DNA from: an uncultured Saprospiraceae bacterium
Lineage (GTDB): Bacteria; Bacteroidota; Bacteroidia; Chitinophagales; Saprospiraceae
NCBI GenBank assembly: GCA_938015595.1
Contig: CALLPI010000016.1
Coordinates: 124,001 to 188,000 of the forward strand
Length of the DNA: 64,000 nucleotides
Direction: 5' to 3'
Below, piece after piece: positions 1-64,000 of this stretch; position 1 is the stretch's first letter, and each line of letters starts with the position of its first letter. Both the position numbers and the translations under genes were made by a program. The notes under the pieces were generated by a model. The model was not told where the DNA came from. It searched no databases and worked only from the letters and a program-made list of their open reading frames with translations.

Positions 1-1422
1 CGGCCGAAATCGAAACATCGGATGCATAGTAGAACTGCAGTTGGGCGGCCCCGTGGTAGCTCCTCCCATACCATCGTATTGCTCCCAAGAGTAAGTAATG
101 GGATCACCGTTGGCATCTGAGCCAGTACCCACCAGGATGAAGGGTGTTTGCTGAGGTATGGTGATATCGGCATTGGCGTTAGCTACCGGCGCTGCACTGT
201 TGCCGCTGCCTGGCATGGACAGGGTAGCGCATCCGCCAAAGCTAGTTATGAAGGTATTGATTTGCGCGATAGAAACCGAATGAAAGAATGGGTCGCTGAA
301 GAATTGATAGCCATCGCTACATGCCCCTGCATAAGCCATGATGGTAGAACCTTCTCCTGGCTCAAACCGGAAGCTGCTGACGGAGGTCCCGCACGGATTA
401 GAAGAAAAAGTATGAAATGCACCAAACTGGTGGCCAACTTCATGTGCCACAAAGTCTATCCAGAGTGTAACAACAGAAATATTAATTCCCGAAAATCCTC
501 CTCCTTTATAAGAATTGTTACACACCACGCCAACATAAGCCAAACCACCGAGAGGCATCCAGAGCACAGAGTGCCCTAAGTCAAATCCACTCACACCTAG
601 GCCACTGAGATTAACCAAAAAGTAATGCACTTCGTCAATGTCAGTATGATCAGCCAACACGGCGTTGGCACAGGCAGTGTTGGACACCAACATGAAATGC
701 ACGCCCAGGTCACGTTCGTATATCCCATTGAGCAGATTCACCCCAGAGGCGAAAGCGGCTAGTACGTTGGCAGGGTTATATACCATACCGCCAAATTGCG
801 CGCGATAAGAAGCATCAGCAATAATGGCCAGGCGATACGTGCGCAGTTGCGTAGGCGTCTTGGGCGCGCCATCAGCAGGAATGAGGCTGGCTTTTTGATG
901 AGCGTCCGTCACCCCACAAGAAATACCTGCATGTGGCATATTGGCTTTGTAATATACAATATGCAGGGAAGCATCAGCTTTAGACAACGGCTCCACCACA
1001 TACGAGCGGCCATCACCAAACACCCAGGCGTGAAAGCCTGTAGCGCTGACATCGCACCGGATGAGCCGGTTGGGCGAATTGACCGCATACCCCTTGAACG
1101 TAGCAATTTGATAGAGATGAGCCACTTCCTCAGCTACCACCCGTGTGGGCACGATCATGAATTCTGTAAAGCCGCCTTCCGGATTAGGAACAGATACCTG
1201 CATAGGCACAGCTGCATTGGCCTCATATGCGGCATTCCAGTCTTGATAGAGGTTCTCTAAGTCCAGCGTAGCCAGCATGTATTTGCTGGGGAGTTGGCTC
1301 ATTAGCAAGTGTTGTGACCGAGGCAGGCGCGTATCTTCCTGATGAATGCGCCAATAAGGGTCACTTTGACTCCATGCGGAGGCAACCAACGCCCATAAGT
1401 AGATGGTAGTGAGTAGACGCAT
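1..1422 (-). CDS. Secreted reprolysin-like zinc metalloprotease (metzincin), C-terminus cut by window edge
   Basis: Open frame of 474 codons from an ATG at 1422 to the left edge; the C-terminus lies outside. The N-terminus is a signal peptide ending near the alanine-rich WALVASAWSQ. A metzincin zinc motif HEVGHQFGAFH is at residues 327-337 (three His ligands, Glu328 as catalytic base), followed by a Met-turn, TIMAY, with Met362. After about residue 425 the text changes to a cadherin/PKD-like segment (DANGDPITYSWEQ) typical of large Bacteroidota secreted proteases of the reprolysin-like group. Family members usually end in a T9SS sorting domain; here that would lie beyond the edge, so it is inferred only. 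Likely role: extracellular protein degradation. Confidence 0.85.
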   Translation of the reverse strand, partial: MRLLTTIYLWALVASAWSQSDPYWRIHQEDTRLPRSQHLLMSQLPSKYMLATLDLENLYQDWNAAYEANAAVPMQVSVPNPEGGFTEFMIVPTRVVAEEVAHLYQIATFKGYAVNSPNRLIRCDVSATGFHAWVFGDGRSYVVEPLSKADASLHIVYYKANMPHAGISCGVTDAHQKASLIPADGAPKTPTQLRTYRLAIIADASYRAQFGGMVYNPANVLAAFASGVNLLNGIYERDLGVHFMLVSNTACANAVLADHTDIDEVHYFLVNLSGLGVSGFDLGHSVLWMPLGGLAYVGVVCNNSYKGGGFSGINISVVTLWIDFVAHEVGHQFGAFHTFSSNPCGTSVSSFRFEPGEGSTIMAYAGACSDGYQFFSDPFFHSVSIAQINTFITSFGGCATLSMPGSGNSAAPVANANADITIPQQTPFILVGTGSDANGDPITYSWEQYDGMGGATTGPPNCSSTMHPMFRFRP

Positions 1423-1542
1423 AATAAAGGTATTAAGTGAATATAGAATGACTGGATTGCAAAGTACGTGTTGCAAAAATAGCCATTGAGTCTTTCTCAG
1501 AAAATTAATTCAGGGTTAATTTTTAGTATGTGCGACTGCGTG

Positions 1543-2412
1543 CTAACGTCCCAGATAGGCCTTGAGGTTGTTGCGATTGTAAGACTTGCGCAAGCGGCGA
1601 ATGGCTCGCTCCTTGATCTGGCGTACGCGTTCGCGGGTAAGATTATACAACTCGCCGATTTCTTCCAGCGTCAGGGGCTCTACACCATTAAGGCCGTAGT
1701 AGGCAGAAAGCACTTCCACTTCTCGGGGAGAAAGGATGGACAGCCCCTGTTGCACTTCTTCGCGCAGGCTTTCTTCCATGAGTTCCACGTCAGGGCCCAT
1801 ATCTTCGTCGCCTTTAATCATATCCAACATGGTAGCATCGCCGTCTTCGTTGTTGAGCGGAGCATCTACCGACACGTGGCGCGAGCCGCCACGCAGCATG
1901 TTAGCTACCTCTTTGGGCGTCATGTCCAGTAGCTCGGCCAGTTCATCGTTGGTAGGATCGCGTTCAAACTCCTGCACAAAAGACAGGAAAGCGTCGTTTA
2001 CTTTGTTGTAAGACCCCAATTTATTGAGCGGCAGCCGCACGATACGAGAGTGCTCCACTATGGCCTGCAAGATGGACTGACGAATCCACCACACAGCGTA
2101 AGAGATGAATTTGAAGCCCTTGGTTTCGTCAAATCGGCGAGCGGCTTTCATCAGGCCAACATTGCCTTCGTTGATAAGGTCGCCCAGCGAAAGGCCCTGG
2201 TTTTGGTATTGTTTAGCTACAGAGACTACAAAGCGGAGATTGGCACGGGTCAGTTTTTCGAGGGCTTCCTGGTCACCCTGGCGGATGCGATACGCCAACT
2301 TAGCTTCTTCTTCAGCAGAAAGAATGGGGATTTTACCTATGTCATTGAGATACTTGTCCAAGGCAAGGCTTTCCCTGGTGGTGATAGTATTGGTGATCTT
2401 GAGTTGACGCAT
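1543..2412 (-). CDS. rpoD: Primary RNA polymerase sigma factor RpoD/SigA
   Basis: A 289-residue sigma-70 protein, the usual length for the Bacteroidota housekeeping sigma, which lacks the long N-terminal region 1.1 of proteobacterial RpoD. Region 1.2 ([16 protein letters not shown]) is followed by region 2 with the core-binding and -10 recognition helix ([17 protein letters not shown]), region 3 ([18 protein letters not shown]) and region 4 helix-turn-helix ([20 protein letters not shown]). It directs transcription from the TAnnTTTG-type promoters listed elsewhere in this window. It is monocistronic in appearance; a dispersed palindromic element lies just upstream at 2454-2525. ATG start at 2412. 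Confidence 0.97.
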
Positions 2413-2453
2413 AGGTCTTGCGGGTTTTAAAAAACGCAGGCAACGCCTTATTT

Positions 2454-2525
2454 TTCAACTCGCCAAGTTTTGTACACAACATCTGTAAATCATGCATAAA
2501 ACTTGGCGTTGCTCAGTAATACATT
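2454..2525 (-). repeat. Palindromic dispersed repeat, copy 1 (upstream of rpoD)
   Basis: A 64-base core (minus strand beginning ACTGAGCAACGCCAAG) aligns without gaps to 33701-33764 with about 53 matches by eye. The element is itself a hairpin: an 11-bp arm (CGCCAAGTTTT) pairs with AAAACTTGGCG across a loop of about 25 bases. The second copy has a paired stem too. It resembles a REP- or MITE-like element. Confidence 0.7.
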
Positions 2526-2614
2526 TATTAATACGGCTGAGACCTGAAGAAAGTTGCTTGCTAAAGACAACAACCCGTTCAAATATACAGTTTCCCTGCC
2601 CAAAAAGTTTCCTG

Positions 2615-3325
2615 TTACTTCACTAAAGTACCTATGGCTTCGCCCAGCATGATGCGGCGCAGATTATCAGGGTCGTTGATATCAAAGACAATAATAGGCA
2701 GACTATTTTCCTGGCAAAGGGTGAACGCCGTCATGTCCATCACACTTAGCCCCAGGCTGATGACCTTAGCAAAGCTGATCTCGTCAAATCGGGTGGCTTG
2801 GGGGTCTTTTTCCGGATCAGCAGTGTAGACGCCGTCCACGCGGGTGCCCTTGAGGATGACATCGGCATTAATTTCGTTGGCGCGCAAGGCGGCAGCGGAG
2901 TCGGTGGTAAAATACGGGCTGCCTGTGCCGGAGGCAAAAATGACGACCCTGCCTTTTTCCAGGTGGCGAATGGCACGGCGGCGAATGTAAGGCTCGGCCA
3001 CTTGCTTGACTTCAATGGCCGAAATCAGGCGGGTATAAACTCCCTGAGCTTCGAGCGCGCTCTGTATGGCCATACCGTTGATGAGGGTGGCCATCATACC
3101 CATGTAGTCGCCTTGTACGCGGTCAATACCGGAGGCTGCGGCCTGCAAACCACGAAAAATATTGCCGCCGCCAATGACTACAGCTACTTCCACGCCCATT
3201 TCCACCAGCATCTTGATTTGATGGGCATAGTAACGCAGCATGTCCGGCGAAATGCCAAATTGTTGGGCGCCCATGAGCGATTCTCCACTGAGCTTGAGCA
3301 GTACGCGCTTGTACTTGAGATTCAT
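2615..3325 (-). CDS. pyrH: UMP kinase
   Basis: The 236-residue protein has the amino-acid-kinase fold of bacterial UMP kinase: N-terminal [14 protein letters not shown], the glycine-rich loop GGGNIFRG, and the substrate region ([20 protein letters not shown]). It phosphorylates UMP to UDP, the step after de novo UMP synthesis, and so connects to carA, pyrC and pyrD further along. It follows tsf with a gap of 76 bases, but a strong terminator-like hairpin sits in that gap, so co-transcription would be by read-through only. ATG start. Confidence 0.97.
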
Positions 3326-3349
3326 GGTCGGTTCAGGTAATTAAAGGCC

Positions 3350-3384
3350 AAAAAAAAGGCGAATTAGTAGTCTAATTCGCCTTT
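3350..3384 (-). terminator. Intrinsic terminator after tsf
   Basis: A perfect 13-bp inverted repeat (arms 3355-3367 and 3372-3384, loop of four bases) followed on the minus strand by a run of eight T. It sits between the tsf stop codon and the pyrH start, and should end the ribosomal-protein/EF-Ts transcript. Confidence 0.88.
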
Positions 3385-3401
3385 CGGAAAGTTGTTGCGC
3401 A

Positions 3402-4244
3402 TCAGCCGAGGGTTACATGTTTGAACCCTGTGATACTTAGTTCTTTGTCTATGCTCTTGACGTATTCCCCTACTTTCTTGGAGCTATCCTTGACGAAGTC
3501 TTGGTTAATGAGCGTTACTTCCTGAAAAAACTTGTTGAGGCTGCCCTGGGCAATTTTCTCGAGCAACTCGCGGGGCTTGCCCGCGTTGCGCGGGTCATTC
3601 ATGGCAATTTCAGTGCGAATCTCCACTTCCTTGTCAATCACAGATTGGGGGACGCCATCGCGATCCACGGCCACGGGTTTCATGGCGGCTACCTGCATAG
3701 CCACCGAACGCAGCGTCTCGAAGTGCTCAGGCAAGTCTTTGCTGAAACCAACAATAACGCCAGCTTTGTTGCCCATGTGAATGTATGGAGCAACCATAGG
3801 GGCTTCGAGGCGCTCATATGCAGCCAGCTCGATCTTCTCACCAATGACGCCTACTTGCTCGGTCACTTTCTCGCCAATGGTGATACCATTGTAGGGTAAG
3901 GCAAGCAATTCTTCAAGAGAGTTGGGAAAGTTTCTCAGGGCAATTTCCGCAAACTCGCGGGCCAGGTTCACAAAGTCCTGGTTTTTAGCTACAAAGTCTG
4001 TTTCAGAACTGAGCTTGATGACTACGCCGCGCTTGCGGTCGTCCGACACCAAGGCAATTACCGCGCCCTCGGTGGCTTCGCGGTCAGCGCGCTTGACAGA
4101 GAGCTTTTGACCTTTCTTGCGCAGAATTTCAATGGCTTTATCGAAATCGCCTTCGGCCTCAGCCAGGGCGGCTTTGCAGTCCATCATGCCTGCGCCGGTC
4201 ATTTCGCGCAGTTTTTTTACATCGTTAGCAGATACAGCACTCAT
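3402..4244 (-). CDS. tsf: Translation elongation factor Ts
   Basis: The 280-residue protein begins with a UBA-like domain and the family signature (KKLREMTGAGMMDCKAAL), followed by the TDFVAKN motif used to displace Mg2+ from EF-Tu and two coiled core domains. It is the guanine-nucleotide exchange factor for EF-Tu. It lies 97 bases after rpsB on the same strand, the conserved bacterial rpsB-tsf pairing, and ahead of an intrinsic terminator. ATG start. Confidence 0.98.
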   Translation of the reverse strand: MSAVSANDVKKLREMTGAGMMDCKAALAEAEGDFDKAIEILRKKGQKLSVKRADREATEGAVIALVSDDRKRGVVIKLSSETDFVAKNQDFVNLAREFAEIALRNFPNSLEELLALPYNGITIGEKVTEQVGVIGEKIELAAYERLEAPMVAPYIHMGNKAGVIVGFSKDLPEHFETLRSVAMQVAAMKPVAVDRDGVPQSVIDKEVEIRTEIAMNDPRNAGKPRELLEKIAQGSLNKFFQEVTLINQDFVKDSSKKVGEYVKSIDKELSITGFKHVTLG

Positions 4245-4341
4245 GGATAGTATTTTTTGATTTTAGAAGGTGATGAATCGGGCAGCACTTTTCCAAAAAA
4301 TTCCTGCAATCTAAACTCGCTGCCACATATATACCTCAAAT

Positions 4342-5076
4342 TCAGGCCTCTTCCACAGCCGGCACACCGTCTTTTTCGGGTTTGGCTTGCTTGCGCTCTT
4401 CCAGCCCCTGCCGAATAGCTTCCACCATATAGTTGGTGATAATGGCAATAGACTTGGAGGCATCGTCATTACCAGGAATGGGAAAGTCCACGTCGTTGGG
4501 ATTGGAATTGGTGTCCACAATGCCAAAGGTACGAATGCCCAAGCGGTGAGCCTCCGCCACAGCGATGCTCTCGTGGTCAATGTCCACCACAAAGATGGCC
4601 GCTGGCAAGCGATTGAGGTTGGCAATGCCACCCAGCACTTTTTCAAGTTTGTTACGCTCGCGGGTCAGGGTGAGTTTTTCCTTTTTGGTAACTCCGGCCA
4701 GCGTGCCGTCGCCCAGCATCCGGTCAATGTTGTTCATCTTTTTGATAGAGCGGCGGATGGTGGCAAAGTTGGTCATCATACCACCTAGCCAGCGCTCGGT
4801 CACATAGGGCATTTCTACGCTGCGAGCGGCATTGGCCACAATATCGCGAGCTTGTTTCTTGGTGGCTACAAAGAGCACCTTGCGCCCTGACTTGGCAATC
4901 TGGCGCATGGCAGCAGCGGCGCGCTCCATGGATTCCAGAGTGCGGTTGAGGTCAATGATGTGAATGCCTTTGCGCTCGGTGAAAATATAAGGAGACATCT
5001 TGGGGTTCCACTTTTTGCGCAGGTGGCCGAAGTGTACGCCAGCGTCCAGAAGGTCTTTATATGTTGGTTTGTTCAT
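4342..5076 (-). CDS. rpsB: 30S ribosomal protein S2
   Basis: 244 residues, normal S2 length. Recognisable blocks: the N-terminal LLDAGVHFGHLRKKWNPKM, YIFTERKGIHIIDL, VLFVATKKQARD, the WLGGMMTNF block and PAAIFVVDIDHESIAVAEA. S2 is a late-assembling protein of the small subunit that bridges head and platform. It is 45 bases downstream of rpsI and upstream of tsf, in the apparent operon rplM-rpsI-rpsB-tsf. Confidence 0.98.
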   Translation of the reverse strand: MNKPTYKDLLDAGVHFGHLRKKWNPKMSPYIFTERKGIHIIDLNRTLESMERAAAAMRQIAKSGRKVLFVATKKQARDIVANAARSVEMPYVTERWLGGMMTNFATIRRSIKKMNNIDRMLGDGTLAGVTKKEKLTLTRERNKLEKVLGGIANLNRLPAAIFVVDIDHESIAVAEAHRLGIRTFGIVDTNSNPNDVDFPIPGNDDASKSIAIITNYMVEAIRQGLEERKQAKPEKDGVPAVEEA

Positions 5077-5121
5077 TGTAGAATGAATTGACGCAATTTT
5101 AGATTGGGAGGAAAGAAGGCA

Positions 5122-5511
5122 TTAACGCTTGCTGAACTGGAAACTACGGCGCGCCTTGGGCTTACCGTACTTTTTGCGTTCCACCTCGCGGGCGTCGCGG
5201 GTCAGCAACTTTTGGTCTTTGAGCGGTTTGCGGAAGTCTTCGTTGAGCTTGGTCAGTGCCCGGGCAATGCCCATGCGCACAGCTTCGGCCTGGCCTTTGA
5301 ACCCGCCCCCCTTCACATTGACGTTGAGATCGTAGATACTGTACTCGATAGCAGCGGCCGCAAACGGCTGCAAGATGTTGTCTTGCACATGTACTTGTGG
5401 GAAGTATGCCTTGTAGTCTTTCCCGTTGACGACGATCTTGCCGTCACCTTTAGTCAGGTAAATCCGGGCTATCGAGGATTTACGTCTGCCTATTGCATTG
5501 ATCATTTCCAT
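5122..5511 (-). CDS. rpsI: 30S ribosomal protein S9
   Basis: 129 residues starting MEMINAIGRRKSSIARIYL, the normal S9 N-terminus; an open frame continues upstream, but only this ATG (or the one two codons on, at 5505) fits the family. The C-terminus KYGKPKARRSFQFSKR is the basic tail that reaches the P-site tRNA. The gap to rplM is 28 bases, the classic rplM-rpsI pair. Confidence 0.97.
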   Translation of the reverse strand: MEMINAIGRRKSSIARIYLTKGDGKIVVNGKDYKAYFPQVHVQDNILQPFAAAAIEYSIYDLNVNVKGGGFKGQAEAVRMGIARALTKLNEDFRKPLKDQKLLTRDAREVERKKYGKPKARRSFQFSKR

Positions 5512-5539
5512 ATTTAGAATCGCAGTGCGTATTGGATGA

Positions 5540-5983
5540 TTAGAAGTTGAAAGGTTCGGGTTTTTGCGCCTGGTGCGGGTGGTTGGGGCCGGCGTACACG
5601 AAGAGCTTGCGGTACATGGCACGGCCCAGTTTTGTTTTGGGCAACATGCCTTTTACGGCACGCTCAATGACTTCGTGCGGCTTTTTCGCTAACATGGCCG
5701 AGGCTTTGGTTTTGCGCTGGCCACCAGGGTAGCCGGAGTAGTCCAGGTAGATTTTGTCTTCCCATTTGTCGCCCGTGAAACGCACCTTGTCGGCATTGAT
5801 GACAATTACGAAGTCGCCCATATCTAAGTGGGTAGCAAAGCTAGGCTTGTGCTTGCCCCGTAGTACGTGAGCAATGCGAGCACAAAGGCGACCTACAACC
5901 TCGCCTTCGGCGTCAACAATGTACCACTTGCGCTCCGCCGCAGCGGGGTCAGGCGTCAGGGTACGATAGCTTAATGTATTCAC
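5540..5983 (-). CDS. rplM: 50S ribosomal protein L13, GTG start
   Basis: The L13 core is clear: RKWYIVDAEGEVVGRLCARIA, the LRGKHKPSF block, GDFVIVINADKV and the C-terminal RAVKGMLPKTKLGR...VYAGPNHPHQAQKPE. No ATG fits. The frame stays open to 6064, but homologous L13 proteins of this phylum begin MDTLSYKT or similar, which matches a GTG at 5983 (VNTLSYRTL), giving 147 residues, the family length. First gene of the rplM-rpsI-rpsB-tsf block. Confidence 0.93.
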   Translation of the reverse strand: MNTLSYRTLTPDPAAAERKWYIVDAEGEVVGRLCARIAHVLRGKHKPSFATHLDMGDFVIVINADKVRFTGDKWEDKIYLDYSGYPGGQRKTKASAMLAKKPHEVIERAVKGMLPKTKLGRAMYRKLFVYAGPNHPHQAQKPEPFNF

Positions 5984-6139
5984 GTTCAGTTGTTTTTGAA
6001 TGCTGATGAAAACCCGCTTGTAAAAAGCGTGTGCAAAGGTATGCCAAGTGCCTGGAACAAACAAGCCCTCACCCTAAAAATCTTCTGTGTTTTTTGATAA
6101 CCGCCTGAAAAACAGGCTAAATTTTGCCCTATTTTTTTT

Positions 6140-6676
6140 TCATCTGCCTAAAATCACGTCCCTTACGCTATCAATTTTGGGCTTCCAATAAGTAGATTGC
6201 AGGAGGTTGTCCACCACTACACCACGCGAAGTAGTGCTGTGAATGATAAACAAGCCCTTATGGTTGTTAGACAGTACCATGGCCACGTGAAAAATAGGCT
6301 CGGAGGGGCTGCGCCGAAAAAAGACCAAGTCTCCAGGCTTGGCTTTTTCCAGCATTTGAGGCCTGCCTTGCGTGGCTTGGTCGCGCGCACTGGCCGACAG
6401 CCGAATGCCAAAACGCTGCATCACATAGCTGGTGAACCCAGAGCAGTCAAAGCCCGAAGCAGGGGTCTTACCGGCGGGGGTGTAGCGCACGCCCTGATGC
6501 TGCTGTGCATAGGCTGTTACTTCGGTGCGCAATTGGGCTACTCGGCCTGATTCGGGCTCAGCAGCACCTTTGGAGCCAGCGTGGTGTAGCACATGACAGC
6601 CCGCCATCCAACACAACAACATACTGTACAAAGCCGCGTGCAACAGCAGTTTTTTCTGGAGGGAGGATATGCGCAT
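6140..6676 (-). CDS. NlpC/P60 family peptidoglycan endopeptidase, lipoprotein
   Basis: 178 residues with an N-terminal lipoprotein signal ending at a lipobox-like LCWMAGC with Cys27. The catalytic NlpC/P60 domain follows: Cys78 in GFDCSGFTSYV, His130 in FHVAMVL and a third polar residue at His146. Such enzymes cut the gamma-D-Glu-mDAP peptide bond in the cell wall. It is probably anchored in a membrane facing the periplasm. It is transcribed divergently from the thiolase gene, with about 110 bases between the two starts. Confidence 0.92.
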   Translation of the reverse strand: MRISSLQKKLLLHAALYSMLLCWMAGCHVLHHAGSKGAAEPESGRVAQLRTEVTAYAQQHQGVRYTPAGKTPASGFDCSGFTSYVMQRFGIRLSASARDQATQGRPQMLEKAKPGDLVFFRRSPSEPIFHVAMVLSNNHKGLFIIHSTTSRGVVVDNLLQSTYWKPKIDSVRDVILGR

Positions 6677-6785
6677 GGGTACTCGGTTTTTTGCACATAA
6701 CGCTTTGGCTTGTGCAGATATTACGGCAAATCGCCTACCAGAATGCGCCCGGAAATTGCTTACTTTGCCCCATCAATACAGCCTA

Positions 6786-8000
6786 ATGAATAAGACAAGC
6801 TCGTGGATTGTAGAAGGTGTGCGCTCGCCAGTGGGCAAACTGGGCGGTGCGCTGGCGGGCATTCGTGCCGACGACCTGGCCGCTCATGTTATTGCGCGCC
6901 TGACCGACAAGTGCCCCCAAATACCCCGCGACGCCTACGACGATGTGATACTGGGCTGCGCTAACCAGGCCGGCGAAGACAATCGCAACGTAGCGCGCAT
7001 GGCATTGCTGCTGGCAGGCCTGCCACATACTGTGCCAGGCGAAACCGTCAATCGTCTATGTGCTTCTGGGCTTTCGGCTTTGGTGCATGCGCATCAAGCC
7101 ATACAAACCGGCAATGGCCACTTGCTCATTGCCGGCGGCGTAGAGCACATGACTCGCAGCCCTTGGGTGTTATCCAAATCTTCCACGCCTTTTGGCCGCG
7201 ACATGGTGCTGTACGACTCCAGTTTCGGCTGGCGGTTCATTAACCCGCGCATGGAAGCCCTATATGGAGTAGAAAGCATGGGGCAAACCGCCGAAAACCT
7301 CGCGGAATTATATGCCATCCGCCGCGAAGACCAGGACCAGTTTGCCCTGTGGTCGCAACAAAAAGCTGCCCGTGCACAGCAATCCGGCCGCCTGGCCCAG
7401 GAAATCGTACCAGTACCTATTACTATCAACAAAAAACAGCCGCCGATGCTGGTAAGCGCCGACGAGTCCTTGCGCCCAGACACCACACTCGAAGCCTTGG
7501 CCAAGCTCCAGCCAGCCTTCCGCGAAGGTGGTAGCGTTACAGCGGGCAATGCTTCCGGCCTCAACGACGGCGCTGCTGCGCTGATCATTGCCTCCGATCA
7601 GGCGATCCAACAACATCGCTTGCAGCCCAAAGCGCGTATCGTATCCTCTGCCGTGAGTGGCGTAGAGCCTCGCATCATGGGCATCGGCCCGGTGAGCGCC
7701 TCTGCCAAAGCCCTACAAAAAGCAGGTTTGCGCCTGGACGACATGGACATTGTCGAAATTAATGAGGCCTTTGCCGCGCAGGTGATGGCTTGTACGCGCC
7801 TCATGGGCTTGGCTGATGATGACCCGCGCATTAATCCCAACGGCGGCGCTATTGCCATTGGACATCCACTGGGCATGAGTGGAGCACGCATCGCTTACTC
7901 GGCTGCTTGTGAGCTGCAAGCTACAGGCAAGCGATATGCGCTGGTCACCATGTGTATCGGTGTAGGACAGGGATACGCAGTAGTATTAGAAAGAGCATAG
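6786..8000 (+). CDS. Thiolase family acyl-CoA C-acyltransferase (3-oxoadipyl-CoA-thiolase-like)
   Basis: A 404-residue thiolase. The nucleophilic Cys is in NRLCASGLSA, the His in GGAIAIGHPLGMSGAR and the second Cys in CIGVGQG, so all active-site residues are present. The stretch around GWRFINPRMEALYGVESMGQ is closest, from memory, to PcaF/PaaJ 3-oxoadipyl-CoA thiolases rather than to PhaA-type acetoacetyl-CoA thiolases, but no aromatic-degradation gene is nearby, so the substrate is open. The ATG at 6786 is used; the frame extends upstream to 6669, but that would overlap the divergent neighbour and lacks homology. Confidence 0.9.
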   Translation: MNKTSSWIVEGVRSPVGKLGGALAGIRADDLAAHVIARLTDKCPQIPRDAYDDVILGCANQAGEDNRNVARMALLLAGLPHTVPGETVNRLCASGLSALVHAHQAIQTGNGHLLIAGGVEHMTRSPWVLSKSSTPFGRDMVLYDSSFGWRFINPRMEALYGVESMGQTAENLAELYAIRREDQDQFALWSQQKAARAQQSGRLAQEIVPVPITINKKQPPMLVSADESLRPDTTLEALAKLQPAFREGGSVTAGNASGLNDGAAALIIASDQAIQQHRLQPKARIVSSAVSGVEPRIMGIGPVSASAKALQKAGLRLDDMDIVEINEAFAAQVMACTRLMGLADDDPRINPNGGAIAIGHPLGMSGARIAYSAACELQATGKRYALVTMCIGVGQGYAVVLERA

Positions 8001-8152
8001 GGATACGGGCAGGATATATCTGAGACTTTGCCCGTAGCCGAGTCACACTTTTGGAAGGCAAAAGATGGAACATGTCCTCTCTTCACACAAAGCATACCCC
8101 TATCTCTTCATCACCAAGCCTCTCGGTTTCAAAGTCTCCCAATCATCTACTC

Positions 8153-9064
8153 TCAAACTCCCCCTGTCAACTTCTTGAAAACCTCTTCTACGCTGAGCGC
8201 TTCGCGATGCATTTCAATGAGGGTAAGATTGTGCTTATTGGCCAGTTCCGACACCTGGGGCCGGATGTCTGTTTCGGTAGGAGCTATCAGTTGCCAGCGT
8301 TGCTTAGACAGGCGCTTTACCTGACTAACGCCTTTGAGGCCTGCCAACAAATTTTGCGCTATCTCTTGCTGAAACTCTACAGTGACCACTGACTCGCCAG
8401 CAATGCGCAGTTGTAGCGTATCTATGAGATCATCGGCTACGATACGACCTTTGTGAATGATGATAACCCGGTCGCACACGGCCTGGACCTCCTGCATGAT
8501 GTGAGTGGACAGTATGAGGGTTTTGTCTTTACCGAGCTGCTTGATCAGATCTCTGATTTCTGCCAGTTGATTAGGGTCGAGGCCGGAGGTAGGTTCGTCT
8601 AAGATGAGCACTTCGGGATCGTGGATGAGCGCCTGCGCCAAGCCTACCCGCTGGCGATAGCCTTTGGAGAGCGCGCCAATGAGCTTGTGCTGTTCTGCGC
8701 CCAGGCCGGTGATGTCAATCATTTCGCGGACGCGACGCTCCAGTTGAGGCGTCTTATGCAGTTTGCCCCAGAAGTGCAGGTATTCGCGTACGTACATCTC
8801 TTTGTACAAGGGGTTGTGCTCTGGCAGGTAGCCGATATGCCGACGAGCTTCCAGGGGCGCTTTCTGCACATCAAAACCACACACTTCTGCCGTGCCCTCA
8901 TTGGGAGGCAAAAAGCCCGTAATGATTTTCATGGTAGTGGACTTTCCCGCGCCATTGGGCCCCAGAAAACCCAAGACCTGCCCTTTGCGGGCTTGGAAAC
9001 TCACATCCTGAAGAGCGTGCTGTACGCCATAAATTTTAGTAAGATGCTGAACTGATACCGACAT
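8153..9064 (-). CDS. gldA: ABC transporter ATP-binding protein GldA (gliding motility)
   Basis: 303 residues. Walker A GPNGAGKST, Q-loop region YLPEHNPLY, signature LSKGYRQRVGLAQAL, Walker B VLILDEPTSGLDP and H-loop STHIMQEV are all intact. The overall text (IGYLPEHNPLYKEMYVREYL, DPNQLAEIRDLI) and the C-terminal accessory domain match GldA, the ATPase of the GldA-GldF-GldG transporter associated with gliding and T9SS function. The permease partners GldF and GldG are not in this window. Monocistronic here; ATG start. Confidence 0.9.
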   Translation of the reverse strand: MSVSVQHLTKIYGVQHALQDVSFQARKGQVLGFLGPNGAGKSTTMKIITGFLPPNEGTAEVCGFDVQKAPLEARRHIGYLPEHNPLYKEMYVREYLHFWGKLHKTPQLERRVREMIDITGLGAEQHKLIGALSKGYRQRVGLAQALIHDPEVLILDEPTSGLDPNQLAEIRDLIKQLGKDKTLILSTHIMQEVQAVCDRVIIIHKGRIVADDLIDTLQLRIAGESVVTVEFQQEIAQNLLAGLKGVSQVKRLSKQRWQLIAPTETDIRPQVSELANKHNLTLIEMHREALSVEEVFKKLTGGV

Positions 9065-9151
9065 AAAGCTGAGATACCCTTCTGTTATTTAGACTCGCAA
9101 AGCTAACATTTTTTGCAAGCGAAGCGTTAAAAAAAGGGTAGCGTGAGCCAC

Positions 9152-9159
9152 TATATTTG
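9152..9159 (+). promoter_or_regulatory. Candidate -7 promoter element (TATATTTG)
   Basis: Matches TAnnTTTG, the Bacteroidota -7 box. No clear -33 TTTG at the right distance. It would place the transcript start near 9166, which excludes the upstream alternative start at 9157 for the large secreted protein and favours 9190 or 9235. Confidence 0.5.
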
Positions 9160-9189
9160 CGTGCAATTAAATTGTCATCTTACTTCAGC

Positions 9190-12100
9190 ATGTCTTACAC
9201 CAACTTTGAAGCAAAGTTATTTTCCAAAAAGTTCATGTACTCCCCTACGGCCATAATAAGAAGCTGCCGGCTGTTAAGGACTCTTTTCGTCATCTTGGTT
9301 GCAGGCGCGTGGTGCTGTCGCGCTCAAAGCCAGAACTGGATAGTCAACAACAGCGACGACAACGACGATGGCGTGTGTGATGCTGTACATTGCAGCCTAC
9401 GCGAGGCTATCCGAGCTGCCAACCTCAACCCAGGGCCTGACACCATCCGCTTCAACATTCCTGGCGTTGGTCCGCACGTCATTTCGCCCAATGCCAGTTT
9501 ACCTACTATCACTGGGGCAGGTACAGTGATTGATGGCAGTACCCAGCCATTTTTCTCCCCAGGCACAATTGTACTCAACGGCGGTGGCTTAGGCGCACCC
9601 ATTGACGGTATTGAAATCAGCGCGCCCAACTGCGCCATTTATGGCCTGCACATCCGCCGCTTTCCCAGTGGCGTCACTATTTTCAACGCAGCCAATGCCC
9701 GTATTGGCGCACCAGGCGTCAGAGGCAATATTATTGGTGGCAATACTATTAGTGGTATTTTGGTGAGCGGCGTGGCCTCTGCCAGCGTCATTATCCAAAA
9801 CAACCTCATCGGCCTGTTTCCCAACGGCAACAATCCTGACCCCAACCCTATCGGCATCCTACTGGACGGCCAAACCCTGGGGGCTTTTTCCAATACCCAA
9901 ATTGGCGGTAGCGCCATGCAAGAAGGCAATGTTATATCCGGCAATACCCAGGACGCCATCTTTGCCCGCGGAACGCTCAACACCACGATACTGGGCAATA
10001 TCATTGGCCTCAATACTACCCAAGACGCCGTCTTACCCAACGGACGCCACGGCGTATCTCTCACCAATTGCTCAAACCCCATCATAGGCAACACTACCGG
10101 AGGCGGCAACTTAATCATGGCCAATAGTGGCAACGGCATCAACCTGAACAATATCAGCAACGGCGCCAGGATAGAAGGCAACGCAGTGGGAGCATTCCCC
10201 TCAGGCGCAACCGTATTTGGGAATGCCGGATATGGCATTTTTGCATCTGCTGCCGCTTCCTTGCAACTGATAGGGAATACTGTGGCTGGCAATAATGCTA
10301 CGGGTATAGAAATCCTCCAGAGCCATAGCCTCGTTGTTCGCAGCAACTTCATTGGAGCAAATACTGACAATATACCTATGAGCAACCGCGGCGACGGCCT
10401 CAGCCTAACAAATTGTACCGGCTTTATTATAGATAATAATGTCATATCTGCCAACACTCAACATGGCCTATCCATACAAACGCTACCAACCATAGCACCC
10501 GTCAATGGCATAATCACTGCCAACAGAATAGGCACAAGCGCCGCTGGCAACCTGGCCTTGGGCAATAATGGCTACGGCCTGCGCATAGCCCAGGTGAGCA
10601 ACTTACTGCTGGGCGGTAGCCAGGCAGAGGGCAACATAATAGCCGCCAACGGCCTCGGCGGCATCGTACTGGGCAACGTACTGGATGTAATATTGGAAAA
10701 CAATGCTATCGGAACCAATCCATCCGGCACGCTCAACCTCGGCAACAACGGCCCCGGAATAGCTATCCTGCAAATGTCAGATGGCGTGCTGATAGGTGGC
10801 CCTGGCACCGGCAATGTGATTGCCTTCAACCAAAACGCCGGCGTACTCGTCGGCAGCCCGTCCACCAGTTGTACTATCAGCCAGAACAGTATATTTTGCA
10901 ATCAAATCGGCATTGACCTAGACCCTGGCGCCAACGATGATATGCCCTCTCCACACAGCATCTGCGCTACGCCTGCTGGCGTCAATGGTCTGACACAGCC
11001 TTTTGCTAAGGTAGAACTGTTTAGACACAACCACAGCGGATGTGCTGCTCCACCATGCCAGGGGCGCCATTTCATTGCGGAAACCCTGGCCGACGCCAGC
11101 GGTGCCTGGACGATACCTGCAGTACTGAACTTAGGCGATACTCTTACTGCCACTGCCACCAATCTTACAGGCAGTACCTCAGAGTTTTCTACCTGCGTAT
11201 TGACGCAAACTGCGCCGGTAGCAGAGGCGCTCAATTCCAGTCCGGTTTGCCCCGGCGATACGGTGCGCCTTATGGGCAGCGCAACCCCGCTGCTGCCTGG
11301 CACCACCTATGCCTGGACAGGTCCCAACAACTTTTTTTCTACAGAAGCTAACCCGGCAGGTATTCTCGAAGAAGGGCGCTACGTGCTGCGTGTCGCCCAG
11401 AGCTTTTGCCTGTCTGAACCCGATACAACAGAGGTGTATTTCTGGCCTGTACCCACTGAGCAATTGGCCCCAACGCTATGCCCTGGTCAGTCAGTCACGG
11501 TCAACGGTCGTGTTTACAACGCTAATAACCCCAGCGGTATAGAAGTACTGCCCAAAGCCTCTGTCAACGGCTGCGATAGCATTGTGCAAATTCAGCTATC
11601 GTACTTTACACCGGCTACTGGTAACTTCCAGACTACGCTTTGCCCGGGTGGTTCCGTCACCGTCAACGGCACAGTGTATGATGCCAGCCGACCCTCCGGC
11701 ACAGAGATTTTTGCCAACGCTACAACTAACGGCTGCGACAGCACGGTGAACGTGCAAGTCAGCTTCTTCCCGCCGGCTACTGGTACCTTCCAGACTACGC
11801 TTTGCCCGGGTGGCTCCGTCACCGTCAACGGCACAGTGTATGACGCCAGCCGACCCTCCGGCACAGAGATACTGCCCGGCGCCTCCACCAACGGCTGCGA
11901 CAGCACGGTGAACGTGCAAGTCAGCTTCTTCCCGCCGGCTACTGGTACCTTCCAGACTGCGCTTTGCCCGGGTGGCTCCGTCACCGTCAACGGCACAGTG
12001 TATGACGCCAGCCGACCCTCCGGCATAGAAATACTGCCCGGCGCCTCCACCAACGGCTGCGACAGCACGGTGAACGTGCAAATTGCGTTTTACCCACCGG

Positions 12101-13200
12101 CTGTAGGTCGCCTACAATACGGTATATGCCCAGACGAGGTAGTGATTGTGAACGGTCAGGTGTATAACCGCGATCGCCTTAGTGGTATGGAGGTGCTGGC
12201 CGGGCGCAGTGCCCGGGGCTGCGACAGCACCGTCATTGTAGACTTATTCGTGCTACCCGTGCCAGAGTTCACCCTTGTACAGAACATCTGCCCAGGCACG
12301 CTGATCTTTGTGAATGGTACAACCTATAGCGAAAACCGAACCTCCGGCACAGAAATACTACGCAATGCTGCCGCCAATGGCTGCGATTCTATTGTGCACA
12401 TACGCCTCACGGTAGATACTCTGTCGTTGGAAGTGCGTCTGCGCGCAGCCAATTGCTCACCTCAGGAGCGCGGCAACATCACCCTGTTTTCCATTGGAGG
12501 TGGCACAGCGCCTTATGCGGTTAGCCTAGACGGGGGGCCATTTACTTCCATTACTAAGTTTCCTTTTGTGATTGACCACCTGGAAGCTGGCAGATACCTG
12601 CTGAGCTTTCGCGACTTTTTCGGCTGTATCTATCGGGAGGTGGTGACCATACCTGACAATCCGCTCTTTGAAATCCAAGCCGACACGGTGATAATGATAC
12701 GACGCGGTGAACCAGTGACGCTGGGCCACGGCTTCGACTTCGTGCCAGACTTCATCCGCTGGACGCCCGCCGAGGGGCTGAGTTGCAGCAACTGTCTCAA
12801 CCCTGAAACGCTGCCCTTGTTTTCTACCACATACCGTATGGAGGCGGAGTTTTTTGGATGCAAGGCCCGACAAGTAGTACAAATCTTAGTGGACGTGCGC
12901 TTGCATGTATATGCGCCTACGGCGTTCAGCCCCAACGAAGACGGCTACAACGACCGCTTCACCCTATTTGCTGATGACCGGGAAATCACCCGTATCGTTT
13001 CCTTGCGCATTTTTGACCGCTGGGGAGAGCTCGTATTTGAAGGCAAAGACCTGGAGCCGGGCAATCTAGCCCAAGGCTGGGACGGCAAACTCAAGGGCAA
13101 ACCCTGCCCTACAGGCCAATATATTTTTACTGCAGTGGTGGAGAGCGCTTACGATGAAAGGGTGGTGGAGATAAAAGGTGGCTTTTCGCTGCTGCGTTGA
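9190..13200 (+). CDS. Giant T9SS-secreted beta-helix protein with six Cys repeats and type B sorting domain
   Basis: About 1336 residues. A signal peptide sits around MYSPTAIIRSCRLLRTLFV...AQSQ; its own ATG at 9235 is an alternative start. A CSLREAI motif follows (Cys at residue 68), then a right-handed parallel beta-helix of about 500 residues rich in G-N-I/V-I-x-G-N turns. From residue about 758 come six repeats of exactly 54 residues, each with LCPG...VNG...SGTEI...NGCDS, then a SprB-like repeat (near IGGGTAPYAVSLDGG) and a C-terminal T9SS type B sorting domain (AFSPNEDGYNDRF ... RWGELVFEG...GWDGKLKG). It is probably surface-exposed or released, an adhesin or polymer-binding protein; the ligand is unknown. 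Confidence 0.88.
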   Translation: MSYTNFEAKLFSKKFMYSPTAIIRSCRLLRTLFVILVAGAWCCRAQSQNWIVNNSDDNDDGVCDAVHCSLREAIRAANLNPGPDTIRFNIPGVGPHVISPNASLPTITGAGTVIDGSTQPFFSPGTIVLNGGGLGAPIDGIEISAPNCAIYGLHIRRFPSGVTIFNAANARIGAPGVRGNIIGGNTISGILVSGVASASVIIQNNLIGLFPNGNNPDPNPIGILLDGQTLGAFSNTQIGGSAMQEGNVISGNTQDAIFARGTLNTTILGNIIGLNTTQDAVLPNGRHGVSLTNCSNPIIGNTTGGGNLIMANSGNGINLNNISNGARIEGNAVGAFPSGATVFGNAGYGIFASAAASLQLIGNTVAGNNATGIEILQSHSLVVRSNFIGANTDNIPMSNRGDGLSLTNCTGFIIDNNVISANTQHGLSIQTLPTIAPVNGIITANRIGTSAAGNLALGNNGYGLRIAQVSNLLLGGSQAEGNIIAANGLGGIVLGNVLDVILENNAIGTNPSGTLNLGNNGPGIAILQMSDGVLIGGPGTGNVIAFNQNAGVLVGSPSTSCTISQNSIFCNQIGIDLDPGANDDMPSPHSICATPAGVNGLTQPFAKVELFRHNHSGCAAPPCQGRHFIAETLADASGAWTIPAVLNLGDTLTATATNLTGSTSEFSTCVLTQTAPVAEALNSSPVCPGDTVRLMGSATPLLPGTTYAWTGPNNFFSTEANPAGILEEGRYVLRVAQSFCLSEPDTTEVYFWPVPTEQLAPTLCPGQSVTVNGRVYNANNPSGIEVLPKASVNGCDSIVQIQLSYFTPATGNFQTTLCPGGSVTVNGTVYDASRPSGTEIFANATTNGCDSTVNVQVSFFPPATGTFQTTLCPGGSVTVNGTVYDASRPSGTEILPGASTNGCDSTVNVQVSFFPPATGTFQTALCPGGSVTVNGTVYDASRPSGIEILPGASTNGCDSTVNVQIAFYPPAVGRLQYGICPDEVVIVNGQVYNRDRLSGMEVLAGRSARGCDSTVIVDLFVLPVPEFTLVQNICPGTLIFVNGTTYSENRTSGTEILRNAAANGCDSIVHIRLTVDTLSLEVRLRAANCSPQERGNITLFSIGGGTAPYAVSLDGGPFTSITKFPFVIDHLEAGRYLLSFRDFFGCIYREVVTIPDNPLFEIQADTVIMIRRGEPVTLGHGFDFVPDFIRWTPAEGLSCSNCLNPETLPLFSTTYRMEAEFFGCKARQVVQILVDVRLHVYAPTAFSPNEDGYNDRFTLFADDREITRIVSLRIFDRWGELVFEGKDLEPGNLAQGWDGKLKGKPCPTGQYIFTAVVESAYDERVVEIKGGFSLLR
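11461..12432 (+). repeat. Six in-phase 162-bp coding repeats
   Basis: The Cys codon of the CPG/CPD motif recurs at 11479, 11641, 11803, 11965, 12127 and 12289, always 162 bases apart. The three central units (from 11625, 11787 and 11949) are almost identical at the DNA level, while the outer units are diverged, as expected if the array grew from the centre by recombination. Confidence 0.95.
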
Positions 13201-13206
13201 TCGAGC

Positions 13207-13629
13207 TTACCGCAATCGGTTGGCTGTACGCACTTTCTGCTCGTCTTTGGCAATGCCGCGCACCGCCAGGAAAATGAATATAGCCACCAAAGGCAACGTC
13301 AGTAATCCGACTGTAAGCGCACCCTGTGCCGGGTTAGCATTCCAAAGCCAGGCCGCCCAGGCGGCGGCTCCCATAGTCAAGGCTAACGACAGCCAACTAA
13401 GGCGAATTTGCAGTGGCCGTTTTTTGTAGAGGCCTAATGCTATCAAAGCCAGTAGTGCTGCAGCTCCCAATGCAGGTTGCAACGCAGGATGATCTGCAGC
13501 CTTGAACATGCCGTCGGCAAATATGCCAGCTTCGGCAGCTTGGGGTACAATTTTCCAGGGTACAAAAGCCAGGGCAACATTGCCGGCAGCAGCCAGCAGC
13601 AAATACACAGTTTGGATGCGCTGTATCAT
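13207..13629 (-). CDS. DUF4293 family membrane protein
   Basis: 140 residues starting MIQRIQTVYLLLAAAGNVALA, with four predicted membrane helices and a short basic C-terminus (KDEQKVRTANRLR). The N-terminal MIQRIQT and the C-terminal (A/S)(D/N)RLR ending are the hallmark of DUF4293, a Bacteroidota family of unknown function. An upstream extension of the frame to 13731 lacks family similarity. It is convergent with the giant beta-helix gene, only six bases from its stop codon. Confidence 0.8.
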   Translation of the reverse strand: MIQRIQTVYLLLAAAGNVALAFVPWKIVPQAAEAGIFADGMFKAADHPALQPALGAAALLALIALGLYKKRPLQIRLSWLSLALTMGAAAWAAWLWNANPAQGALTVGLLTLPLVAIFIFLAVRGIAKDEQKVRTANRLR

Positions 13630-13760
13630 CGGGTAGCAATTCTTGTTGCAAAAAGCGGTTTTAAATTTTCGAATATGCAAATATACGCTCTGGCCATGAA
13701 TCCGAGCCTCAAAATCCATATGGCTATCCACTCATTTCGATTATTGTGCAAATTCTGATT

Positions 13761-13768
13761 TACATTTG
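13761..13768 (+). promoter_or_regulatory. Candidate -7 promoter element (TACATTTG) for the folK fusion
   Basis: A TAnnTTTG match ending seven bases before the ATG at 13775. The predicted transcript start falls on or next to the start codon, implying a leaderless or nearly leaderless mRNA. Only a weak TTTC is seen near the expected -33 position. Confidence 0.45.
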
Positions 13769-13774
13769 CCGGAC

Positions 13775-14926
13775 ATGAGTCACATTGCCATACTACACAC
13801 CGGAAGCAATATAGGCTCGCGAGAAAAACTCCTCAAACTCGCGCTGCGCCTCATTGCAGAACGAGCAGGCCACATTTTGAAGACGTCGGCGGTGTATAGC
13901 ACCGCACCCTGGGGGGTAAGCGGACAGCCAGCATTTCTCAATCAGGCGGCGATGATTGAAACCCAACTGCAACCGCAAGATTTACTGGATACACTGCTGG
14001 ATATAGAACACCACATGGGGCGCGAGCGCCGCGAAAAATGGGGTAGCCGCCTCATTGATATTGACATTCTTTTCTACGATAACCTAGTGTGGCACACGCC
14101 TACTCTCCAGATACCCCACCCGCACCTACATGAGCGCAACTTCGTGTTGGCGCCCTTGGCCGAATTAGCCCCGGACTGGGTGCATCCTGTGTTGGGTAAG
14201 ACAGTGACTCAACTATTGGCCGAAAGCCCCGACGACCTCGAAGCGGTCCCTCTCCTCGCACAAGACACACATGCTACAGGGCTACCAGAGCGCCTACCTC
14301 ATCAGTTTATAGTCATTGAAGGCAACATCGGCGCAGGCAAAACTACTCTATGTCATCGCCTGGCACGCGACTATGGCTGCCGGCTCATTCTCGAACAATT
14401 TGCCAACAACCCCTTCCTACCTTATTTCTACCATCAGCCCGAACGCTATGCTTTTCCAGTAGAACTATTTTTTATGACTGAACGGCACAAGCAACTACAG
14501 GAAGAGCTGAGCACCCTCAGTCTGTTTCAGCAAACCGTAGTAGCCGACTATTTTTTTGTAAAAACCTCCCTGTTCGCCAAAAACAACCTCTCGGAAGAGG
14601 AGTACCGGCTATTTTTGCGGTTGTTTCACGTACTTAATGCTTCCTTGCCCAAACCTGAACTTCTGGTGTACCTCCACCGCTCAGTAAAGTCACTCATGGG
14701 TAACATACGCCGGCGTGGGCGCAGCTACGAACAGGACATCAGCGAAGCGTATCTCGCACAAATCCAGCAGGCGTATTTTGAATTCTTCAAAGCTGAGCAT
14801 GCTTTTCCCATCCTCATCCTGGATGTAGAGAAAGCCGATTTTCAGCATGATGACCTGAGCTACCAAAAAATTTTGCAGGCGCTGTGCGAGCCGCTACCCG
14901 TAGGGGTTACGCACCGGTGTATTTGA
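13775..14926 (+). CDS. folK: Fusion: FolK (HPPK) plus deoxynucleoside kinase
   Basis: 383 residues with two enzymes. Residues 1-155 are 6-hydroxymethyl-7,8-dihydropterin pyrophosphokinase of folate synthesis (LHTGSNIGSREKLL; the RREKWGSRLIDIDILFYD signature). Residues about 175-375 are a deoxynucleoside kinase: P-loop GNIGAGKTT, a deoxynucleoside-binding helix with LEQFANNPFLPYFY, and the lid-like RRRGRSYEQD. The latter salvages deoxynucleosides. This fusion is known in Bacteroidota. The ATG at 13775 is preferred over the TTG at 13766, which lies inside the candidate -7 promoter box. Confidence 0.93.
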   Translation: MSHIAILHTGSNIGSREKLLKLALRLIAERAGHILKTSAVYSTAPWGVSGQPAFLNQAAMIETQLQPQDLLDTLLDIEHHMGRERREKWGSRLIDIDILFYDNLVWHTPTLQIPHPHLHERNFVLAPLAELAPDWVHPVLGKTVTQLLAESPDDLEAVPLLAQDTHATGLPERLPHQFIVIEGNIGAGKTTLCHRLARDYGCRLILEQFANNPFLPYFYHQPERYAFPVELFFMTERHKQLQEELSTLSLFQQTVVADYFFVKTSLFAKNNLSEEEYRLFLRLFHVLNASLPKPELLVYLHRSVKSLMGNIRRRGRSYEQDISEAYLAQIQQAYFEFFKAEHAFPILILDVEKADFQHDDLSYQKILQALCEPLPVGVTHRCI

Positions 14927-14937
14927 CTGGCACCGTT

Positions 14938-16335
14938 TTACTTCATCTCGCCGATCATGTCTTCGGGGCGTACCCATTGGTCAAACTGCTCTGCCGTCAG
15001 GTAGCCCGACTCCACTGCGGCTTCGCGCAGGGTTTTGTTTTCCTTGTGCGCCTTTTTGGCTATGTAGGCTGCCTTTTCGTAGCCAATATGCGGATTGAGG
15101 GCGGTGACCAGCATGAGCGAATTGTCCAGGTGGCGTTTGATGATTTCATAATTAGGCTCAATGCCAATGGCACAGTTATAGTTGAATGAGCGGCAGGCAT
15201 CACCCAGCAGACGTGCTGATTGTAATACGTTGGCAGCAATGAGCGGCTTGAACACGTTGAGTTCAAAATGACCAGTAGCGCCACCTATGGCTACAGCTAC
15301 GTCATTGCCCATGACCTGGGCGCACACCATGGTGAGGGCTTCGGGCTGGGTGGGGTTTACCTTGCCAGGCATGATGGAGGAGCCGGGTTCATTGTCGGGA
15401 ATGATGATTTCGCCAATACCACACCGAGGGCCGGAGCTGAGCATGCGCACATCGTTGGCAATTTTCATGAGCGATACCGCCGCCCGCTTGAGCGCGCCGG
15501 AGAGTTCCACCATAGCGTCGTGCGCAGCCAGGGCTTCAAACTTGTTGGGCGCCGTGATGAAGGGAAGGCCGGTAAAAGAGGCAATGTACTGCGCCACCAG
15601 CTTGTCATAGCCCTTGGGAGTATTCAGACCAGTACCCACGGCAGTGCCGCCCAGCGCCAGTTCGCGCACGGCATCTAAGGCGTTGCGGATGGCGCGCATA
15701 GAATTGCTGAGTTGTTGTACATAACCAGAAAACTCCTGCCCCAGGGTAAGCGGGGTGGCGTCCATGAAGTGCGTGCGGCCGGTTTTCACAATTTGCTGGA
15801 AGGCCTCTGCTTTGGCAGCCAATGTGTGCCGCAGAAGCTCCATAGCTGGTAAGGTGAGCTCAGTGACGAGTTTGTAAGCAGCGATGTGCATAGCCGTAGG
15901 AAAGGTGTCGTTCGACGACTGGCTTTTATTCACATCATCGTTGGGGTGCAAAATTTTTTTAGCATCCTCCAGCGAGCCGCCCTTTAGCACATGGGCGCGG
16001 TAGGCAATCACCTCGTTGACGTTCATGTTGCTCTGCGTACCAGATCCGGTTTGCCAGATGACGAGCGGAAACTGGTCGTCGAGTTTGCCTTCCAGGATTT
16101 CGTCGCATACCTGGGCAATGAGTTCGCGTTTCTCCAGGGTGAGCACGCCAAGATCGTGGTTGGCATAGGCGGCCGCCTTTTTCAGGTAGGCAAAGGCATG
16201 GATGATTTCGCGAGGCATACTGCCTTCAGGACCAATGCGGAAGTTGTTGCGCGAGCGTTCAGTTTGAGCGCCCCAGTACTTGTCGGCGGGCACTTTCACT
16301 TCGCCCATGGTGTCGTGTTCGATGCGAAATTGCAT
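14938..16335 (-). CDS. fumC: Class II fumarate hydratase
   Basis: 465 residues, the family length. The superfamily signature [16 protein letters not shown] with the catalytic loop is intact, as are [14 protein letters not shown] and the conserved [19 protein letters not shown] block with the catalytic His. It interconverts fumarate and L-malate in the TCA cycle. It stands alone on the minus strand and converges with the folK fusion (11 bases apart). ATG start. Confidence 0.97.
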
Positions 16336-16554
16336 AGTGGGTTGATTTTCGTTTTTGTCAAAAAGTGGGCTGGGTCTGCCTCAAACCAAAGCACGATGCT
16401 TTGTCGAACAACTCCAACAAATCTCTTTTGCTTTGCAAACGCAAAGAAGATTGCTAAATAGCCCGTGTATTAACCCCCTATGGATGCTCAGGGTTCAATG
16501 GCAACGCGGCGTTTGCTGTGTTGCAGCAAGATACTGCCTGGTCAGGCGTTGCCG

Positions 16555-17298
16555 TCAGGATGAGACCACCCCAGATGCGTGGAAGCTGGCAGACCTGGGG
16601 CATAGTATATTTTCGTCCGAGAAGCTGAAATATTCTTTTTCCGCGATGATGAGGTGATCTAAAATGGCTATATCGAGTATACGGCCAGCTTCAAATAGCT
16701 TGTGGGTCAGTTCTTTATCAGCTCTGCTAGGGCGAAGTGTGCCAGAGGGATGATTATGAACCAGCACCAGCGCCGCCGCGCGATACTCTAGCGCTTTGAA
16801 GAATACTGCTTTGGCATCTACTACCGTAGCCGTAGCGCTACCGGTGCTTATACACTCTCGACCAATGATGTGATTGGAGTGGTTGAGCAACAAAATCCAG
16901 AACTCCTCGTGAGGTAGGTCGGCCAGAAGGGGCGCCATAGCTTCGTAGCAGTCTTTGCTACTGCGCACCTGCGGGCGGCGATGTACTTCGGAGAGCTGGC
17001 GCCGGCGCCCCAGTTCAATAGCGGCCACAATAGCAACGGCTTTGGCCTCGCCCACGCCCTTGAAGCGGCTGGTCAGATCGGTTACGGAGAGTTTCCCGAG
17101 CTCGTGTAAGCTGTTGCTAACGGCATGGAGGATGCGCCGAGCCAATGCTACGGCGCTTTCCTCACGACTACCGGAGCCCAATAAAATGGCCAACAACTCC
17201 GCATCACTGAGGTTTTGTTTGCCACGAAGCAGCATCTTCTCCCTGGGGCGGTCCTCCTCTGCCCAGGCTTTGATGGGAAGTGCGTCTGTTTGATACAT
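16555..17298 (-). CDS. radC: RadC family JAB/MPN protein
   Basis: 247 residues from the ATG at 17298 (a TTG further up, at 17310, adds four residues without support). N-terminal UPF0758 region (ENRPREKMLL-like, LSDAELLAILLGSGS), a helix-hairpin-helix (LTSRFKGVGEAKAVAI) and a C-terminal JAMM metalloprotease-like core with HNHPSG and the downstream Asp. RadC was named as a DNA repair protein; its true role is unresolved. Confidence 0.94.
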   Translation of the reverse strand: MYQTDALPIKAWAEEDRPREKMLLRGKQNLSDAELLAILLGSGSREESAVALARRILHAVSNSLHELGKLSVTDLTSRFKGVGEAKAVAIVAAIELGRRRQLSEVHRRPQVRSSKDCYEAMAPLLADLPHEEFWILLLNHSNHIIGRECISTGSATATVVDAKAVFFKALEYRAAALVLVHNHPSGTLRPSRADKELTHKLFEAGRILDIAILDHLIIAEKEYFSFSDENILCPRSASFHASGVVSS

Positions 17299-17329
17299 AA
17301 AATGCCTCAAGTCAGCGTTTTACCATAAA

Positions 17330-17566
17330 TCAGGCGCTTTGCGCAGGTGCGGCAAATTGGTCTAGTGCTTTAGCGAGCGCTGCAGCAAAGTCGGGTATTT
17401 GCTCTTCAAACACCGTCAGCCGCGCCGTTTGCCTATTGCCATCTTTGTCAACATGGGTTTCGGTCAGTTGGAGCATACGGCTGCCTTGGGTCGTGTTTTT
17501 AACATCTAGAAAAAAAGTGCGACTTTTGCACTTCACCGTCTCGGTGTAGATTGCCTTGTTTTGCAT
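17330..17566 (-). CDS. PUR-alpha-like DNA/RNA-binding protein (DUF3276)
   Basis: 78 residues beginning MQNKAIYTETVKCKSRTFFLDVKNT. The pattern (R/K)TFF(F/L)DVK followed by LQLTET and a C-terminal helix is that of the PUR/DUF3276 proteins universal in Bacteroidota, which fold as a single PUR repeat and bind single-stranded nucleic acid. The frame continues upstream to 17611, but family members start close to this ATG. It lies just 31 bases upstream of the radC start on the same strand. Confidence 0.8.
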   Translation of the reverse strand: MQNKAIYTETVKCKSRTFFLDVKNTTQGSRMLQLTETHVDKDGNRQTARLTVFEEQIPDFAAALAKALDQFAAPAQSA

Positions 17567-17678
17567 TGTGTAGAGAAAGTTTTGAGGGTGAGTAGAGAAA
17601 TTTACCATCACTCAGATGACGTACGGCGGCGATAAATTCCACAAAAATTTCATTAAAAAAACTGAAGACACGCCATAA

Positions 17679-18065
17679 ATGTCTGACTTTCAATTTAAAA
17701 AAAATGAACGCCTCAAAAGCAGCAAGCGTATAGCGGCCTTGTTCAAGCAGGGGCAGTCGCTGGCACAGTACCCACTGCGCGTGGTGTGGATGCCAGTGGA
17801 AAAGCGCCCTCAGGATGCAACTGTACAAATGACCGTGAGCGTACCCAAAAAGAAATTTCCCAGGGCCGTACAGCGCAATCGCTTGCGCCGGCAAGTGCGC
17901 GAGTGCTGGCGCTTACACAAGCACCTGGCGCTGGAGACTGCCGCCTGCAAACCCCAGGGTGTAGCATTGATGTGGATCTACACTGGTAGCGAACCCCTCC
18001 CCTACGCTGACATAGAGGCCGCCATGAAGCAGCTCATACGCCGGATGCTCAGAAAATGGCATTGA
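17679..18065 (+). CDS. rnpA: Ribonuclease P protein component
   Basis: 128 residues with the RNase P protein signature RNRLRRQVRECWRL and the N-terminal NERLKSSKRIAALFKQGQS. It is the protein cofactor of the tRNA 5'-maturation ribozyme. The usual upstream neighbour rpmH (L34) is absent, and yidD is not downstream, so the standard rpmH-rnpA arrangement is broken here. The neighbouring PUR gene is divergent. Confidence 0.96.
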   Translation: MSDFQFKKNERLKSSKRIAALFKQGQSLAQYPLRVVWMPVEKRPQDATVQMTVSVPKKKFPRAVQRNRLRRQVRECWRLHKHLALETAACKPQGVALMWIYTGSEPLPYADIEAAMKQLIRRMLRKWH

Positions 18066-18120
18066 ATGGCTGCCAAGCCTACCACGTCGAAAAAAACACC
18101 CCTGACTCAAGGCGTTTTGC

Positions 18121-18128
18121 TACTTTTG
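18121..18128 (+). promoter_or_regulatory. Candidate -7 promoter element (TACTTTTG) for the prohibitin gene
   Basis: A TAnnTTTG match 18 bases before the ATG at 18147. No matching -33 element. It argues for the ATG at 18147 and against an upstream start at 18066. Confidence 0.45.
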
Positions 18129-18146
18129 GACAAAAATGCTACAGCC

Positions 18147-18965
18147 ATGAAAAACAGTAAACTCATCACAACCAGCATTGTCGTATTTATTCTGCTTATG
18201 ATTTTCCTGGTGTTTTCCAATGCCACCTTCCTGACCATTGAAGCCGGCGAGCGCGGGGTGCTATTCCGGCGTTTTGCCGGCGGGCTGGACAAAGAAAATA
18301 TTTACTCGCCTGGGTTCCACGTCATAGCCCCCTGGAACAATATGTACGTATATGACGTGCGAGAGCAGCAACTGGAGGAGGAGATGGAGGTTTTGTCCAG
18401 CAACGGTCTCACCATCAAAGTGGACGTAACCGTACGCGTCAATCCCCGCTACGAAAAGGTAGGCTACCTGCACGAGAAATTCGGAAAGGAATACATCACC
18501 TCGCTGGTGCGCGCCGAAGTGCGCTCCTCAGTACGCAAGGTCATTGGCCGCTTCCAGCCGGAAGAACTGTACTCCTCTCGCCGCGAGGAGGTGCAGCAAA
18601 TGATTCACAAAGACCTCGAAACAAGCCTGGGCAACAACTACGTAGAACTGCGCGCTACGCTCATCCGCGACATCAAACTGCCCGACAAGGTGCGCCTGGC
18701 CATCGAAGACAAAATTGAGGCCGAGCAGAAAGCCCTCAAGTACGAGTACATCCTTGATCAGGAGCGCAAGGAGGCCGAGCGCAAGATCATCGAAGCTGGT
18801 GCCAAGGCCAAAGCCAACCAGATACTCAACGCCAGCCTTACCGCCAACATCCTGCGCGACAAAGGCATAGAAGCCACCCTACAATTGGCCAACTCGCCCA
18901 ACTCCAAGGTGGTTATTGTGGGTAGCGGTACAGACGGCTTGCCGTTGATACTGGGCAACCAGTAG
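18147..18965 (+). CDS. Prohibitin / SPFH (band 7) membrane protein
   Basis: 272 residues: one N-terminal membrane helix (ITTSIVVFILLMIFLVF) followed by an SPFH domain (TIEAGERGVLFRRFAGG...YSPGFHVIAPWN, VDVTVRVNPRYEKVG, ALRDKVR-like segments) and a C-terminal coiled coil rich in Lys, Glu and Ala. Prohibitin-type proteins form large ring complexes that organise membrane microdomains and often protect or regulate membrane proteases. The ATG is preceded by a promoter-like TACTTTTG. Confidence 0.9.
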   Translation: MKNSKLITTSIVVFILLMIFLVFSNATFLTIEAGERGVLFRRFAGGLDKENIYSPGFHVIAPWNNMYVYDVREQQLEEEMEVLSSNGLTIKVDVTVRVNPRYEKVGYLHEKFGKEYITSLVRAEVRSSVRKVIGRFQPEELYSSRREEVQQMIHKDLETSLGNNYVELRATLIRDIKLPDKVRLAIEDKIEAEQKALKYEYILDQERKEAERKIIEAGAKAKANQILNASLTANILRDKGIEATLQLANSPNSKVVIVGSGTDGLPLILGNQ

Positions 18966-19098
18966 CACGATATCCTATGGAAGATGTTGCCTTCTCGAAC
19001 AAGCAAATAAATCCAATAGCGCCTCCGCATTGCGCTCTCACACAGAGATAATGTTGCTGGTTTTGCGCCCCACAAATGCGAGCGGCTGATTTTTTTTC

Positions 19099-19106
19099 TA
19101 TTTTTG
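19099..19106 (+). promoter_or_regulatory. Candidate -7 promoter element (TATTTTTG) for ftsK
   Basis: A TAnnTTTG match 44 bases before the ftsK ATG, within the 185-base gap after the prohibitin gene. No convincing -33 box at the expected spacing. Confidence 0.45.
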
Positions 19107-19150
19107 CCTGCTGAACGCATACACAACATTGTATTTGCGAACGACAAAGC

Positions 19151-21604
19151 ATGGCTAGCAGAAGACGAAATAAAGACCAGTTGATGCTTCAGCTCGGCGT
19201 CAATGACGAGCGGATTCCCAAGTTGATAGGTATATTATGCTGGTTTTTGGCATTTTATATGTTCATCGCATTTTTTTCCTATCTGTTCACCTGGAAAACT
19301 GACCAAAGCGAGGTACTGCGGCTCAACTGGAGCTTATTGTGGCAAAGCGACATTCAGATGGCCAATTGGCTAGGCCGCCTGGGTGCCATTATATCCAATC
19401 TGTTTTTTTACTATGGCGTAGGGCTACCATCCTTCGGAGTAGTGTACTTGCTAATAACCGGCGGCAGGGTGCTCATGCGCCGTCAAGGCTCGGCACAATG
19501 GGTGGTAAAGTTGCGCTGGACGCTTTTGTGGATGGTACTGGCGGCCGTATTCTTGGAGTACATTTTTGGCGATAGGGACTTCCCCTGGGGTGGCGCCGTA
19601 GGGGATACCATTGCCCAGTGGCTTCAAAGCATGTTGGGTGTACTGGGCACAGCTGTGCTGTTTTTGCTCATGATTGTGGGTACCATTACCTGGGTGTTTA
19701 ACCCCAACTACGGGGAAATGACCCCGCGCGACGCCCTACAAGGCATGCGCCAATATCTGGAAGACCTCATCACGGGCCGCCTGTACCAACGACGCCACGC
19801 TGCACGAAGAGTCGCCGAAGTGGAACAGGACGCCGCACAAGCCGCCTACGAGCAGCGCCGGACCAAAGCACAACAACGCGCGGAAAGTGACGCCTCCCAA
19901 CTTGCGCTCGACCTGGAGCAAGCAGTGCGCCAAGAGCCTACACCCCTGCGTCCAGAAAATGCCGAACTGGAAATACAAAGACCTACCCCATCCGACAGTT
20001 TTGCTCCGCCCGACGCCTCCACCTCGGATGCAGCTATCGGCCAGGCTTCTCAGATTGCTCAAGAAAACGCCGACCATAGCGAACCCTACGACCCCACCCT
20101 GGAGCTTTCTTCTTTTGAAAACCCCGTCCTCTCGCTGCTGGAAGACTACTCCGACCAAAAAGTGGAGGTGGACCGAGAAGAGCTGGAGGCCAATAAGGAG
20201 CAAATCATTGAAACCCTACTCAACTACAAGATAGAAATCACAAAAATAAGGGCAACCATCGGCCCTACTGTCACCCTGTATGAAATAGTACCCGCTCCAG
20301 GTGTGCGCATCAGCCGCATCAAAAACCTGGAAGACGATATCGCGCTCAGCCTCTCGGCCCTCGGCATACGCATCATCGCACCCATTCCTGGCAAAGGCAC
20401 CATTGGTATAGAAGTACCCAACAAGAAAAAGCAGATCGTATCTATGAAGGAGGTGCTTCAGTCCGACAAATTTCGCCGGGCCAAGATGGACCTCCCCATC
20501 GCTCTGGGCAAAACCATCTCCAACGAGGTTTTTGTGGCCGACCTGGCCAAAATGCCCCACCTGCTGATGGCCGGTGCTACCGGGCAGGGTAAGTCAGTAG
20601 GCATCAATGCCATTCTCATGTCGCTTTTGTACAAAAAGCACCCCTCACAGATAAAGTTAGTACTTATTGATCCTAAAAAAGTAGAACTCTCGCCCTACAG
20701 CAAGCTCGAAAGCCACTACCTGGCATTCTTGCCTGGGCAAGAAGAACCCATCGTAACGGAGACCAACAAAGTCATCCACACCCTGCAGTCGCTCACTATG
20801 GAAATGGATGACCGCTACAACTTGCTCAAAAAGGCCGGCGCCCGCAATATCCGAGAGTACAATGAAAAATTTGTACTGCGCCAGCTCAACCCCCACAAAG
20901 GTCACCGATTCCTGCCCTTTATTGTACTGGTCATTGATGAATTTGCCGACCTAATCATGACTGCCGGCAAAGAAGTGGAACTACCCATTGGCCGGCTGGC
21001 TCAGTTAGCACGCGCTGTGGGTATTCACCTCATTATAGCCACCCAGCGCCCCTCAGTCAATATCATTACCGGCGTCATCAAAGCCAACTTCCCGGCACGC
21101 ATCGCTTTCAAGGTATCGGCCAAAGTGGACAGCCGCACCATCATGGATGCCGGCGGCGCAGACCAACTTATTGGCCGGGGGGACATGCTCCTGTCAGTTG
21201 GCGGCGACATTGTGCGCATACAGTGCGCATTCGTGGACACGCCAGAAGTAGAGCGCGTGGTAGACTTTATACACCAGCAACCCGGATACCCCGAACCATA
21301 CTATCTACCTGAGTACCGAGGCGATGAAGGCGAAAACCTGACTACCGCCAGCGGCCCGCTTCGCTATGCCGACCTGGACGAAATGTTTGAAGATGCCGCA
21401 CGCCTCATTGTGCAAACCCAGCACGGCTCCACCTCCATGATTCAGCGCCGTCTCAAGTTGGGCTACAACCGCGCCGGCCGCCTCATGGACCAACTGGAAT
21501 CTACCGGCGTGGTTGGCCCCGCCGATGGCAGTAAAGCCCGCGAAGTACTCATCTACGATGAAATAGAGCTTAATCGCTTTCTGGAAGATTTGAAAAGGCG
21601 ATGA
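19151..21604 (+). CDS. ftsK: DNA translocase FtsK/SpoIIIE
   Basis: 817 residues. Four to five membrane helices fill residues 25-185, followed by an acidic, proline-rich linker (about 210-320). The RecA-like motor has Walker A GATGQGKS at residues 475-482 and Walker B VLVIDEFADL near 593-600. The C-terminal winged-helix gamma domain (STSMIQRRLKLGYNRAGRLMDQLE) reads chromosome polarity. It couples chromosome dimer resolution and segregation to cell division. The linker is short compared with E. coli FtsK. It is followed 47 bases later by a membrane adenylate cyclase gene in the same direction. Confidence 0.97.
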   Translation: MASRRRNKDQLMLQLGVNDERIPKLIGILCWFLAFYMFIAFFSYLFTWKTDQSEVLRLNWSLLWQSDIQMANWLGRLGAIISNLFFYYGVGLPSFGVVYLLITGGRVLMRRQGSAQWVVKLRWTLLWMVLAAVFLEYIFGDRDFPWGGAVGDTIAQWLQSMLGVLGTAVLFLLMIVGTITWVFNPNYGEMTPRDALQGMRQYLEDLITGRLYQRRHAARRVAEVEQDAAQAAYEQRRTKAQQRAESDASQLALDLEQAVRQEPTPLRPENAELEIQRPTPSDSFAPPDASTSDAAIGQASQIAQENADHSEPYDPTLELSSFENPVLSLLEDYSDQKVEVDREELEANKEQIIETLLNYKIEITKIRATIGPTVTLYEIVPAPGVRISRIKNLEDDIALSLSALGIRIIAPIPGKGTIGIEVPNKKKQIVSMKEVLQSDKFRRAKMDLPIALGKTISNEVFVADLAKMPHLLMAGATGQGKSVGINAILMSLLYKKHPSQIKLVLIDPKKVELSPYSKLESHYLAFLPGQEEPIVTETNKVIHTLQSLTMEMDDRYNLLKKAGARNIREYNEKFVLRQLNPHKGHRFLPFIVLVIDEFADLIMTAGKEVELPIGRLAQLARAVGIHLIIATQRPSVNIITGVIKANFPARIAFKVSAKVDSRTIMDAGGADQLIGRGDMLLSVGGDIVRIQCAFVDTPEVERVVDFIHQQPGYPEPYYLPEYRGDEGENLTTASGPLRYADLDEMFEDAARLIVQTQHGSTSMIQRRLKLGYNRAGRLMDQLESTGVVGPADGSKAREVLIYDEIELNRFLEDLKRR

Positions 21605-21651
21605 AGCCTTGTTATTGTAACCACATCCATTAACTCGCCGACACCGCCGCC

Positions 21652-23310
21652 ATGATGCGCTTGTTCCTCTTACTCTTTGCCTACTTCTTTGCCGCAGAGC
21701 TGTACGCCCAGACGCTGGAAGACCTCCAACGCGAATTGCAGCAGGCTACTACGGCCAAAGACCGCATGGTCATTCACTTCCAAATAGCCGAAGCCCACCT
21801 CAAGGCCAGTGAGCGCGACAAGGCCATTGCTTCTGCCAAAACCGCCCATCAACTTGCCGTAGAGCAAAATAACAGCAGTTTTGCCGCCCGCTCGGCTTTC
21901 TTCATCGCTGACTTGTACGAGCGCTTGCGCAACGACACCAACGCCGAAGTATGGTACAAAACCTGCCTCAGCTTTGCCAAAGCCGCCGGCGACTCTGACC
22001 TCATCATCCAAAGCGTGAAGCGCCGCAGTAAAATTGCCACCAAAGATGGCAACTACCGCCGTGCCTACGACATCAATCAGGAAGCTTTTGACTACTTCAG
22101 CAGTAAGGGCACCAGTATCTCAGATCTCGAAGGTAAGTTTGAAATTCAGAAATCAGTGATTGACCGCGAAAAGAAGGCCCTCCTTGACGAGAAAACTCGC
22201 CTGGAACGCGAAATCGCTAACCTGGCTAAAGAGCGCGACCAACTCAGCACCGACAAAAGCCAACTGGAAACCCGCCAGCAAGAACTCGTACAACAAAAAG
22301 CCAAAGTAGAGGAGCAGATTACCCAAAAAGAGGAAGCGCTAAAATCAGCTGCCGAAGAAAAGCGCAAAGTAGAAGAAATCGCTGTGCAAAAAGAAGCAGA
22401 ACTCAGAAACCTCTCGCGCGAAAAACTCATCCAGCAAGCTGCCCTCAATGAAGCCAAACGCTTGCAAGCCGAAACAGAACTGCTGGTACAACAGGAAAAA
22501 ACCCTGCGCGAACGCGAAAAGGCCCAGACTCGTCTTACTGCCATTGCTGGTGGCCTGGCCGTTTTGTTCTTGCTCATCCTCTATGTGCTAGGACGACGCT
22601 CCAAGGCACGCATTGAGCGGCAAAAAAAACTGGTGGAACTGGAACGCGAGCGCTCCGACGAATTGTTGTTCAACATCCTGCCCAAAACCATTGGCGAAGA
22701 ACTCAAAGAGTACGGCAAAGCTCGCGCCCGCAAGTTTGACCAAGTCTCAGTGCTGTTTAGTGATTTCAAGAACTTCACCAAAATTTCCGAAGCCCTCAGC
22801 CCCGAAGAACTCGTTGAGGAGATTGACCGCTGCTTCAAAGGCTTTGATTTTATCATTTCACAGTATCCGGAAATTGAAAAAATCAAAACCATCGGCGACG
22901 CCTACATGTGCGCCTGCGGGCTGAACGGTGACAATACCATGCCTGACAATCTCATCCGCGCCGCTATAGAGATGCAGGAGTTTCTCCAAGAGCAAAAACT
23001 GGAGCGCATGCGCCTGGGCAAACCCTACTTTGAAGCTCGCATCGGCATACACACTGGCCCAGTGGTGGCAGGAGTAGTGGGTGTCAACAAATTTGCTTAT
23101 GACATCTGGGGCGATACCGTCAACATTGCTTCCCGTATGGAATCCCAGTGCGAGGAAGGCCGCATTAATATTTCGGAGTCCACCTATAATCTGGTGCGCT
23201 ACACCTTTGAATGCAGCTACCGCGGCAAATTGGAAGCCAAAAACAAAGGCGCCATTGACATGTACTACGTGGAAAGGGAATTTGCTACCGCAATGCCTTA
23301 CGTTGGCTGA
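21652..23310 (+). CDS. Membrane-anchored class III adenylate cyclase with helical repeats and coiled coil
   Basis: 552 residues. Signal peptide (1-19), TPR-like helical repeats (about 25-165), a long coiled coil (about 170-295), one membrane helix (AIAGGLAVLFLLILYVLG, near 300-318), a signalling helix (LLFNILPKTIGEELKEYG) and a class III cyclase domain. Metal-binding Asp371 and Asp416, the adenine-selecting pair Lys412/Asp484, and the transition-state residues Asn491 and Arg495 are all present, so it should make cAMP rather than cGMP. The sensor part would be periplasmic and the cyclase cytoplasmic. No cAMP receptor is nearby. Confidence 0.9.
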   Translation: MMRLFLLLFAYFFAAELYAQTLEDLQRELQQATTAKDRMVIHFQIAEAHLKASERDKAIASAKTAHQLAVEQNNSSFAARSAFFIADLYERLRNDTNAEVWYKTCLSFAKAAGDSDLIIQSVKRRSKIATKDGNYRRAYDINQEAFDYFSSKGTSISDLEGKFEIQKSVIDREKKALLDEKTRLEREIANLAKERDQLSTDKSQLETRQQELVQQKAKVEEQITQKEEALKSAAEEKRKVEEIAVQKEAELRNLSREKLIQQAALNEAKRLQAETELLVQQEKTLREREKAQTRLTAIAGGLAVLFLLILYVLGRRSKARIERQKKLVELERERSDELLFNILPKTIGEELKEYGKARARKFDQVSVLFSDFKNFTKISEALSPEELVEEIDRCFKGFDFIISQYPEIEKIKTIGDAYMCACGLNGDNTMPDNLIRAAIEMQEFLQEQKLERMRLGKPYFEARIGIHTGPVVAGVVGVNKFAYDIWGDTVNIASRMESQCEEGRINISESTYNLVRYTFECSYRGKLEAKNKGAIDMYYVEREFATAMPYVG

Positions 23311-23328
23311 TAATCAATTGCCCATGCC

Positions 23329-24534
23329 ATGCTCACTGTTTTGCAAGCTGCCGAAATCGTACTCCAGCACGCACTGCCCCCGGAATCTGAAACGGTATCG
23401 CTGGACAAGGCCCTGCACCGCGTGCTACGCGAACCCCTGATAGCCGACCGCGACTTCCCGCCGTTCGACCGCGTGTCTATGGATGGTATTGCCATTGCTT
23501 ATCAAGTCTTTGCTCGTGGGCAACGCACTTTCGCTATAGAAGGCATACAGGCTGCCGGCACGCCCCCGCAAACTCTGACAAATCCCAACACCGCAGTAGA
23601 AGTAATGACCGGCGCCACACTACCCATTGGTACGGATACGGTGATTCGCTACGAAGACCTGAAGATAGCGCAGGGCACAGCGATGATACAAACAGAGGAT
23701 GTCAGGCCTGGCCAAAACGTACATCCGCGCGCGCACGACCGCCGCGCCGGAGACATCATTGTGCCAGCCGGCAAACAAATTGGTGCAGCGGAAATCGGCG
23801 TAGCTGCCACCATCGGCAAGCACATGCTCGAAGTGGCACGCCTGCCCAGGGTAGCCATCGTCACCACTGGCGATGAACTGGTGCGCATACAAGACACACC
23901 CTTACCTCATCAGATTCGCATGTCGAACGCCCATGCGCTTCAGGCCTTACTGGCTCCCTGGGGTATTCATGCAGCGCATCTGCACTTGCCCGACGATCTG
24001 AAAGCTACCCAACAAGCGCTTGAAGCCACCTTGCCTCACACGGATGTCTTCTTGCTGAGCGGGGGTGTTTCGGCAGGCAAGTACGACTATGTACCGCAGG
24101 CACTGGAGAATATGGGGTTCAAGCAATTGTTTTACAAGGTGTTGCAGCGCCCGGGCAAGCCATTTTGGTTTGGCGAACGGCACAGGCGGCAAGTTGTGTT
24201 TGCCTTGCCGGGCAACCCTGTATCGGCGTTTCTGAATACCTTGCGCTATGTCATTCCCTGGTTGCGGCGCTCCCTCGGCATGCCCGATGCGCCTACACCA
24301 AAAGCCTCGCTGGCAACGCCTTTTGTATTCAAACCCTCTCTGACGTACTTCCTGCAAGTGCGCCTCCAAATCAATGAGCAAGGCCAACTCTTGGCCTGGC
24401 CGGTGGCTGGTAAAGGTTCCGGTGACTTGGCCAACCTGGCCGATGCCGACGCATTCCTGGAGTTGCCTTTAGAGCGCTCCCAGTTTGAAGTGGGTGAAGT
24501 TTTTCCACTCTGGCTTTATCGGTATGGGATATAG
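23329..24534 (+). CDS. moeA: Molybdopterin molybdotransferase MoeA
   Basis: 401 residues with MoeA blocks: PPFDRVSMDGIAI, VEVMTGATLPIGTDTVIRYED, VAIVTTGDELV, LSGGVSAGKYDYVP and the ALPGNPVSAF motif. It inserts molybdate into adenylylated molybdopterin. No other molybdenum cofactor gene or molybdoenzyme is in the window. It starts 18 bases after the cyclase stop codon. Downstream is a decay zone. Confidence 0.95.
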   Translation: MLTVLQAAEIVLQHALPPESETVSLDKALHRVLREPLIADRDFPPFDRVSMDGIAIAYQVFARGQRTFAIEGIQAAGTPPQTLTNPNTAVEVMTGATLPIGTDTVIRYEDLKIAQGTAMIQTEDVRPGQNVHPRAHDRRAGDIIVPAGKQIGAAEIGVAATIGKHMLEVARLPRVAIVTTGDELVRIQDTPLPHQIRMSNAHALQALLAPWGIHAAHLHLPDDLKATQQALEATLPHTDVFLLSGGVSAGKYDYVPQALENMGFKQLFYKVLQRPGKPFWFGERHRRQVVFALPGNPVSAFLNTLRYVIPWLRRSLGMPDAPTPKASLATPFVFKPSLTYFLQVRLQINEQGQLLAWPVAGKGSGDLANLADADAFLELPLERSQFEVGEVFPLWLYRYGI

Positions 24535-24589
24535 CCGGATTGCACACGCTAATGCACCCAGGTATTACCTTGAAGGCCTGAAGCGCTGC

Positions 24590-24800
24590 GCACTCATCGC
24601 CTCCGCTGCCTACCACTCAATATTCCACGTCTGGCTAGACAACCGCCCCCCATGCTCATCGCAGACTTGTTTAAGTGCGCCACCAAGCCTCGTAGGGGCA
24701 TTTGCGTCAGATTTGCTTCAGGGCGGCTTCCACTGGCTGGTCTAGCTTGAACTCTAGTATGTACACCCGCTGCGAGGTAGAGGCCATCCAGAGCACTGGC
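24590..24800 (-). pseudogene. Remnant of PD-(D/E)XK nuclease-domain protein (DUF1703 type)
   Basis: On the minus strand, broken reading frames give VYILEFKLDQPVEAALKQI followed by a stop (near 24709), and further on LSSQTWNIEW followed by a stop. The EFKLD core with a preceding beta strand, then a helix ending QI, then a (S/D)xxTRNI-EW-like end are the C-terminal pieces of AAA-ATPase-like proteins with a PD-(D/E)XK domain that are common in Bacteroidota. Several frameshifts and stops make it dead. The assignment is from motif memory only. Confidence 0.5.
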
Positions 24801-24913
24801 ATACAAGGTGATGTCTAGCGCAGCACGGACCAATAATGAGCGCATCGGATATCATCTGGCGCATCAGGATGGGGCTATAGATTAGCATCTTTTACTTATA
24901 ATAAACTCAATCA

Positions 24914-24945
24914 TTTGCACGATAACAAAATAATTCGTACCTTTG
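24914..24945 (+). promoter_or_regulatory. Full Bacteroidota promoter, now in front of a dead gene
   Basis: TTTG at 24914-24917, a 20-base spacer and TACCTTTG at 24938-24945 match the consensus TTTG-N19-21-TAnnTTTG, the most complete match in the window. Downstream lies only the truncated gene at about 25100. Confidence 0.6.
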
Positions 24946-25109
24946 CCTCACGCAATTGAATCGTTGCTTTCTAACACCTCGCTTTCATAGCTCCCAAAGC
25001 CGATGTAAGAGAAAGAACAGAAACGCAAGTGCCTGTTGGTCCTTGTCGTGTGTGTTACTTGTTTGTTTTGCTATGCTTGTACAACGCCATAGTTGGCGGT
25101 AATGCTAAA

Positions 25110-25415
25110 AAACAACGAAAATTGGAACAATTAATAACAAGTATCTATCAGACATTAGAAGGCTATCGGGCAGACGAGAACAAACCTCTTGTTCGTATGA
25201 CTACTGACAGAATTAGAAATTGGGTTAATCAGTTTGACAATGACTTGTGCGTCCCAAATCTTACTAAGCTTGATAATACCTTTTCAAGAAAAGGTATTTT
25301 TCAAAATCAAAAGTTAAGAGTTTCTTAGACAAAAGTTACCCAAGTGTTTACTAAGGATTTTAATTTAAATAGTGCTGATGAATGTCTGAAAAACTTAAAC
25401 TTTCGTAACTATTCA
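25110..25415 (+). pseudogene. Truncated gene, probable N-terminal part of a phosphoribosyltransferase-like (PRTase-CE) protein
   Basis: The frame reads KLEQLITSIYQTLEGYRADENK ... RIRNWVNQFDND up to a stop at 25326, and, after that stop, KDFNLNSADECLKNLNF in another frame. The IRNWVNQFD and LTKDF-x-FNS blocks recall the helical N-terminal domain of PRTase-CE proteins found in conflict and defence gene sets. The rest of the gene is missing and the IS66 remnant begins where it breaks off. AT-rich compared with the neighbouring housekeeping genes. The identification is tentative. Confidence 0.35.
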
Positions 25416-25835
25416 GCATATTCCGAGCTTACATGACGGCAAATTGCCGTTAAACATTCTCGCAAGTTCATTGAAAGGATTGAGGTTTTGTTTTCTAAGC
25501 GTTGAAATAACGCCATTAATCCGGCATATACCTGTGCTCCTTTCAGGGTGCAGAAACAGCCGGCCACCTTCCACTTGGTCTTAGCAGGACGAACATCCCG
25601 CTCAGCAAGATTATTGGCGAAGGGGTGGCTCGTGGGCGTAATAGCCCCGTTTTCTGTGCGCGAACTGGCAGGTAAAGGCTTCGTTGAGCAGTGCGGAGAA
25701 CAGGTCGCCGAACAGGATGTCTTTATTTTCAATGGAGAGGCAACCGTTCTGATACAAAAGGGTGACAAGCGACTTTGCCATTCTGAAAAGAAGCACATAC
25801 CGCCAACACGGGTTTTGCGTCAGGTGGAGTGACAC
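25409..25835 (-). pseudogene. IS66 family transposase remnant (C-terminal part)
   Basis: The minus-strand frame contains HPFANNLAERDVRPAKTKWK and then VAGCFCTLKGAQVYAGL, the conserved C-terminal catalytic block of IS66 transposases (NN-AER-RP-K, with the catalytic Glu), running to a stop at 25409. Upstream of about 25640 the similarity continues poorly and in shifted frames, and the N-terminal two-thirds is absent. It is therefore an inactive fragment. Its 3' end is also found, diverged, at about 32828-32880. Confidence 0.8.
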
Positions 25836-26011
25836 TTAGGCAAGCTCAGTGCGTTGCGTGCAAACTTGGAGCTTTGTGCTTCTATTCAAGTTCAGTGCAG
25901 GTTGACGTTTTGTGCTCCGAAACCCGCCCGAACGCAAAGCCCGAAACCGTTCTTTTGGCCCTACAATACTAAAAAATTCACACTGTAAACCCTTTTGAAG
26001 TTGGTTTTTGC

Positions 26012-26055
26012 AGCAGCCTTTTATGGTTTATCCCATAGAGGCTGCTTTTGTTTTA
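26012..26055 (+). terminator. Terminator-like hairpin upstream of the symporter gene
   Basis: Perfect 8-bp arms (AGCAGCCT at 26012-26019 and its complement at 26039-26046) followed by TTTGTTTT. It ends about 32 bases before the symporter ATG, so it either ends a transcript from the decay zone or belongs to the symporter leader. Confidence 0.6.
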
Positions 26056-26086
26056 GAAGAAATGCTTTTTTTTGCGTCAAAAAGGA

Positions 26087-27469
26087 ATGCTCCTCTTCTT
26101 CATCGGGTTATACCTTTTAACCACTATTGCCATTGGCTGGTGGGCATCCCGAAGGGTAAAGAACACGCAAGACTTCGTAATGGCGGGCAGGCAATTGCCG
26201 CTGTTTATTGCTGGCTCGGCTATGTTTGCCACTTGGTTTGGTTCCGAGACTATCATGGGAGCACCCTCCCGCTTTGTAGAGGATGGCTTGCTAGGCGTTA
26301 TGGAAGACCCCTTTGGCGCAGCGCTCTGCCTGATACTCATTGGAGCATTTTACGCACGGCGTTTTTATAGGATGAACATTCTGACCTTTGTGGACTTCTT
26401 CCGCATTCGCTACAGCCGCGCCACAGAACTTACTTCGGCTATTCTGATTATCCCTTCATACTTTGGCTGGATAGCCGCTCAGCTAGTGGCCATGGCGGTG
26501 GTGCTAGCTACCATCACGCCCGTACCTTTTTACTGGGGCATTATGCTGTGCGCTTTTGTTGTGGTATTCTATACGTACATTGGGGGTATGTGGGCTATCT
26601 CCATCTCCGACTTCATGCAAACCATCATCATCATTATTGGCTTAGTCACATTAGCCTTTTCTATAGGCAAGGCAGCCGGCGGCATAGGCAAGGTAGTAGC
26701 TGCTGCGCCTGCTGGGTTTTTCCGTTTTTTCCCTCAAGGCGATTTTAACAGTGTAGCGCACTACATAGCTGCCTGGATCACCATAGGACTCGGCTCCATA
26801 CCACAACAGGATGTATTTCAGCGGGTAATGTCGGCCAAGGATGCCAAAACTTCTGTGCGCGCCTCCTACATAGGCGGCCTGATGTACCTCAGTATCGGTT
26901 TTATTCCGTTGTTTATAGCCCTGGCAGGCCGCATGGTGTATTCAGAAATGCAACACGCCGATGCGCAGATGATGGTACCTGCCATGGTATTGCGCCATAG
27001 CAGCGCCTGGACACAAGTGCTGTTTTTTGGCGCTTTGCTCTCTGCTATTCTGAGCACCACTTCAGCAGCCATGCTGGCACCAGCTACTATTATTGGCGAA
27101 AATCTGGTGCGGCCTTATTTCAAGAGTATCAGCGACAAAGGCCTGCTGCACATCATGCGGCTATCAGTAGTGGGCGTGGCTGCCGTATCGGCTGTCATGG
27201 CTTCTATGTCAGGCAATATTTATGAGTTGGTCGGGCAATCCTCGGCTTTCAGCCTGGTGTCTCTGTTTTTTCCGCTCACACTGGGCATGTACTGGAAGCG
27301 AGCTTCTACCGTAGGAGCGTTGGCCTCAATGATCATCGGATTGGGGGTGTGGCTTTTTTTCGAAATAGCAGGTAGCAGTTTGCCCAGTCTGTTGTATGGT
27401 ACTGTAGCCGGCTTGGTCGTAATGGTGGCAGGAAGCTTAATCTGGCCAGACAAGGTGAGGAAAATCTGA
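26087..27469 (+). CDS. Sodium:solute symporter family transporter
   Basis: 460 residues with 12-13 membrane helices. The N-terminus FFIGLYLLTTIAIGWWASRRVKNTQDFVMAGR and the ATWFGSETIMGAPS block, then GSIPQQDVFQRVMSAKDAKT, are characteristic of the SSS family (LeuT fold, Na+-coupled uptake of sugars, amino acids, vitamins or urea). The substrate cannot be read from sequence. The ATG at 26087 follows AAAAAGGA; the TTG at 26072 is less likely. A terminator-like hairpin lies just upstream. It is convergent with murF-alr. Confidence 0.9.
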   Translation: MLLFFIGLYLLTTIAIGWWASRRVKNTQDFVMAGRQLPLFIAGSAMFATWFGSETIMGAPSRFVEDGLLGVMEDPFGAALCLILIGAFYARRFYRMNILTFVDFFRIRYSRATELTSAILIIPSYFGWIAAQLVAMAVVLATITPVPFYWGIMLCAFVVVFYTYIGGMWAISISDFMQTIIIIIGLVTLAFSIGKAAGGIGKVVAAAPAGFFRFFPQGDFNSVAHYIAAWITIGLGSIPQQDVFQRVMSAKDAKTSVRASYIGGLMYLSIGFIPLFIALAGRMVYSEMQHADAQMMVPAMVLRHSSAWTQVLFFGALLSAILSTTSAAMLAPATIIGENLVRPYFKSISDKGLLHIMRLSVVGVAAVSAVMASMSGNIYELVGQSSAFSLVSLFFPLTLGMYWKRASTVGALASMIIGLGVWLFFEIAGSSLPSLLYGTVAGLVVMVAGSLIWPDKVRKI

Positions 27470-27484
27470 GCACATGGGGTGCTT

Positions 27485-29962
27485 CTATTCCTGTATATAC
27501 ACTCTTTTTACACGTGGCGAAATCCCAGTGAGTACTTCATAAGGGATGGTGTGGAGTGCTTGTGTCAAATATTGTACAGGCCATTCCGGGCCGAATATAA
27601 TGACGGGATCACCTTCCTGCGCCTGAGGAATATGACTTACATCTACCATGCACATATCCATACAAACGCTGCCAATGATAGGCGCTGGCCGACCGTGAAC
27701 GAGTACGCTGAAGCACCCGTTGCCCGCGGCGCGCAGCAGTCCGTCGGCATAGCCAATGCTTATGGTGGCTACACGCGCTCCCGGCTGAACCATACCTCGC
27801 CGCCCGTAGCCTACTGTGTCGCCCTCTTGCAGGCATTTGATCTGTGAAATAGCAGCTTTCAGGCGGAGTACTACCTGCAAGTTGAGAGGAGGAGAAAGTG
27901 CCACATCCAGACCGTACAGGCCAATACCCAGGCGCGTCATATCCATCTGATATTCAGGAAACCGCACTGTGCCGTTGGAGTTTAGCAAGTGCCTCAACGG
28001 GCGATATGCCAGTGCTTGCGCCAGGATCGCATAGGCGCGTTGGAAGCGCTTGGCTTGCTGGTGCGTAAAAGCGTCATGGGCAGGATTTTCTGCAGCAGCC
28101 AAATGCGAAAAAACCGATATAACCCTTAGTTGCGGATGCGAGAGCAGGATAGAAACAGTTTCCTCAAGGTCATCCTCTACAAATCCCAGACGGTGCATGC
28201 CGGTTTCAATCTTAAGGTGTACCGGGATTTCTACAGTTCTGCCGGCGCAAAACCGGGCAAACTGGCGCAAAATGCGTAGGCTGTACAGCTCTGGCTCCAG
28301 GCGGTAGCGCAGCATCATGTCAAAGACGGCTTCTTCGGGGTTGAGCACCATAATGGGTAGTTGCACTCCATTGCGTCTTAGTTCTACACCTTCATCGGCG
28401 TATGCTACTGCAAGATAGTCCACCTGGTGTTGCTCTAGGGTTTTGGCAATCTCCACACTACCGCTGCCGTAAGCAGCGGCTTTTACCATGACCATAGTGC
28501 GCACGCCAGGGGCTAGTAATTGCTGAAACTGGCGCAGATTGTGTACCAGGGCACCGAGGTGAATTTCAAGTGTGGTTTGATGCACCTTTCGGGCCAGGCG
28601 GCTGGCTATGCGTTCAAACCCAAAGCGGCGCGCACCTTTGAGCAGGATGATCTCGCCCTGGAAGTTTATTTCCTCTGCATTGATGCGCTGCAACAGGCTG
28701 TCGGCATGGTCGAAGCAAGCTATTTTTATTTCCGGGGGCAGTTTGCTTGCCAGCAACTGCGCCTGCTCGCCTACGGCCAGCACCCGATGTACACTTTTTT
28801 CGCAAATCAAATCAGCCACTGAATTGTAGAGCGCGTCCAGGCTACGGCTGCTCTCAAGGATATCGGAAAGGATAAGCGTACGGCGCTTACCTCCTGCCTG
28901 ACGCGCCATGAAGTCCAGCGCTATGGCCAGTGCGCTAAGGTCGGAGTTGTAGCTGTCGTTGATGAGGACGCACTCATTGATAGCTTCGCGCATTTCCAGG
29001 CGCATTTCTACGGGTTCCAGGCGGATCAAGCGCTCTCTGATGGTTTCGTGCGGTATGCCCAGGTACAGCAGTACGCTCCAGCAAAGCATTGCGTTAGTTA
29101 TGGAGGCTTGGTCGGCAAAAGGAATTTCGGCTTGCACCTCCACCCCTTGATACCGGACTTTGAGCAGCGTACGGCGCTGTTCAGATAAGGTTTTTGCTTC
29201 CAGCAGTTGGAGGTCGGCGTCGGGCTGAGCGCCCCAGCGGAATAAAGGCTTGCCTAGAGTGCGCATCGCTTTATCTACAAGAGGGTCATCAGCGCCGTAA
29301 AAGATGAGTGAAGCCGAGGCAAACAAGACCAGTTTTTCATTGAGTTTTTCTTCCTGGGAGGCAAAACCCTCGCTGTGCGCATCGCCCAGACAGGTAAATA
29401 TGCCCAGTGTGCATTGTATTACTGGTGCCAGTTGAGCCATCTCGCTGCGGCGCGAAATGCCCGCTTCAAAAATGGCCAGCTCATGCTCAGGTGCTATAGC
29501 CCACACCGATAACGGCACACCCGTTTGAGAATTGAAGCTCCTAGGGCTTCTGACGATGTGCCGCTCCGGGTACAGCAGTTGAAAAAGCCACTCTTTGACT
29601 ATGGTTTTACCGTTGCTGCCAGTAATGCCAATGACAGGTAGGTCAAATTGCCGACGATGCCAGGCCGCAAGGGATTGTAGCGCCTGCAGTGTATCAGGTA
29701 CTTGTATGAAACAAGCCTCGGGAAACTCCGCCAGATCGGGTAGGTGTTGTACCACAAAGAAGCGGATGCCTTGCTGCCTGGCATGCCCCAGGAAGTCGTG
29801 CCCGTCGCGGCGCGGCCCCACCAAGGCAAAAAACAGGCCAGCAGGTGCAAAAGTTACCTGTCGGCTATCGGTAAATAGATGGGTAATGAGCAGCCCCGGC
29901 GGTGGATGGCCAATGAGCCGGCCTTGCACAGCATCACAAATTTGGTAAATGGAGTACGGCAC
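27485..29962 (-). CDS. murF-alr: Bifunctional MurF / alanine racemase
   Basis: About 825 residues. The N-terminal half is UDP-MurNAc-tripeptide D-Ala-D-Ala ligase (P-loop GITGSNGKT, NDSYNSDLSALAIALDF). From residue about 445 it is a PLP-dependent alanine racemase with the Lys in VMVKAAAYGSGS, the base Tyr in TVGYGRRG and SIGYADGLLRAAG. The fusion, well known in Bacteroidota, makes D-alanine and adds the dipeptide to the wall precursor. GTG at 29962 (VPYSIYQICDAV) is preferred: a candidate -7 box lies at 29989-29996, which would exclude the TTG at 30001. Confidence 0.95.
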   Translation of the reverse strand: MPYSIYQICDAVQGRLIGHPPPGLLITHLFTDSRQVTFAPAGLFFALVGPRRDGHDFLGHARQQGIRFFVVQHLPDLAEFPEACFIQVPDTLQALQSLAAWHRRQFDLPVIGITGSNGKTIVKEWLFQLLYPERHIVRSPRSFNSQTGVPLSVWAIAPEHELAIFEAGISRRSEMAQLAPVIQCTLGIFTCLGDAHSEGFASQEEKLNEKLVLFASASLIFYGADDPLVDKAMRTLGKPLFRWGAQPDADLQLLEAKTLSEQRRTLLKVRYQGVEVQAEIPFADQASITNAMLCWSVLLYLGIPHETIRERLIRLEPVEMRLEMREAINECVLINDSYNSDLSALAIALDFMARQAGGKRRTLILSDILESSRSLDALYNSVADLICEKSVHRVLAVGEQAQLLASKLPPEIKIACFDHADSLLQRINAEEINFQGEIILLKGARRFGFERIASRLARKVHQTTLEIHLGALVHNLRQFQQLLAPGVRTMVMVKAAAYGSGSVEIAKTLEQHQVDYLAVAYADEGVELRRNGVQLPIMVLNPEEAVFDMMLRYRLEPELYSLRILRQFARFCAGRTVEIPVHLKIETGMHRLGFVEDDLEETVSILLSHPQLRVISVFSHLAAAENPAHDAFTHQQAKRFQRAYAILAQALAYRPLRHLLNSNGTVRFPEYQMDMTRLGIGLYGLDVALSPPLNLQVVLRLKAAISQIKCLQEGDTVGYGRRGMVQPGARVATISIGYADGLLRAAGNGCFSVLVHGRPAPIIGSVCMDMCMVDVSHIPQAQEGDPVIIFGPEWPVQYLTQALHTIPYEVLTGISPRVKRVYIQE

Positions 29963-29988
29963 AGAAAAGCAGGATTGGTAGCTTTGTG

Positions 29989-29996
29989 CAAAGGTA
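29989..29996 (-). promoter_or_regulatory. Candidate -7 promoter element (TACCTTTG) for murF-alr
   Basis: A TAnnTTTG match on the minus strand, 26 bases ahead of the GTG start at 29962 and overlapping the alternative reading from 30001. Confidence 0.5.
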
Positions 29997-30010
29997 GCCA
30001 ATTTTGCCTT

Positions 30011-31174
30011 TTATTGTACTTGCCGGCCTTTCCATTTGTAGCGCTTTGCTACGTTGCCTAGCACGCCAATACTAATGACATATGCGATGTGCATGAGCTC
30101 GGATAGCACAAAATAGCGCAACAGCCCTTGCTGACCAGTATATTGACAAGCCTGTTTTAGTAGGCGGTAATCAGAAAGAGCCTTAACGCCAGCGCAGACA
30201 AGGGCCACTGTCACGGCCTGCCTGCTGCCGACCAATGCGCCGCCGGCCAGCAAAAGGGGCATCATCAGGCTATACAGAAAAATACCGGCCAGCGCCAGGG
30301 TCAGTCCTGGGCGTTGGTAGCGAGTAGTTTTAGTAGCCCACCGGATGCGCTGCTGCCAGAAAGCCGCCCAGTCGGGCTGCACAGGCGTTCGTATAATGGC
30401 GTCGGGGTGTTTGGCAAAAACTAGGCCATCAGGAAAGCGAGCAGCCATTTTATGCACCAGCATGAGGTCGTCGCCTGATGCCAAATGGTCAATGCCCTGA
30501 AAGCCGCCCACCTGCTCAAAGGCTGTTTTGGCGTAAGCCAGGTTGGCGCCGTTGGCCAGTAGTGCTTGGCCATGCCCTACCAGCGCTCCGGTACAAAGCA
30601 CCAGGCCGGCCATGTCGAGTGCCTGGAAGCGCTGCAAAAAGCCGTTTGCCCCCATAGCAATGACCGGCCCCAATATGCACTGCGCGCCTTTTTGCTCATA
30701 CCACCAGGCGATGTACCGCAACCAACGAGGCGGCAATATGCAGTCAGCGTCAGTGCAAACGATGAGCGTGCCCCCCGCATGAGCAATGGCCGTTTCAATG
30801 GCTTTTTTCTTGTAAGATATCGTCACCGTGTAATCAGCCATAAAGTGCCGAAGAGAGAGCAATCGTACGTGCTTGTTGGCCATGCTTGCTACAATAGCCG
30901 CCGTATTGTCTTCAGAGTGGTCATCCACTACAATGACCTCTAGCAAACCCGAAGGATACTCCTGAGCCAACGCTGATTGCACGCAGGCGCGAATGTGTGC
31001 TGCCTCATTGCGAGCAGGGATGACTATGCTGACCGATACCCCCGGTAAATAATCGGCAGGAGGCACCTCCTCGCTCAAGCGCCACCAGCCCTGCAGCAAC
31101 CATTGGCATAGCCAATAATACGCTGCCGACAACAACAGGCACAACACGGCTAAAACAGAAAAAACAGCATTCAT
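30011..31174 (-). CDS. Family 2 glycosyltransferase, membrane-associated
   Basis: 387 residues. One N-terminal membrane helix, then a GT-A catalytic domain: VSIVIPARNEAAHI, VVDDHSEDNT, the metal-binding TDADC, a GDD block (LASGDDLMLVH) and QQRIRWATK, the Q-x-x-R-W motif of processive or lipid-linked GT2 enzymes. Two to three C-terminal helices follow. It probably transfers a sugar to a lipid carrier or glycolipid at the inner membrane; donor and acceptor are unknown. It sits just upstream of murF-alr on the same strand. Confidence 0.88.
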   Translation of the reverse strand: MNAVFSVLAVLCLLLSAAYYWLCQWLLQGWWRLSEEVPPADYLPGVSVSIVIPARNEAAHIRACVQSALAQEYPSGLLEVIVVDDHSEDNTAAIVASMANKHVRLLSLRHFMADYTVTISYKKKAIETAIAHAGGTLIVCTDADCILPPRWLRYIAWWYEQKGAQCILGPVIAMGANGFLQRFQALDMAGLVLCTGALVGHGQALLANGANLAYAKTAFEQVGGFQGIDHLASGDDLMLVHKMAARFPDGLVFAKHPDAIIRTPVQPDWAAFWQQRIRWATKTTRYQRPGLTLALAGIFLYSLMMPLLLAGGALVGSRQAVTVALVCAGVKALSDYRLLKQACQYTGQQGLLRYFVLSELMHIAYVISIGVLGNVAKRYKWKGRQVQ

Positions 31175-31254
31175 GCAAGCAAATGTAGGGATTGCTATGG
31201 CATTTCAGAAAATATGCAGAAATTGCTGCGTCAGTATACTTTCTTCATACCGAT

Positions 31255-31782
31255 ATGAAATCGTTCTTGCTGAACATTCGCCACGCCATTGACCAACTCA
31301 ACGAATGGATAGGTGGGCGCATAGCCTGGCTCACTGCGCTACTGGTGCTGCTCACGGTGCTGGACGTGGTATGGCGCCGCCTGCTCAATAACACCCAAAC
31401 CTGGATCATGGAAATGGAATGGCATCTGTTTGCTCTCATCTTCCTGTTGGGCGCTGGCTATGCCTACAAACATGACCGCCATGTGCGCGTGGACTTGTTC
31501 TACGCCCGTTTCAGCTCACGCGACAAAGCCTGGGTCAATCTCATCGGCAACGTGCTGTTTTTGATGCCGTGGTGCGCAGTACTTATCTGGTTTGCCGCCG
31601 GCTTTGCCTGGAATGCTTTTAAAATACGTGAAGCATCGCCTGACCCAGGAGGCTTACCAGCTCGGTACGTTATCAAGTTTTCCATAGTGGTGGGGGCAGT
31701 CCTGCTAATGCTGCAAGGCATAGCAGACACGATAACGGCAGTGCTCAAGTTGATGGAACGAAAAAAGGAGATGGGGGGGTGA
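31255..31782 (+). CDS. TRAP transporter small permease (DctQ type), orphan
   Basis: 175 residues with four membrane helices. The blocks RIAWLTALLVLLTVLDVVWRR, WIMEMEWHLFALIFLLGAGYAYKHDRHVRVD and the second pair of helices fit the DctQ family, which joins the large permease DctM and a periplasmic binding protein. Neither partner is found: downstream is 250 bases of non-coding DNA. The ATG at 31255 is used, although the frame extends upstream to 31192. It is divergent from the GT2 gene. Confidence 0.85.
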   Translation: MKSFLLNIRHAIDQLNEWIGGRIAWLTALLVLLTVLDVVWRRLLNNTQTWIMEMEWHLFALIFLLGAGYAYKHDRHVRVDLFYARFSSRDKAWVNLIGNVLFLMPWCAVLIWFAAGFAWNAFKIREASPDPGGLPARYVIKFSIVVGAVLLMLQGIADTITAVLKLMERKKEMGG

Positions 31783-32034
31783 CTGAGTAACTTTGAGACT
31801 GGAAGAAATGGGGGAATTTTTAATAAAAAAAACTACCCCCTATGTACAGGCAGTATATGCTCTGCACTCTACCTACACACAGGGAGTACTCTCTATCCTA
31901 GCAAAAATCCCTTGCAAAGAAGTTTACGGAGACAAGCCTTGCCTCTTTGACCTCCTATCTTTTCTGAATTATTGCCAAGCGCTCGCTGCGGCCTTCACAG
32001 GCGCACGTGACTCCTCGACATCGAGCCCATATGC
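31783..32034. other. Intergenic gap, no gene seen, G5/C5 inverted repeat near its left end
   Basis: No coding frame with homology. At 31810-31840 a GGGGG..TTTTT..AAAAA..CCCCC inverted repeat could fold; it might end the DctQ transcript, but it is not followed by a T run. Confidence 0.3.
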
Positions 32035-32640
32035 TCAATGGCACTTTTGTTTCCTGCACTTAGCTCGAGGGTCTGGCTCTGCAAAGCGATACGATATGCC
32101 CAGGCTGCATATCGAGACGCCGAAGCCAAGCTCACTGTGCAACCCCCAGTAGTGATTCAGGGCAAAGCGCGCACCCAGGAAGCCTGAGGCAAAAAGCCGC
32201 TCAGAATGCTCATCAGTTGCCCTAATAACACTCCCGGCCTTATGTGCCGACACGGCAGCCACATCAGAAGACACCCACATAGCGCAAATCCCACCGTACA
32301 AATTCCAGCGTTCGAAACGCCATGGGTCAGTATGCACCGTAGCCCGAAGCCCTGCATAGCTGTAGCGATGCCAGAAAGTCATACCCGCATGTATGCCACG
32401 GGTACGTGCTGCCTGCGATACTGAATAGCCGGCCACCGCGTCCATGCTGAACAGACCAGAAAAACGATGCGATACGGCAATGCTCAAAGGCGGTACAATG
32501 CACTGTGAGTGGTCTCTAACAAAAGTAGGCAGCGCGCCAATGCTTACATTGGCCTCCCACTTAAAGCGGGCTTCGTTCTGCGATGCCGCATCATACCATA
32601 GGAAGCCAACAAAAACAGTAATGGAAATTAAATGTTTCAT
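32035..32640 (-). CDS. Predicted outer-membrane beta-barrel protein, function unknown
   Basis: 201 residues: a signal peptide (about 1-20, ending AASQ) and alternating hydrophobic/polar strands with aromatic residues (SIGALPTFVRD, YAGLRATVHTD, LHSELGFGVSICSLGISYRF), typical of small outer-membrane barrels. The C-terminal strand ends SYRF but the frame goes on for 13 more residues, mostly basic and Cys-containing, which normal barrels lack; a lost stop codon is possible. It is next to the mobile-element graveyard. No family recognised. Confidence 0.5.
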   Translation of the reverse strand: MKHLISITVFVGFLWYDAASQNEARFKWEANVSIGALPTFVRDHSQCIVPPLSIAVSHRFSGLFSMDAVAGYSVSQAARTRGIHAGMTFWHRYSYAGLRATVHTDPWRFERWNLYGGICAMWVSSDVAAVSAHKAGSVIRATDEHSERLFASGFLGARFALNHYWGLHSELGFGVSICSLGISYRFAEPDPRAKCRKQKCH

Positions 32641-32827
32641 AAGGGTTTAATATAATAGTGGTTTAGTAAAATAAATTCAAGGTGTTTTTCTTTCAGAAGT
32701 TCTCTGGGTGTAGTAAGCGAATTAATATGGGACAGGCGTAGTCTTAGGAACTGGTCGGAGTGTTATTTCTATTTGTTGTAATAGATTTATTCTGAAATGA
32801 AAAATTCAAAATTGTGACTATTTAGGA

Positions 32828-32880
32828 CATTGTGAGCCTACATGAGGTTAATTTGCCGTTAAATATTCCCGCAACCTTCT
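32828..32880 (-). mobile_element. Second copy of an IS66 transposase 3' end
   Basis: The sequence around 32833-32872 (TACATGAggttaaTTTGCCGTTAAA) matches the 3' end of the IS66 remnant near 25425-25470 with few differences. In this copy the coding frame has a stop soon after LREYLTAN. Only the last 40 or so bases are recognisable. Confidence 0.5.
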
Positions 32881-33050
32881 TAATATTTACGAATTTTTTT
32901 GTTAAAAACTGAATTTATCTTATACATTACAAGATATAAGTACTGCCGTCACTTTGAAATTAAACAAAAACAAGTGGCATTTTTAAAGAATAACTGGTAG
33001 TTCCTTATTAGTTCATTTTGGTAGTGTCAATGTGCGAGTGAGTTGCATCT

Positions 33051-33239
33051 TTGCGAAAAAAGATAGTAACAGAAAACAAGTGCTATAAGCGCTGTCAATC
33101 TGAAACCATAGTCAAGAACGGCAGCAATAGTGCGGGCAATCCCAAATACCTGCGTAAAGATTGCGGATTTGGCGGTGTATTCCAAAGTCTCCTCCCATCT
33201 GAGGAGACGAAAGAAGCTTTGCTCAGAGCGGCAGTTATG
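33051..33239 (+). pseudogene. IS1-like transposase zinc-ribbon (InsA N-terminus) fragment
   Basis: A 63-residue frame reads CYKRCQSETIVKNGSNSAGN then KYLRKDCGF, the shape of a transposase zinc ribbon (CPxCx..VKNGx..G..xYxCxxCG) as in IS1-type InsA. One zinc-binding Cys is replaced (YLRKDCG in place of YxCKxCG) and the catalytic part is absent. Confidence 0.5.
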
Positions 33240-33279
33240 TAAAAAGTCAAGTACTCCACAAAAAACCCTTCCCGTATTT

Positions 33280-33441
33280 TCACAAGTCTGATCTGTCGAA
33301 AGGACTTTGCACTTTAGTCCAGCCCGTATGCGTGATATGGGTATAGATCTCCGTCGTCTTGCTGCTCTCGTGGCCCAGCAACTCCTGAATCCACCGCACA
33401 TCGGTACAAATTTCAATAGATGGAGTAGCGTAGCTGCAATA
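33280..33441 (-). pseudogene. Tyrosine recombinase (integrase) C-terminal fragment
   Basis: The frame reads [20 protein letters not shown] then [14 protein letters not shown], ending at a stop at 33280. This is the C-terminal catalytic block of XerD-like integrases, with the second His and the nucleophilic Tyr (IYTH) retained. An in-frame stop lies immediately upstream (33442-33444), the H-x-x-R motif is degraded, and the rest of the gene is absent. Confidence 0.75.
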
Positions 33442-33643
33442 TCAATATGAGCTTTTTTTAAGGCGCCAAGGTTTTTGCGTTAAATTTTTAAAAAATTTTT
33501 TCTCGATTTTCGATACGAAACAGCGTTTCCTGGGGTATTCTGTGGGCTGTGCGGGGACAGGGTAGGCCGCGCGCGCCCCATGCTCTTGGCCTTGGATCTT
33601 GCTTTTTCGAACGCAGGCGCGCATGGACGGCAGTGCATTAGAC

Positions 33644-34034
33644 TTATTCTGAAATAATAAATTCAAAATTTTTAATATAAGCTATCACCTTATTTAATAT
33701 ACTGAGCAATGCTAAGTTTTGTGCATGATTTGCGGAGGTTATGCACCAAACTCGGCGAGTCGAAGTATAAACCCGGCTGGGCTGTATGTCTTGTTCGCTG
33801 ACTGATTTGAACGCGCCCACCGCACCGTCTTGGCTCACCAAGCCCACCTTTCGGTTGTCCTAGATGGCGCCGACAAAGTGTTTTTTCAAATCCTTGGCCA
33901 CTAAAACCATGTTTTCCGCTGTGATCATAGCTCAGCACATTGTCTAAAACCTCACTCATGTCAATAGCGCTCACTTGACCTTGATGCGCGATCAAGTAAT
34001 CTACATACAGTTCAAATGTCTCGAGTTTTCGCAT
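33644..34034 (-). pseudogene. DDE transposase with internal deletion (IS4/IS701-like)
   Basis: The N-terminus MRKLETFELYVDYLIAHQGQ leads into GLSRLL-like VSAIDMSEVLDNVLSYDH, then, after a frame change, TAENMVLVAKDLKKHFVGAI-stop-DNRKVGL and FKSVSEQDIQPSRVYTS. In an intact protein the first block lies near residue 1-40 and the AENMV block well inside the catalytic core, so the middle is deleted. The C-terminal end is interrupted by the palindromic repeat at 33695-33764. Confidence 0.6.
33695..33764 (+). repeat. Palindromic dispersed repeat, copy 2 (inside transposase remnant)
   Basis: Positions 33701-33764 align without gaps to the minus strand of 2454-2525 (64 bases, about 83% identical). The copy forms its own long hairpin: GCTAAGTTTTGTGCAT against ATGCACCAAACTCGGC with wobble and few mismatches. 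It abuts VYTS of the transposase remnant, as if inserted there. Confidence 0.7.
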
Positions 34035-34563
34035 AAATCGACTTTTTGAATCGCAAATCTCGTACTGTCAAAGAACTTACAACTCCAAAATTTTTGGGGT
34101 GCGTAATGCCAGTTCGAATATTATATCCAGGTTGGAGTTAATTTCTATATCCTTGCCGTGAAAGTTTTTGATCAAATAACGCACTTGCCCCAGGGAGAAC
34201 AATCGCCCGTCCAATCCCAAGGTACTGCCCTGCAGTAGGTTTTGGGCTAGTCAGTTGACGTGCTCTGGGCGTGGGGTATTACCTATCTTTGCAAGGTCGC
34301 GCAAGTGCCGGCAAGTTCTTGCTCGGCCTGCAGGAAGTAGCGGGAGTCGGTTCAAAGGCCGGTGTGGTCTGGTATGACCCCCAACTGCTCGCTTTGATGC
34401 GGATCGGCGGAGGGTACAGGATAAGCGGCAGGGCTGTGGCGGCGCACGGCTTGGCGGAGTATTCCGATTTTTTGATTAACAGTCATCGCAGGCATTTGGA
34501 TTATTCCGCAAAAAGTAAGGGGTATTCTCTACTTTTGATCGTCAAAAAAAAAAATCGGGGAAC

Positions 34564-35751
34564 ATGCAAAAATTGCAAAATTTAGACGTGCACCGGCGCA
34601 TCCTGATCCTGCACAAAATCATTTGTGTTCTTTTCCTGACAGGCATCGCCATCTCGCTTCCGCTTTGGCATGGGCAGCGCATATTTCCTCTGGCGCCGGC
34701 AGTTGCTGGCCTTCCGTCCTTGCCTGCTCCGCTGGATTACATACTGCTGGCGCTACTGGTCGGAGTGCTGGCACTGAATATCGCCAGGTTTCGCAGGTTT
34801 TTCACCGCCAGTTTGCTGGGCGCCATGGCCCTGATGGTTTTTTTGGATCAAATGCGGCTTCAGCCCTGGGTATTCATTTATTTCCTGGCGCTGTTTCCTT
34901 TGACATTGGCCGACTTCCACAATGAAAAGACGCGCCGAAAGCTTGGCCTTCCTTTACTGGGCTACCTCCAGGTGTTGCTTGTCGGAGTGTATTTTTGGAG
35001 TGGGCTGCACAAATTCACCCAGTCTTTTATTGACTTTGTTTACCCCTTGTTGCTCAAGGGATTGTTTCGGGTTCAGGACGGCAGTTGGCTCATGGAGCAC
35101 CGGCAATTGGGTTATGGGGCGGCGGCGGTGGAACTGCTGATCGGCCTGGGGCTTATTTTCCCCAAAACCCGCAACCTGGCAGTCCTTGGCGCCGTGCTGA
35201 TGCATTTACTTATCATTGCTTGGGTAAGCCCGTTGGGGAGCAACCCCAATTACGTGATTATACCCTGGAACGTGGCCATGATCTCGCTGGTAGTACTTGG
35301 CGCTTATGGCATGAAAAATCGCATCAGCCTGTGGCCAGCAGCCCATGCTGATCTTCGCTGGGCTACGGCGGCGCTGGCCTGCCTGATATGGTTCATGCCG
35401 GCATTGAACCTAGACAACAGGTGGGATGCCTATCTGTCGTTTAACCTCTACACCGAGCGCACTCCACACATGTACGTGGCGCTCAGGCAGGAAGCCTTAC
35501 AACAGATAGACCCCCGGCTTGCTACGTATTTTGCCGATGCAAGCCTCATTGAAGAAGGCGAGGTAATAGACGTGGAGTTGTGGTCTTTCGCTGAATTGAA
35601 CGTGCCGGTTTACCCGGCGCGGCGCGTGCACAAGGCCATCGGGCGATATTTTTGCCGCTCGCCGATCAACCCCGATCAAGTCATGCTTGTTGCGTACAAA
35701 AGGCCTTTTGTGGAAGGCAACTACGAGGTCTTCTTTTGTAAGGATTGTTAG
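34564..35751 (+). CDS. Multi-pass membrane protein, function unknown
   Basis: 395 residues with about eight to nine hydrophobic helices (near 15-35, 55-77, 80-96, 100-118, 133-158, 185-204, 207-228, 232-252 and 265-285) and a soluble C-terminal domain of about 110 residues. A GVYFWSGLHKF motif and the helix layout recall DoxX/HTTM-like proteins, but this is weak. It follows the mobile graveyard and has no operon partner. It could be cargo of a lost element or a resident gene. Confidence 0.6.
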   Translation: MQKLQNLDVHRRILILHKIICVLFLTGIAISLPLWHGQRIFPLAPAVAGLPSLPAPLDYILLALLVGVLALNIARFRRFFTASLLGAMALMVFLDQMRLQPWVFIYFLALFPLTLADFHNEKTRRKLGLPLLGYLQVLLVGVYFWSGLHKFTQSFIDFVYPLLLKGLFRVQDGSWLMEHRQLGYGAAAVELLIGLGLIFPKTRNLAVLGAVLMHLLIIAWVSPLGSNPNYVIIPWNVAMISLVVLGAYGMKNRISLWPAAHADLRWATAALACLIWFMPALNLDNRWDAYLSFNLYTERTPHMYVALRQEALQQIDPRLATYFADASLIEEGEVIDVELWSFAELNVPVYPARRVHKAIGRYFCRSPINPDQVMLVAYKRPFVEGNYEVFFCKDC

Positions 35752-35987
35752 TGTTTCCATTCAACTCAAGTCAACGTAGAGAAAGAGATAGCTGCCTTTA
35801 GTTACAAACTGATGTGGTGATGGCATTTTTTAACTGATATTTATAGTCAAAAAACAACCGTTGCAACCAAAAGCTGCTGTCCCACCCTCAACATTTCAAA
35901 AAGTGCATCTGTTTTTCCGGAAATCCAACCATATTTGCGGTGCGCTCTGAGGTTGCAGGTAGCGCACAAGTCAGCCAACGCTGCATT

Positions 35988-36416
35988 ATGTGGAATAAAA
36001 AGACCAAATATGCCCTGAAAGCCCTGTCGTATATGGGCAAGCACTATACTTCAGGACGGCGCATCCTGGCTAAGGAAATCGCTGAGCACTACCACATTTC
36101 CGTCAAGTTCTTGGAAGCCATCCTGTTAGAATTGCGCAATGCCGGCATCCTCGGTAGTCGAAAAGGCAAAGGCGGCGGCTACTACCTGCTAAAGCCCCCC
36201 GCCGAAGTGCCGCTCTCCAAGATAATTCGGCTCACTGACGGCCCCATATCCATGCTCACCTGCACGAGTTTGTTTTTTTATGAACCCTGCGCCGACTGCG
36301 CTGCCGAAGCTGACTGCAAAATCAGGGAAGTAGCCCTGGCCATACGCGATAGTACCTTGGCCGTGCTCGACCAAAAAACCCTGGCGGATATGATCCTGCA
36401 GGCAGAACCCACATAA
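35988..36416 (+). CDS. Rrf2 family transcriptional regulator
   Basis: 142 residues. Winged helix-turn-helix (TKYALKALSYMGKHY...AKEIAEHYHISVKFLEAILLELRNAGILGSRKGKGGGYYL) with the Rrf2 GGGY wing. The C-terminal part carries Cys residues in the pattern C-x10-C-x2-C-x6-C (TCTSLFFYEPCADCAAEADC), which could bind an Fe-S cluster as in IscR or NsrR, though the spacing differs from both. The ATG at 35988 is the family start; the frame is open upstream to 35940. Its targets are not known. Confidence 0.9.
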   Translation: MWNKKTKYALKALSYMGKHYTSGRRILAKEIAEHYHISVKFLEAILLELRNAGILGSRKGKGGGYYLLKPPAEVPLSKIIRLTDGPISMLTCTSLFFYEPCADCAAEADCKIREVALAIRDSTLAVLDQKTLADMILQAEPT

Positions 36417-36574
36417 TAATGTAATACCAAGCATACTTCGCAGGGCAGCTGCTCCTGGTATCGCCGTTTGATGCGATGCCTCCTTTGTATTGCTCGACGT
36501 GCCAATCTCCATCCAAGTTTGCGAGTTGCAACCTATCTTTGAGCCTGAGATTGTAATTTTTAACTGCCTTTGCC

Positions 36575-37966
36575 ATGCCAGTATCCAGCCAGTATCGCCA
36601 GGCATTTGCCATCATCACGGCGTTGTTTTTCATGTGGGGCTTCATTACTTGCCTCAACGACATCCTGATACCGCACCTCAAGGATGCTTTCGAGTTGCGC
36701 TACTGGCAGGCCATGCTGGTACAATTTGCTTTTTTCGGAGCATACTTTGTGGTATCCCTGCTCTATTACCTGTACTCTGTGAGCTCGGGCGATCCGATTG
36801 CACGGGCAGGCTATCAGAAGGGGCTGGTAGTAGGTCTGCTCATTAGCGGCATAGGCTGTGCCTTATTTTACCCGGCAGCCGTGGCGCACAGCTACTTATT
36901 TTTCTTGGTGGCGCTATTCATCTTGGCTTCAGGCATCACCATTATACAGATAGCCGCCAACCCCTATGTGGCTGTACTGGGGCCGGAAGAAACGGCATCT
37001 GGGCGGCTCAATCTGGCGCAAGGGCTGAATTCGCTAGGCTACGTAATTGCGCCAGTAATAGGAGGCACACTCATTTTTCGGAGTGAACTGCGCGGCGCTG
37101 AGTCTGTCAATATGCCCTACCTGGCCCTGGCGGCTACTTTTGGAGTATTAGCCATTGTTTTTGGCCGGATTCGCCTGCCGCGCATTTACACGAGGCAAGC
37201 GTTCAGCCACGAGAATGTACTGTCCAGGTACCCTGGATTCATTTGGGGCATGTTGGCTATATTTTGCTATGTAGGTGCCGAGGTAGCGGTAGGCAGCATA
37301 CTAGTTAATTTCCTGGGCTTACCACAGGTAATGAGTTATTCGCCGGAAGAAGCCGGTAAGTTTCTGTCGTTTTACTGGGGGGGCCTGATGATTGGCCGGT
37401 TCATGGGGGCCATCTCCTTAAGCTATGCAAAAGACACCCTGCACAAATACGCGCTCATGGCATTAGCGGCCATAGTTTGTACAGCAGTCATTTATCTAAC
37501 AGCCTCCCGAGATTGGTTCACTGGCGAGCAGAAGCTTCGCTTTCAGGAGATCTCCATGTTTTTAGGGCTGGTAGCGCTCAGCTATGGGGCGTTCTTCATG
37601 GGTGCATCCCGGCCTGGGCGTATGGTAGGCGTATTTTCGTTGTGGGTCATGGGGTTGCTGCTACTTGCTATGGCGAGCACAGGCGCGGTTGCTATGTGGG
37701 CGCTCATCGGCGTCGGGTTGTTCAACTCCATTATGTGGTCCAACATCTTCACGCTGTCTATCGAAGGGCTGGGCGAGGATACGGCGCAGGGTAGTTCGCT
37801 GCTAGTAATGATGATTGTAGGTGGGGCATTGCTGCCCCCGCTACAAGGCGCGCTGGCCGACTGGCAGGCAGTAGGGCTGAAGTACTCCCTCGTATTGCCT
37901 ATGCTGGCTTACCTTTACTTGGCCTGGTTTGGGTTCAGGCGGCAGCATCGATTGAAAACCAGCTAA
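36575..37966 (+). CDS. FucP-type sugar:H+ symporter (MFS)
   Basis: 463 residues and twelve helices. The N-terminus FAIITALFFMWGFITCLNDILIPHLK and the block QIAANPYVAVLGPEETASGRLNLAQGLNSLG are diagnostic for the FucP/GluP group of major facilitator transporters, which take up fucose, glucose, galactose or related sugars with protons. It faces (is convergent with) an IMPase-family phosphatase 20 bases away. Confidence 0.9.
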   Translation: MPVSSQYRQAFAIITALFFMWGFITCLNDILIPHLKDAFELRYWQAMLVQFAFFGAYFVVSLLYYLYSVSSGDPIARAGYQKGLVVGLLISGIGCALFYPAAVAHSYLFFLVALFILASGITIIQIAANPYVAVLGPEETASGRLNLAQGLNSLGYVIAPVIGGTLIFRSELRGAESVNMPYLALAATFGVLAIVFGRIRLPRIYTRQAFSHENVLSRYPGFIWGMLAIFCYVGAEVAVGSILVNFLGLPQVMSYSPEEAGKFLSFYWGGLMIGRFMGAISLSYAKDTLHKYALMALAAIVCTAVIYLTASRDWFTGEQKLRFQEISMFLGLVALSYGAFFMGASRPGRMVGVFSLWVMGLLLLAMASTGAVAMWALIGVGLFNSIMWSNIFTLSIEGLGEDTAQGSSLLVMMIVGGALLPPLQGALADWQAVGLKYSLVLPMLAYLYLAWFGFRRQHRLKTS

Positions 37967-37986
37967 AAACCAACTGTGGGCAAAAC

Positions 37987-38790
37987 CTATTCTACGGCCA
38001 AACGGGCAAGCGTCTGCAGGTGAGCAGCAGGACAAACGACATACCCTGGATTGTCTGAGCGGGGTGCCTGGCCAAACTGTACAGGTGCGCCATCCAGATA
38101 GCGATGGGTTAGCCCCAGTTCTTCTACGATGACTTTTTCGCCTGCCCAGTCCCATGGTTCAATCTTGCGCATCAGGAAGATATTGACATCCAGCTGGCCG
38201 CGGGCCATCATGAGCGTACGGTAGGCAGTAACTTGCAAAATGCGCGCTTTGGATATACCCATGCGGGCGAAGAGTTGGTAATACCTGTCGCCTTGGTAGC
38301 GTTCGGGGTGGCCATACAGCAATTCATCAAAAGGCTTGACTGGCACAGGCGCCACGCGGTCTGCGGGTTGGGTGCCCTGCTGAATGAATACCCCCTGCCC
38401 TTTGACGGCATACAGCAGCAGGTCGTCCAGCGGATAGGCCAGCACGCCAATGACCAGACCTTCCTCTCGGTCGTAATAGGCGGCCTGATGCGTGAAGCCA
38501 GGGCGGCCTTCTACATAGTAGCTGGTACCGTCCAGTTCATCCACTACAAAATAATCTTTGCCCGGCTCATAGGATTTGTGCGGCGACTCCTCACTGTACA
38601 ACCCAACCTCTGGGAAGTGCTTAGCGCTGGCTTTTTGCCACATTTCCGATATGGCCAAGTCTATATCCGTCACTTGTGAAGTATCGGGTTTGATGTAAAC
38701 TTTGAAGTCGCCCTGGTAGTGGCTGACCATAATCTGGGCAGCGGCACGGGCTTGCTCCAGTAGAAAATCCAATTGAGCTTGAAAAGACAT
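37987..38790 (-). CDS. Inositol monophosphatase family protein
   Basis: 267 residues. The metal-binding motifs EESPHKS, DELDGTSYYVEG (DPxDGT type) and EPWDWAGEKVIVEELG (WDxAAG type) mark a Mg2+-dependent, Li+-sensitive phosphatase of the IMPase/FBPase/CysQ superfamily. The exact substrate (inositol phosphate, 3'-phosphoadenosine 5'-phosphate or a sugar phosphate) cannot be read. cysDN is in the window, which makes a CysQ role thinkable, but they are 5 kb apart. Confidence 0.85.
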   Translation of the reverse strand: MSFQAQLDFLLEQARAAAQIMVSHYQGDFKVYIKPDTSQVTDIDLAISEMWQKASAKHFPEVGLYSEESPHKSYEPGKDYFVVDELDGTSYYVEGRPGFTHQAAYYDREEGLVIGVLAYPLDDLLLYAVKGQGVFIQQGTQPADRVAPVPVKPFDELLYGHPERYQGDRYYQLFARMGISKARILQVTAYRTLMMARGQLDVNIFLMRKIEPWDWAGEKVIVEELGLTHRYLDGAPVQFGQAPRSDNPGYVVCPAAHLQTLARLAVE

Positions 38791-38919
38791 AGCAGTGGCA
38801 AATTTTAACTGGCTGAGGTGGCTACAAACACAAATAAAGCGAATAAAATTCCACGCACAAAGATAGGCTAAATTCCCGCTTTGTTGGATATTGCATTCAA
38901 AATCTTCAAACTACCTCCT

Positions 38920-39381
38920 ATGTTACTGCGCGTTGGTATCAGACTTTTGATGTGCACGCTCCTGGCAGGGGCATACATGGGGTGCCGGCAACGTTCTGCA
39001 AGCCCCAACGCTTCCGACTCATTCGCTGAATTTTACACCCAATTCCATGCTGATAGCCTCTATCAGATGGAGCACGTCCCGTTCCCCATTGGAGGTATAC
39101 CATCCTTCACTAATAGCGATCTGGCACCAACCCCTGACTTTCAGTGGACGGCAGAAAACTGGCGCTTGCATCGCACTCTGCAGAGCAAGGAATTTACCCA
39201 AGAATTTACCCGACTTGGCGATGGCTTGGTGGAAGAGCAAATCCTTCATCAAAGCGGCCGATTTGGCATGTTGCGTCGCTTTGCCCGCATGGGCGACGGC
39301 GAGTGGTATCTCATCTACTTTGCCGACCTGAACCCCGTCGGGCCAAATGCTCACAGCGCGCAAGGCAAGCAGGAACGCTAA
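38920..39381 (+). CDS. Small lipoprotein (DUF4348-like)
   Basis: 153 residues from the ATG at 38920 (the frame continues upstream to 38881). A lipoprotein-type signal (LLMCTLLAGAYMGC) ends at Cys21 or so. The mature part has SFAEFYTQFHADSLYQMEHVPFPIGG, a pattern like the F-Q-x-x-R-I-x-FPL of DUF4348 proteins from Bacteroidota. Function unknown; likely membrane-anchored and periplasmic. Confidence 0.6.
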   Translation: MLLRVGIRLLMCTLLAGAYMGCRQRSASPNASDSFAEFYTQFHADSLYQMEHVPFPIGGIPSFTNSDLAPTPDFQWTAENWRLHRTLQSKEFTQEFTRLGDGLVEEQILHQSGRFGMLRRFARMGDGEWYLIYFADLNPVGPNAHSAQGKQER

Positions 39382-39552
39382 CCTCAAAAAAATCATGCCT
39401 GACTACATTTTTTTTGACCACAGGGAACTTTTTTGCACACGCAAAGGTTTAAACTAATTATACCATTAGTTGAAGGCATAAGAATCGGGCAGTCCTCAAT
39501 TGAAAAAATTTTATTCACGCAATTTAGGATTATACGCAAAAATGCTACCTTT

Positions 39553-40128
39553 ATGGCGGCTATTATGACGAGAGACCGACAGGAATATACCTTCAATGAG
39601 GAGATCATGCCTCATGCAGAGGCCCTGTACAATTATGCCTACCACCTTACTCGCAACGAGCACGACGCCGATGACTTGCTGCAAGACACCCTTTTAAAGG
39701 CCTTCGGCGCTCTGAGTAGCTATGTACGCGGTACCAACGCCAAAGCATGGCTCTTTCGCATCTTGCAAAACACCTTCATCAACCAATACCGTCGGAAAGT
39801 ACGCGGCCCAGTCTCTGTGGATATCAATGAGTTCATCCCCTCGGTAGCGCAAGAAGAAGACGAGCAGTACATCGGCTATGTAGACCTGCGCGAAGAAGTG
39901 TTTAACGACCTAATTGGTGACGAAATTACCGAAGCTGTCAACGCCTTGCCCTTGCCCTTCAGGACAGTCTTCCTCTTGTGTGACATGGAAGGCTTCTCTT
40001 ACGAGGAAATTGCCAAAATTATGGATATTCCTGTAGGCACAGTGCGCTCGCGCTTGCACCGCGGCCGCAACATGCTTAAGGAAAAACTCAATAATTATGC
40101 GGCCAGTCAGGGCTGGCGAGCACCATAA
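39553..40128 (+). CDS. ECF-type RNA polymerase sigma factor
   Basis: 192 residues from ATG 39553 (M45 of the longer frame, at 39565, is an alternative). Region 2 (AEALYNYAYHLTRNEHDADDLLQDTLLKAFGAL...AKAWLFRILQNTFINQYRR) and region 4 (LPLPFRTVFLLCDMEGFSYEEIAKIMDIPVGTVRSRLHRGRNML) are complete, giving a group IV sigma factor. The anti-sigma-like gene 61 bases downstream is its likely antagonist. Confidence 0.92.
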   Translation: MAAIMTRDRQEYTFNEEIMPHAEALYNYAYHLTRNEHDADDLLQDTLLKAFGALSSYVRGTNAKAWLFRILQNTFINQYRRKVRGPVSVDINEFIPSVAQEEDEQYIGYVDLREEVFNDLIGDEITEAVNALPLPFRTVFLLCDMEGFSYEEIAKIMDIPVGTVRSRLHRGRNMLKEKLNNYAASQGWRAP

Positions 40129-40189
40129 CAAGATTTTACTTCACTACTTATAATGTACATCTTGTTGTTTCATCTCAAAGCGTACTGTT

Positions 40190-40456
40190 ATGAATGATAC
40201 AAAATTCCAAAGTATAGTAGAGCGAATTCAACTCTACTTAGACAATGAACTCAGCCAGGCCAAAGCATCCGAGTTGCTCCGCGAACTCCACGCCAACCCA
40301 GCGTATCTCGAAATTTTTAACAAAGAGCAATCCTTTAGAGCATTAATAAAGTCGCATATAGATAAACGAAAACCTTCTCCAGACCTTATCCAATCCATCA
40401 AAGACCGTATCAAAGCCGCCCAGGCTCACCCTCCTAAGCAAATGGTACGGGCATAA
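40190..40456 (+). CDS. Small anti-sigma-factor-like protein without a zinc motif
   Basis: 88 residues: YLDNELSQAKASELLRELHANPAYLEIFNKEQSFRALIKSHI resembles the N-terminal anti-sigma domain of zf-HC2 proteins (YLD-E-L ... HL ... C) but the His-x3-Cys-x2-Cys residues are absent. It is downstream of the ECF sigma gene in the same direction. Role as sigma inhibitor is inferred from position and shape. No membrane helix. Confidence 0.6.
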   Translation: MNDTKFQSIVERIQLYLDNELSQAKASELLRELHANPAYLEIFNKEQSFRALIKSHIDKRKPSPDLIQSIKDRIKAAQAHPPKQMVRA

Positions 40457-40528
40457 ACTGTAAAGTGCTTGTTTTTGTGCGGAAATTGAATTTTTTTGTA
40501 GAAGTTTGCTGCCATACAAGCACCTTCC

Positions 40529-41998
40529 ATGAATAAAATACTCGTGGCTAACCGGGGCGAGATTGCCCTGCGTGTAATGCGTACTGCCCGCCAAATGGGC
40601 ATTCAGACCGTAGCCGTCTTTTCAGAAGCTGACCGTCAGGCACCTCACGTGCGCTTTGCCGATGAAGCCGTCTGCATTGGCCCGCCGCCCTCTAACCGCT
40701 CCTATCTCGTAGGCGAAAAAATTATTGAAGTTGCCAAGTCCTTAGGCGTAGACGGCATACACCCCGGCTACGGCTTCCTGAGCGAAAACGCCCGTTTTGC
40801 TCAAATGGTACAAGACGCTGGCATCACCTTCATCGGCCCTGACCCCTACGCCATTGAGACTATGGGCAATAAGCTGGCCGCCAAAGAAGCTGCCAAAGCT
40901 TACCAAATTCCTATGGTACCGGGTACAGAATTTGCCATTCAAGACCCTGACGAAGCACGCACCATAGCCCGCAGTATCGGTTTTCCCATCCTTATCAAGG
41001 CAGCAGCTGGTGGTGGCGGCAAGGGTATGCGAGTGGTGCACCACGAAGCTGACCTGGATGAACAACTAGAACGCGCTGCCAGCGAAGCGCTCTCCGCTTT
41101 TGGCGATGGCTCCGTATTCATCGAAAAATACATCACTTCGCCCCGCCATATCGAAATACAGGTGCTAGCCGATGCGCATGGCAACGTAGTCCACCTCTTT
41201 GAACGCGAGTGCAGCGTACAGCGCCGCCACCAAAAAGTGATCGAAGAAGCCCCGTCGGCTATCCTCACTCCCCAAGTGCGCGAAGCCATGGGGCAGGCCG
41301 CCATTAGCGTAGCCAGGTCTTGCCAGTACAAAGGCGCTGGCACTGTGGAGTTTCTGGTGGACGAAAACCTCAACTTCTACTTTTTGGAGATGAATACCCG
41401 CTTGCAGGTGGAGCATCCTGTCACGGAGATGATCACCGGCATAGACCTGGTGGAGCAGCAAATCCGCATTGCCCGCGGCGAGCCACTCTCTTTTCGCCAA
41501 GAAGACCTGCACATCCAAGGGCATGCGCTGGAACTGCGCGTTTACGCAGAAGACCCCTACGACAATTTCCTGCCCAGCATCGGCAAGCTCCAGGTGTATC
41601 GCCGTCCGCAAGGCGAAGGCATTCGCATAGACGACGGCTTTGAACAAGGCATGGAAATCCCCATCCACTACGATCCCATGATTGCCAAGCTCATTACCTA
41701 TGGTACTACCCGTAGTGCAGCCATTCACCGCATGTTGGAAGCTATAGAACAATACGACATCGAAGGTGTATCCACTACCTTGCCCTTCGGAAGGTTTGTG
41801 TGCGAGCACGAGGCCTTCCGTTCCGGCCAGTTTGATACGCACTTTGTGGAGCGGTACTTCAATCGGGAAGCGCTTGAGACTACTAATCGGGAAGAGGGTT
41901 TGTATGCTGCGCTACTGGCGCTCAAACTATACACTGAATACAAGTGCCAACTCCATGTACCCGACGTAGGTGGCTCCAACTGGCGGTATTTCCGATAA
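40529..41998 (+). CDS. accC: Acetyl-/propionyl-CoA carboxylase biotin carboxylase subunit
   Basis: 489 residues. The ATP-grasp biotin carboxylase has MNKILVANRGEIALRV, the glycine-rich AAAGGGGKGMRV loop, the EKYITSPRHIEIQVLAD block and the catalytic FLEMNTRLQVEHPVTE. It carboxylates biotin on BCCP. Compared with E. coli AccC (449 aa) it has a C-terminal addition of roughly 35 residues, as in many Bacteroidota. No BCCP or carboxyltransferase gene is adjacent. ATG start. Confidence 0.93.
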   Translation: MNKILVANRGEIALRVMRTARQMGIQTVAVFSEADRQAPHVRFADEAVCIGPPPSNRSYLVGEKIIEVAKSLGVDGIHPGYGFLSENARFAQMVQDAGITFIGPDPYAIETMGNKLAAKEAAKAYQIPMVPGTEFAIQDPDEARTIARSIGFPILIKAAAGGGGKGMRVVHHEADLDEQLERAASEALSAFGDGSVFIEKYITSPRHIEIQVLADAHGNVVHLFERECSVQRRHQKVIEEAPSAILTPQVREAMGQAAISVARSCQYKGAGTVEFLVDENLNFYFLEMNTRLQVEHPVTEMITGIDLVEQQIRIARGEPLSFRQEDLHIQGHALELRVYAEDPYDNFLPSIGKLQVYRRPQGEGIRIDDGFEQGMEIPIHYDPMIAKLITYGTTRSAAIHRMLEAIEQYDIEGVSTTLPFGRFVCEHEAFRSGQFDTHFVERYFNREALETTNREEGLYAALLALKLYTEYKCQLHVPDVGGSNWRYFR

Positions 41999-42023
41999 TC
42001 TTTATTTTTTATCCCATTTCGAC

Positions 42024-42737
42024 ATGGAACACCTCGCCCAACTGCTCCAATGCTACCAAGAAGCGGCTGAACCAGCCGATTTCCTAAAGGCAGTTGTACA
42101 AACTGTGCCCAGTCATACAGTATTTACTACTTCGCTAGGGGTAGAAGACCAGGTCATCACGCATTTTATTGCTCGGCATGGTCTGCCTGTGCGCATCGTC
42201 ACCTTAGATACAGGCCGCCTTTTTGACGAAACTTATCAACTATTGCAACGCACTGAAACGCGCTACAAGCTTCGTGTAGAAGTTTACTATCCCGATGCCA
42301 ATATGCTCGAAGCGCTTGTCAAAGAGCAAGGCATCAATGGATTTTACGATAGTGTAGCTAGGCGCAAGCGCTGCTGCTACGTGCGCAAAGTACAGCCTCT
42401 GCAGCGCGCGCTGGCTGGTACCCAAGTATGGATTACCGGTTTGCGCAAGGCACAAAGCGAAAATCGAAGCAACCTCTCCCCCGTAGAATGGGATGCCAAC
42501 TACAACTTGTATAAAGTACACCCGCTTCTGGACTGGACAGATGCTCAGCTATGGGCCTACATTAAGGCAGAGCACATCCCCTACAATCCCTTGCACGACA
42601 AAGGCTATCCCAGCATAGGCTGCGCGCCTTGTACGCGCGCTGTGCTACCTGGCGAACCCGCCCGCGCCGGCCGTTGGTGGTGGGAACAAGGCGCCCAGGA
42701 GTGCGGCTTGCACGCCGAGCGCAAGCAAAAACAGTAG
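42024..42737 (+). CDS. cysH: Assimilatory adenylylsulfate (APS) reductase, CysH family
   Basis: 237 residues from ATG 42024 (an overlapping longer frame starts inside accC). Motifs: TTSLGVEDQVITH, TLDTGRLFDETY, a Cys pair RKRCCYVRK, the later pair GCAPC, and the C-terminal ECGLH with the catalytic Cys. The CC...CxxC set binds a [4Fe-4S] cluster and marks the form that reduces APS directly; PAPS reductases of the E. coli type lack it. It thus pairs with cysDN, which makes APS, and needs no CysC. It is convergent with cysN. Confidence 0.92.
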   Translation: MEHLAQLLQCYQEAAEPADFLKAVVQTVPSHTVFTTSLGVEDQVITHFIARHGLPVRIVTLDTGRLFDETYQLLQRTETRYKLRVEVYYPDANMLEALVKEQGINGFYDSVARRKRCCYVRKVQPLQRALAGTQVWITGLRKAQSENRSNLSPVEWDANYNLYKVHPLLDWTDAQLWAYIKAEHIPYNPLHDKGYPSIGCAPCTRAVLPGEPARAGRWWWEQGAQECGLHAERKQKQ

Positions 42738-42840
42738 AAGGACTGCAGAAGCCGTATAATATACAGGCATTACTCCTCCCGTTTAGTCAAAGTGTACCGC
42801 GTAAAAAAGTGCGCAAGCAGGGATAAGGGACGAAGTGTGC

Positions 42841-44100
42841 TCAATCAAGCGCATGTAAGATCATGCCGCCTGCCAAAGTCTGGCCAGTATGCTCATCCAA
42901 CAAGATAAACGCGCCGGTATGCCTGCTATCGCAATAGGGGTCAAATGCCAGCGGGGAGGCCAGGCGAATGTCCACTGTAACAATATCGTTGAGCCCAGCG
43001 CACTCGGCAGGAATAGCCTGCAGGCTGTAAATGTCCATTTTTTCCACCAGTTGCTCCACTATGCAGCGCAGGCGCCGGCTTTGGTGCTGTAGCAGCATTT
43101 TGGTACCGGGTCGGAGCATTTTATGGTCATCCATCCAACATATTTGCGCCCGCAAGCGATGAGACAGCACAGGAGGATGTGCCACTGAAGCGATGAGATC
43201 GCCTCGGCTCACGTCCAATTGGTCAGTGAGTTGTATAGTGACTGACTGGCCGTGATGGGCTTCGTGCAGTACCTGATGGCCCAATTCGATACTTTTGATG
43301 CAAGTTTCAAGCCCTGATGGCCATACTTGCACGGCATCCCCCACGTGCAAGGCGCCCCCGATTACTCGCCCCGCATAGCCTCGGTAGTCATGCAGGTCTT
43401 CGCTCTGGGGGCGTATCACCCATTGTACGGGCATACGCGCTGGTCCCTGGCGCTCGCGGGGTTTCAGAGGGAGCTCTTCCAGATAGGCCAGCAAAGAAGG
43501 CTCTGCATACCAGGGCATGCGTTCGCTGCTACTTACCACATTATCGCCATGCAAGGCACTGATGGGTATAAAATGCACGCTCTGAAACGAGCCCTCTGGC
43601 ATCAAGGACTTGAACGCAGCAGCAATGCGGTAAAACACCTGCTCATCATAGCTGACCATATCCATCTTATTGACAGCTACTACCAAGTGCGGAATACTCA
43701 ATAGCTTAGCAATGCAGGCATGACGGCGGGTTTGCTCCACTACGCCATGGCGAGCGTCAATGAGTATAATAGCTAAGTCGCTATTGGAAGCACCGGTCAC
43801 CATATTGCGGGTGTACTGAATATGCCCTGGTGCATCGGCAATAATAAATTTGCGCTTGGGCGTGGCAAAATATTTATAGGCTACGTCAATGGTGATGCCT
43901 TGCTCGCGCTCGGCTTTGAGGCCGTCGGTCAGAATGGCCAGGTCGGGTGCGCCATCAGCCAGGTATGCCTTACGCGAGGCCTTGCGCATGGCTTGCAGTT
44001 GGTCTTCAAATACGGCATGAGAGTCATACAAGAGTCGGCCGATGAGGGTACTTTTGCCGTCGTCTACCGAGCCAGAGGTAATGAATCGGAGTAGATCCAT
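42841..44100 (-). CDS. cysN: Sulfate adenylyltransferase subunit 1 (GTPase)
   Basis: 419 residues from ATG 44100. EF-Tu-like GTPase: P-loop GSVDDGKST, switch region YKYFATPKRKFIIADAPGHIQY, NKMD motif and two beta-barrel domains. GTP hydrolysis drives sulfate activation to APS by CysD. No CysC kinase domain is fused to the C-terminus. cysD precedes it by 24 bases. Confidence 0.95.
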   Translation of the reverse strand: MDLLRFITSGSVDDGKSTLIGRLLYDSHAVFEDQLQAMRKASRKAYLADGAPDLAILTDGLKAEREQGITIDVAYKYFATPKRKFIIADAPGHIQYTRNMVTGASNSDLAIILIDARHGVVEQTRRHACIAKLLSIPHLVVAVNKMDMVSYDEQVFYRIAAAFKSLMPEGSFQSVHFIPISALHGDNVVSSSERMPWYAEPSLLAYLEELPLKPRERQGPARMPVQWVIRPQSEDLHDYRGYAGRVIGGALHVGDAVQVWPSGLETCIKSIELGHQVLHEAHHGQSVTIQLTDQLDVSRGDLIASVAHPPVLSHRLRAQICWMDDHKMLRPGTKMLLQHQSRRLRCIVEQLVEKMDIYSLQAIPAECAGLNDIVTVDIRLASPLAFDPYCDSRHTGAFILLDEHTGQTLAGGMILHALD

Positions 44101-44124
44101 GATTATCAATGGGTTTTAGATGGC

Positions 44125-45018
44125 TTAAAAGTAACCAGCTTTCTTGCGCTCTTCCATAGCAGCTTCAGAGGTGGTGTCGTCTAGGCGAGCACCGCGTTCG
44201 CTGTATCGGATATCGTGCAACTCCAGCAGTATGTCTTCCACAGTGGCTGCGTGAGACTCAAAGGCCGCTGTGCAGGTAACGTCACCAATGGTGCGAAATC
44301 GTACGAGCTTGTTGAGCACGACCTCATCGTCTGCAATATGCAGGCAGGGTTCGGCAGCCATGCAGACGCCGTTGCGCATCACGACGTTGCGCTGATGCGC
44401 GAAGTAAAGACTCGGCAGCGCTATATGCTCGCGCTGGATGTAGTGCCATACGTCCAGTTCTGTCCAATTGCTAATGGGAAAAACGCGCACGTTTTCGCCA
44501 GGCTGTATTTTGCCGTTGTAGAGGCTCCATAATTCCGGGCGCTGACACCGGGGATTCCACTCGCCAAAGGCATTACGCACAGAGAAAATGCGCTCCTTGG
44601 CTCTGGCCTTTTCCTCATCGCGCCGGGCTCCACCGATACAAGCATCGAAGCCAAACTCCTCAATGGCATCCAACAGAGTAATGCTTTGCAAAGCGTTTCG
44701 GCTGGCGTTTTTGCCCTGCGGCTCTGTAGCTTTGCCCTGCCGGATGCTGTCTTCCACGTATCGCACAATGAGCTGCACCCCAATGCGTGCTGCCAGTTGG
44801 TCTCTGAACTCTAGCGTTTCTTTGAAGTTGTGCCCAGTGTCAATATGCAGCAGCGGAAACGGTATGCGCCCCGGATAAAAGGCCTTAGCTGCCAGGTGCA
44901 CCAGCGTGATAGAGTCTTTACCCCCCGAAAAGAGCAAGACAGGGCGCTCAAACTGCCCTGCTGCTTCTCTCAAGATGTGTATGGCTTCTGATTCGAGCCA
45001 ATCGAGATAAGTATTCAT
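44125..45018 (-). CDS. cysD: Sulfate adenylyltransferase subunit 2
   Basis: 297 residues with the PP-loop fold: VLLFSGGKDSITLVHLA, LHIDTGHNFKETLEFRD, the IGGARRDEEKARAKERI block and the C-terminal TSEAAMEERKKAGYF typical of CysD. It transfers the adenylyl group of ATP to sulfate. First gene of the cysD-cysN operon, with a promoter of the Bacteroidota type and a hairpin in its leader. ATG at 45018. Confidence 0.96.
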   Translation of the reverse strand: MNTYLDWLESEAIHILREAAGQFERPVLLFSGGKDSITLVHLAAKAFYPGRIPFPLLHIDTGHNFKETLEFRDQLAARIGVQLIVRYVEDSIRQGKATEPQGKNASRNALQSITLLDAIEEFGFDACIGGARRDEEKARAKERIFSVRNAFGEWNPRCQRPELWSLYNGKIQPGENVRVFPISNWTELDVWHYIQREHIALPSLYFAHQRNVVMRNGVCMAAEPCLHIADDEVVLNKLVRFRTIGDVTCTAAFESHAATVEDILLELHDIRYSERGARLDDTTSEAAMEERKKAGYF

Positions 45019-45026
45019 TACCTGTA

Positions 45027-45049
45027 AATCCTATTGGATTGATAGGATT
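45027..45049 (-). promoter_or_regulatory. Perfect inverted repeat in the cysDN leader, candidate operator or hairpin
   Basis: AATCCTAT (45027-45034), seven-base spacer, ATAGGATT (45042-45049): eight perfect pairs. It lies between the predicted transcript start (near 45046) and the ATG at 45018. A DNA operator, for example of an Rrf2- or other dimeric regulator, or an mRNA hairpin would both fit. Confidence 0.55.
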
Positions 45050-45052
45050 CTG

Positions 45053-45084
45053 CAAATATACAGGCTAAATTCTGATAACTCCAA
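45053..45084 (-). promoter_or_regulatory. Promoter of cysDN (TTG-N21-TATATTTG)
   Basis: Minus strand: TTG at 45084-45082, 21-base spacer and TATATTTG at 45060-45053, matching the Bacteroidota consensus apart from the first T of the -33 box. Confidence 0.6.
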
Positions 45085-45161
45085 GCGTTAGCAAGAATAA
45101 TTTCAGAAAAGAAATTCATTAGAAGACTCAATACCTGACACCATCAAAGCGGGTGACAATA

Positions 45162-46034
45162 TCACCCTTTAAGTACGCGGCGCATGGTTTCGCCAATGGC
45201 TGCCGGAGTGCGCACTACGTGAATACCACAGGCTTCCATCACGGCCATTTTGGCCTCTGCCGTATCATCTTTGCCACCAATGATGGCGCCAGCATGGCCC
45301 ATGGTACGGCCTTTGGGGGCAGTTTGGCCGGCTATGAATCCCACAACTGGTTTGGTGCCAAACTCCTTGATGTAGCGGGCTGCATCAGCTTCCATACTGC
45401 CGCCGATTTCGCCGATCATAATGATGCCCTCAGTTTCGGGGTCGTTCATCAGCAATTCTACAGCTTCTTTAGTGGTAGTACCCACGATGGGGTCTCCGCC
45501 AATACCTATGCAGGTGGACTGCCCCAGGCCGGCTTTGGTTACTTGGTCAACGGCTTCATAAGTGAGCGTACCCGAACGCGACACGATGCCAATCGAGCCT
45601 TTGCGATGAATGAAGCCCGGCATGATGCCGCACTTGGCTTCGTCGGGCGTAATGACGCCTGGGCAGTTAGGGCCAATCAGGCGGCAAGATTTATCGCTGA
45701 GATAGGCTTTCACCTTCACCATGTCTTGCACAGGAATGCCCTCCGTGATACAAATGATAACCCTGATACCAGCTTCGGCAGCTTCCATGATAGCATCGGC
45801 AGCAAATGCCGGAGGCACAAAAATAACGGAGGTGTCGGCGCCGGCTTTTTGCACAGCTTCATACACGGAGTTGAACACTGGCCGTTCCAGGTGTGTTTCG
45901 CCGCCTTTGCCAGGCGTGACACCACCTACTACCTGAGTGCCATACTCAATCATCTGGCTGGCGTGGAAAGTGCCTTCCTTGCCAGTGAAACCCTGTACAA
46001 TGACTCTGGAATGCTTGTTGACTAAAACAGACAT
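45162..46034 (-). CDS. sucD: Succinate-CoA ligase (ADP-forming) alpha subunit
   Basis: 290 residues, family length. CoA-binding Rossmann domain ([35 protein letters not shown]), [19 protein letters not shown] and the phospho-His loop [18 protein letters not shown]. It makes succinate with ATP synthesis in the TCA cycle. The beta subunit sucC is not in this window. Downstream of eno and the ftsB-like gene on the same strand. ATG start. Confidence 0.97.
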
Positions 46035-46102
46035 GGATGTTGGTTTGCGTTTTGTGGAACAAATTGAGCCCGGCCTTCCTGGGGTCAGGCTACTGGCTTT
46101 TT

Positions 46103-46414
46103 TTACTCTTCTTCTACAATGATAAACACATCTTCGTCCGGGCGCTTCATCTTGTAGTGTTCACGGGCAAAGCGCTCCTTATTTTGCTCAAATGCAGCGC
46201 GATCGGCTTCGGCTTCTTCAATTTTTTGCTGGTAGAATTTCTTGTCTCGCTCCAGGCGATTGACCGTGCGCTGCAGGCGAATCTGCGTGATGGGGTCGTG
46301 CTTGTCCAGGAATACCAGGATAAAGAAGAAGACTACCAGGATGAGAAAGTATTTGTTGCGTAGCGGCGCCGGCAGCAGGTTCATCAACGATTGAAATAAG
46401 CTATTAGAAGCCAT
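46103..46414 (-). CDS. Septum formation initiator FtsB/DivIC family protein
   Basis: 103 residues: one membrane helix ([16 protein letters not shown]) followed by a coiled coil ([37 protein letters not shown]) and the conserved [18 protein letters not shown] end. FtsB/DivIC-type proteins bind FtsL and FtsQ at the division septum. It lies 12 bases after eno in the same direction, the usual eno-ftsB pairing. Confidence 0.88.
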
Positions 46415-46426
46415 AGCATTCCGTTT

Positions 46427-47800
<1,374 letters not shown>

Positions 47801-48904
47801 TTAATTTTGCATTAAGCTGACAAAATCGTCAAAAAGATAGCGCGCATCGTGTGGACCAGGCGAGGCTTCAGGGTGGTACTGCACCGAGAATGCTCGCTTG
47901 CCGCGTACGCGCAACCCTTCAATGCTACCATCGTTGAGGTTGATATGGGTCACTTCGACGCGGTCGGCGGCAGCGGCTATAGCATCTTTGCTCACACCGA
48001 AGCCGTGGTTTTGGCTAGTGATTTCGCAACGGCCGGTGAGCAGGTTTTTCACTGGGTGGTTGATGCCCCGATGGCCGTGGTGCATCTTGTGGGTAGGAAT
48101 GTCCAGGGCCAGTGCCAACAACTGATGCCCCAGACAGATGCCAAACAGGGGCGCATTCTCCGCCAGAATAGCTTTAGCAGTTTGGATAGCGTAGTGCATG
48201 GAGGCGGGGTCGCCAGGGCCATTGGAAAGGAAGTAGCCGTGTGGGTTCCAGGTTTTGACGGTGTCCAGCGGTGTTTGGGCAGGGAATACTTGCAGATAGC
48301 AGCCTCGCTCAGTGAGGCATTGCAGTATATTGCGCTTAACCCCGTAATCATATACCGCTACACGAAACGGCGCATCGGGCTGGCCTACAAAGTAGGGCTC
48401 GCGCGTACTCACAGCCGAGGCCAACTCCAGCCCTTCCATGCTGGGCACGTCGGCCAGGCGCTGGTGCAGGGCTTCTACGTCCAGTATTTCGGAGGATATG
48501 ATGGCATTCATGGCGCCCCGATGGCGTATATGTCGCACAATAGCGCGGGTATCTACCTCAGAGATAGCTACCATGCCTTCTGCTTCAAAGTATTCCTGGA
48601 TAGACTGGTCAGCAGCGTGGCGAGAGTAAGGCACAGTGAAGTTCTTGCAGATCAGGCCGGCAATCTTCATGCGGTCTGATTCCACTTCGGAGGCTTTGAT
48701 GCCGTAGTTGCCGATGTGGGCGTTGGTAGTCACTAGCAGTTGGCCGTAGTAGGAAGGGTCAGTAAAGATTTCCTGGTAGCCGGTCATACCGGTATTGAAG
48801 CAGATTTCCCCCGTGGTTGTGCCTATGGCACCTGCCGCTTTGCCGTGAAACACCGTGCCATCTTCCAGCAGCAATATGGCAGGTTCATACGTGGACTCTT
48901 GCAT
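47801..48904 (-). CDS. carA: Carbamoyl-phosphate synthase small subunit
   Basis: 367 residues from ATG 48904 (a TTG at 48949 lies inside the promoter box and is unlikely). Class I glutamine amidotransferase: nucleophile Cys in GICLGHQLLAL, the His and Glu in VQYHPEASPGPHD, and the N-terminal CarA domain (FNTGMTGYQEIFTDPSYYGQ). It supplies ammonia from glutamine to CarB for pyrimidines and arginine. carB is not in the window. Confidence 0.95.
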   Translation of the reverse strand: MQESTYEPAILLLEDGTVFHGKAAGAIGTTTGEICFNTGMTGYQEIFTDPSYYGQLLVTTNAHIGNYGIKASEVESDRMKIAGLICKNFTVPYSRHAADQSIQEYFEAEGMVAISEVDTRAIVRHIRHRGAMNAIISSEILDVEALHQRLADVPSMEGLELASAVSTREPYFVGQPDAPFRVAVYDYGVKRNILQCLTERGCYLQVFPAQTPLDTVKTWNPHGYFLSNGPGDPASMHYAIQTAKAILAENAPLFGICLGHQLLALALDIPTHKMHHGHRGINHPVKNLLTGRCEITSQNHGFGVSKDAIAAAADRVEVTHINLNDGSIEGLRVRGKRAFSVQYHPEASPGPHDARYLFDDFVSLMQN

Positions 48905-48947
48905 GTCGGTTGACCAACTTTTTATCTTTGCTTTCAAAATTGGCTGC

Positions 48948-48979
48948 AAAGGTAGGCAATTTCTCCAGAATACCTACAA
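48948..48979 (-). promoter_or_regulatory. Promoter of carA (TTG-N21-TACCTTTG)
   Basis: Minus strand: TTG at 48979-48977, 21-base spacer and TACCTTTG at 48955-48948. It overlaps the 3' end of the upstream TonB-receptor gene, which ends at 48974, and sets the start of carA at 48904. Confidence 0.6.
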
Positions 48980-51289
48980 TTTCCAGTCCATTCGCAACAG
49001 TAGGTTTCGGGGCGCTTCCATCAGGCCGGGCCGGATGGTATAGTCCTCATTGAAGATGTTGTTGAACAACAGAGAAATCTTAATGCCGTTGGTCACACGG
49101 TAGCTGCAGCGCAGATTATGCACGATGTAGCCGTTGTTATCTTTCTCGCGGTAGGCTCCCAAGCCGTTGACAATGGCGATAAAGATGAAATCAATGGCCT
49201 CCATGTGGCTGGCATAAAAGGTCTCGATGCCGAAGCTGAAGCGTTTCACTTCGGTTTCTATGTCCATTTTAAAGGTGCGGCGTGAGCGGTATTTGAGCAC
49301 GTTTTCTTCTTTGTAGGAGGAGTTGTTGTAGTTGAGCTGGCCTTGCGTGGGTTGCATACCGGGTTCCGTGGGGCGAGGTTCCCAGTCGAGGAAGCGGGGA
49401 TCTATCCAGGTGTAGCCAGTCAGCACACTGGTGGGAATGCCAAAGAGCTTGCCGCGCCCTACCAGCGTAATTTCTGCGCCTTTGATGTCGGTGTCGCCGA
49501 TATTCACAGAGCTAAAGCCGAAGCCCACGAGGTTGAACTCGAGCATATCCTGGAATCTAGAATAAAAGCCTGCCACGTCAATAAACCCTTCAAAGCCAGA
49601 GGCTCGGAACCCTTGCTTGATACCCAACTCGGCACTCCAGCCAGTCTCAGAAGTGGAGAAAGGATTGGGCAGTACAAAAAAGCCGGCGTTGGTAAAGATG
49701 TAGCGCTCGGCCACTGTAGGATAGCGATAGCCCTGCCCCCAGGAGGCGCGCAAAAACATACCTTTATTGACCTGGTAGTTGAGGCCAGCCCTGAACACTG
49801 GCTTGGATTCTTCTTCTTTAGACGGCTCTACCACGCCAAGTAGGTAGCGGAAGCCGGGGTTGCGCAGCACATTATTTTCATAGCGGAAGCCAAACGAGGC
49901 ATTGAGGCGTTCGCCAAATTTTTTATCGAACTGAAGATAGCCAGCCAGATTGCGCGACGAAAAAGTGGTATCGCCGTACAGGGCTGCCGTCACGCTGCTC
50001 CATGTGCCCACCAGGCCGGTAGTCATCACCATTTGCAGGTTGGGAAACTTTCGCTGAAACTGGTATTCGCTGTAGATTACATAAGACTTGTTGGACTGAT
50101 CGGAGCCGCTGGTCACCATATTATTATTATCTACCGAGAAATAGCGCCCCAGGTAGCGATGCCGGTTGCCTTTGTTGTCAAAATAGGTAAGGTAGGGGTC
50201 TATATTGAAGCGGAAGCGCTCGCGGGTACTGATGGTGGTAGGGGCCCCCTCAAAGCGGCGATTTTCGGAGAGCCAGTAGAAGAAGGAGCCGGTTCTGCCT
50301 TTGTTGAAGTTGCCGTTGATACCGGCCGAAAGTTGGTCGGTAAAGCGATAGCGGGTAGAGAAATTGAACCGTGCGTACTCGTTGTAGGTGTCTTTATTGT
50401 GGCTTTGTTCGTTTTGATAAAAACCGCCTAACACCAGGTCAAACTTGTTGAACTTTTGTCGGTGATATATATTGGCGCCGATGACATGGGGGGTGGGGAG
50501 GCTGTCCACGCCCCACCACTTTAGCGAGTCGGCCTTGGGCGAAAATACGGCATTGCCCCAAAGTGCGCCGCCAGTTTCAGGCTTAGCGCGCGCAAAAGCC
50601 GTGCGCACATTGATAATACCATTGAGTGCAGAGGAGCCATACAGTGCTGAAGCAGCGCCCTTGAGCACTTCAATTTGCTCAATATTTTCTACGGGCACAT
50701 CGCTCCAGTTGGGGTAGCCGGCATCGGCCTGAAGTATGGGTATATCGTCCACCAGGAGCAGCACGCGGCTGCCAGCTCCCTGAGAGAACCCCGACCCGCC
50801 TCGGATGTTGGCCTGGCCGTCAATGATGGTCACGCCGGGTATTTTTTCCAAGGCTCTGTCAATGGACACCTTGCCGGTGTTGTTGATAAGGCTGGGCTTG
50901 AGCACTTCAATGGAGACGGTTTCTTCGCTGATGGGTCGGGCAAACTTGCCACTGACCACAGTGGCGGTTTTCAGTACGCTCGTTTCGATATCCAAGGCAA
51001 AATCCAGGTTGCGCGTTTCACCAGCATCAAGGATGACTTGCTGGGAAACAGACTGATAGCCTACAAAACTAACGCTGAGCTTGTAGCTACCGGGGGCTAC
51101 AGATAGGCTGTACACACCGTCGGCGTCGGTCACGGTACCGCCGATCCCTATGCTGACATTAGCTCCGGGCAGGGGTTCTTTGCTTTCTTTGTCAAAAATT
51201 TTCCCTTGGAGCAGGGCGTTTTGGGCTTGCAGCCCCAACTGCACAAGAAGCACTGAGACGAAGCATGCAAGGCGAAGGAATTTGCTCAT
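48974..51289 (-). CDS. TonB-dependent outer-membrane receptor
   Basis: 771 residues from ATG 51289. Signal peptide (ending LGLQAQ), a carboxypeptidase-like regulatory domain (ALLQGKIFDKESKEPLPGANVSIGIGGTVTDADGVYSL), a plug domain with IRGGSGFSQGAGSRVLLLVDDIPI and a 22-strand barrel ending RNLLLRMDWKL. It takes up a large ligand such as a siderophore, cobalamin or an oligosaccharide. No SusD, TonB or ABC gene is adjacent, so the ligand is unknown. Confidence 0.93.
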   Translation of the reverse strand: MSKFLRLACFVSVLLVQLGLQAQNALLQGKIFDKESKEPLPGANVSIGIGGTVTDADGVYSLSVAPGSYKLSVSFVGYQSVSQQVILDAGETRNLDFALDIETSVLKTATVVSGKFARPISEETVSIEVLKPSLINNTGKVSIDRALEKIPGVTIIDGQANIRGGSGFSQGAGSRVLLLVDDIPILQADAGYPNWSDVPVENIEQIEVLKGAASALYGSSALNGIINVRTAFARAKPETGGALWGNAVFSPKADSLKWWGVDSLPTPHVIGANIYHRQKFNKFDLVLGGFYQNEQSHNKDTYNEYARFNFSTRYRFTDQLSAGINGNFNKGRTGSFFYWLSENRRFEGAPTTISTRERFRFNIDPYLTYFDNKGNRHRYLGRYFSVDNNNMVTSGSDQSNKSYVIYSEYQFQRKFPNLQMVMTTGLVGTWSSVTAALYGDTTFSSRNLAGYLQFDKKFGERLNASFGFRYENNVLRNPGFRYLLGVVEPSKEEESKPVFRAGLNYQVNKGMFLRASWGQGYRYPTVAERYIFTNAGFFVLPNPFSTSETGWSAELGIKQGFRASGFEGFIDVAGFYSRFQDMLEFNLVGFGFSSVNIGDTDIKGAEITLVGRGKLFGIPTSVLTGYTWIDPRFLDWEPRPTEPGMQPTQGQLNYNNSSYKEENVLKYRSRRTFKMDIETEVKRFSFGIETFYASHMEAIDFIFIAIVNGLGAYREKDNNGYIVHNLRCSYRVTNGIKISLLFNNIFNEDYTIRPGLMEAPRNLLLRMDWKL

Positions 51290-51465
51290 AAAGGATTGTT
51301 TGATAGTCAGATAGAAAAATAAGACTATGTTTAAAGGAGCAAAAACAGAAAGCAAAATTACGCCAACCTATTGAAAAAAATAAAAATTTTTCGCCAGTAA
51401 GGCGCCAGTACTTAGCCGATATTTGTCATCTTTGTTTATATCAATGCGATCTTTTGAGCTATCAC

Positions 51466-52302
51466 ATGCAAAACCAAAACATTATGAGTCAAAGGTTTTT
51501 ACTCGTCTCTTGCCTGATCCTGTCTTTTTGGGCACAGTTGAGTGCCCAAAATTGTACGCCTATTACACCTTTTCCCGATTCAGCTATTGCTATTCCGCCC
51601 TCTTGGTCGCCAGATCGTCCGTTGGGAGGCATTCAGGATACAGCCTGTATCGGGCAGTTCTTCCAGTTTACGTTGAGTATCAAATGCCCCGGTACAATTC
51701 CTACTTTGCCCGGAGTGCAGGTCAACTCCATAGCTATACCAGCCAACAACGGCATAGCCAACCTGCCGGCAGGGCTTTCGTACGTGTGTGAGCCGCCCAA
51801 CTGTGTATTCCCCCGCGATTCAGTACGCTGTATTCGCGTGTTTGGCACGCCCACTAACCCCAATGACGTAGGACAAAAAGATCTCACTCTCTCACTGACT
51901 ATCAATACCACCTTCGGGCAGCTTACCAACATTCCTTACCCTAACCCAGCTCTGGACCCAGGCGGCCATTATTATCTGCACGTCAAGCCCGCCGGCTCCA
52001 GCGGCTGCCAGCCGAGTTCCAGCCGGGAGGCATATTCGCCCATCCTCTCTATGGGTAGCTTTCCAAACCCCACTACTGGCCTGACGCAAATACTGTTGCA
52101 ATCTGCAGCGTCAGGGTGGTTTGATTTCCGCATCACCGACCTGAGCGGTAAGTTGGTACACCGACGCCGCGTGCAAGTACTTGAAGGCGAAAACCAAATC
52201 AACTTCGACGCCAGCGACCTACCTGCAGGTATGTACCTGTACTCCCTCAGCAACGGCGCCGGGGCAGTTATGACAGAAAAGTTGGTGATTGGCCAGAGAT
52301 GA
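51466..52302 (+). CDS. Secreted protein with T9SS type A sorting domain
   Basis: 278 residues from ATG 51466 (alternative ATG 51484, which puts the signal peptide MSQRFLLVSCLILSFWAQLS right at the start). The middle part is Pro- and Cys-rich without a known domain. The last 75 residues (GSFPNPTTGLTQILLQSAASG...FRITDLSGKLV...GMYLYSLSNGAGAVMTEKLVIGQ) are a type A T9SS sorting domain. Function unknown; secreted or cell-surface. Confidence 0.82.
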   Translation: MQNQNIMSQRFLLVSCLILSFWAQLSAQNCTPITPFPDSAIAIPPSWSPDRPLGGIQDTACIGQFFQFTLSIKCPGTIPTLPGVQVNSIAIPANNGIANLPAGLSYVCEPPNCVFPRDSVRCIRVFGTPTNPNDVGQKDLTLSLTINTTFGQLTNIPYPNPALDPGGHYYLHVKPAGSSGCQPSSSREAYSPILSMGSFPNPTTGLTQILLQSAASGWFDFRITDLSGKLVHRRRVQVLEGENQINFDASDLPAGMYLYSLSNGAGAVMTEKLVIGQR

Positions 52303-52307
52303 GCCAA

Positions 52308-52353
52308 AATCAAGAGAAGAGGCCAGTGCAAAGTTGAGCCTCTTTTCTTGATT
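52308..52353. terminator. Bidirectional terminator between convergent genes
   Basis: A 16-bp stem with one G-T pair (arms 52308-52323 and 52338-52353, loop of 14 bases). It separates the T9SS protein gene (+) from pyrC (-). Confidence 0.75.
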
Positions 52354-52414
52354 GCCATGTGCACTTGCGCCCCTGCTCTCTTGTTTCAAGCAGGGGCATG
52401 CCATAGCCTACCTC

Positions 52415-53755
52415 TCACCCTTCTGGGCTAAACTCCAGCCGCTTGCCTGCGGTATGCCCCTCAAACTGCCCTTTGTGCCAAGCCACCTGACCACTGACGA
52501 TAGTAGTTTCTACCAAGCCTTTGAACACACAGCCTACGAGCGGGCTCCAGCCGCACTTGTAGTGTAGGCTCTCCGGCGTGACAGTGAAGAGCTGCTCCGC
52601 ATCTATGATAACCACGTCGGCCCAGTAGCCTTCGTCCAGGAAGCCGCGGCGGTCTATGCGGAAACAGATGGCCGGTGCATGGCACATTTTTTCTACAATG
52701 CGCTCCAGAGAAATAAGGCCTTTGTGATAAAAAGATAGCATAATCTGAAGGGCATGTTGCACTAGGGGTACACCGGAGGGCGCTCCGAAGTAGGAGTTTT
52801 GCTTTTCGTTCCAGGTATGAGGGGCGTGGTCGGTGGCGATGATGTCCAGGTAGTCGTCCAGTAGGGCGCTGAGCAGGGCCTGGCGGTGGCGGGGCGCCTT
52901 GATTGCGGGGTTGCACTTGATTTGCGCGCCCAGCTTGGCGTAGTCATCACTGCTAAAATATAAATGATGTACGCACACCTCAGCGGTAATGTGTTTCCGC
53001 TCCAGGGGTATGTCGTTGCGAAACAGAGCCAGCTCTTCTTCCGTACTGATGTGCAGCACGTGCAAGCGGGTGTGGTATTGTCTGGCTAGTTGCACGGCCA
53101 GGGCAGACGACTTGAGGCAGGCCTCTACACTGCGAATGCAGGGATGCTCGGACATGGGCACGGCCTCGCCGAAGCGCTGGCGCCACAGGCGTTCGTTGTT
53201 TTTTACGATGGCTTCATCTTCGCAGTGGGTGGCTATGAGTAACGGCACCTTGGCAAAGAGCGCTTCCAGCGTGGCAGGGTCATCTACCAGCATATTGCCG
53301 GTGCTAGAGCCCATAAAAATTTTTACGCCACACACCCGGCGCCCGTCGGTGCGCAGCACCTCGTCGAGGTTGTCGTTGGAAGCGCCCATGAAGAAGGAGT
53401 AGTTGGCTGCCGATTTTTGTGCTGCTGCTGCGTATTTTTCCTCCAGAAGCGCTTGCGTAAGCGCAGGCGGCTTGGTATTGGGCATCTCCATGTAAGAAGT
53501 GACACCGCCGGCCACTGCCGCGCGCGATTCGGTGTAGAGGTCGGCTTTGTGGGTGAGGCCTGGTTCGCGGAAGTGTACCTGGTCATCAATGAGGCCAGGC
53601 ATAACGTACTTGCCTTCGGCATTGATTTCCCGATCAGCAAGGACGTCAATGATGCCTCCTGCGCGCTCGATGAACCCATGGCGAATATACAGGTCGCCGT
53701 GCTGGATGCACCCGCGATTGACTAGCATACCGTTTTTGATAAGTATGGACGACAT
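52415..53755 (-). CDS. pyrC: Dihydroorotase (class I, Bacteroidota type)
   Basis: 446 residues from ATG 53755. An amidohydrolase with DDQVHFREPGLTHKADL, the Lys of GVKIFMGSS, THCEDE, HVLHIST and the IATDHAPHT metal/base motif. It closes carbamoyl-aspartate to dihydroorotate. The first metal-binding His of the HxH motif reads Gln (DQVH); related Bacteroidota proteins appear to share this. The frame continues upstream to 53902 but the promoter box at 53774-53781 excludes it. Divergent from the membrane protein at 53795. Confidence 0.92.
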   Translation of the reverse strand: MSSILIKNGMLVNRGCIQHGDLYIRHGFIERAGGIIDVLADREINAEGKYVMPGLIDDQVHFREPGLTHKADLYTESRAAVAGGVTSYMEMPNTKPPALTQALLEEKYAAAAQKSAANYSFFMGASNDNLDEVLRTDGRRVCGVKIFMGSSTGNMLVDDPATLEALFAKVPLLIATHCEDEAIVKNNERLWRQRFGEAVPMSEHPCIRSVEACLKSSALAVQLARQYHTRLHVLHISTEEELALFRNDIPLERKHITAEVCVHHLYFSSDDYAKLGAQIKCNPAIKAPRHRQALLSALLDDYLDIIATDHAPHTWNEKQNSYFGAPSGVPLVQHALQIMLSFYHKGLISLERIVEKMCHAPAICFRIDRRGFLDEGYWADVVIIDAEQLFTVTPESLHYKCGWSPLVGCVFKGLVETTIVSGQVAWHKGQFEGHTAGKRLEFSPEG

Positions 53756-53773
53756 AAAGATGAGGATTTGGGT

Positions 53774-53781
53774 CAAAAGTA
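53774..53781 (-). promoter_or_regulatory. Candidate -7 promoter element (TACTTTTG) for pyrC
   Basis: A TAnnTTTG match on the minus strand, giving a leader of only about 12 bases before the pyrC ATG. The divergent gene starts 14 bases beyond it. Confidence 0.5.
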
Positions 53782-53794
53782 GGAAATTCGCCCG

Positions 53795-55501
53795 ATGACA
53801 GGCCTGTTTCATCTGCTGAGAGCACATGCCGGAGCACTGCTTGCAGTGGCAACCGGGGTATATGCGCTGGGCTTCAGTGCGTGGTACTGGCTGCACGACC
53901 ATGCCAGCCTGGCATCGTGGTACTTACGTCTTGATACCTGCCTGTACAGGCAAGCGGAGTGGCCGCAACTGTTTTTCACTCCAGGGGTGAAAGCCCAGGG
54001 CAACGGCTTTTGTGCAGTAGCCTTCCTTGTGGGTATTGGACTGCTGGGCTACGCCTGGAAGGAAATTTGGCGCAAGCGCCCGGTACTTTCAATGGCTTTG
54101 CTCAGCCCTGCCAACGATGCATACTCCTGGCATATGCCGATAGGGCTGGTTGCAGCGGGTATGGCCTTGTGGGCATTCAGCTATTGGCATACGTGCCCGG
54201 CATACGACGAAATTTTTTCTGCTGTGCACGGCGCCGGCGCGCACCCCTTTCAGGCGATGTCATACTACATGCTACCCAACAATCACCTGCTTTTTAATAC
54301 CTTGAACAGCCTCTTGCCCTGGACAGACGACAAGGTCACGAGCGGCCGCCTTTGGTCATTGGCGGCCTTTCTGGCCACTCAGCAGTTGATGTGGGCTATA
54401 CTTCGGCGCTGCCTGCCTCAGGATGTAGCCCTGAATCTGACGCTGTTGCTCTCGGCGGCTTTCCCTACCCTGGGCTTTGCCTCCCAAGCGCGGGGCTACA
54501 GCATGATGCTGCTAGCCGGCTGGGCTTTGTGCTGGGCTTTGTTTCGATATATAGCAACGGAGCACCCCCGCTATGGGCGCATGTGGGTAGCTGCTACTAC
54601 AGCCGGCTACGCCACAGTGCCAGTGTTTCTGTATTTTCACCTAGCTTTGAGCGTCTGGGCACTATGGGGAGCTTGGCGGCAACGCAGATGGCTGCCGGCC
54701 TTCTGGCGATACCAACTTTTGGCAGCTGGTTTTACCTTTCTGTTTTACCTACCAGCACTGTGTTTTTCAGGATGGGAGGCGCTGGCAGCCAACAAATACG
54801 TGCGCCCGGAAGGGGTGTCGTGGATGCAGTTTGGCAGTCAGTTGGCAGCTCTGGTACCATTTTTCATGGACTATGGCTTCGGAGGTTTATTGGCACATCA
54901 CAAAATTGGGCTGGCTGTCGTCTATCTGGCGCCGTTGGCATTGTGGTGTTCCCGAAACAGATTGCATCGCGCCGTAGCCTGGTTTTACCTGAGTTTGTGG
55001 AGCTGTGCTTTTGCCGTGGTATGGGGTATGAAGAAGATGCCATTCACGCGCAACCTGGTCATTCAGTACAGCATGGCGCTGGCGGTGATGGGGTATGCCT
55101 TGTTTGCACTCTTACAAAAGTTGTGGCCGAGACGTTGTGCAGTGGCCAAGTGGATATTTCACATAACAATGCTGTGCGGCCTGGCGTGGTTTCTACACAA
55201 ATTTCCACAAATAGCCGGTGAACAACTTTACTTCAACCCGGCTAACCAACTGTATGCACAGCACTGCCAGGATGTAGCCCAACTGCCCCAAAACACACCC
55301 ATAACCTTTAGCGATGAATGCTTCTATTGGTACTATCTGTACCAAAAAGCCGGAGGCCAAGCTCGCCGCTGCCCCCAAGGCGATGAGTACTGGTGGGTAA
55401 CACGCGCCTACGAACCGCCACCTGACAGCACTTCAGGGGCTTTTGAGTTGGCCTTCCTCTCGCAAATGGAAGACTATGTGGTGTGGAAAAGGCGGGAATG
55501 A
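53795..55501 (+). CDS. Multi-pass membrane protein, possible GT-C-fold glycosyltransferase
   Basis: 568 residues, about eleven to twelve membrane helices and a soluble C-terminal part of about 95 residues. The region PAYDEIFSAVHGAGAHPFQAMSYYMLPNNHLLFNTLNSLLPW has acidic residues and an NHxLF motif at the first loop like GT39/PMT- or ArnT-type enzymes, which transfer sugars from lipid carriers; this is a weak resemblance. ATG at 53795, only 14 bases from the promoter of pyrC. It may share the intergenic region as a bidirectional promoter. Confidence 0.6.
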   Translation: MTGLFHLLRAHAGALLAVATGVYALGFSAWYWLHDHASLASWYLRLDTCLYRQAEWPQLFFTPGVKAQGNGFCAVAFLVGIGLLGYAWKEIWRKRPVLSMALLSPANDAYSWHMPIGLVAAGMALWAFSYWHTCPAYDEIFSAVHGAGAHPFQAMSYYMLPNNHLLFNTLNSLLPWTDDKVTSGRLWSLAAFLATQQLMWAILRRCLPQDVALNLTLLLSAAFPTLGFASQARGYSMMLLAGWALCWALFRYIATEHPRYGRMWVAATTAGYATVPVFLYFHLALSVWALWGAWRQRRWLPAFWRYQLLAAGFTFLFYLPALCFSGWEALAANKYVRPEGVSWMQFGSQLAALVPFFMDYGFGGLLAHHKIGLAVVYLAPLALWCSRNRLHRAVAWFYLSLWSCAFAVVWGMKKMPFTRNLVIQYSMALAVMGYALFALLQKLWPRRCAVAKWIFHITMLCGLAWFLHKFPQIAGEQLYFNPANQLYAQHCQDVAQLPQNTPITFSDECFYWYYLYQKAGGQARRCPQGDEYWWVTRAYEPPPDSTSGAFELAFLSQMEDYVVWKRRE

Positions 55502-55573
55502 GGGTACCGCAGCACAAGCAGCCGTCACATACAAAAAAATCGAGGATATAGTTTCAAATTTCAAATAATGGCC

Positions 55574-55581
55574 GTACCTTT
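55574..55581 (+). promoter_or_regulatory. Candidate -7 promoter element (TACCTTTG) for the pyrD leader
   Basis: A TAnnTTTG match in the gap after the membrane protein gene; only a weak -33 (TTTC at 55552-55555). Transcription would start near 55588, about 130 bases before the pyrD start codon. Confidence 0.5.
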
Positions 55582-55587
55582 GCAACA

Positions 55588-55719
55588 TCCCCTAAAAACC
55601 ATACCGCTTTTGCTTTTTTGTTGAGTCAAGTACACATTCACTGTGTCAAAGATAGTTTTTGGGATTATGATTTCGGCCGGCCGTGACTTTACAAGCGACC
55701 GGCTTTTTTATTTTCGCTC
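55588..55719 (+). promoter_or_regulatory. pyrD leader with two stems, candidate attenuator
   Basis: The predicted transcript begins near 55588. CCC-U-AAAAAC (55589-55598) can pair with GTTTTTGGG (55655-55663) leaving one bulged U, and a GC-rich stem GCCGG/CCGGC (55676-55680 with 55699-55703) extended by CG/CG across one mismatch is followed by a T-run, just before the pyrD ATG at 55720. Confidence 0.45.
55676..55710 (+). terminator. Terminator-like hairpin seven bases or more before pyrD
   Basis: GC-rich hairpin with a 12-base loop and a tail of TTTTTTA. As an ordinary terminator for the preceding gene it would be unusually close to the next start codon. Confidence 0.6.
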
Positions 55720-56754
55720 ATGTACCGCTACTTTCTCAAGCCGTTGTTTTTCTTGCTGCCACCTGAAAAGGCGCATCACTTAGCCCTAACGCTACTGGAA
55801 TGGACGCTGCGCCTGCCCCTACTGAGTAAATGGCTGCGCCAGTTTTTCCGTCCCCAAGCCCCTGTTTCGGGGGTTGCTCTGGCGGGGCTATTTTTCCCCA
55901 ACAGGATAGGGCTTGCTGCTGGTTTTGACAAAAACGGACGTCACATCAACGCGTTGGCCGCTCTTGGCTTCGGATTTATAGAAGTGGGCACGGTCACACC
56001 GCGACCGCAAGCTGGCAACCCGCGCCCCCGCCTCTTTCGCCTGCCCACTGATGAAGCACTCATCAATCGCATGGGCTTCAACAACGACGGCCTGGAGGCA
56101 CTGGTAGCCCAATTGAAAAAACCTAGACCACAGGGGCTGATTGTAGGTGGCAATATCGGCAAAAACAAAGATACACCCAACGAACAAGCGCTTGAAGACT
56201 ACCTGACCTGTTTTGACGCGCTCTTCCCTTGGGTAGACTACTTTGCCGTGAACGTCAGTTCGCCCAATACGCCTAACCTCCGCCAACTGCAAGACAAAGA
56301 GCCGCTAACCCAATTGCTGATCGCCCTGCAGAAACGCAACAATACACACCCGAAGCCCAAACCTATCCTACTCAAAATTGCACCCGACCTCAGCGATGCC
56401 CAAATGGACGACATCGTGGACATAGCCCGCCGCACTGGCCTTTCGGGTATTATTGCTACCAACACTACCGTGTCGCGGCAGGGATTACAGGCTTCTCCCG
56501 ATACCCTGGAACGCATCGGCGCTGGTGGACTTAGCGGCCAGCCGCTGCGGGAGCGCGCCACTGCCGTTATTCAACGTTTGAGAGCACAATTGCCACCACC
56601 CTTCCTCCTCATCGGCGTAGGCGGAATAGACAGTGCAGCCGCCGTACAGGAAAAATTGGATGCCGGTGCTGACTTGGTGCAACTCTACACAGGCCTTGTA
56701 TATCAAGGCCCAGGTATAGTGAGGGCAATTCTGAATAGGCTGTCAAAAGCATAA
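55720..56754 (+). CDS. pyrD: Quinone-dependent dihydroorotate dehydrogenase (class 2)
   Basis: 344 residues. A membrane-associating N-terminal helix (YRYFLKPLFFLLPPEKAHH), the NRIGLAAGFDKNG block, the FMN-binding GTVTPRPQAGNPRPRLFRL, the catalytic Ser in NVSSPNTPNLRQLQ and the IGVGGIDSA end. It oxidises dihydroorotate to orotate with quinone as acceptor. It comes after a leader with a terminator-like hairpin. ATG start. Confidence 0.96.
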   Translation: MYRYFLKPLFFLLPPEKAHHLALTLLEWTLRLPLLSKWLRQFFRPQAPVSGVALAGLFFPNRIGLAAGFDKNGRHINALAALGFGFIEVGTVTPRPQAGNPRPRLFRLPTDEALINRMGFNNDGLEALVAQLKKPRPQGLIVGGNIGKNKDTPNEQALEDYLTCFDALFPWVDYFAVNVSSPNTPNLRQLQDKEPLTQLLIALQKRNNTHPKPKPILLKIAPDLSDAQMDDIVDIARRTGLSGIIATNTTVSRQGLQASPDTLERIGAGGLSGQPLRERATAVIQRLRAQLPPPFLLIGVGGIDSAAAVQEKLDAGADLVQLYTGLVYQGPGIVRAILNRLSKA

Positions 56755-56808
56755 AACAAAGCCTAAATGCAAATGCGCATTGGCGTAAGCACCCCTCTTG
56801 GTATATGC

Positions 56809-57969
56809 TCACCGTGCCAGCCGATGCACCTGGCTGAACAGCGCTCGAATGAAAGTAGGAATAGGCAAAGTGTGCATAAGCACAAGTTCTTGCCAAAAGG
56901 TAGTTTCAGCGTTGAGAAAAGCCAGGATTCGAGCAGGTGGATTGCGAAGAAATAGTTTGCGAAACAGCGGCGCGCCCGGATACAGGCCTTTTTCCAGCAC
57001 ATAGAGCAGCAAGGCATCATACTTCTGTGCGCGAAGCAGGTGAAAAGGCGATGAAACAGCCGGACTTTGACCGTTTTCCAGCGCGCGCACCAGGCGATCT
57101 GCTCGGTGCTGAATGTTCCAGAAAGTATATCCGGTAGAGGCACGGGTATCGCCGCCAGCCATGCCCAAATGTATGACGCGGCCTTGCGCGCGCGGAAACG
57201 CAAAATCTGTCATAGGTATGACGCCTTGCTCGGTGAAAGTAATCTCGTAGTCTTTTGCATGGGCATGGTGTTGCGCCAGGTAGTTGCGCAAAATCTCGTC
57301 ATAACCAGCAACACTGAGGTGTTGATTGGAAAAAATGGCGACTTCTACCAGGGCTTCACGCGCAGAAAACGGCAGAACGTACAGGAAGCGCGTTTCGCCA
57401 TGTTGGGGCGTTCTGAAGTCCATCAAGGTAGCCTGGCTGGGGTCAAAGGTGGGCTGTGCCGTGCGAATAAACCACCCCCGGAAGTGTTGATCCAGGTAGT
57501 TGACCTGCTTTTTGTCTAGCGGAGCGCCGCGATAAATACTGTTGAAACACCACTCGGCTGTAAATACCTGCCCATCGGCTTGCACCTCTACACCGGCAGC
57601 GGATTGGCGAATGTCCTCTACATCGGCCTGAAGGCAGGTCACGTTGGGAAACTCTTTGATAAGCCGCTGCATTTCCTGATAAAAATCAATGCCGCGAATC
57701 ACCTTATAAGTATAAGGTGCAATATGAAGCAAGCGGGAGGCATTACCTTCGTGAAACCAGAGATATTGCCAACGGTGGTGTACAATGTGCTCAAACGGGC
57801 CGGGGGTTTTCTCCCAAAAGCACCAGGTGCGGTCATTTTCATTTTTCAATGCCCGATCCAGTACCAGGATGTGCTTGTGCCGCAGAGATGAATGCAGCAA
57901 CCTATGCAGGACGCTTAGCCCTGCAGCGCCACCCCCGGTGATGATGTAGTGGTAATTATTTTCCGCCAT
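56809..57969 (-). CDS. crtY: Lycopene beta-cyclase
   Basis: 386 residues from ATG 57969. Rossmann FAD/NAD-binding N-terminus (YHYIITGGGAAGLSVLHRLL), the lycopene-cyclase block NENDRTWCFWEK, the YIYRGAPLD-like segment and the C-terminal GGDTRASTGYTFWNIQ. It forms the beta-ionone rings of carotenoids from lycopene. No other carotenoid gene is in the window. Implied trait: pigmented cells. Confidence 0.9.
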   Translation of the reverse strand: MAENNYHYIITGGGAAGLSVLHRLLHSSLRHKHILVLDRALKNENDRTWCFWEKTPGPFEHIVHHRWQYLWFHEGNASRLLHIAPYTYKVIRGIDFYQEMQRLIKEFPNVTCLQADVEDIRQSAAGVEVQADGQVFTAEWCFNSIYRGAPLDKKQVNYLDQHFRGWFIRTAQPTFDPSQATLMDFRTPQHGETRFLYVLPFSAREALVEVAIFSNQHLSVAGYDEILRNYLAQHHAHAKDYEITFTEQGVIPMTDFAFPRAQGRVIHLGMAGGDTRASTGYTFWNIQHRADRLVRALENGQSPAVSSPFHLLRAQKYDALLLYVLEKGLYPGAPLFRKLFLRNPPARILAFLNAETTFWQELVLMHTLPIPTFIRALFSQVHRLAR

Positions 57970-58078
57970 ATCCTGGATGTGCAAGGTACTGATGCAAAAG
58001 AATCACAAACGGGCTTAACGCTGTGCGAGGAGGATTGTTCGTAACGCCCAAGCACTCCACACCTTTTGAATGCCTCAT

Positions 58079-60949
58079 TCACACCACCAAATTGATCATA
58101 CGACCAGGCACAATAACGACCTTACGTACGGGTTTGCCATCCAGCCAGCGCTTGACTGCATCCATCTGCAGTACAGTTTGTTCCAATTCAGCGGGCTGGG
58201 CCGAGGCAGGAAACTTCTCCGTAGCGCGCAGTTTCCCATTGATGCTTATGGGATAGGTGATCTCCTCTTCTACCAACCAGGTTTCATCGTACTCCGGAAA
58301 CTCCGCATGGTGTACACTGCCCGTTTGCCCCAGGTGATGCCACAACTCCTCTGAAATAAACGGCGCGAAAGGCGCCAGCAGGCGCACCATAGGCTGTAGG
58401 ATGTGACGATTGCGGCACTCCAGGCGCTTAAGTTCGTTGACGGCAATCATGAAAGCGCTCACACAGGTATTGAACGAAAAGCGCTCTATGTCTTCGGTTA
58501 CCTTCTTGATGGCAGTGTGAAGTACCCTCCACTCCTCCTTGCGCGGTTCAGCTTCCGTCAGCGCTATGGGGCCATTTTCGCTGAAAAACAACGACCAAAA
58601 GCGCCGTAGAAATTTGGTCACGCCATCAATACCTTTGGTATTCCAAGGCTTGGAATCTTCAAGTGGCCCTAAGAACATTTCGTACATGCGGAAGGCATCG
58701 GCGCCGTAGCGCGCCACCACATCATCGGGATTGACGACGTTGAAGTAGCGCTTGGACATTTTGCCTACCTCAGACACTGTGACCATGCGCATGTCGGCGT
58801 ATGCTCCTTTGGGCGTGAATACCCCGTTTTGATACACGCCCTGGCTGCACTCAAAAATGGCCTGCTGGAAATCCGGGCGCCAGTCCACAAATTTTTTGAT
58901 GCCTTCAATGTTAAGATAGGAGCCTGGACTGCCCCAGTCCTGCACAAAGTCCACATGTATAGGGATTCTGGCAAACTCCGTACCGTACTGCGCCTGCTCT
59001 ACCTGGGCTATTTCGGCGCTGACAAAGCGAGCCACGCCATTGTGCTTTTCTTTTTGGAGCATGAGGTACTCAATGATACCCTGAATCATGCCTTGGTTGA
59101 TGAGTTTTTTGGCATATTCGCACTCTGCCACCAGCCCCAGGTCGTAGAGAAAATGGTTCCAGAAGCGGCTGTACAGCAAGTGGCCTACAGCGTGCTCAGC
59201 ACCGCCTACGTAAACATCCACATTGCGCCAATAATCAATGGCTTCCTTGCTGGCAAAGGCTTGGTCGTTTTGAGGGTCCATGTAGCGATACCAGTACCAG
59301 GAGGAGCCAGCCCACCCAGGCATAGTGTTCCACTCGTAGTCATATTGGCCTTTATACTTCCAGCCTTCAGCGCGACCCAGAGGCGGTTCGCCGGTATCGG
59401 TAGGCAGGTATTTATCAATATCAGGCAAGATGAGCGGTAACTCCGAATCGTCGAGCGGATGCGGCACGCCGTCTTTCCAGTATATGGGCACAGGTTCGCC
59501 CCAGTAGCGCTGGCGGCTGAAGATGGCGTTGCGCATGCGGTATTGTACTTTGGCCTTACCAATGTAGTGCGATTCCAGCCATTCAACCAGTTTAGGCATA
59601 GCTTCGGCGTAGGTCAAACCATTGATGAACCCAGAGTTGATGTAGCGGCCTTCTTTGGTGGGGTCGGCGGCTTTGTCGAGGTCTTTTTGAGCATCCAGGA
59701 TGGGTACGATGGGCAGGCCAAAATGAGTGGCAAAGTTCCAGTCGCGTTGATCACCGGAGGGTACAGCCATGACCGCCCCTGTACCATAGCCGGCCAGCAC
59801 ATAGTCAGCAATGTAAACAGGTACTTTCTCCTGGTTGAAGGGGTTGATGCAGTAGGCGCCAGTAAAAGCCCCCGTGACACGCTTGACCTCGGCCATGCGC
59901 TCCACCTCGCTGCGGGAAGCTGCCCAGGCCACATAGGCTTCCACCTCGGCCTTTTGCTCAGGCGTGGTGATTTGAGCTACCAACTCATGCTCAGGTGCCA
60001 GCACCATAAAGGTGACGCCGAAGATGGTATCCAAGCGAGTGGTAAAAACCTCGATATGGGTGTCGTGCTCGGCCAGTGCAAAGCGTACAGAAGCCCCTTG
60101 TGAGCGGCCAATCCAATTGCGCTGCTGCTCCTTGAGGCTTTCCGGCCAGTCCAGTTCGTCCAGCCCTTCGAGCAGGCGATCGGCATAGGCCGTAATACGC
60201 ATACTCCATTGCTTCATGCGCTTGCGCTCCACAGGGTGACCGCCGCGCTCGCTCACGCCGTCTTTAACTTCGTCATTAGACAATACGGCACGCAAGGCCG
60301 GACACCAGTTCACGAAGCTTTCTTCCGGGAAAGTCAGGCGATAATGCAGCAGAAACTCCGCTCTTTGCGTTTGGCTCATAGCCTGCCAGTCATCGGCAGT
60401 AATGTGGGGGGTGTTATCATCACAGGCAGCGCGCACGTAGGCATTACCTTGGCGGGCTAGTATTTCCTCCAAATGGGCAATGGGTAGGGCCTTGTTGGCG
60501 TCCAGATCGTAATAGTGGTGAAAAAGGCGAAGGAATATCCACTGCGTCCAGCGGTAGTAGTCGGGCTGGCTGGTATTGACCTCGCGGCTCCAGTCATAAC
60601 AAAACCCAATGTTATCCAATTGCTTGCGATAGCGCCTGACGTTTTCCGCAGTAGAAATGGCCGGATGAATGCCGGTGTCAATGGCATATTGCTCGGCAGG
60701 CAAGCCAAAGGCATCGAACCCCATGGGATGCAGTACGTTGAAGCCCTTCATGCGCTTGTAGCGGCTGAAGATGTCAGTAGCGATGTATCCCAGGGGGTGG
60801 CCTACGTGCAGTCCAGCGCCGGAGGGGTAGGGAAACATGTCCAGCACGTAGTATTTGGGGCGGTTGCCACCGTTTTCTACCTTGTATATTTGATGTTCGT
60901 CCCAGTAGTGTTTCCACCTGGCTTCTATGTCCCGAGGATTATATTCCAT
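58079..60949 (-). CDS. leuS: Leucyl-tRNA synthetase
   Basis: 956 residues. Class I signature as PSGAGLHVGHPLGYIATDIF, the CP1 editing domain with the block around TTRLDTIFGVTFMVLAPEH, a WAGSSWYWYRYMDPQN block and the KMSKR motif (GKMSKRYFNVV). It is longer than the 860 residues of E. coli LeuRS because of extended insertions, as usual in Bacteroidota. ATG at 60949; divergent from the TPR protein. Confidence 0.97.
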   Translation of the reverse strand: MEYNPRDIEARWKHYWDEHQIYKVENGGNRPKYYVLDMFPYPSGAGLHVGHPLGYIATDIFSRYKRMKGFNVLHPMGFDAFGLPAEQYAIDTGIHPAISTAENVRRYRKQLDNIGFCYDWSREVNTSQPDYYRWTQWIFLRLFHHYYDLDANKALPIAHLEEILARQGNAYVRAACDDNTPHITADDWQAMSQTQRAEFLLHYRLTFPEESFVNWCPALRAVLSNDEVKDGVSERGGHPVERKRMKQWSMRITAYADRLLEGLDELDWPESLKEQQRNWIGRSQGASVRFALAEHDTHIEVFTTRLDTIFGVTFMVLAPEHELVAQITTPEQKAEVEAYVAWAASRSEVERMAEVKRVTGAFTGAYCINPFNQEKVPVYIADYVLAGYGTGAVMAVPSGDQRDWNFATHFGLPIVPILDAQKDLDKAADPTKEGRYINSGFINGLTYAEAMPKLVEWLESHYIGKAKVQYRMRNAIFSRQRYWGEPVPIYWKDGVPHPLDDSELPLILPDIDKYLPTDTGEPPLGRAEGWKYKGQYDYEWNTMPGWAGSSWYWYRYMDPQNDQAFASKEAIDYWRNVDVYVGGAEHAVGHLLYSRFWNHFLYDLGLVAECEYAKKLINQGMIQGIIEYLMLQKEKHNGVARFVSAEIAQVEQAQYGTEFARIPIHVDFVQDWGSPGSYLNIEGIKKFVDWRPDFQQAIFECSQGVYQNGVFTPKGAYADMRMVTVSEVGKMSKRYFNVVNPDDVVARYGADAFRMYEMFLGPLEDSKPWNTKGIDGVTKFLRRFWSLFFSENGPIALTEAEPRKEEWRVLHTAIKKVTEDIERFSFNTCVSAFMIAVNELKRLECRNRHILQPMVRLLAPFAPFISEELWHHLGQTGSVHHAEFPEYDETWLVEEEITYPISINGKLRATEKFPASAQPAELEQTVLQMDAVKRWLDGKPVRKVVIVPGRMINLVV

Positions 60950-61006
60950 GATGACAAAGTTGAAGTTTCTTTTTGAGTAATCAGGGCGCGAAATTAAAAA
61001 AAGTTC

Positions 61007-61014
61007 TATTTTTG
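61007..61014 (+). promoter_or_regulatory. Candidate -7 promoter element (TATTTTTG) for the TPR gene
   Basis: A TAnnTTTG match 65 bases before the ATG at 61080, in the divergent gap with leuS. No clear -33 TTTG. Confidence 0.45.
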
Positions 61015-61079
61015 CGGGGCTTTTTAAATCCGCCCCTCAATGGGCACTCATTGTTTGACCAAACTTTAAACACAACTGC

Positions 61080-61772
61080 ATGGCTAACAGAAAGAAAAGC
61101 GCCAAGAAAGCGGATGAAACCCTGGTTGATATTGTAGAGGTAAAAGAGCGCGCGGAAGATTTTTTTGAGCAATACCGCTACTACATCCTTGGCGCTGTGG
61201 CTGCTGTAATCCTGATTCCACTGGCCATTTTTGCCTACAATAATTTCTATAAAATACCTCGCCAGCAGGAAGCTGTGGAGCAGATGTATCAGGCGCAGCA
61301 ACAATTTGAACGCGACTCTTTCACCCTGGCACTGACCAACCCCGGTGGCGGTAAGGGCTTCCTCGACATCATAGACCAATACAGTGGCACGCCGGCAGCC
61401 AACCTGGCGCTCTATTACGCTGGTATTTCGTACCTCAACCTGGGGCAATATGACGCCGCCATTGACTACCTCAAAGACTTCAACGCACGCGGCGATGTGC
61501 TGCCCGCCATGAAATACGGTGCTCTGGGCGATGCCTACTCCGAAAAAGGCGACTTCAAGAAGGCTATGGCTATGTATAAAAAGGCGGCGGCCACCAAACC
61601 CAATGAGGCCATAACGCCCTACTACCTCAAAAAGATAGGCCTGCTGCACGAGCGCAATGCCGAATGGAAGGAAGCGCTAAAAGTTTACCAAGAGATTAAG
61701 GACAAATATCCCGATTCGCCTGACGGCCGCGAAATTGACAAGTATATCATTCGCGTGCAGTCCAAAGGCTGA
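61080..61772 (+). CDS. TPR-repeat membrane protein (YfgM-like)
   Basis: 230 residues. A basic N-terminus, one membrane helix (YYILGAVAAVILIPLAIFAYN) and TPR repeats (AANLALYYAGISYLNLGQYDAAIDYLKDF, MKYGALGDAYSEKGDFKKAMAMYKKA, EWKEALKVYQEIKDKYPDS). Similar one-helix TPR proteins in other bacteria interact with the Sec translocon or chaperones. gldC follows 17 bases later. Confidence 0.8.
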   Translation: MANRKKSAKKADETLVDIVEVKERAEDFFEQYRYYILGAVAAVILIPLAIFAYNNFYKIPRQQEAVEQMYQAQQQFERDSFTLALTNPGGGKGFLDIIDQYSGTPAANLALYYAGISYLNLGQYDAAIDYLKDFNARGDVLPAMKYGALGDAYSEKGDFKKAMAMYKKAAATKPNEAITPYYLKKIGLLHERNAEWKEALKVYQEIKDKYPDSPDGREIDKYIIRVQSKG

Positions 61773-61789
61773 TCCGCCGCTCAACGCTT

Positions 61790-62143
61790 ATGGAATTCTC
61801 CCCTCCCATCAAGTCGCGCTCGTCTATCTACATCCACATCAGCCTGGATGAGCAAAACTATCCGGCGGAAATCACCTGGCAAACCGACGCCCCCGACACA
61901 GAAGAGCATCCCTGCAAGGCAATGCTGTTGTCGTTGTTCGATGCAAATACCCGTGATACAGTCAAAATAGACCTCTGGACCAACGACATGCAGGTCATGG
62001 AAATGGATCGCTTCTTCTTCCAAACCCTGCGTGCGCTGGCTGATACCTACCACAATGCTACGCGCAACGTGAGGCTGGCCTCGGCTATGCAGCAGTTTGT
62101 ACAGTACTTTGGCGAGGAAACGGAGATATTGCCGCGGGGGTAA
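61790..62143 (+). CDS. gldC: Gliding motility protein GldC
   Basis: 117 residues. ISLDEQNYPAEITWQTDAPDTEE and AMLLSLFDANTRDTVKIDLWTNDMQVMEMDRFFFQTLRALADTY match the GldC family pattern (ELDENKVPEKLEW ... KAIMLSVWD ... IDLWTKDMPVDEMKIFFHQTL). GldC is a small cytoplasmic protein needed for full gliding motility or T9SS function in Flavobacterium. Start is ATG at 61790. Confidence 0.88.
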   Translation: MEFSPPIKSRSSIYIHISLDEQNYPAEITWQTDAPDTEEHPCKAMLLSLFDANTRDTVKIDLWTNDMQVMEMDRFFFQTLRALADTYHNATRNVRLASAMQQFVQYFGEETEILPRG

Positions 62144-62279
62144 TCGCGCCGCCCTTTACTTAGTCAAAATAAAGGAGGAGCTATGCGACTGGACCCACGG
62201 TTGAGCTTTCCTTTGCCAATAGCGCCGAGTAAACTTACTTCATACTGCTCTCGCGTTTCAGAAGAGCAAACCAGCGTTT

Positions 62280-64000
62280 TTACGGTTGAGTCAACTCCAA
62301 CACCAATGCCGACTTAGGCGGCAGTTTCAAGGACTTACCCAGCGCATAGGTTTGCCCGCTAAGTACGTCTTTGCCCGACCTGGCGGCACCGATGCGATCG
62401 GCAAAGCGAGCCAGTTCTAGGGTAGTTTCCTGAGGGTTTTTGTTCAAAATAACCATGACCGACTGCCGCTCGTCATAGCGAAAATAGACGTACACTCCGT
62501 CATTGGGTAGGTAGTGCTGCAACTTACCGTGGTGAATGACCTGCGCTTCCTTGCGCCACTGCCCCAATTGGCGCAGCAAGGCCTGAGCTTCTTTTTGCCT
62601 GGGGGTTAGCCCTTCGCCGGTGAAGGCATTCACCTCGTCGCCAGGCCAGCCACCGGGAAAGTCGCTGCGGATTATGCCATGGTCTTCCGTGCCGGGGTTG
62701 GTCATTAATATTTCCGTGCCATAGTATATCTGCGGTATGCCACGCATGGTGTAGATGTAGACCATGCCCATGCGAAAGAGGTCATAGTCTTCGCCCATCT
62801 GGGTAAAGAAGCGGCTCATGTCGTGGTTGTCAGGGAAGATGACAAACTGGTAAGGATTGGCGTACAGGAAGTCGTTGGCTAGCATTTCGTACATGCGGCG
62901 CAGCCCCTCGCTCCAGCCCTCTGGCTCAGTGAGGCCCCGGCGCAGGGCACCTTGCAGGGGGAAGTCCATCAGCCCGGGCAGGCAAGAAGCGTAGCCATCG
63001 CGGTTTTGCTTCCCTGCCTGCCAATAAGCCACTAGGGCGGGGTTTTCCGTCCACTCTTCGCCTACGATATTGAAGTAGGGATACTCTTGCATCACAGCGC
63101 AGCTCCAGTTGCTCATAAAGTGCTTATCGGGGTAGGGGTAGGTGTCCATACGTATGCCGCTGAGGCCGGCGTATTCAATCCACCAGATGGTATTTTGGAT
63201 GAGATAGGTAGCCAGAAGGGGGTTGCGCTGGTTGAGGTCGGGCATGGTAGGCACAAACCACCCGTCCACCAAGTGGCGAAGATCTTCGGGGGCGGCGTAT
63301 GGGTCTTGCATGACCGACTTTCGGTGGTTGGTTCCTACAAATCCGCTTTGGTAGTTGAGCCAGTCGGCGCAGGGCAGGTCGTGCATCCACCAGTGCTCGG
63401 AGCCACAGTGGTTTACGATCATGTCCATGATGATCTTGATGCCCTTGTCTTTGGCGGCGTGGCACAGCTGCCGGTATGCTTCGTTGGAGCCGAAGCGGGG
63501 ATCCACTTTGTAGAAGTCAGTGGTGGAGTAGCCGTGGTAGGAGTATTCGGGCATGTCATTTTCGAGCACAGGATTTACCCAGAGAGCGGTGAAGCCCATG
63601 TCGCGGATATAATCGAGGCTTTGCAGCAGGCCGGCAATGTCACCTCCATGGCGGCCGCCCTTATTGCTGCGGTCGGCTTTTTCGCGCATGCCAGGCAGGT
63701 TATCGTTGGCTGGATTGCCGTTGGCAAACCGGTCGGGCGTGACCAGGTACATCACATCGGCGGCAGAGTAGCCACGCCTTTCGGCGGCGCTGGGTTCGCG
63801 CGCCCACAGTTCGTAGGGCTGGCGGTGCATCACCTTGCCATCCTTTCGGAACTCAATCGTAAACTTGCCTGGCTGTATGCCTTCCAACATTAGTAGGTCA
63901 ATGAAAAGGTAATTGGGGTTTTCTGTACGGATGACACGCTCCATACGCAGCCCTGGGTGGCTGATATACGGATGCCAGTCAGCTACTTTGGGCGCGTGTA
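62280..64000 (-). CDS. GH13 cyclomaltodextrinase/neopullulanase-type amylase, N-terminus cut by window edge
   Basis: An open frame of 572 codons continues past the right edge; the ATG at 63944 is internal. Upstream residues (VADWHPYISHPGLRMERVIRTENPNYLFIDLL) look like the N-terminal domain of cyclomaltodextrinases. The TIM barrel has region I MDMIVNHCG, region II GIRMDTYPYPDK with the nucleophile Asp, region III NIVGEEWTENP with the acid Glu and region IV FPDNHD. A C-terminal beta-sandwich follows. It hydrolyses malto-oligosaccharides or cyclodextrins; it may be secreted, but the signal is out of view. Confidence 0.9.
   Translation of the reverse strand, partial: HAPKVADWHPYISHPGLRMERVIRTENPNYLFIDLLMLEGIQPGKFTIEFRKDGKVMHRQPYELWAREPSAAERRGYSAADVMYLVTPDRFANGNPANDNLPGMREKADRSNKGGRHGGDIAGLLQSLDYIRDMGFTALWVNPVLENDMPEYSYHGYSTTDFYKVDPRFGSNEAYRQLCHAAKDKGIKIIMDMIVNHCGSEHWWMHDLPCADWLNYQSGFVGTNHRKSVMQDPYAAPEDLRHLVDGWFVPTMPDLNQRNPLLATYLIQNTIWWIEYAGLSGIRMDTYPYPDKHFMSNWSCAVMQEYPYFNIVGEEWTENPALVAYWQAGKQNRDGYASCLPGLMDFPLQGALRRGLTEPEGWSEGLRRMYEMLANDFLYANPYQFVIFPDNHDMSRFFTQMGEDYDLFRMGMVYIYTMRGIPQIYYGTEILMTNPGTEDHGIIRSDFPGGWPGDEVNAFTGEGLTPRQKEAQALLRQLGQWRKEAQVIHHGKLQHYLPNDGVYVYFRYDERQSVMVILNKNPQETTLELARFADRIGAARSGKDVLSGQTYALGKSLKLPPKSALVLELTQP

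Follow-up and report, generated by a model that had tools for sequence, protein, structure and literature searches.

The window, the whole 64,000 nt stretch analysed here, comes from an uncultured Saprospiraceae bacterium and carries a gene whose central part consists of six in-phase repeats (Table 1). Its ATG is more likely to be the true start than the TTG at 9157 listed for the ORF, judging from the signal-peptide-like N-terminus. From N- to C-terminus the product comprises a CSLREA motif, then a beta-helix and an Ig-like domain, and after the repeats one more domain and a T9SS type B C-terminus. The beta-helix scores 56.4 bits against a cut-off of 25.9 (Pfam Beta_helix, three stretches), with NosD matches lengthening the region. 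The C-terminal sorting domain exceeds the curated cut-offs of both TIGR04131 and PF13585, and on this basis the product is predicted to be T9SS (type B) cargo. The domain directly upstream of the repeats is putatively labelled Ig-like, from related domains in the loci and from a profile alignment with the repeat unit. The divergent neighbour, gldA, lies next to the repeat-protein gene in each of the genus's three genomes.

Table 1. Features of the repeat-protein locus (window positions; C1 and C2 are the first and second cysteine of a unit)
Feature	Position	Strand	Details
gldA, divergent neighbour	8153..9064	-	TIGR03522, 440.1 bits vs 402.6
Repeat-protein gene	9235..13200	+	1321 aa from ATG 9235
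CSLREA N-terminal motif (TIGR04214)	9343..9423	+	aa 63-89 of TTG frame; 28 bits vs cut-off 25
Right-handed parallel beta-helix, best Pfam stretch (Beta_helix)	10111..10524	+	aa 319-456
Putative Ig-like domain, directly upstream of repeats	11212..11460	+	Cys at 11248 and 11407
Repeat unit 1	11461..11622	+	C1 11479, C2 11572
Repeat unit 2 (homogenised)	11623..11784	+	C1 11641, C2 11734
Repeat unit 3 (homogenised)	11785..11946	+	C1 11803, C2 11896
Repeat unit 4 (homogenised)	11947..12108	+	C1 11965, C2 12058
Repeat unit 5 (positional counterpart of A7 and B6 in congeners)	12109..12270	+	C1 12127, C2 12220
Repeat unit 6 (positional counterpart of A8 and B7)	12271..12432	+	C1 12289, C2 12382
Post-repeat domain	12433..12672 (limits approximate)	+	Cys 12454; Cys 12625 at C2-like place
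CHU_C / T9SS type B sorting domain	12913..13197	+	TIGR04131, 50.4 bits vs 35; PF13585, 48.2 vs 27

A preliminary description of this DNA reported six in-phase 162-bp units at 11461-12432, each with two cysteines and a VNG turn, and this is borne out: GCDS recurs every 54 residues without indels (5/5 intervals), and the VNG and both cysteines, 31 residues apart, are found in 6/6 units. Its account of the central units as almost identical was slightly generous, since DNA identities among units 2-4 range from 83 to 92% (0.92 for units 2-3, 0.91 for units 3-4, 0.83 for units 2-4), but units 1, 5, and 6 are diverged as it stated. Unit 1 has 0.61-0.64 identity to units 2-4, and units 5 and 6 have 0.43-0.54 to every other unit; the background, from random in-frame 162-mers of the same gene, has a mean of 0.275 and a maximum of 0.475 (n=4260). 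Tandem Repeats Finder gives 2.9 copies of period 162 at 11611-12081, with 94% matches and no indels. Between units 2 and 4, 19/54 codons differ (8 synonymous, 11 nonsynonymous), 13 of them in two patches at unit codons 29-35 and 46-53.

The repeat appears to be unnamed. A three-unit fragment from the window matched no Pfam or NCBIfam family at its curated cut-off, and the other 85 members searched gave scattered weak matches only. PF01336 reached 29.7 bits (cut-off 27) on the whole repeat protein with no single stretch passing E=1, and is read as a probable chance sum over the repeats. Sequence searches of the PDB gave no match with the whole repeat protein; with the profile the single hit was weak (E 0.039), an uncharacterised protein. 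Searches of open-licence PMC papers listed nothing on the repeat. When units were aligned with a profile blind to cysteine, 1145 of 1386 had both cysteines and 203 more had C2, with C1 lying beyond the alignment. The strong constraint on unit length suggested in the preliminary description holds for the repeat-protein gene itself, where 54 residues is exact in three species, but units in the wider family are mostly 51 or 54 residues long. Rather than unit length, it is the spacing between C2 and the C1 of the following unit that is tightly fixed, at 23 residues in 1138/1199 pairs in the family census; within a unit, C1 to C2 spans 22 to 38.

An AlphaFold2 model of three units (86 rows, mean pLDDT 94.0, pTM 0.67) has five strands per unit. 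Coevolution, from 329 and 388 distinct two-unit rows, pairs the first and last strands of a unit in parallel at a constant offset, 42 in the 54-type and 39 in the 51-type. Of 8373 ladders in the 51 set this one ranks first; same-position repeat diagonals and a hairpin outrank it in the 54 set. No support was obtained for a hairpin spanning the unit junction, which ranks 355 and 432 (counted from 0). In the parallel register one continuous strand carries the neighbours of both cysteines: residue +42/+39 flanks C1 of unit i, C1(i), and residue +43/+40 flanks C2(i+1). Among inter-unit couplings of the 51 set, the strongest two link +39 and +41 to residue 26 in the following unit, a position two residues ahead of C2, and there is a further coupling between C1+2 and the residue that precedes the following C2. 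For the 54 set, couplings of +42 to residues 27 and 29 in the following unit fall within the top 16, some other inter-unit couplings being stronger than those at the cysteine junction. The invariant cysteines do not themselves produce a covariation signal, and the C1/C2 block specified in advance stands at rank 36 of 2429 and 202 of 2141. The termini of a unit would thus, from the parallel pairing of its first and last strands, lie at opposite poles, and this coevolution-derived topology would place the two cysteines at the junction between beads. It agrees with an Ig-like pattern (A' parallel to G; F and C in one sheet), for which structural Z is at most 4.0. Profile alignments of the unit with the upstream Ig-like domain score 17.6-23.5, mainly over the C-terminal part of that domain, compared with at most 13.7 for column-shuffled controls (40 shuffles for each of four Ig sets); this HHalign link is suggestive, not conclusive.

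Natural losses of cysteine were tabulated across the family. In the deduplicated census, adjacent units show matched losses of C1(i) and C2(i+1): 1204 pairs keep both, five lack both, three lack C1 with C2 staying, and one lacks C2 alone (p=1.5e-11). In this last case (L113) there is another cysteine a few residues off. The five matched losses derive from four proteins (L039, L112, L113 twice, and L115); permutation within ORFs gave a mean of 1.14, and five or more in 25/20000 trials. Losses show no significant association within units ([[1314,10],[34,1]], p=0.25) or between C2(i) and C1(i+1) (p=0.12). For these counts a C1 was accepted anywhere 20-40 residues before C2, a rule adopted because shifted cysteines had counted as missing; under the earlier scoring, with C1 within 4 residues of its expected place, the C1(i)-C2(i+1) table was [[1222,1],[16,5]] (p=4.9e-9), with p=0.37 within units and p=0.20 for C2(i)-C1(i+1). 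Copies of the window's own genome (L001, L003, L004, L006, L009) were left out, and the deduplicated tables also drop two apparent duplicate records (L059, L066) and a different repeat of 41 residues (L017); retaining these three gives [[1231,1],[3,5]]. Because the L014/L054 duplicates and look-alike records (L045/L051, for example) stayed in, the rows are not all independent. A second set of 404 units, from which 121 already in the first were left out, gave a raw C1(i)-C2(i+1) table of [[200,13],[4,0]] (p=1), with no real interior C2 loss among its rows: the 13 apparent ones are all in L182, with GCD or GCE displaced by a few residues. It does contain three real-looking interior C1 losses where the next unit keeps C2 (one in L169 and two in L170, apparently related proteins), and a fourth, doubtful one in the first unit of L172.

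The ends of the arrays have a pattern of their own. C1 is absent from 14/99 last units, compared with 5/1101 interior ones (p=2e-12), and in the second set from 4/28 compared with 0/182; first units lack it in 2/91 cases. C2 is absent from just 1/99 last units, and from 2/91 first units compared with 4/1101 interior ones (p=0.07), no clear excess. Where the last unit retains C1, a cap cysteine is sometimes found exactly at C2+13 (15/85 such units, 0/14 last units without C1, 0/1101 interior units); the comparison of last units with and without C1 alone gives p=0.12, and some of the 15 are closely related to one another. Among alignable cases, the domain following the array has a C2-like cysteine in 49/60 where the last unit keeps C1 and in 0/8 otherwise (p=1e-5).

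These patterns bear on how the cysteines might be paired. A bond between C1 and C2 of the same unit was raised in the preliminary description; as a classical Ig-style disulfide, leaving neighbours unlinked, it would fit both the two nearly invariant cysteines per unit, even under the cysteine-blind profile, and the cysteines at similar ends of the upstream Ig-like domain. It was rejected, since losses are not paired within units but between C1(i) and C2(i+1); last units lose C1 alone, and the inferred parallel strands would put C1 and C2 at opposite poles, all of which make this arrangement unlikely. That the cysteines form no disulfides at all, and are conserved for metal binding or some other reason, is quite unlikely: neither DsbA nor VKOR families had a match in the window's genome, a point in its favour, but DsbA is found in 17/30 genomes of a draw of relatives, both congeners included (VKOR in 3/30); disulfides between outer-membrane proteins have been reported in Bacteroidota gliding and T9SS (PMC12635249), and matched losses together with cap cysteines fit a bond between two cysteines. 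A bond between C2 of one unit and C1 of the next, across the fixed junction, would account for a spacing far tighter than that within units. It predicts loss of C1 from first units and of C2 from last ones, both rare, whereas it is C1 that last units lose; with losses unmatched as well and no hairpin signal over the junction, this pairing was also rejected and must be considered very improbable.

Variation in repeat number was predicted in the preliminary description, and the species representatives of the genus (the window genome and two congeners) have 6, 8, and 7 units. Orthologues in the congeners have 53% and 57% identity and are likewise adjacent to gldA. In a protein tree, each of the last two units clusters with its positional counterparts from the other species, and central units A1-A5 group by species; by identity, W2-W4 and B3-B4 are each closest to their own kind. 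Central units mostly lack positional correspondence between the three species, and their grouping mostly by species supports the recent expansion or gene conversion that had been suggested for them. A fixed number of units with equal divergence among relatives was looked for and not found in these three genomes. Change in unit number and central homogenisation hold between species. An assembly artefact or chance is hardly credible as the source of the likeness among units 2-4: the assembly comprises 27 contigs, and a different repeat gene of this genome has matches that stop at contig ends, but central homogenisation is seen in both congeners too, and collapse was rejected since the longest exact repeat is just 69 bases (at shifts of one or two units) and ordinary short reads should therefore resolve the array.

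The reading preferred here, with a probability of roughly 70%, is that the repeats form a stalk of disulfide-stapled, Ig-derived beads whose length changes by recombination of whole beads. Weighing against the staple are the unmatched C1 losses, three in the first set and three in the second, and the lack of DsbA and VKOR matches in the window's genome. The protein would be exported by the T9SS to the cell surface, its N-terminal beta-helix borne on the stalk. The six 54-residue units would be compact all-beta beads arranged head to tail in a rod, each of five strands with the first parallel to the last, and the last strand of one bead would continue into the first strand of the next. At each junction C1, after the first strand of bead i, would meet C2, before the last strand of bead i+1, and the two would be joined by a disulfide. 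The candidate bridges are 11479-11734, 11641-11896, 11803-12058, 11965-12220, and 12127-12382, with possible end bridges to the Ig-like domain (11248-11572) and to the following domain (12289-12625). Such a rod would presumably be rigid. Recombination between the near-identical central beads would add or remove whole beads with frame and staple intact, shifting stalk length between lineages, a change that may itself have a function, while the last beads, fitting their neighbours, would remain.

An extension of this reading to the family also seems probable, though held somewhat less firmly. The unnamed Bacteroidota stalk domain of about 51 or 54 residues would be a shrunken Ig fold, forming covalently daisy-chained rods with a C1(i)-C2(i+1) disulfide at every junction, terminated at the ends by C1 loss, a cap cysteine, or a docking cysteine in the next domain, and tuned in length by recombination. 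The stiffness of repeat stalks in surface proteins generally comes from linkers, calcium, or packing. If the proposal is correct, this would be a simple modular rod with a very small Ig-derived unit, stapled yet able to change length by whole beads, and used by a large, poorly studied bacterial group; it also supplies a testable rule of cysteine pairing for well over a thousand unnamed repeat units.

Aureispira is a member of the Saprospiraceae. Its grappling hook protein GhpA, like the predicted product here a large surface protein, gave the best Foldseek matches (PDB 9flp, 9fly, 9flw; 1.3e-5 and 2.2e-4). With rmsd 6.5-11.4 A, Z 3.4-3.5, and no GhpA match in a PDB sequence search with the unit profile up to E=5, this is a likeness of fold only. 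An atrophied Ig fold in which strands D and E are missing and A', G, F, and C retained, the Rib domain is likewise a compact Ig-like bead forming a head-to-tail rod (PMC6936399, whose main text does not contain the term "disulfide"). Rib chains are among the structural matches of the unit, weakly (Z 2.8-3.5), but Rib is from Gram-positive bacteria and has no sequence match with the unit, being absent from the Pfam matches listed for the whole protein (E up to 1) and for the window fragment. T9SS type B adhesins such as SprB share the type B C-terminal signal (PMC9143113), recognised here from sequence alone. Disulfides tether successive repeats of a tandem array, as proposed here, in Hcp proteins with Sel1-like repeats, although those repeats are helical and of another fold (PMC3851747). 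The closest parallels in layout may be the Periscope Proteins (SasG, Rib, Sgo_0707; PMC8201768, PMC9704523), in which tandem beads of high mutual similarity, their termini at opposite poles (here inferred), form a stalk for an N-terminal domain, with variable repeat number and a C-terminal surface signal. The repeat protein has such a layout, its similar tandem domains lying after an N-terminal domain and before a surface anchor signal, only units 2-4 being highly similar. "Disulfide" does not occur in the main texts of those two papers by term count, and the present case differs from Periscope Proteins in being a T9SS protein, in a change of number seen between species, and in the proposed covalent staple between beads.

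The repeat protein is read from an open frame in which the ATG appears to be a better start than the TTG, because a signal-peptide-like stretch, read in the sequence, comes after it. Its domain order is CSLREA (TIGR04214), right-handed beta-helix (PF13229), Ig-like, six repeat units, a Cys-bearing domain, and a C-terminal T9SS type B sorting domain matched by both TIGR04131 and PF13585. PF01336 passes the whole-protein Pfam cut-off, yet no single stretch does, and this match was treated as chance.

Positions of the repeat gene, its repeats and neighbouring features in the window
Feature	Position	Strand	Remarks
Repeat-protein ORF	TTG 9157 to 13200	+	open frame
Putative better start	ATG 9235		
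gldA			divergent neighbour of the repeat gene, head to head
Repeat array	11461-12432		six 54-residue units, in frame
Two antisense ORFs	11592-12081	minus	158 and 161 aa, spanning the repeats; expected from the 162-base period
C1 of unit 6	12289		
Cys of domain after unit 6	12625		
FolK domain, then second part	13778-14926	plus	weak kinase match in second part (TIGR00041, 35.6 bits, below cut-off)

The six in-phase 162-bp units of the preliminary description, each with a VNG turn and two Cys (C1 and C2, 31 residues apart), are exact over the whole array, and its near-identical central units and diverged flanks are also found. DNA identity is 83–92% among units 2–4, against 61–64% between unit 1 and these three, and units 5 and 6 reach at most 54% with any other unit; for in-frame 162-mer pairs from the same gene, the chance level has a mean of 27.5% and a maximum of 47.5%. 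Units 2 and 4 differ at 19 codons, 13 of them in two patches (codons 29–35 and 46–53), a clustering that looks like patchwise copying. Collapse of the array in assembly was judged unlikely because its longest exact repeat is only 69 bases.

The genus was sampled with three genomes, one per species and the window's included. Orthologues in the two congeners (53% and 57% identity) are head to head with gldA; ten neighbour genes served as queries, and gldA alone was recovered near them. They have eight and seven units (A1–A8 and B1–B7), all spaced 54, compared with six in the window (W1–W6), so repeat number, which had been proposed to vary among strains, does vary between species. Trees built from all 21 units place unit 5 beside A7 and B6, and unit 6 beside A8 and B7, both strongly supported. 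The protein tree also unites A1–A5 in one supported cluster; by identity, units 2–4 resemble one another most, as do B3–B4. Central branches are often weak, W2–W4 do not form a starred group, and a long-branch warning was issued by the tool. From these trees and identities, the last two units look old and positional across the three genomes and the central ones young and lineage-specific, in keeping, between species, with the recent expansion or conversion suggested for the centre.

Half (40) of 80 related loci from public genomes carry Saprospiraceae or Saprospirales in their titles, and an even draw from the phylum gave a match in 20 of 296 genomes, the window's own included. A three-unit window fragment reached the cut-off of no Pfam or NCBIfam family. 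A profile search of the related loci and the window found 1458 units, spread over 110 ORFs and counting copies from the window's own genome, with up to 50 units in one ORF and spacings mostly of 51 (521) or 54 (423) residues. Given this mix, exact unit length is a property of an individual array rather than of the family: the length constraint described earlier stands for the window and both congeners, where 54 is exact, and the wider family varies in length. Across the family, C2 is 23 residues from the next C1 in 1138 of 1199 pairs, and C1 to C2 inside a unit ranges from 22 to 38. Elsewhere in the window genome, loci L002 and L007 (ends of contigs C18 and C23) have identical unit sequence at both ends, and a second, 51-residue array protein may be split between them. 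Two adjoining 51-residue units at locus L008 (C8:374128-374487) differ in protein sequence only at the linker end, so another protein seems to have undergone a recent duplication. L163, in a congener (G002:C1:69000-88900), encodes a very large repeat protein whose 6438-aa open frame contains several arrays of such units, three arrays being followed by near-identical longer blocks; their last units have Cys at C2+13 and C2+15. Many units look near-identical in the 15-unit array of L182 (G244:C1:2520000-2529500), where units are shorter before a GCDT motif and profile positions shift. The repeat of L017 is of another type, sharing the GCDS motif but spaced mostly at 41 residues, and was left out of the counts.

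AlphaFold2, given units 2–4 and 85 relatives, predicted five strands per unit (mean pLDDT 94.0, pTM 0.67). Coevolution in two-unit rows (388 distinct of 51-type, 329 distinct of 54-type) gave hairpins between neighbouring strands and placed a unit's first strand parallel to its own last strand at a constant offset of 42 (54-type) or 39 (51-type), which fits the strand limits of the model. Among 8373 ladders in the 51 set this parallel one ranks first; in the 54 set a hairpin and same-position repeat diagonals, the latter reflecting copying, rank above it. The parallel first and last strands are interpreted as the A'-G pair of an Ig fold that has lost its middle strands. The Rib domain, a reduced Ig fold, is reported to retain A', G, F and C, with D and E absent and a coil in place of B (PMC6936399). 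Aligned as profiles, the unit and the upstream Ig-like domain beat all 40 column shuffles in each of four sets, chiefly through the C-terminal part; this suggests a relationship without establishing it by itself. Similarity to known structures is weak (best Z 4.0); Foldseek ranked pieces of the Aureispira protein GhpA highest, alike in predicted fold only, with no sequence support in a profile search.

The parallel register would bring C1 of one unit (i) near C2 of the next (i+1), flanking neighbouring residues of a junction-crossing strand, and would put a unit's own C1 and C2 at opposite poles. Inter-unit couplings agree in part with a C1(i)–C2(i+1) junction. The two strongest in the 51 set join +39 and +41 to the next unit's residue 26, two before C2, and C1+2 is coupled to the residue preceding the next C2. 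For the 54 set, the pairs of +42 with 27 and with 29 fall in the top 16 without being the strongest. The preset C1/C2 block comes 36th of 2429 and 202nd of 2141 in the two coevolution sets. Cys losses, counted in adjacent unit pairs with a Cys-blind profile, test this register independently of coevolution. For C1(i)/C2(i+1), both are present in 1204 pairs, only C1 in 1, only C2 in 3, and neither in 5 (Fisher p = 1.5e-11); losses permuted inside each ORF gave a mean of 1.14 matched losses, with five reached in 25 of 20000 runs. The same counts are 1186/19/7/1 for C2(i)/C1(i+1) (p = 0.12) and 1314/10/34/1 for C1/C2 inside a unit (p = 0.25). The preliminary description had proposed predicting the fold and looking for a disulfide between one unit's two Cys; a fold is predicted, and that pairing is disfavoured by unmatched losses and opposite poles, the matched losses being those of C1(i) and C2(i+1).

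Array ends were counted in 109 runs, each at least three units long. C1 is absent in 14 of 99 last units and C2 in 1 of 99, as against 5 and 4 of 1101 interior units; first units give no clear support from that end (C2 and C1 each absent in 2 of 91). A Cys exactly at C2+13, near where the register would put the neighbour of C1, occurs in 15 of 85 last units with C1, in 0 of 14 without it and in 0 of 1101 interior units, the 15 being partly close relatives and 15/85 versus 0/14 alone giving p = 0.12. In a second set of 40 more stretches (404 units; 121 seen earlier were left out), C1 is absent in 4 of 28 last units versus 0 of 182 interior ones, and the C2+13 Cys occurs in three last units of one protein. 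The raw C1(i)/C2(i+1) table here is 200/13/4/0 (p = 1), with no real interior C2 loss among the pairs, since all 13 apparent ones are from L182, where the Cys is merely shifted. Three C1 losses precede units retaining C2, which is against a C1(i)–C2(i+1) staple. The two sets together give 125 distinct last units; the next domain could be aligned for 84 of these, and 16 with the C2+13 Cys were set aside. That domain has a C2-like Cys in 49 of 60 cases when the last unit has C1 and in 0 of 8 when it does not (p = 1e-5); of the 11 misses, 10 come from alignments that end too early. Two other Ig profiles gave 44/51 versus 0/3 and 50/61 versus 1/10. In the window, unit 6 retains C1 and the domain after it has a Cys.

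Neither DsbA nor VKOR has a match in the window's genome, the smaller one, which retains Cys-bearing arrays; the two congeners do have matches to the DsbA family. Disulfides are documented in the Bacteroidota envelope (PMC12635249), and the phylum therefore has an oxidising route.

We conclude that the repeat protein is a predicted T9SS surface stalk built from compact, Ig-derived beads whose number changes through central recombination, with the beads probably stapled one to the next by disulfides. No report of bead-to-bead disulfides in bacterial Ig-like stalks was found among the open-licence PMC papers searched. Repeat-to-repeat disulfides are known from Hcp proteins, but there the repeats are helical and of another fold (PMC3851747). 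The stalk protein would work like a Periscope Protein (PMC8201768), with the change in number seen here between species only.
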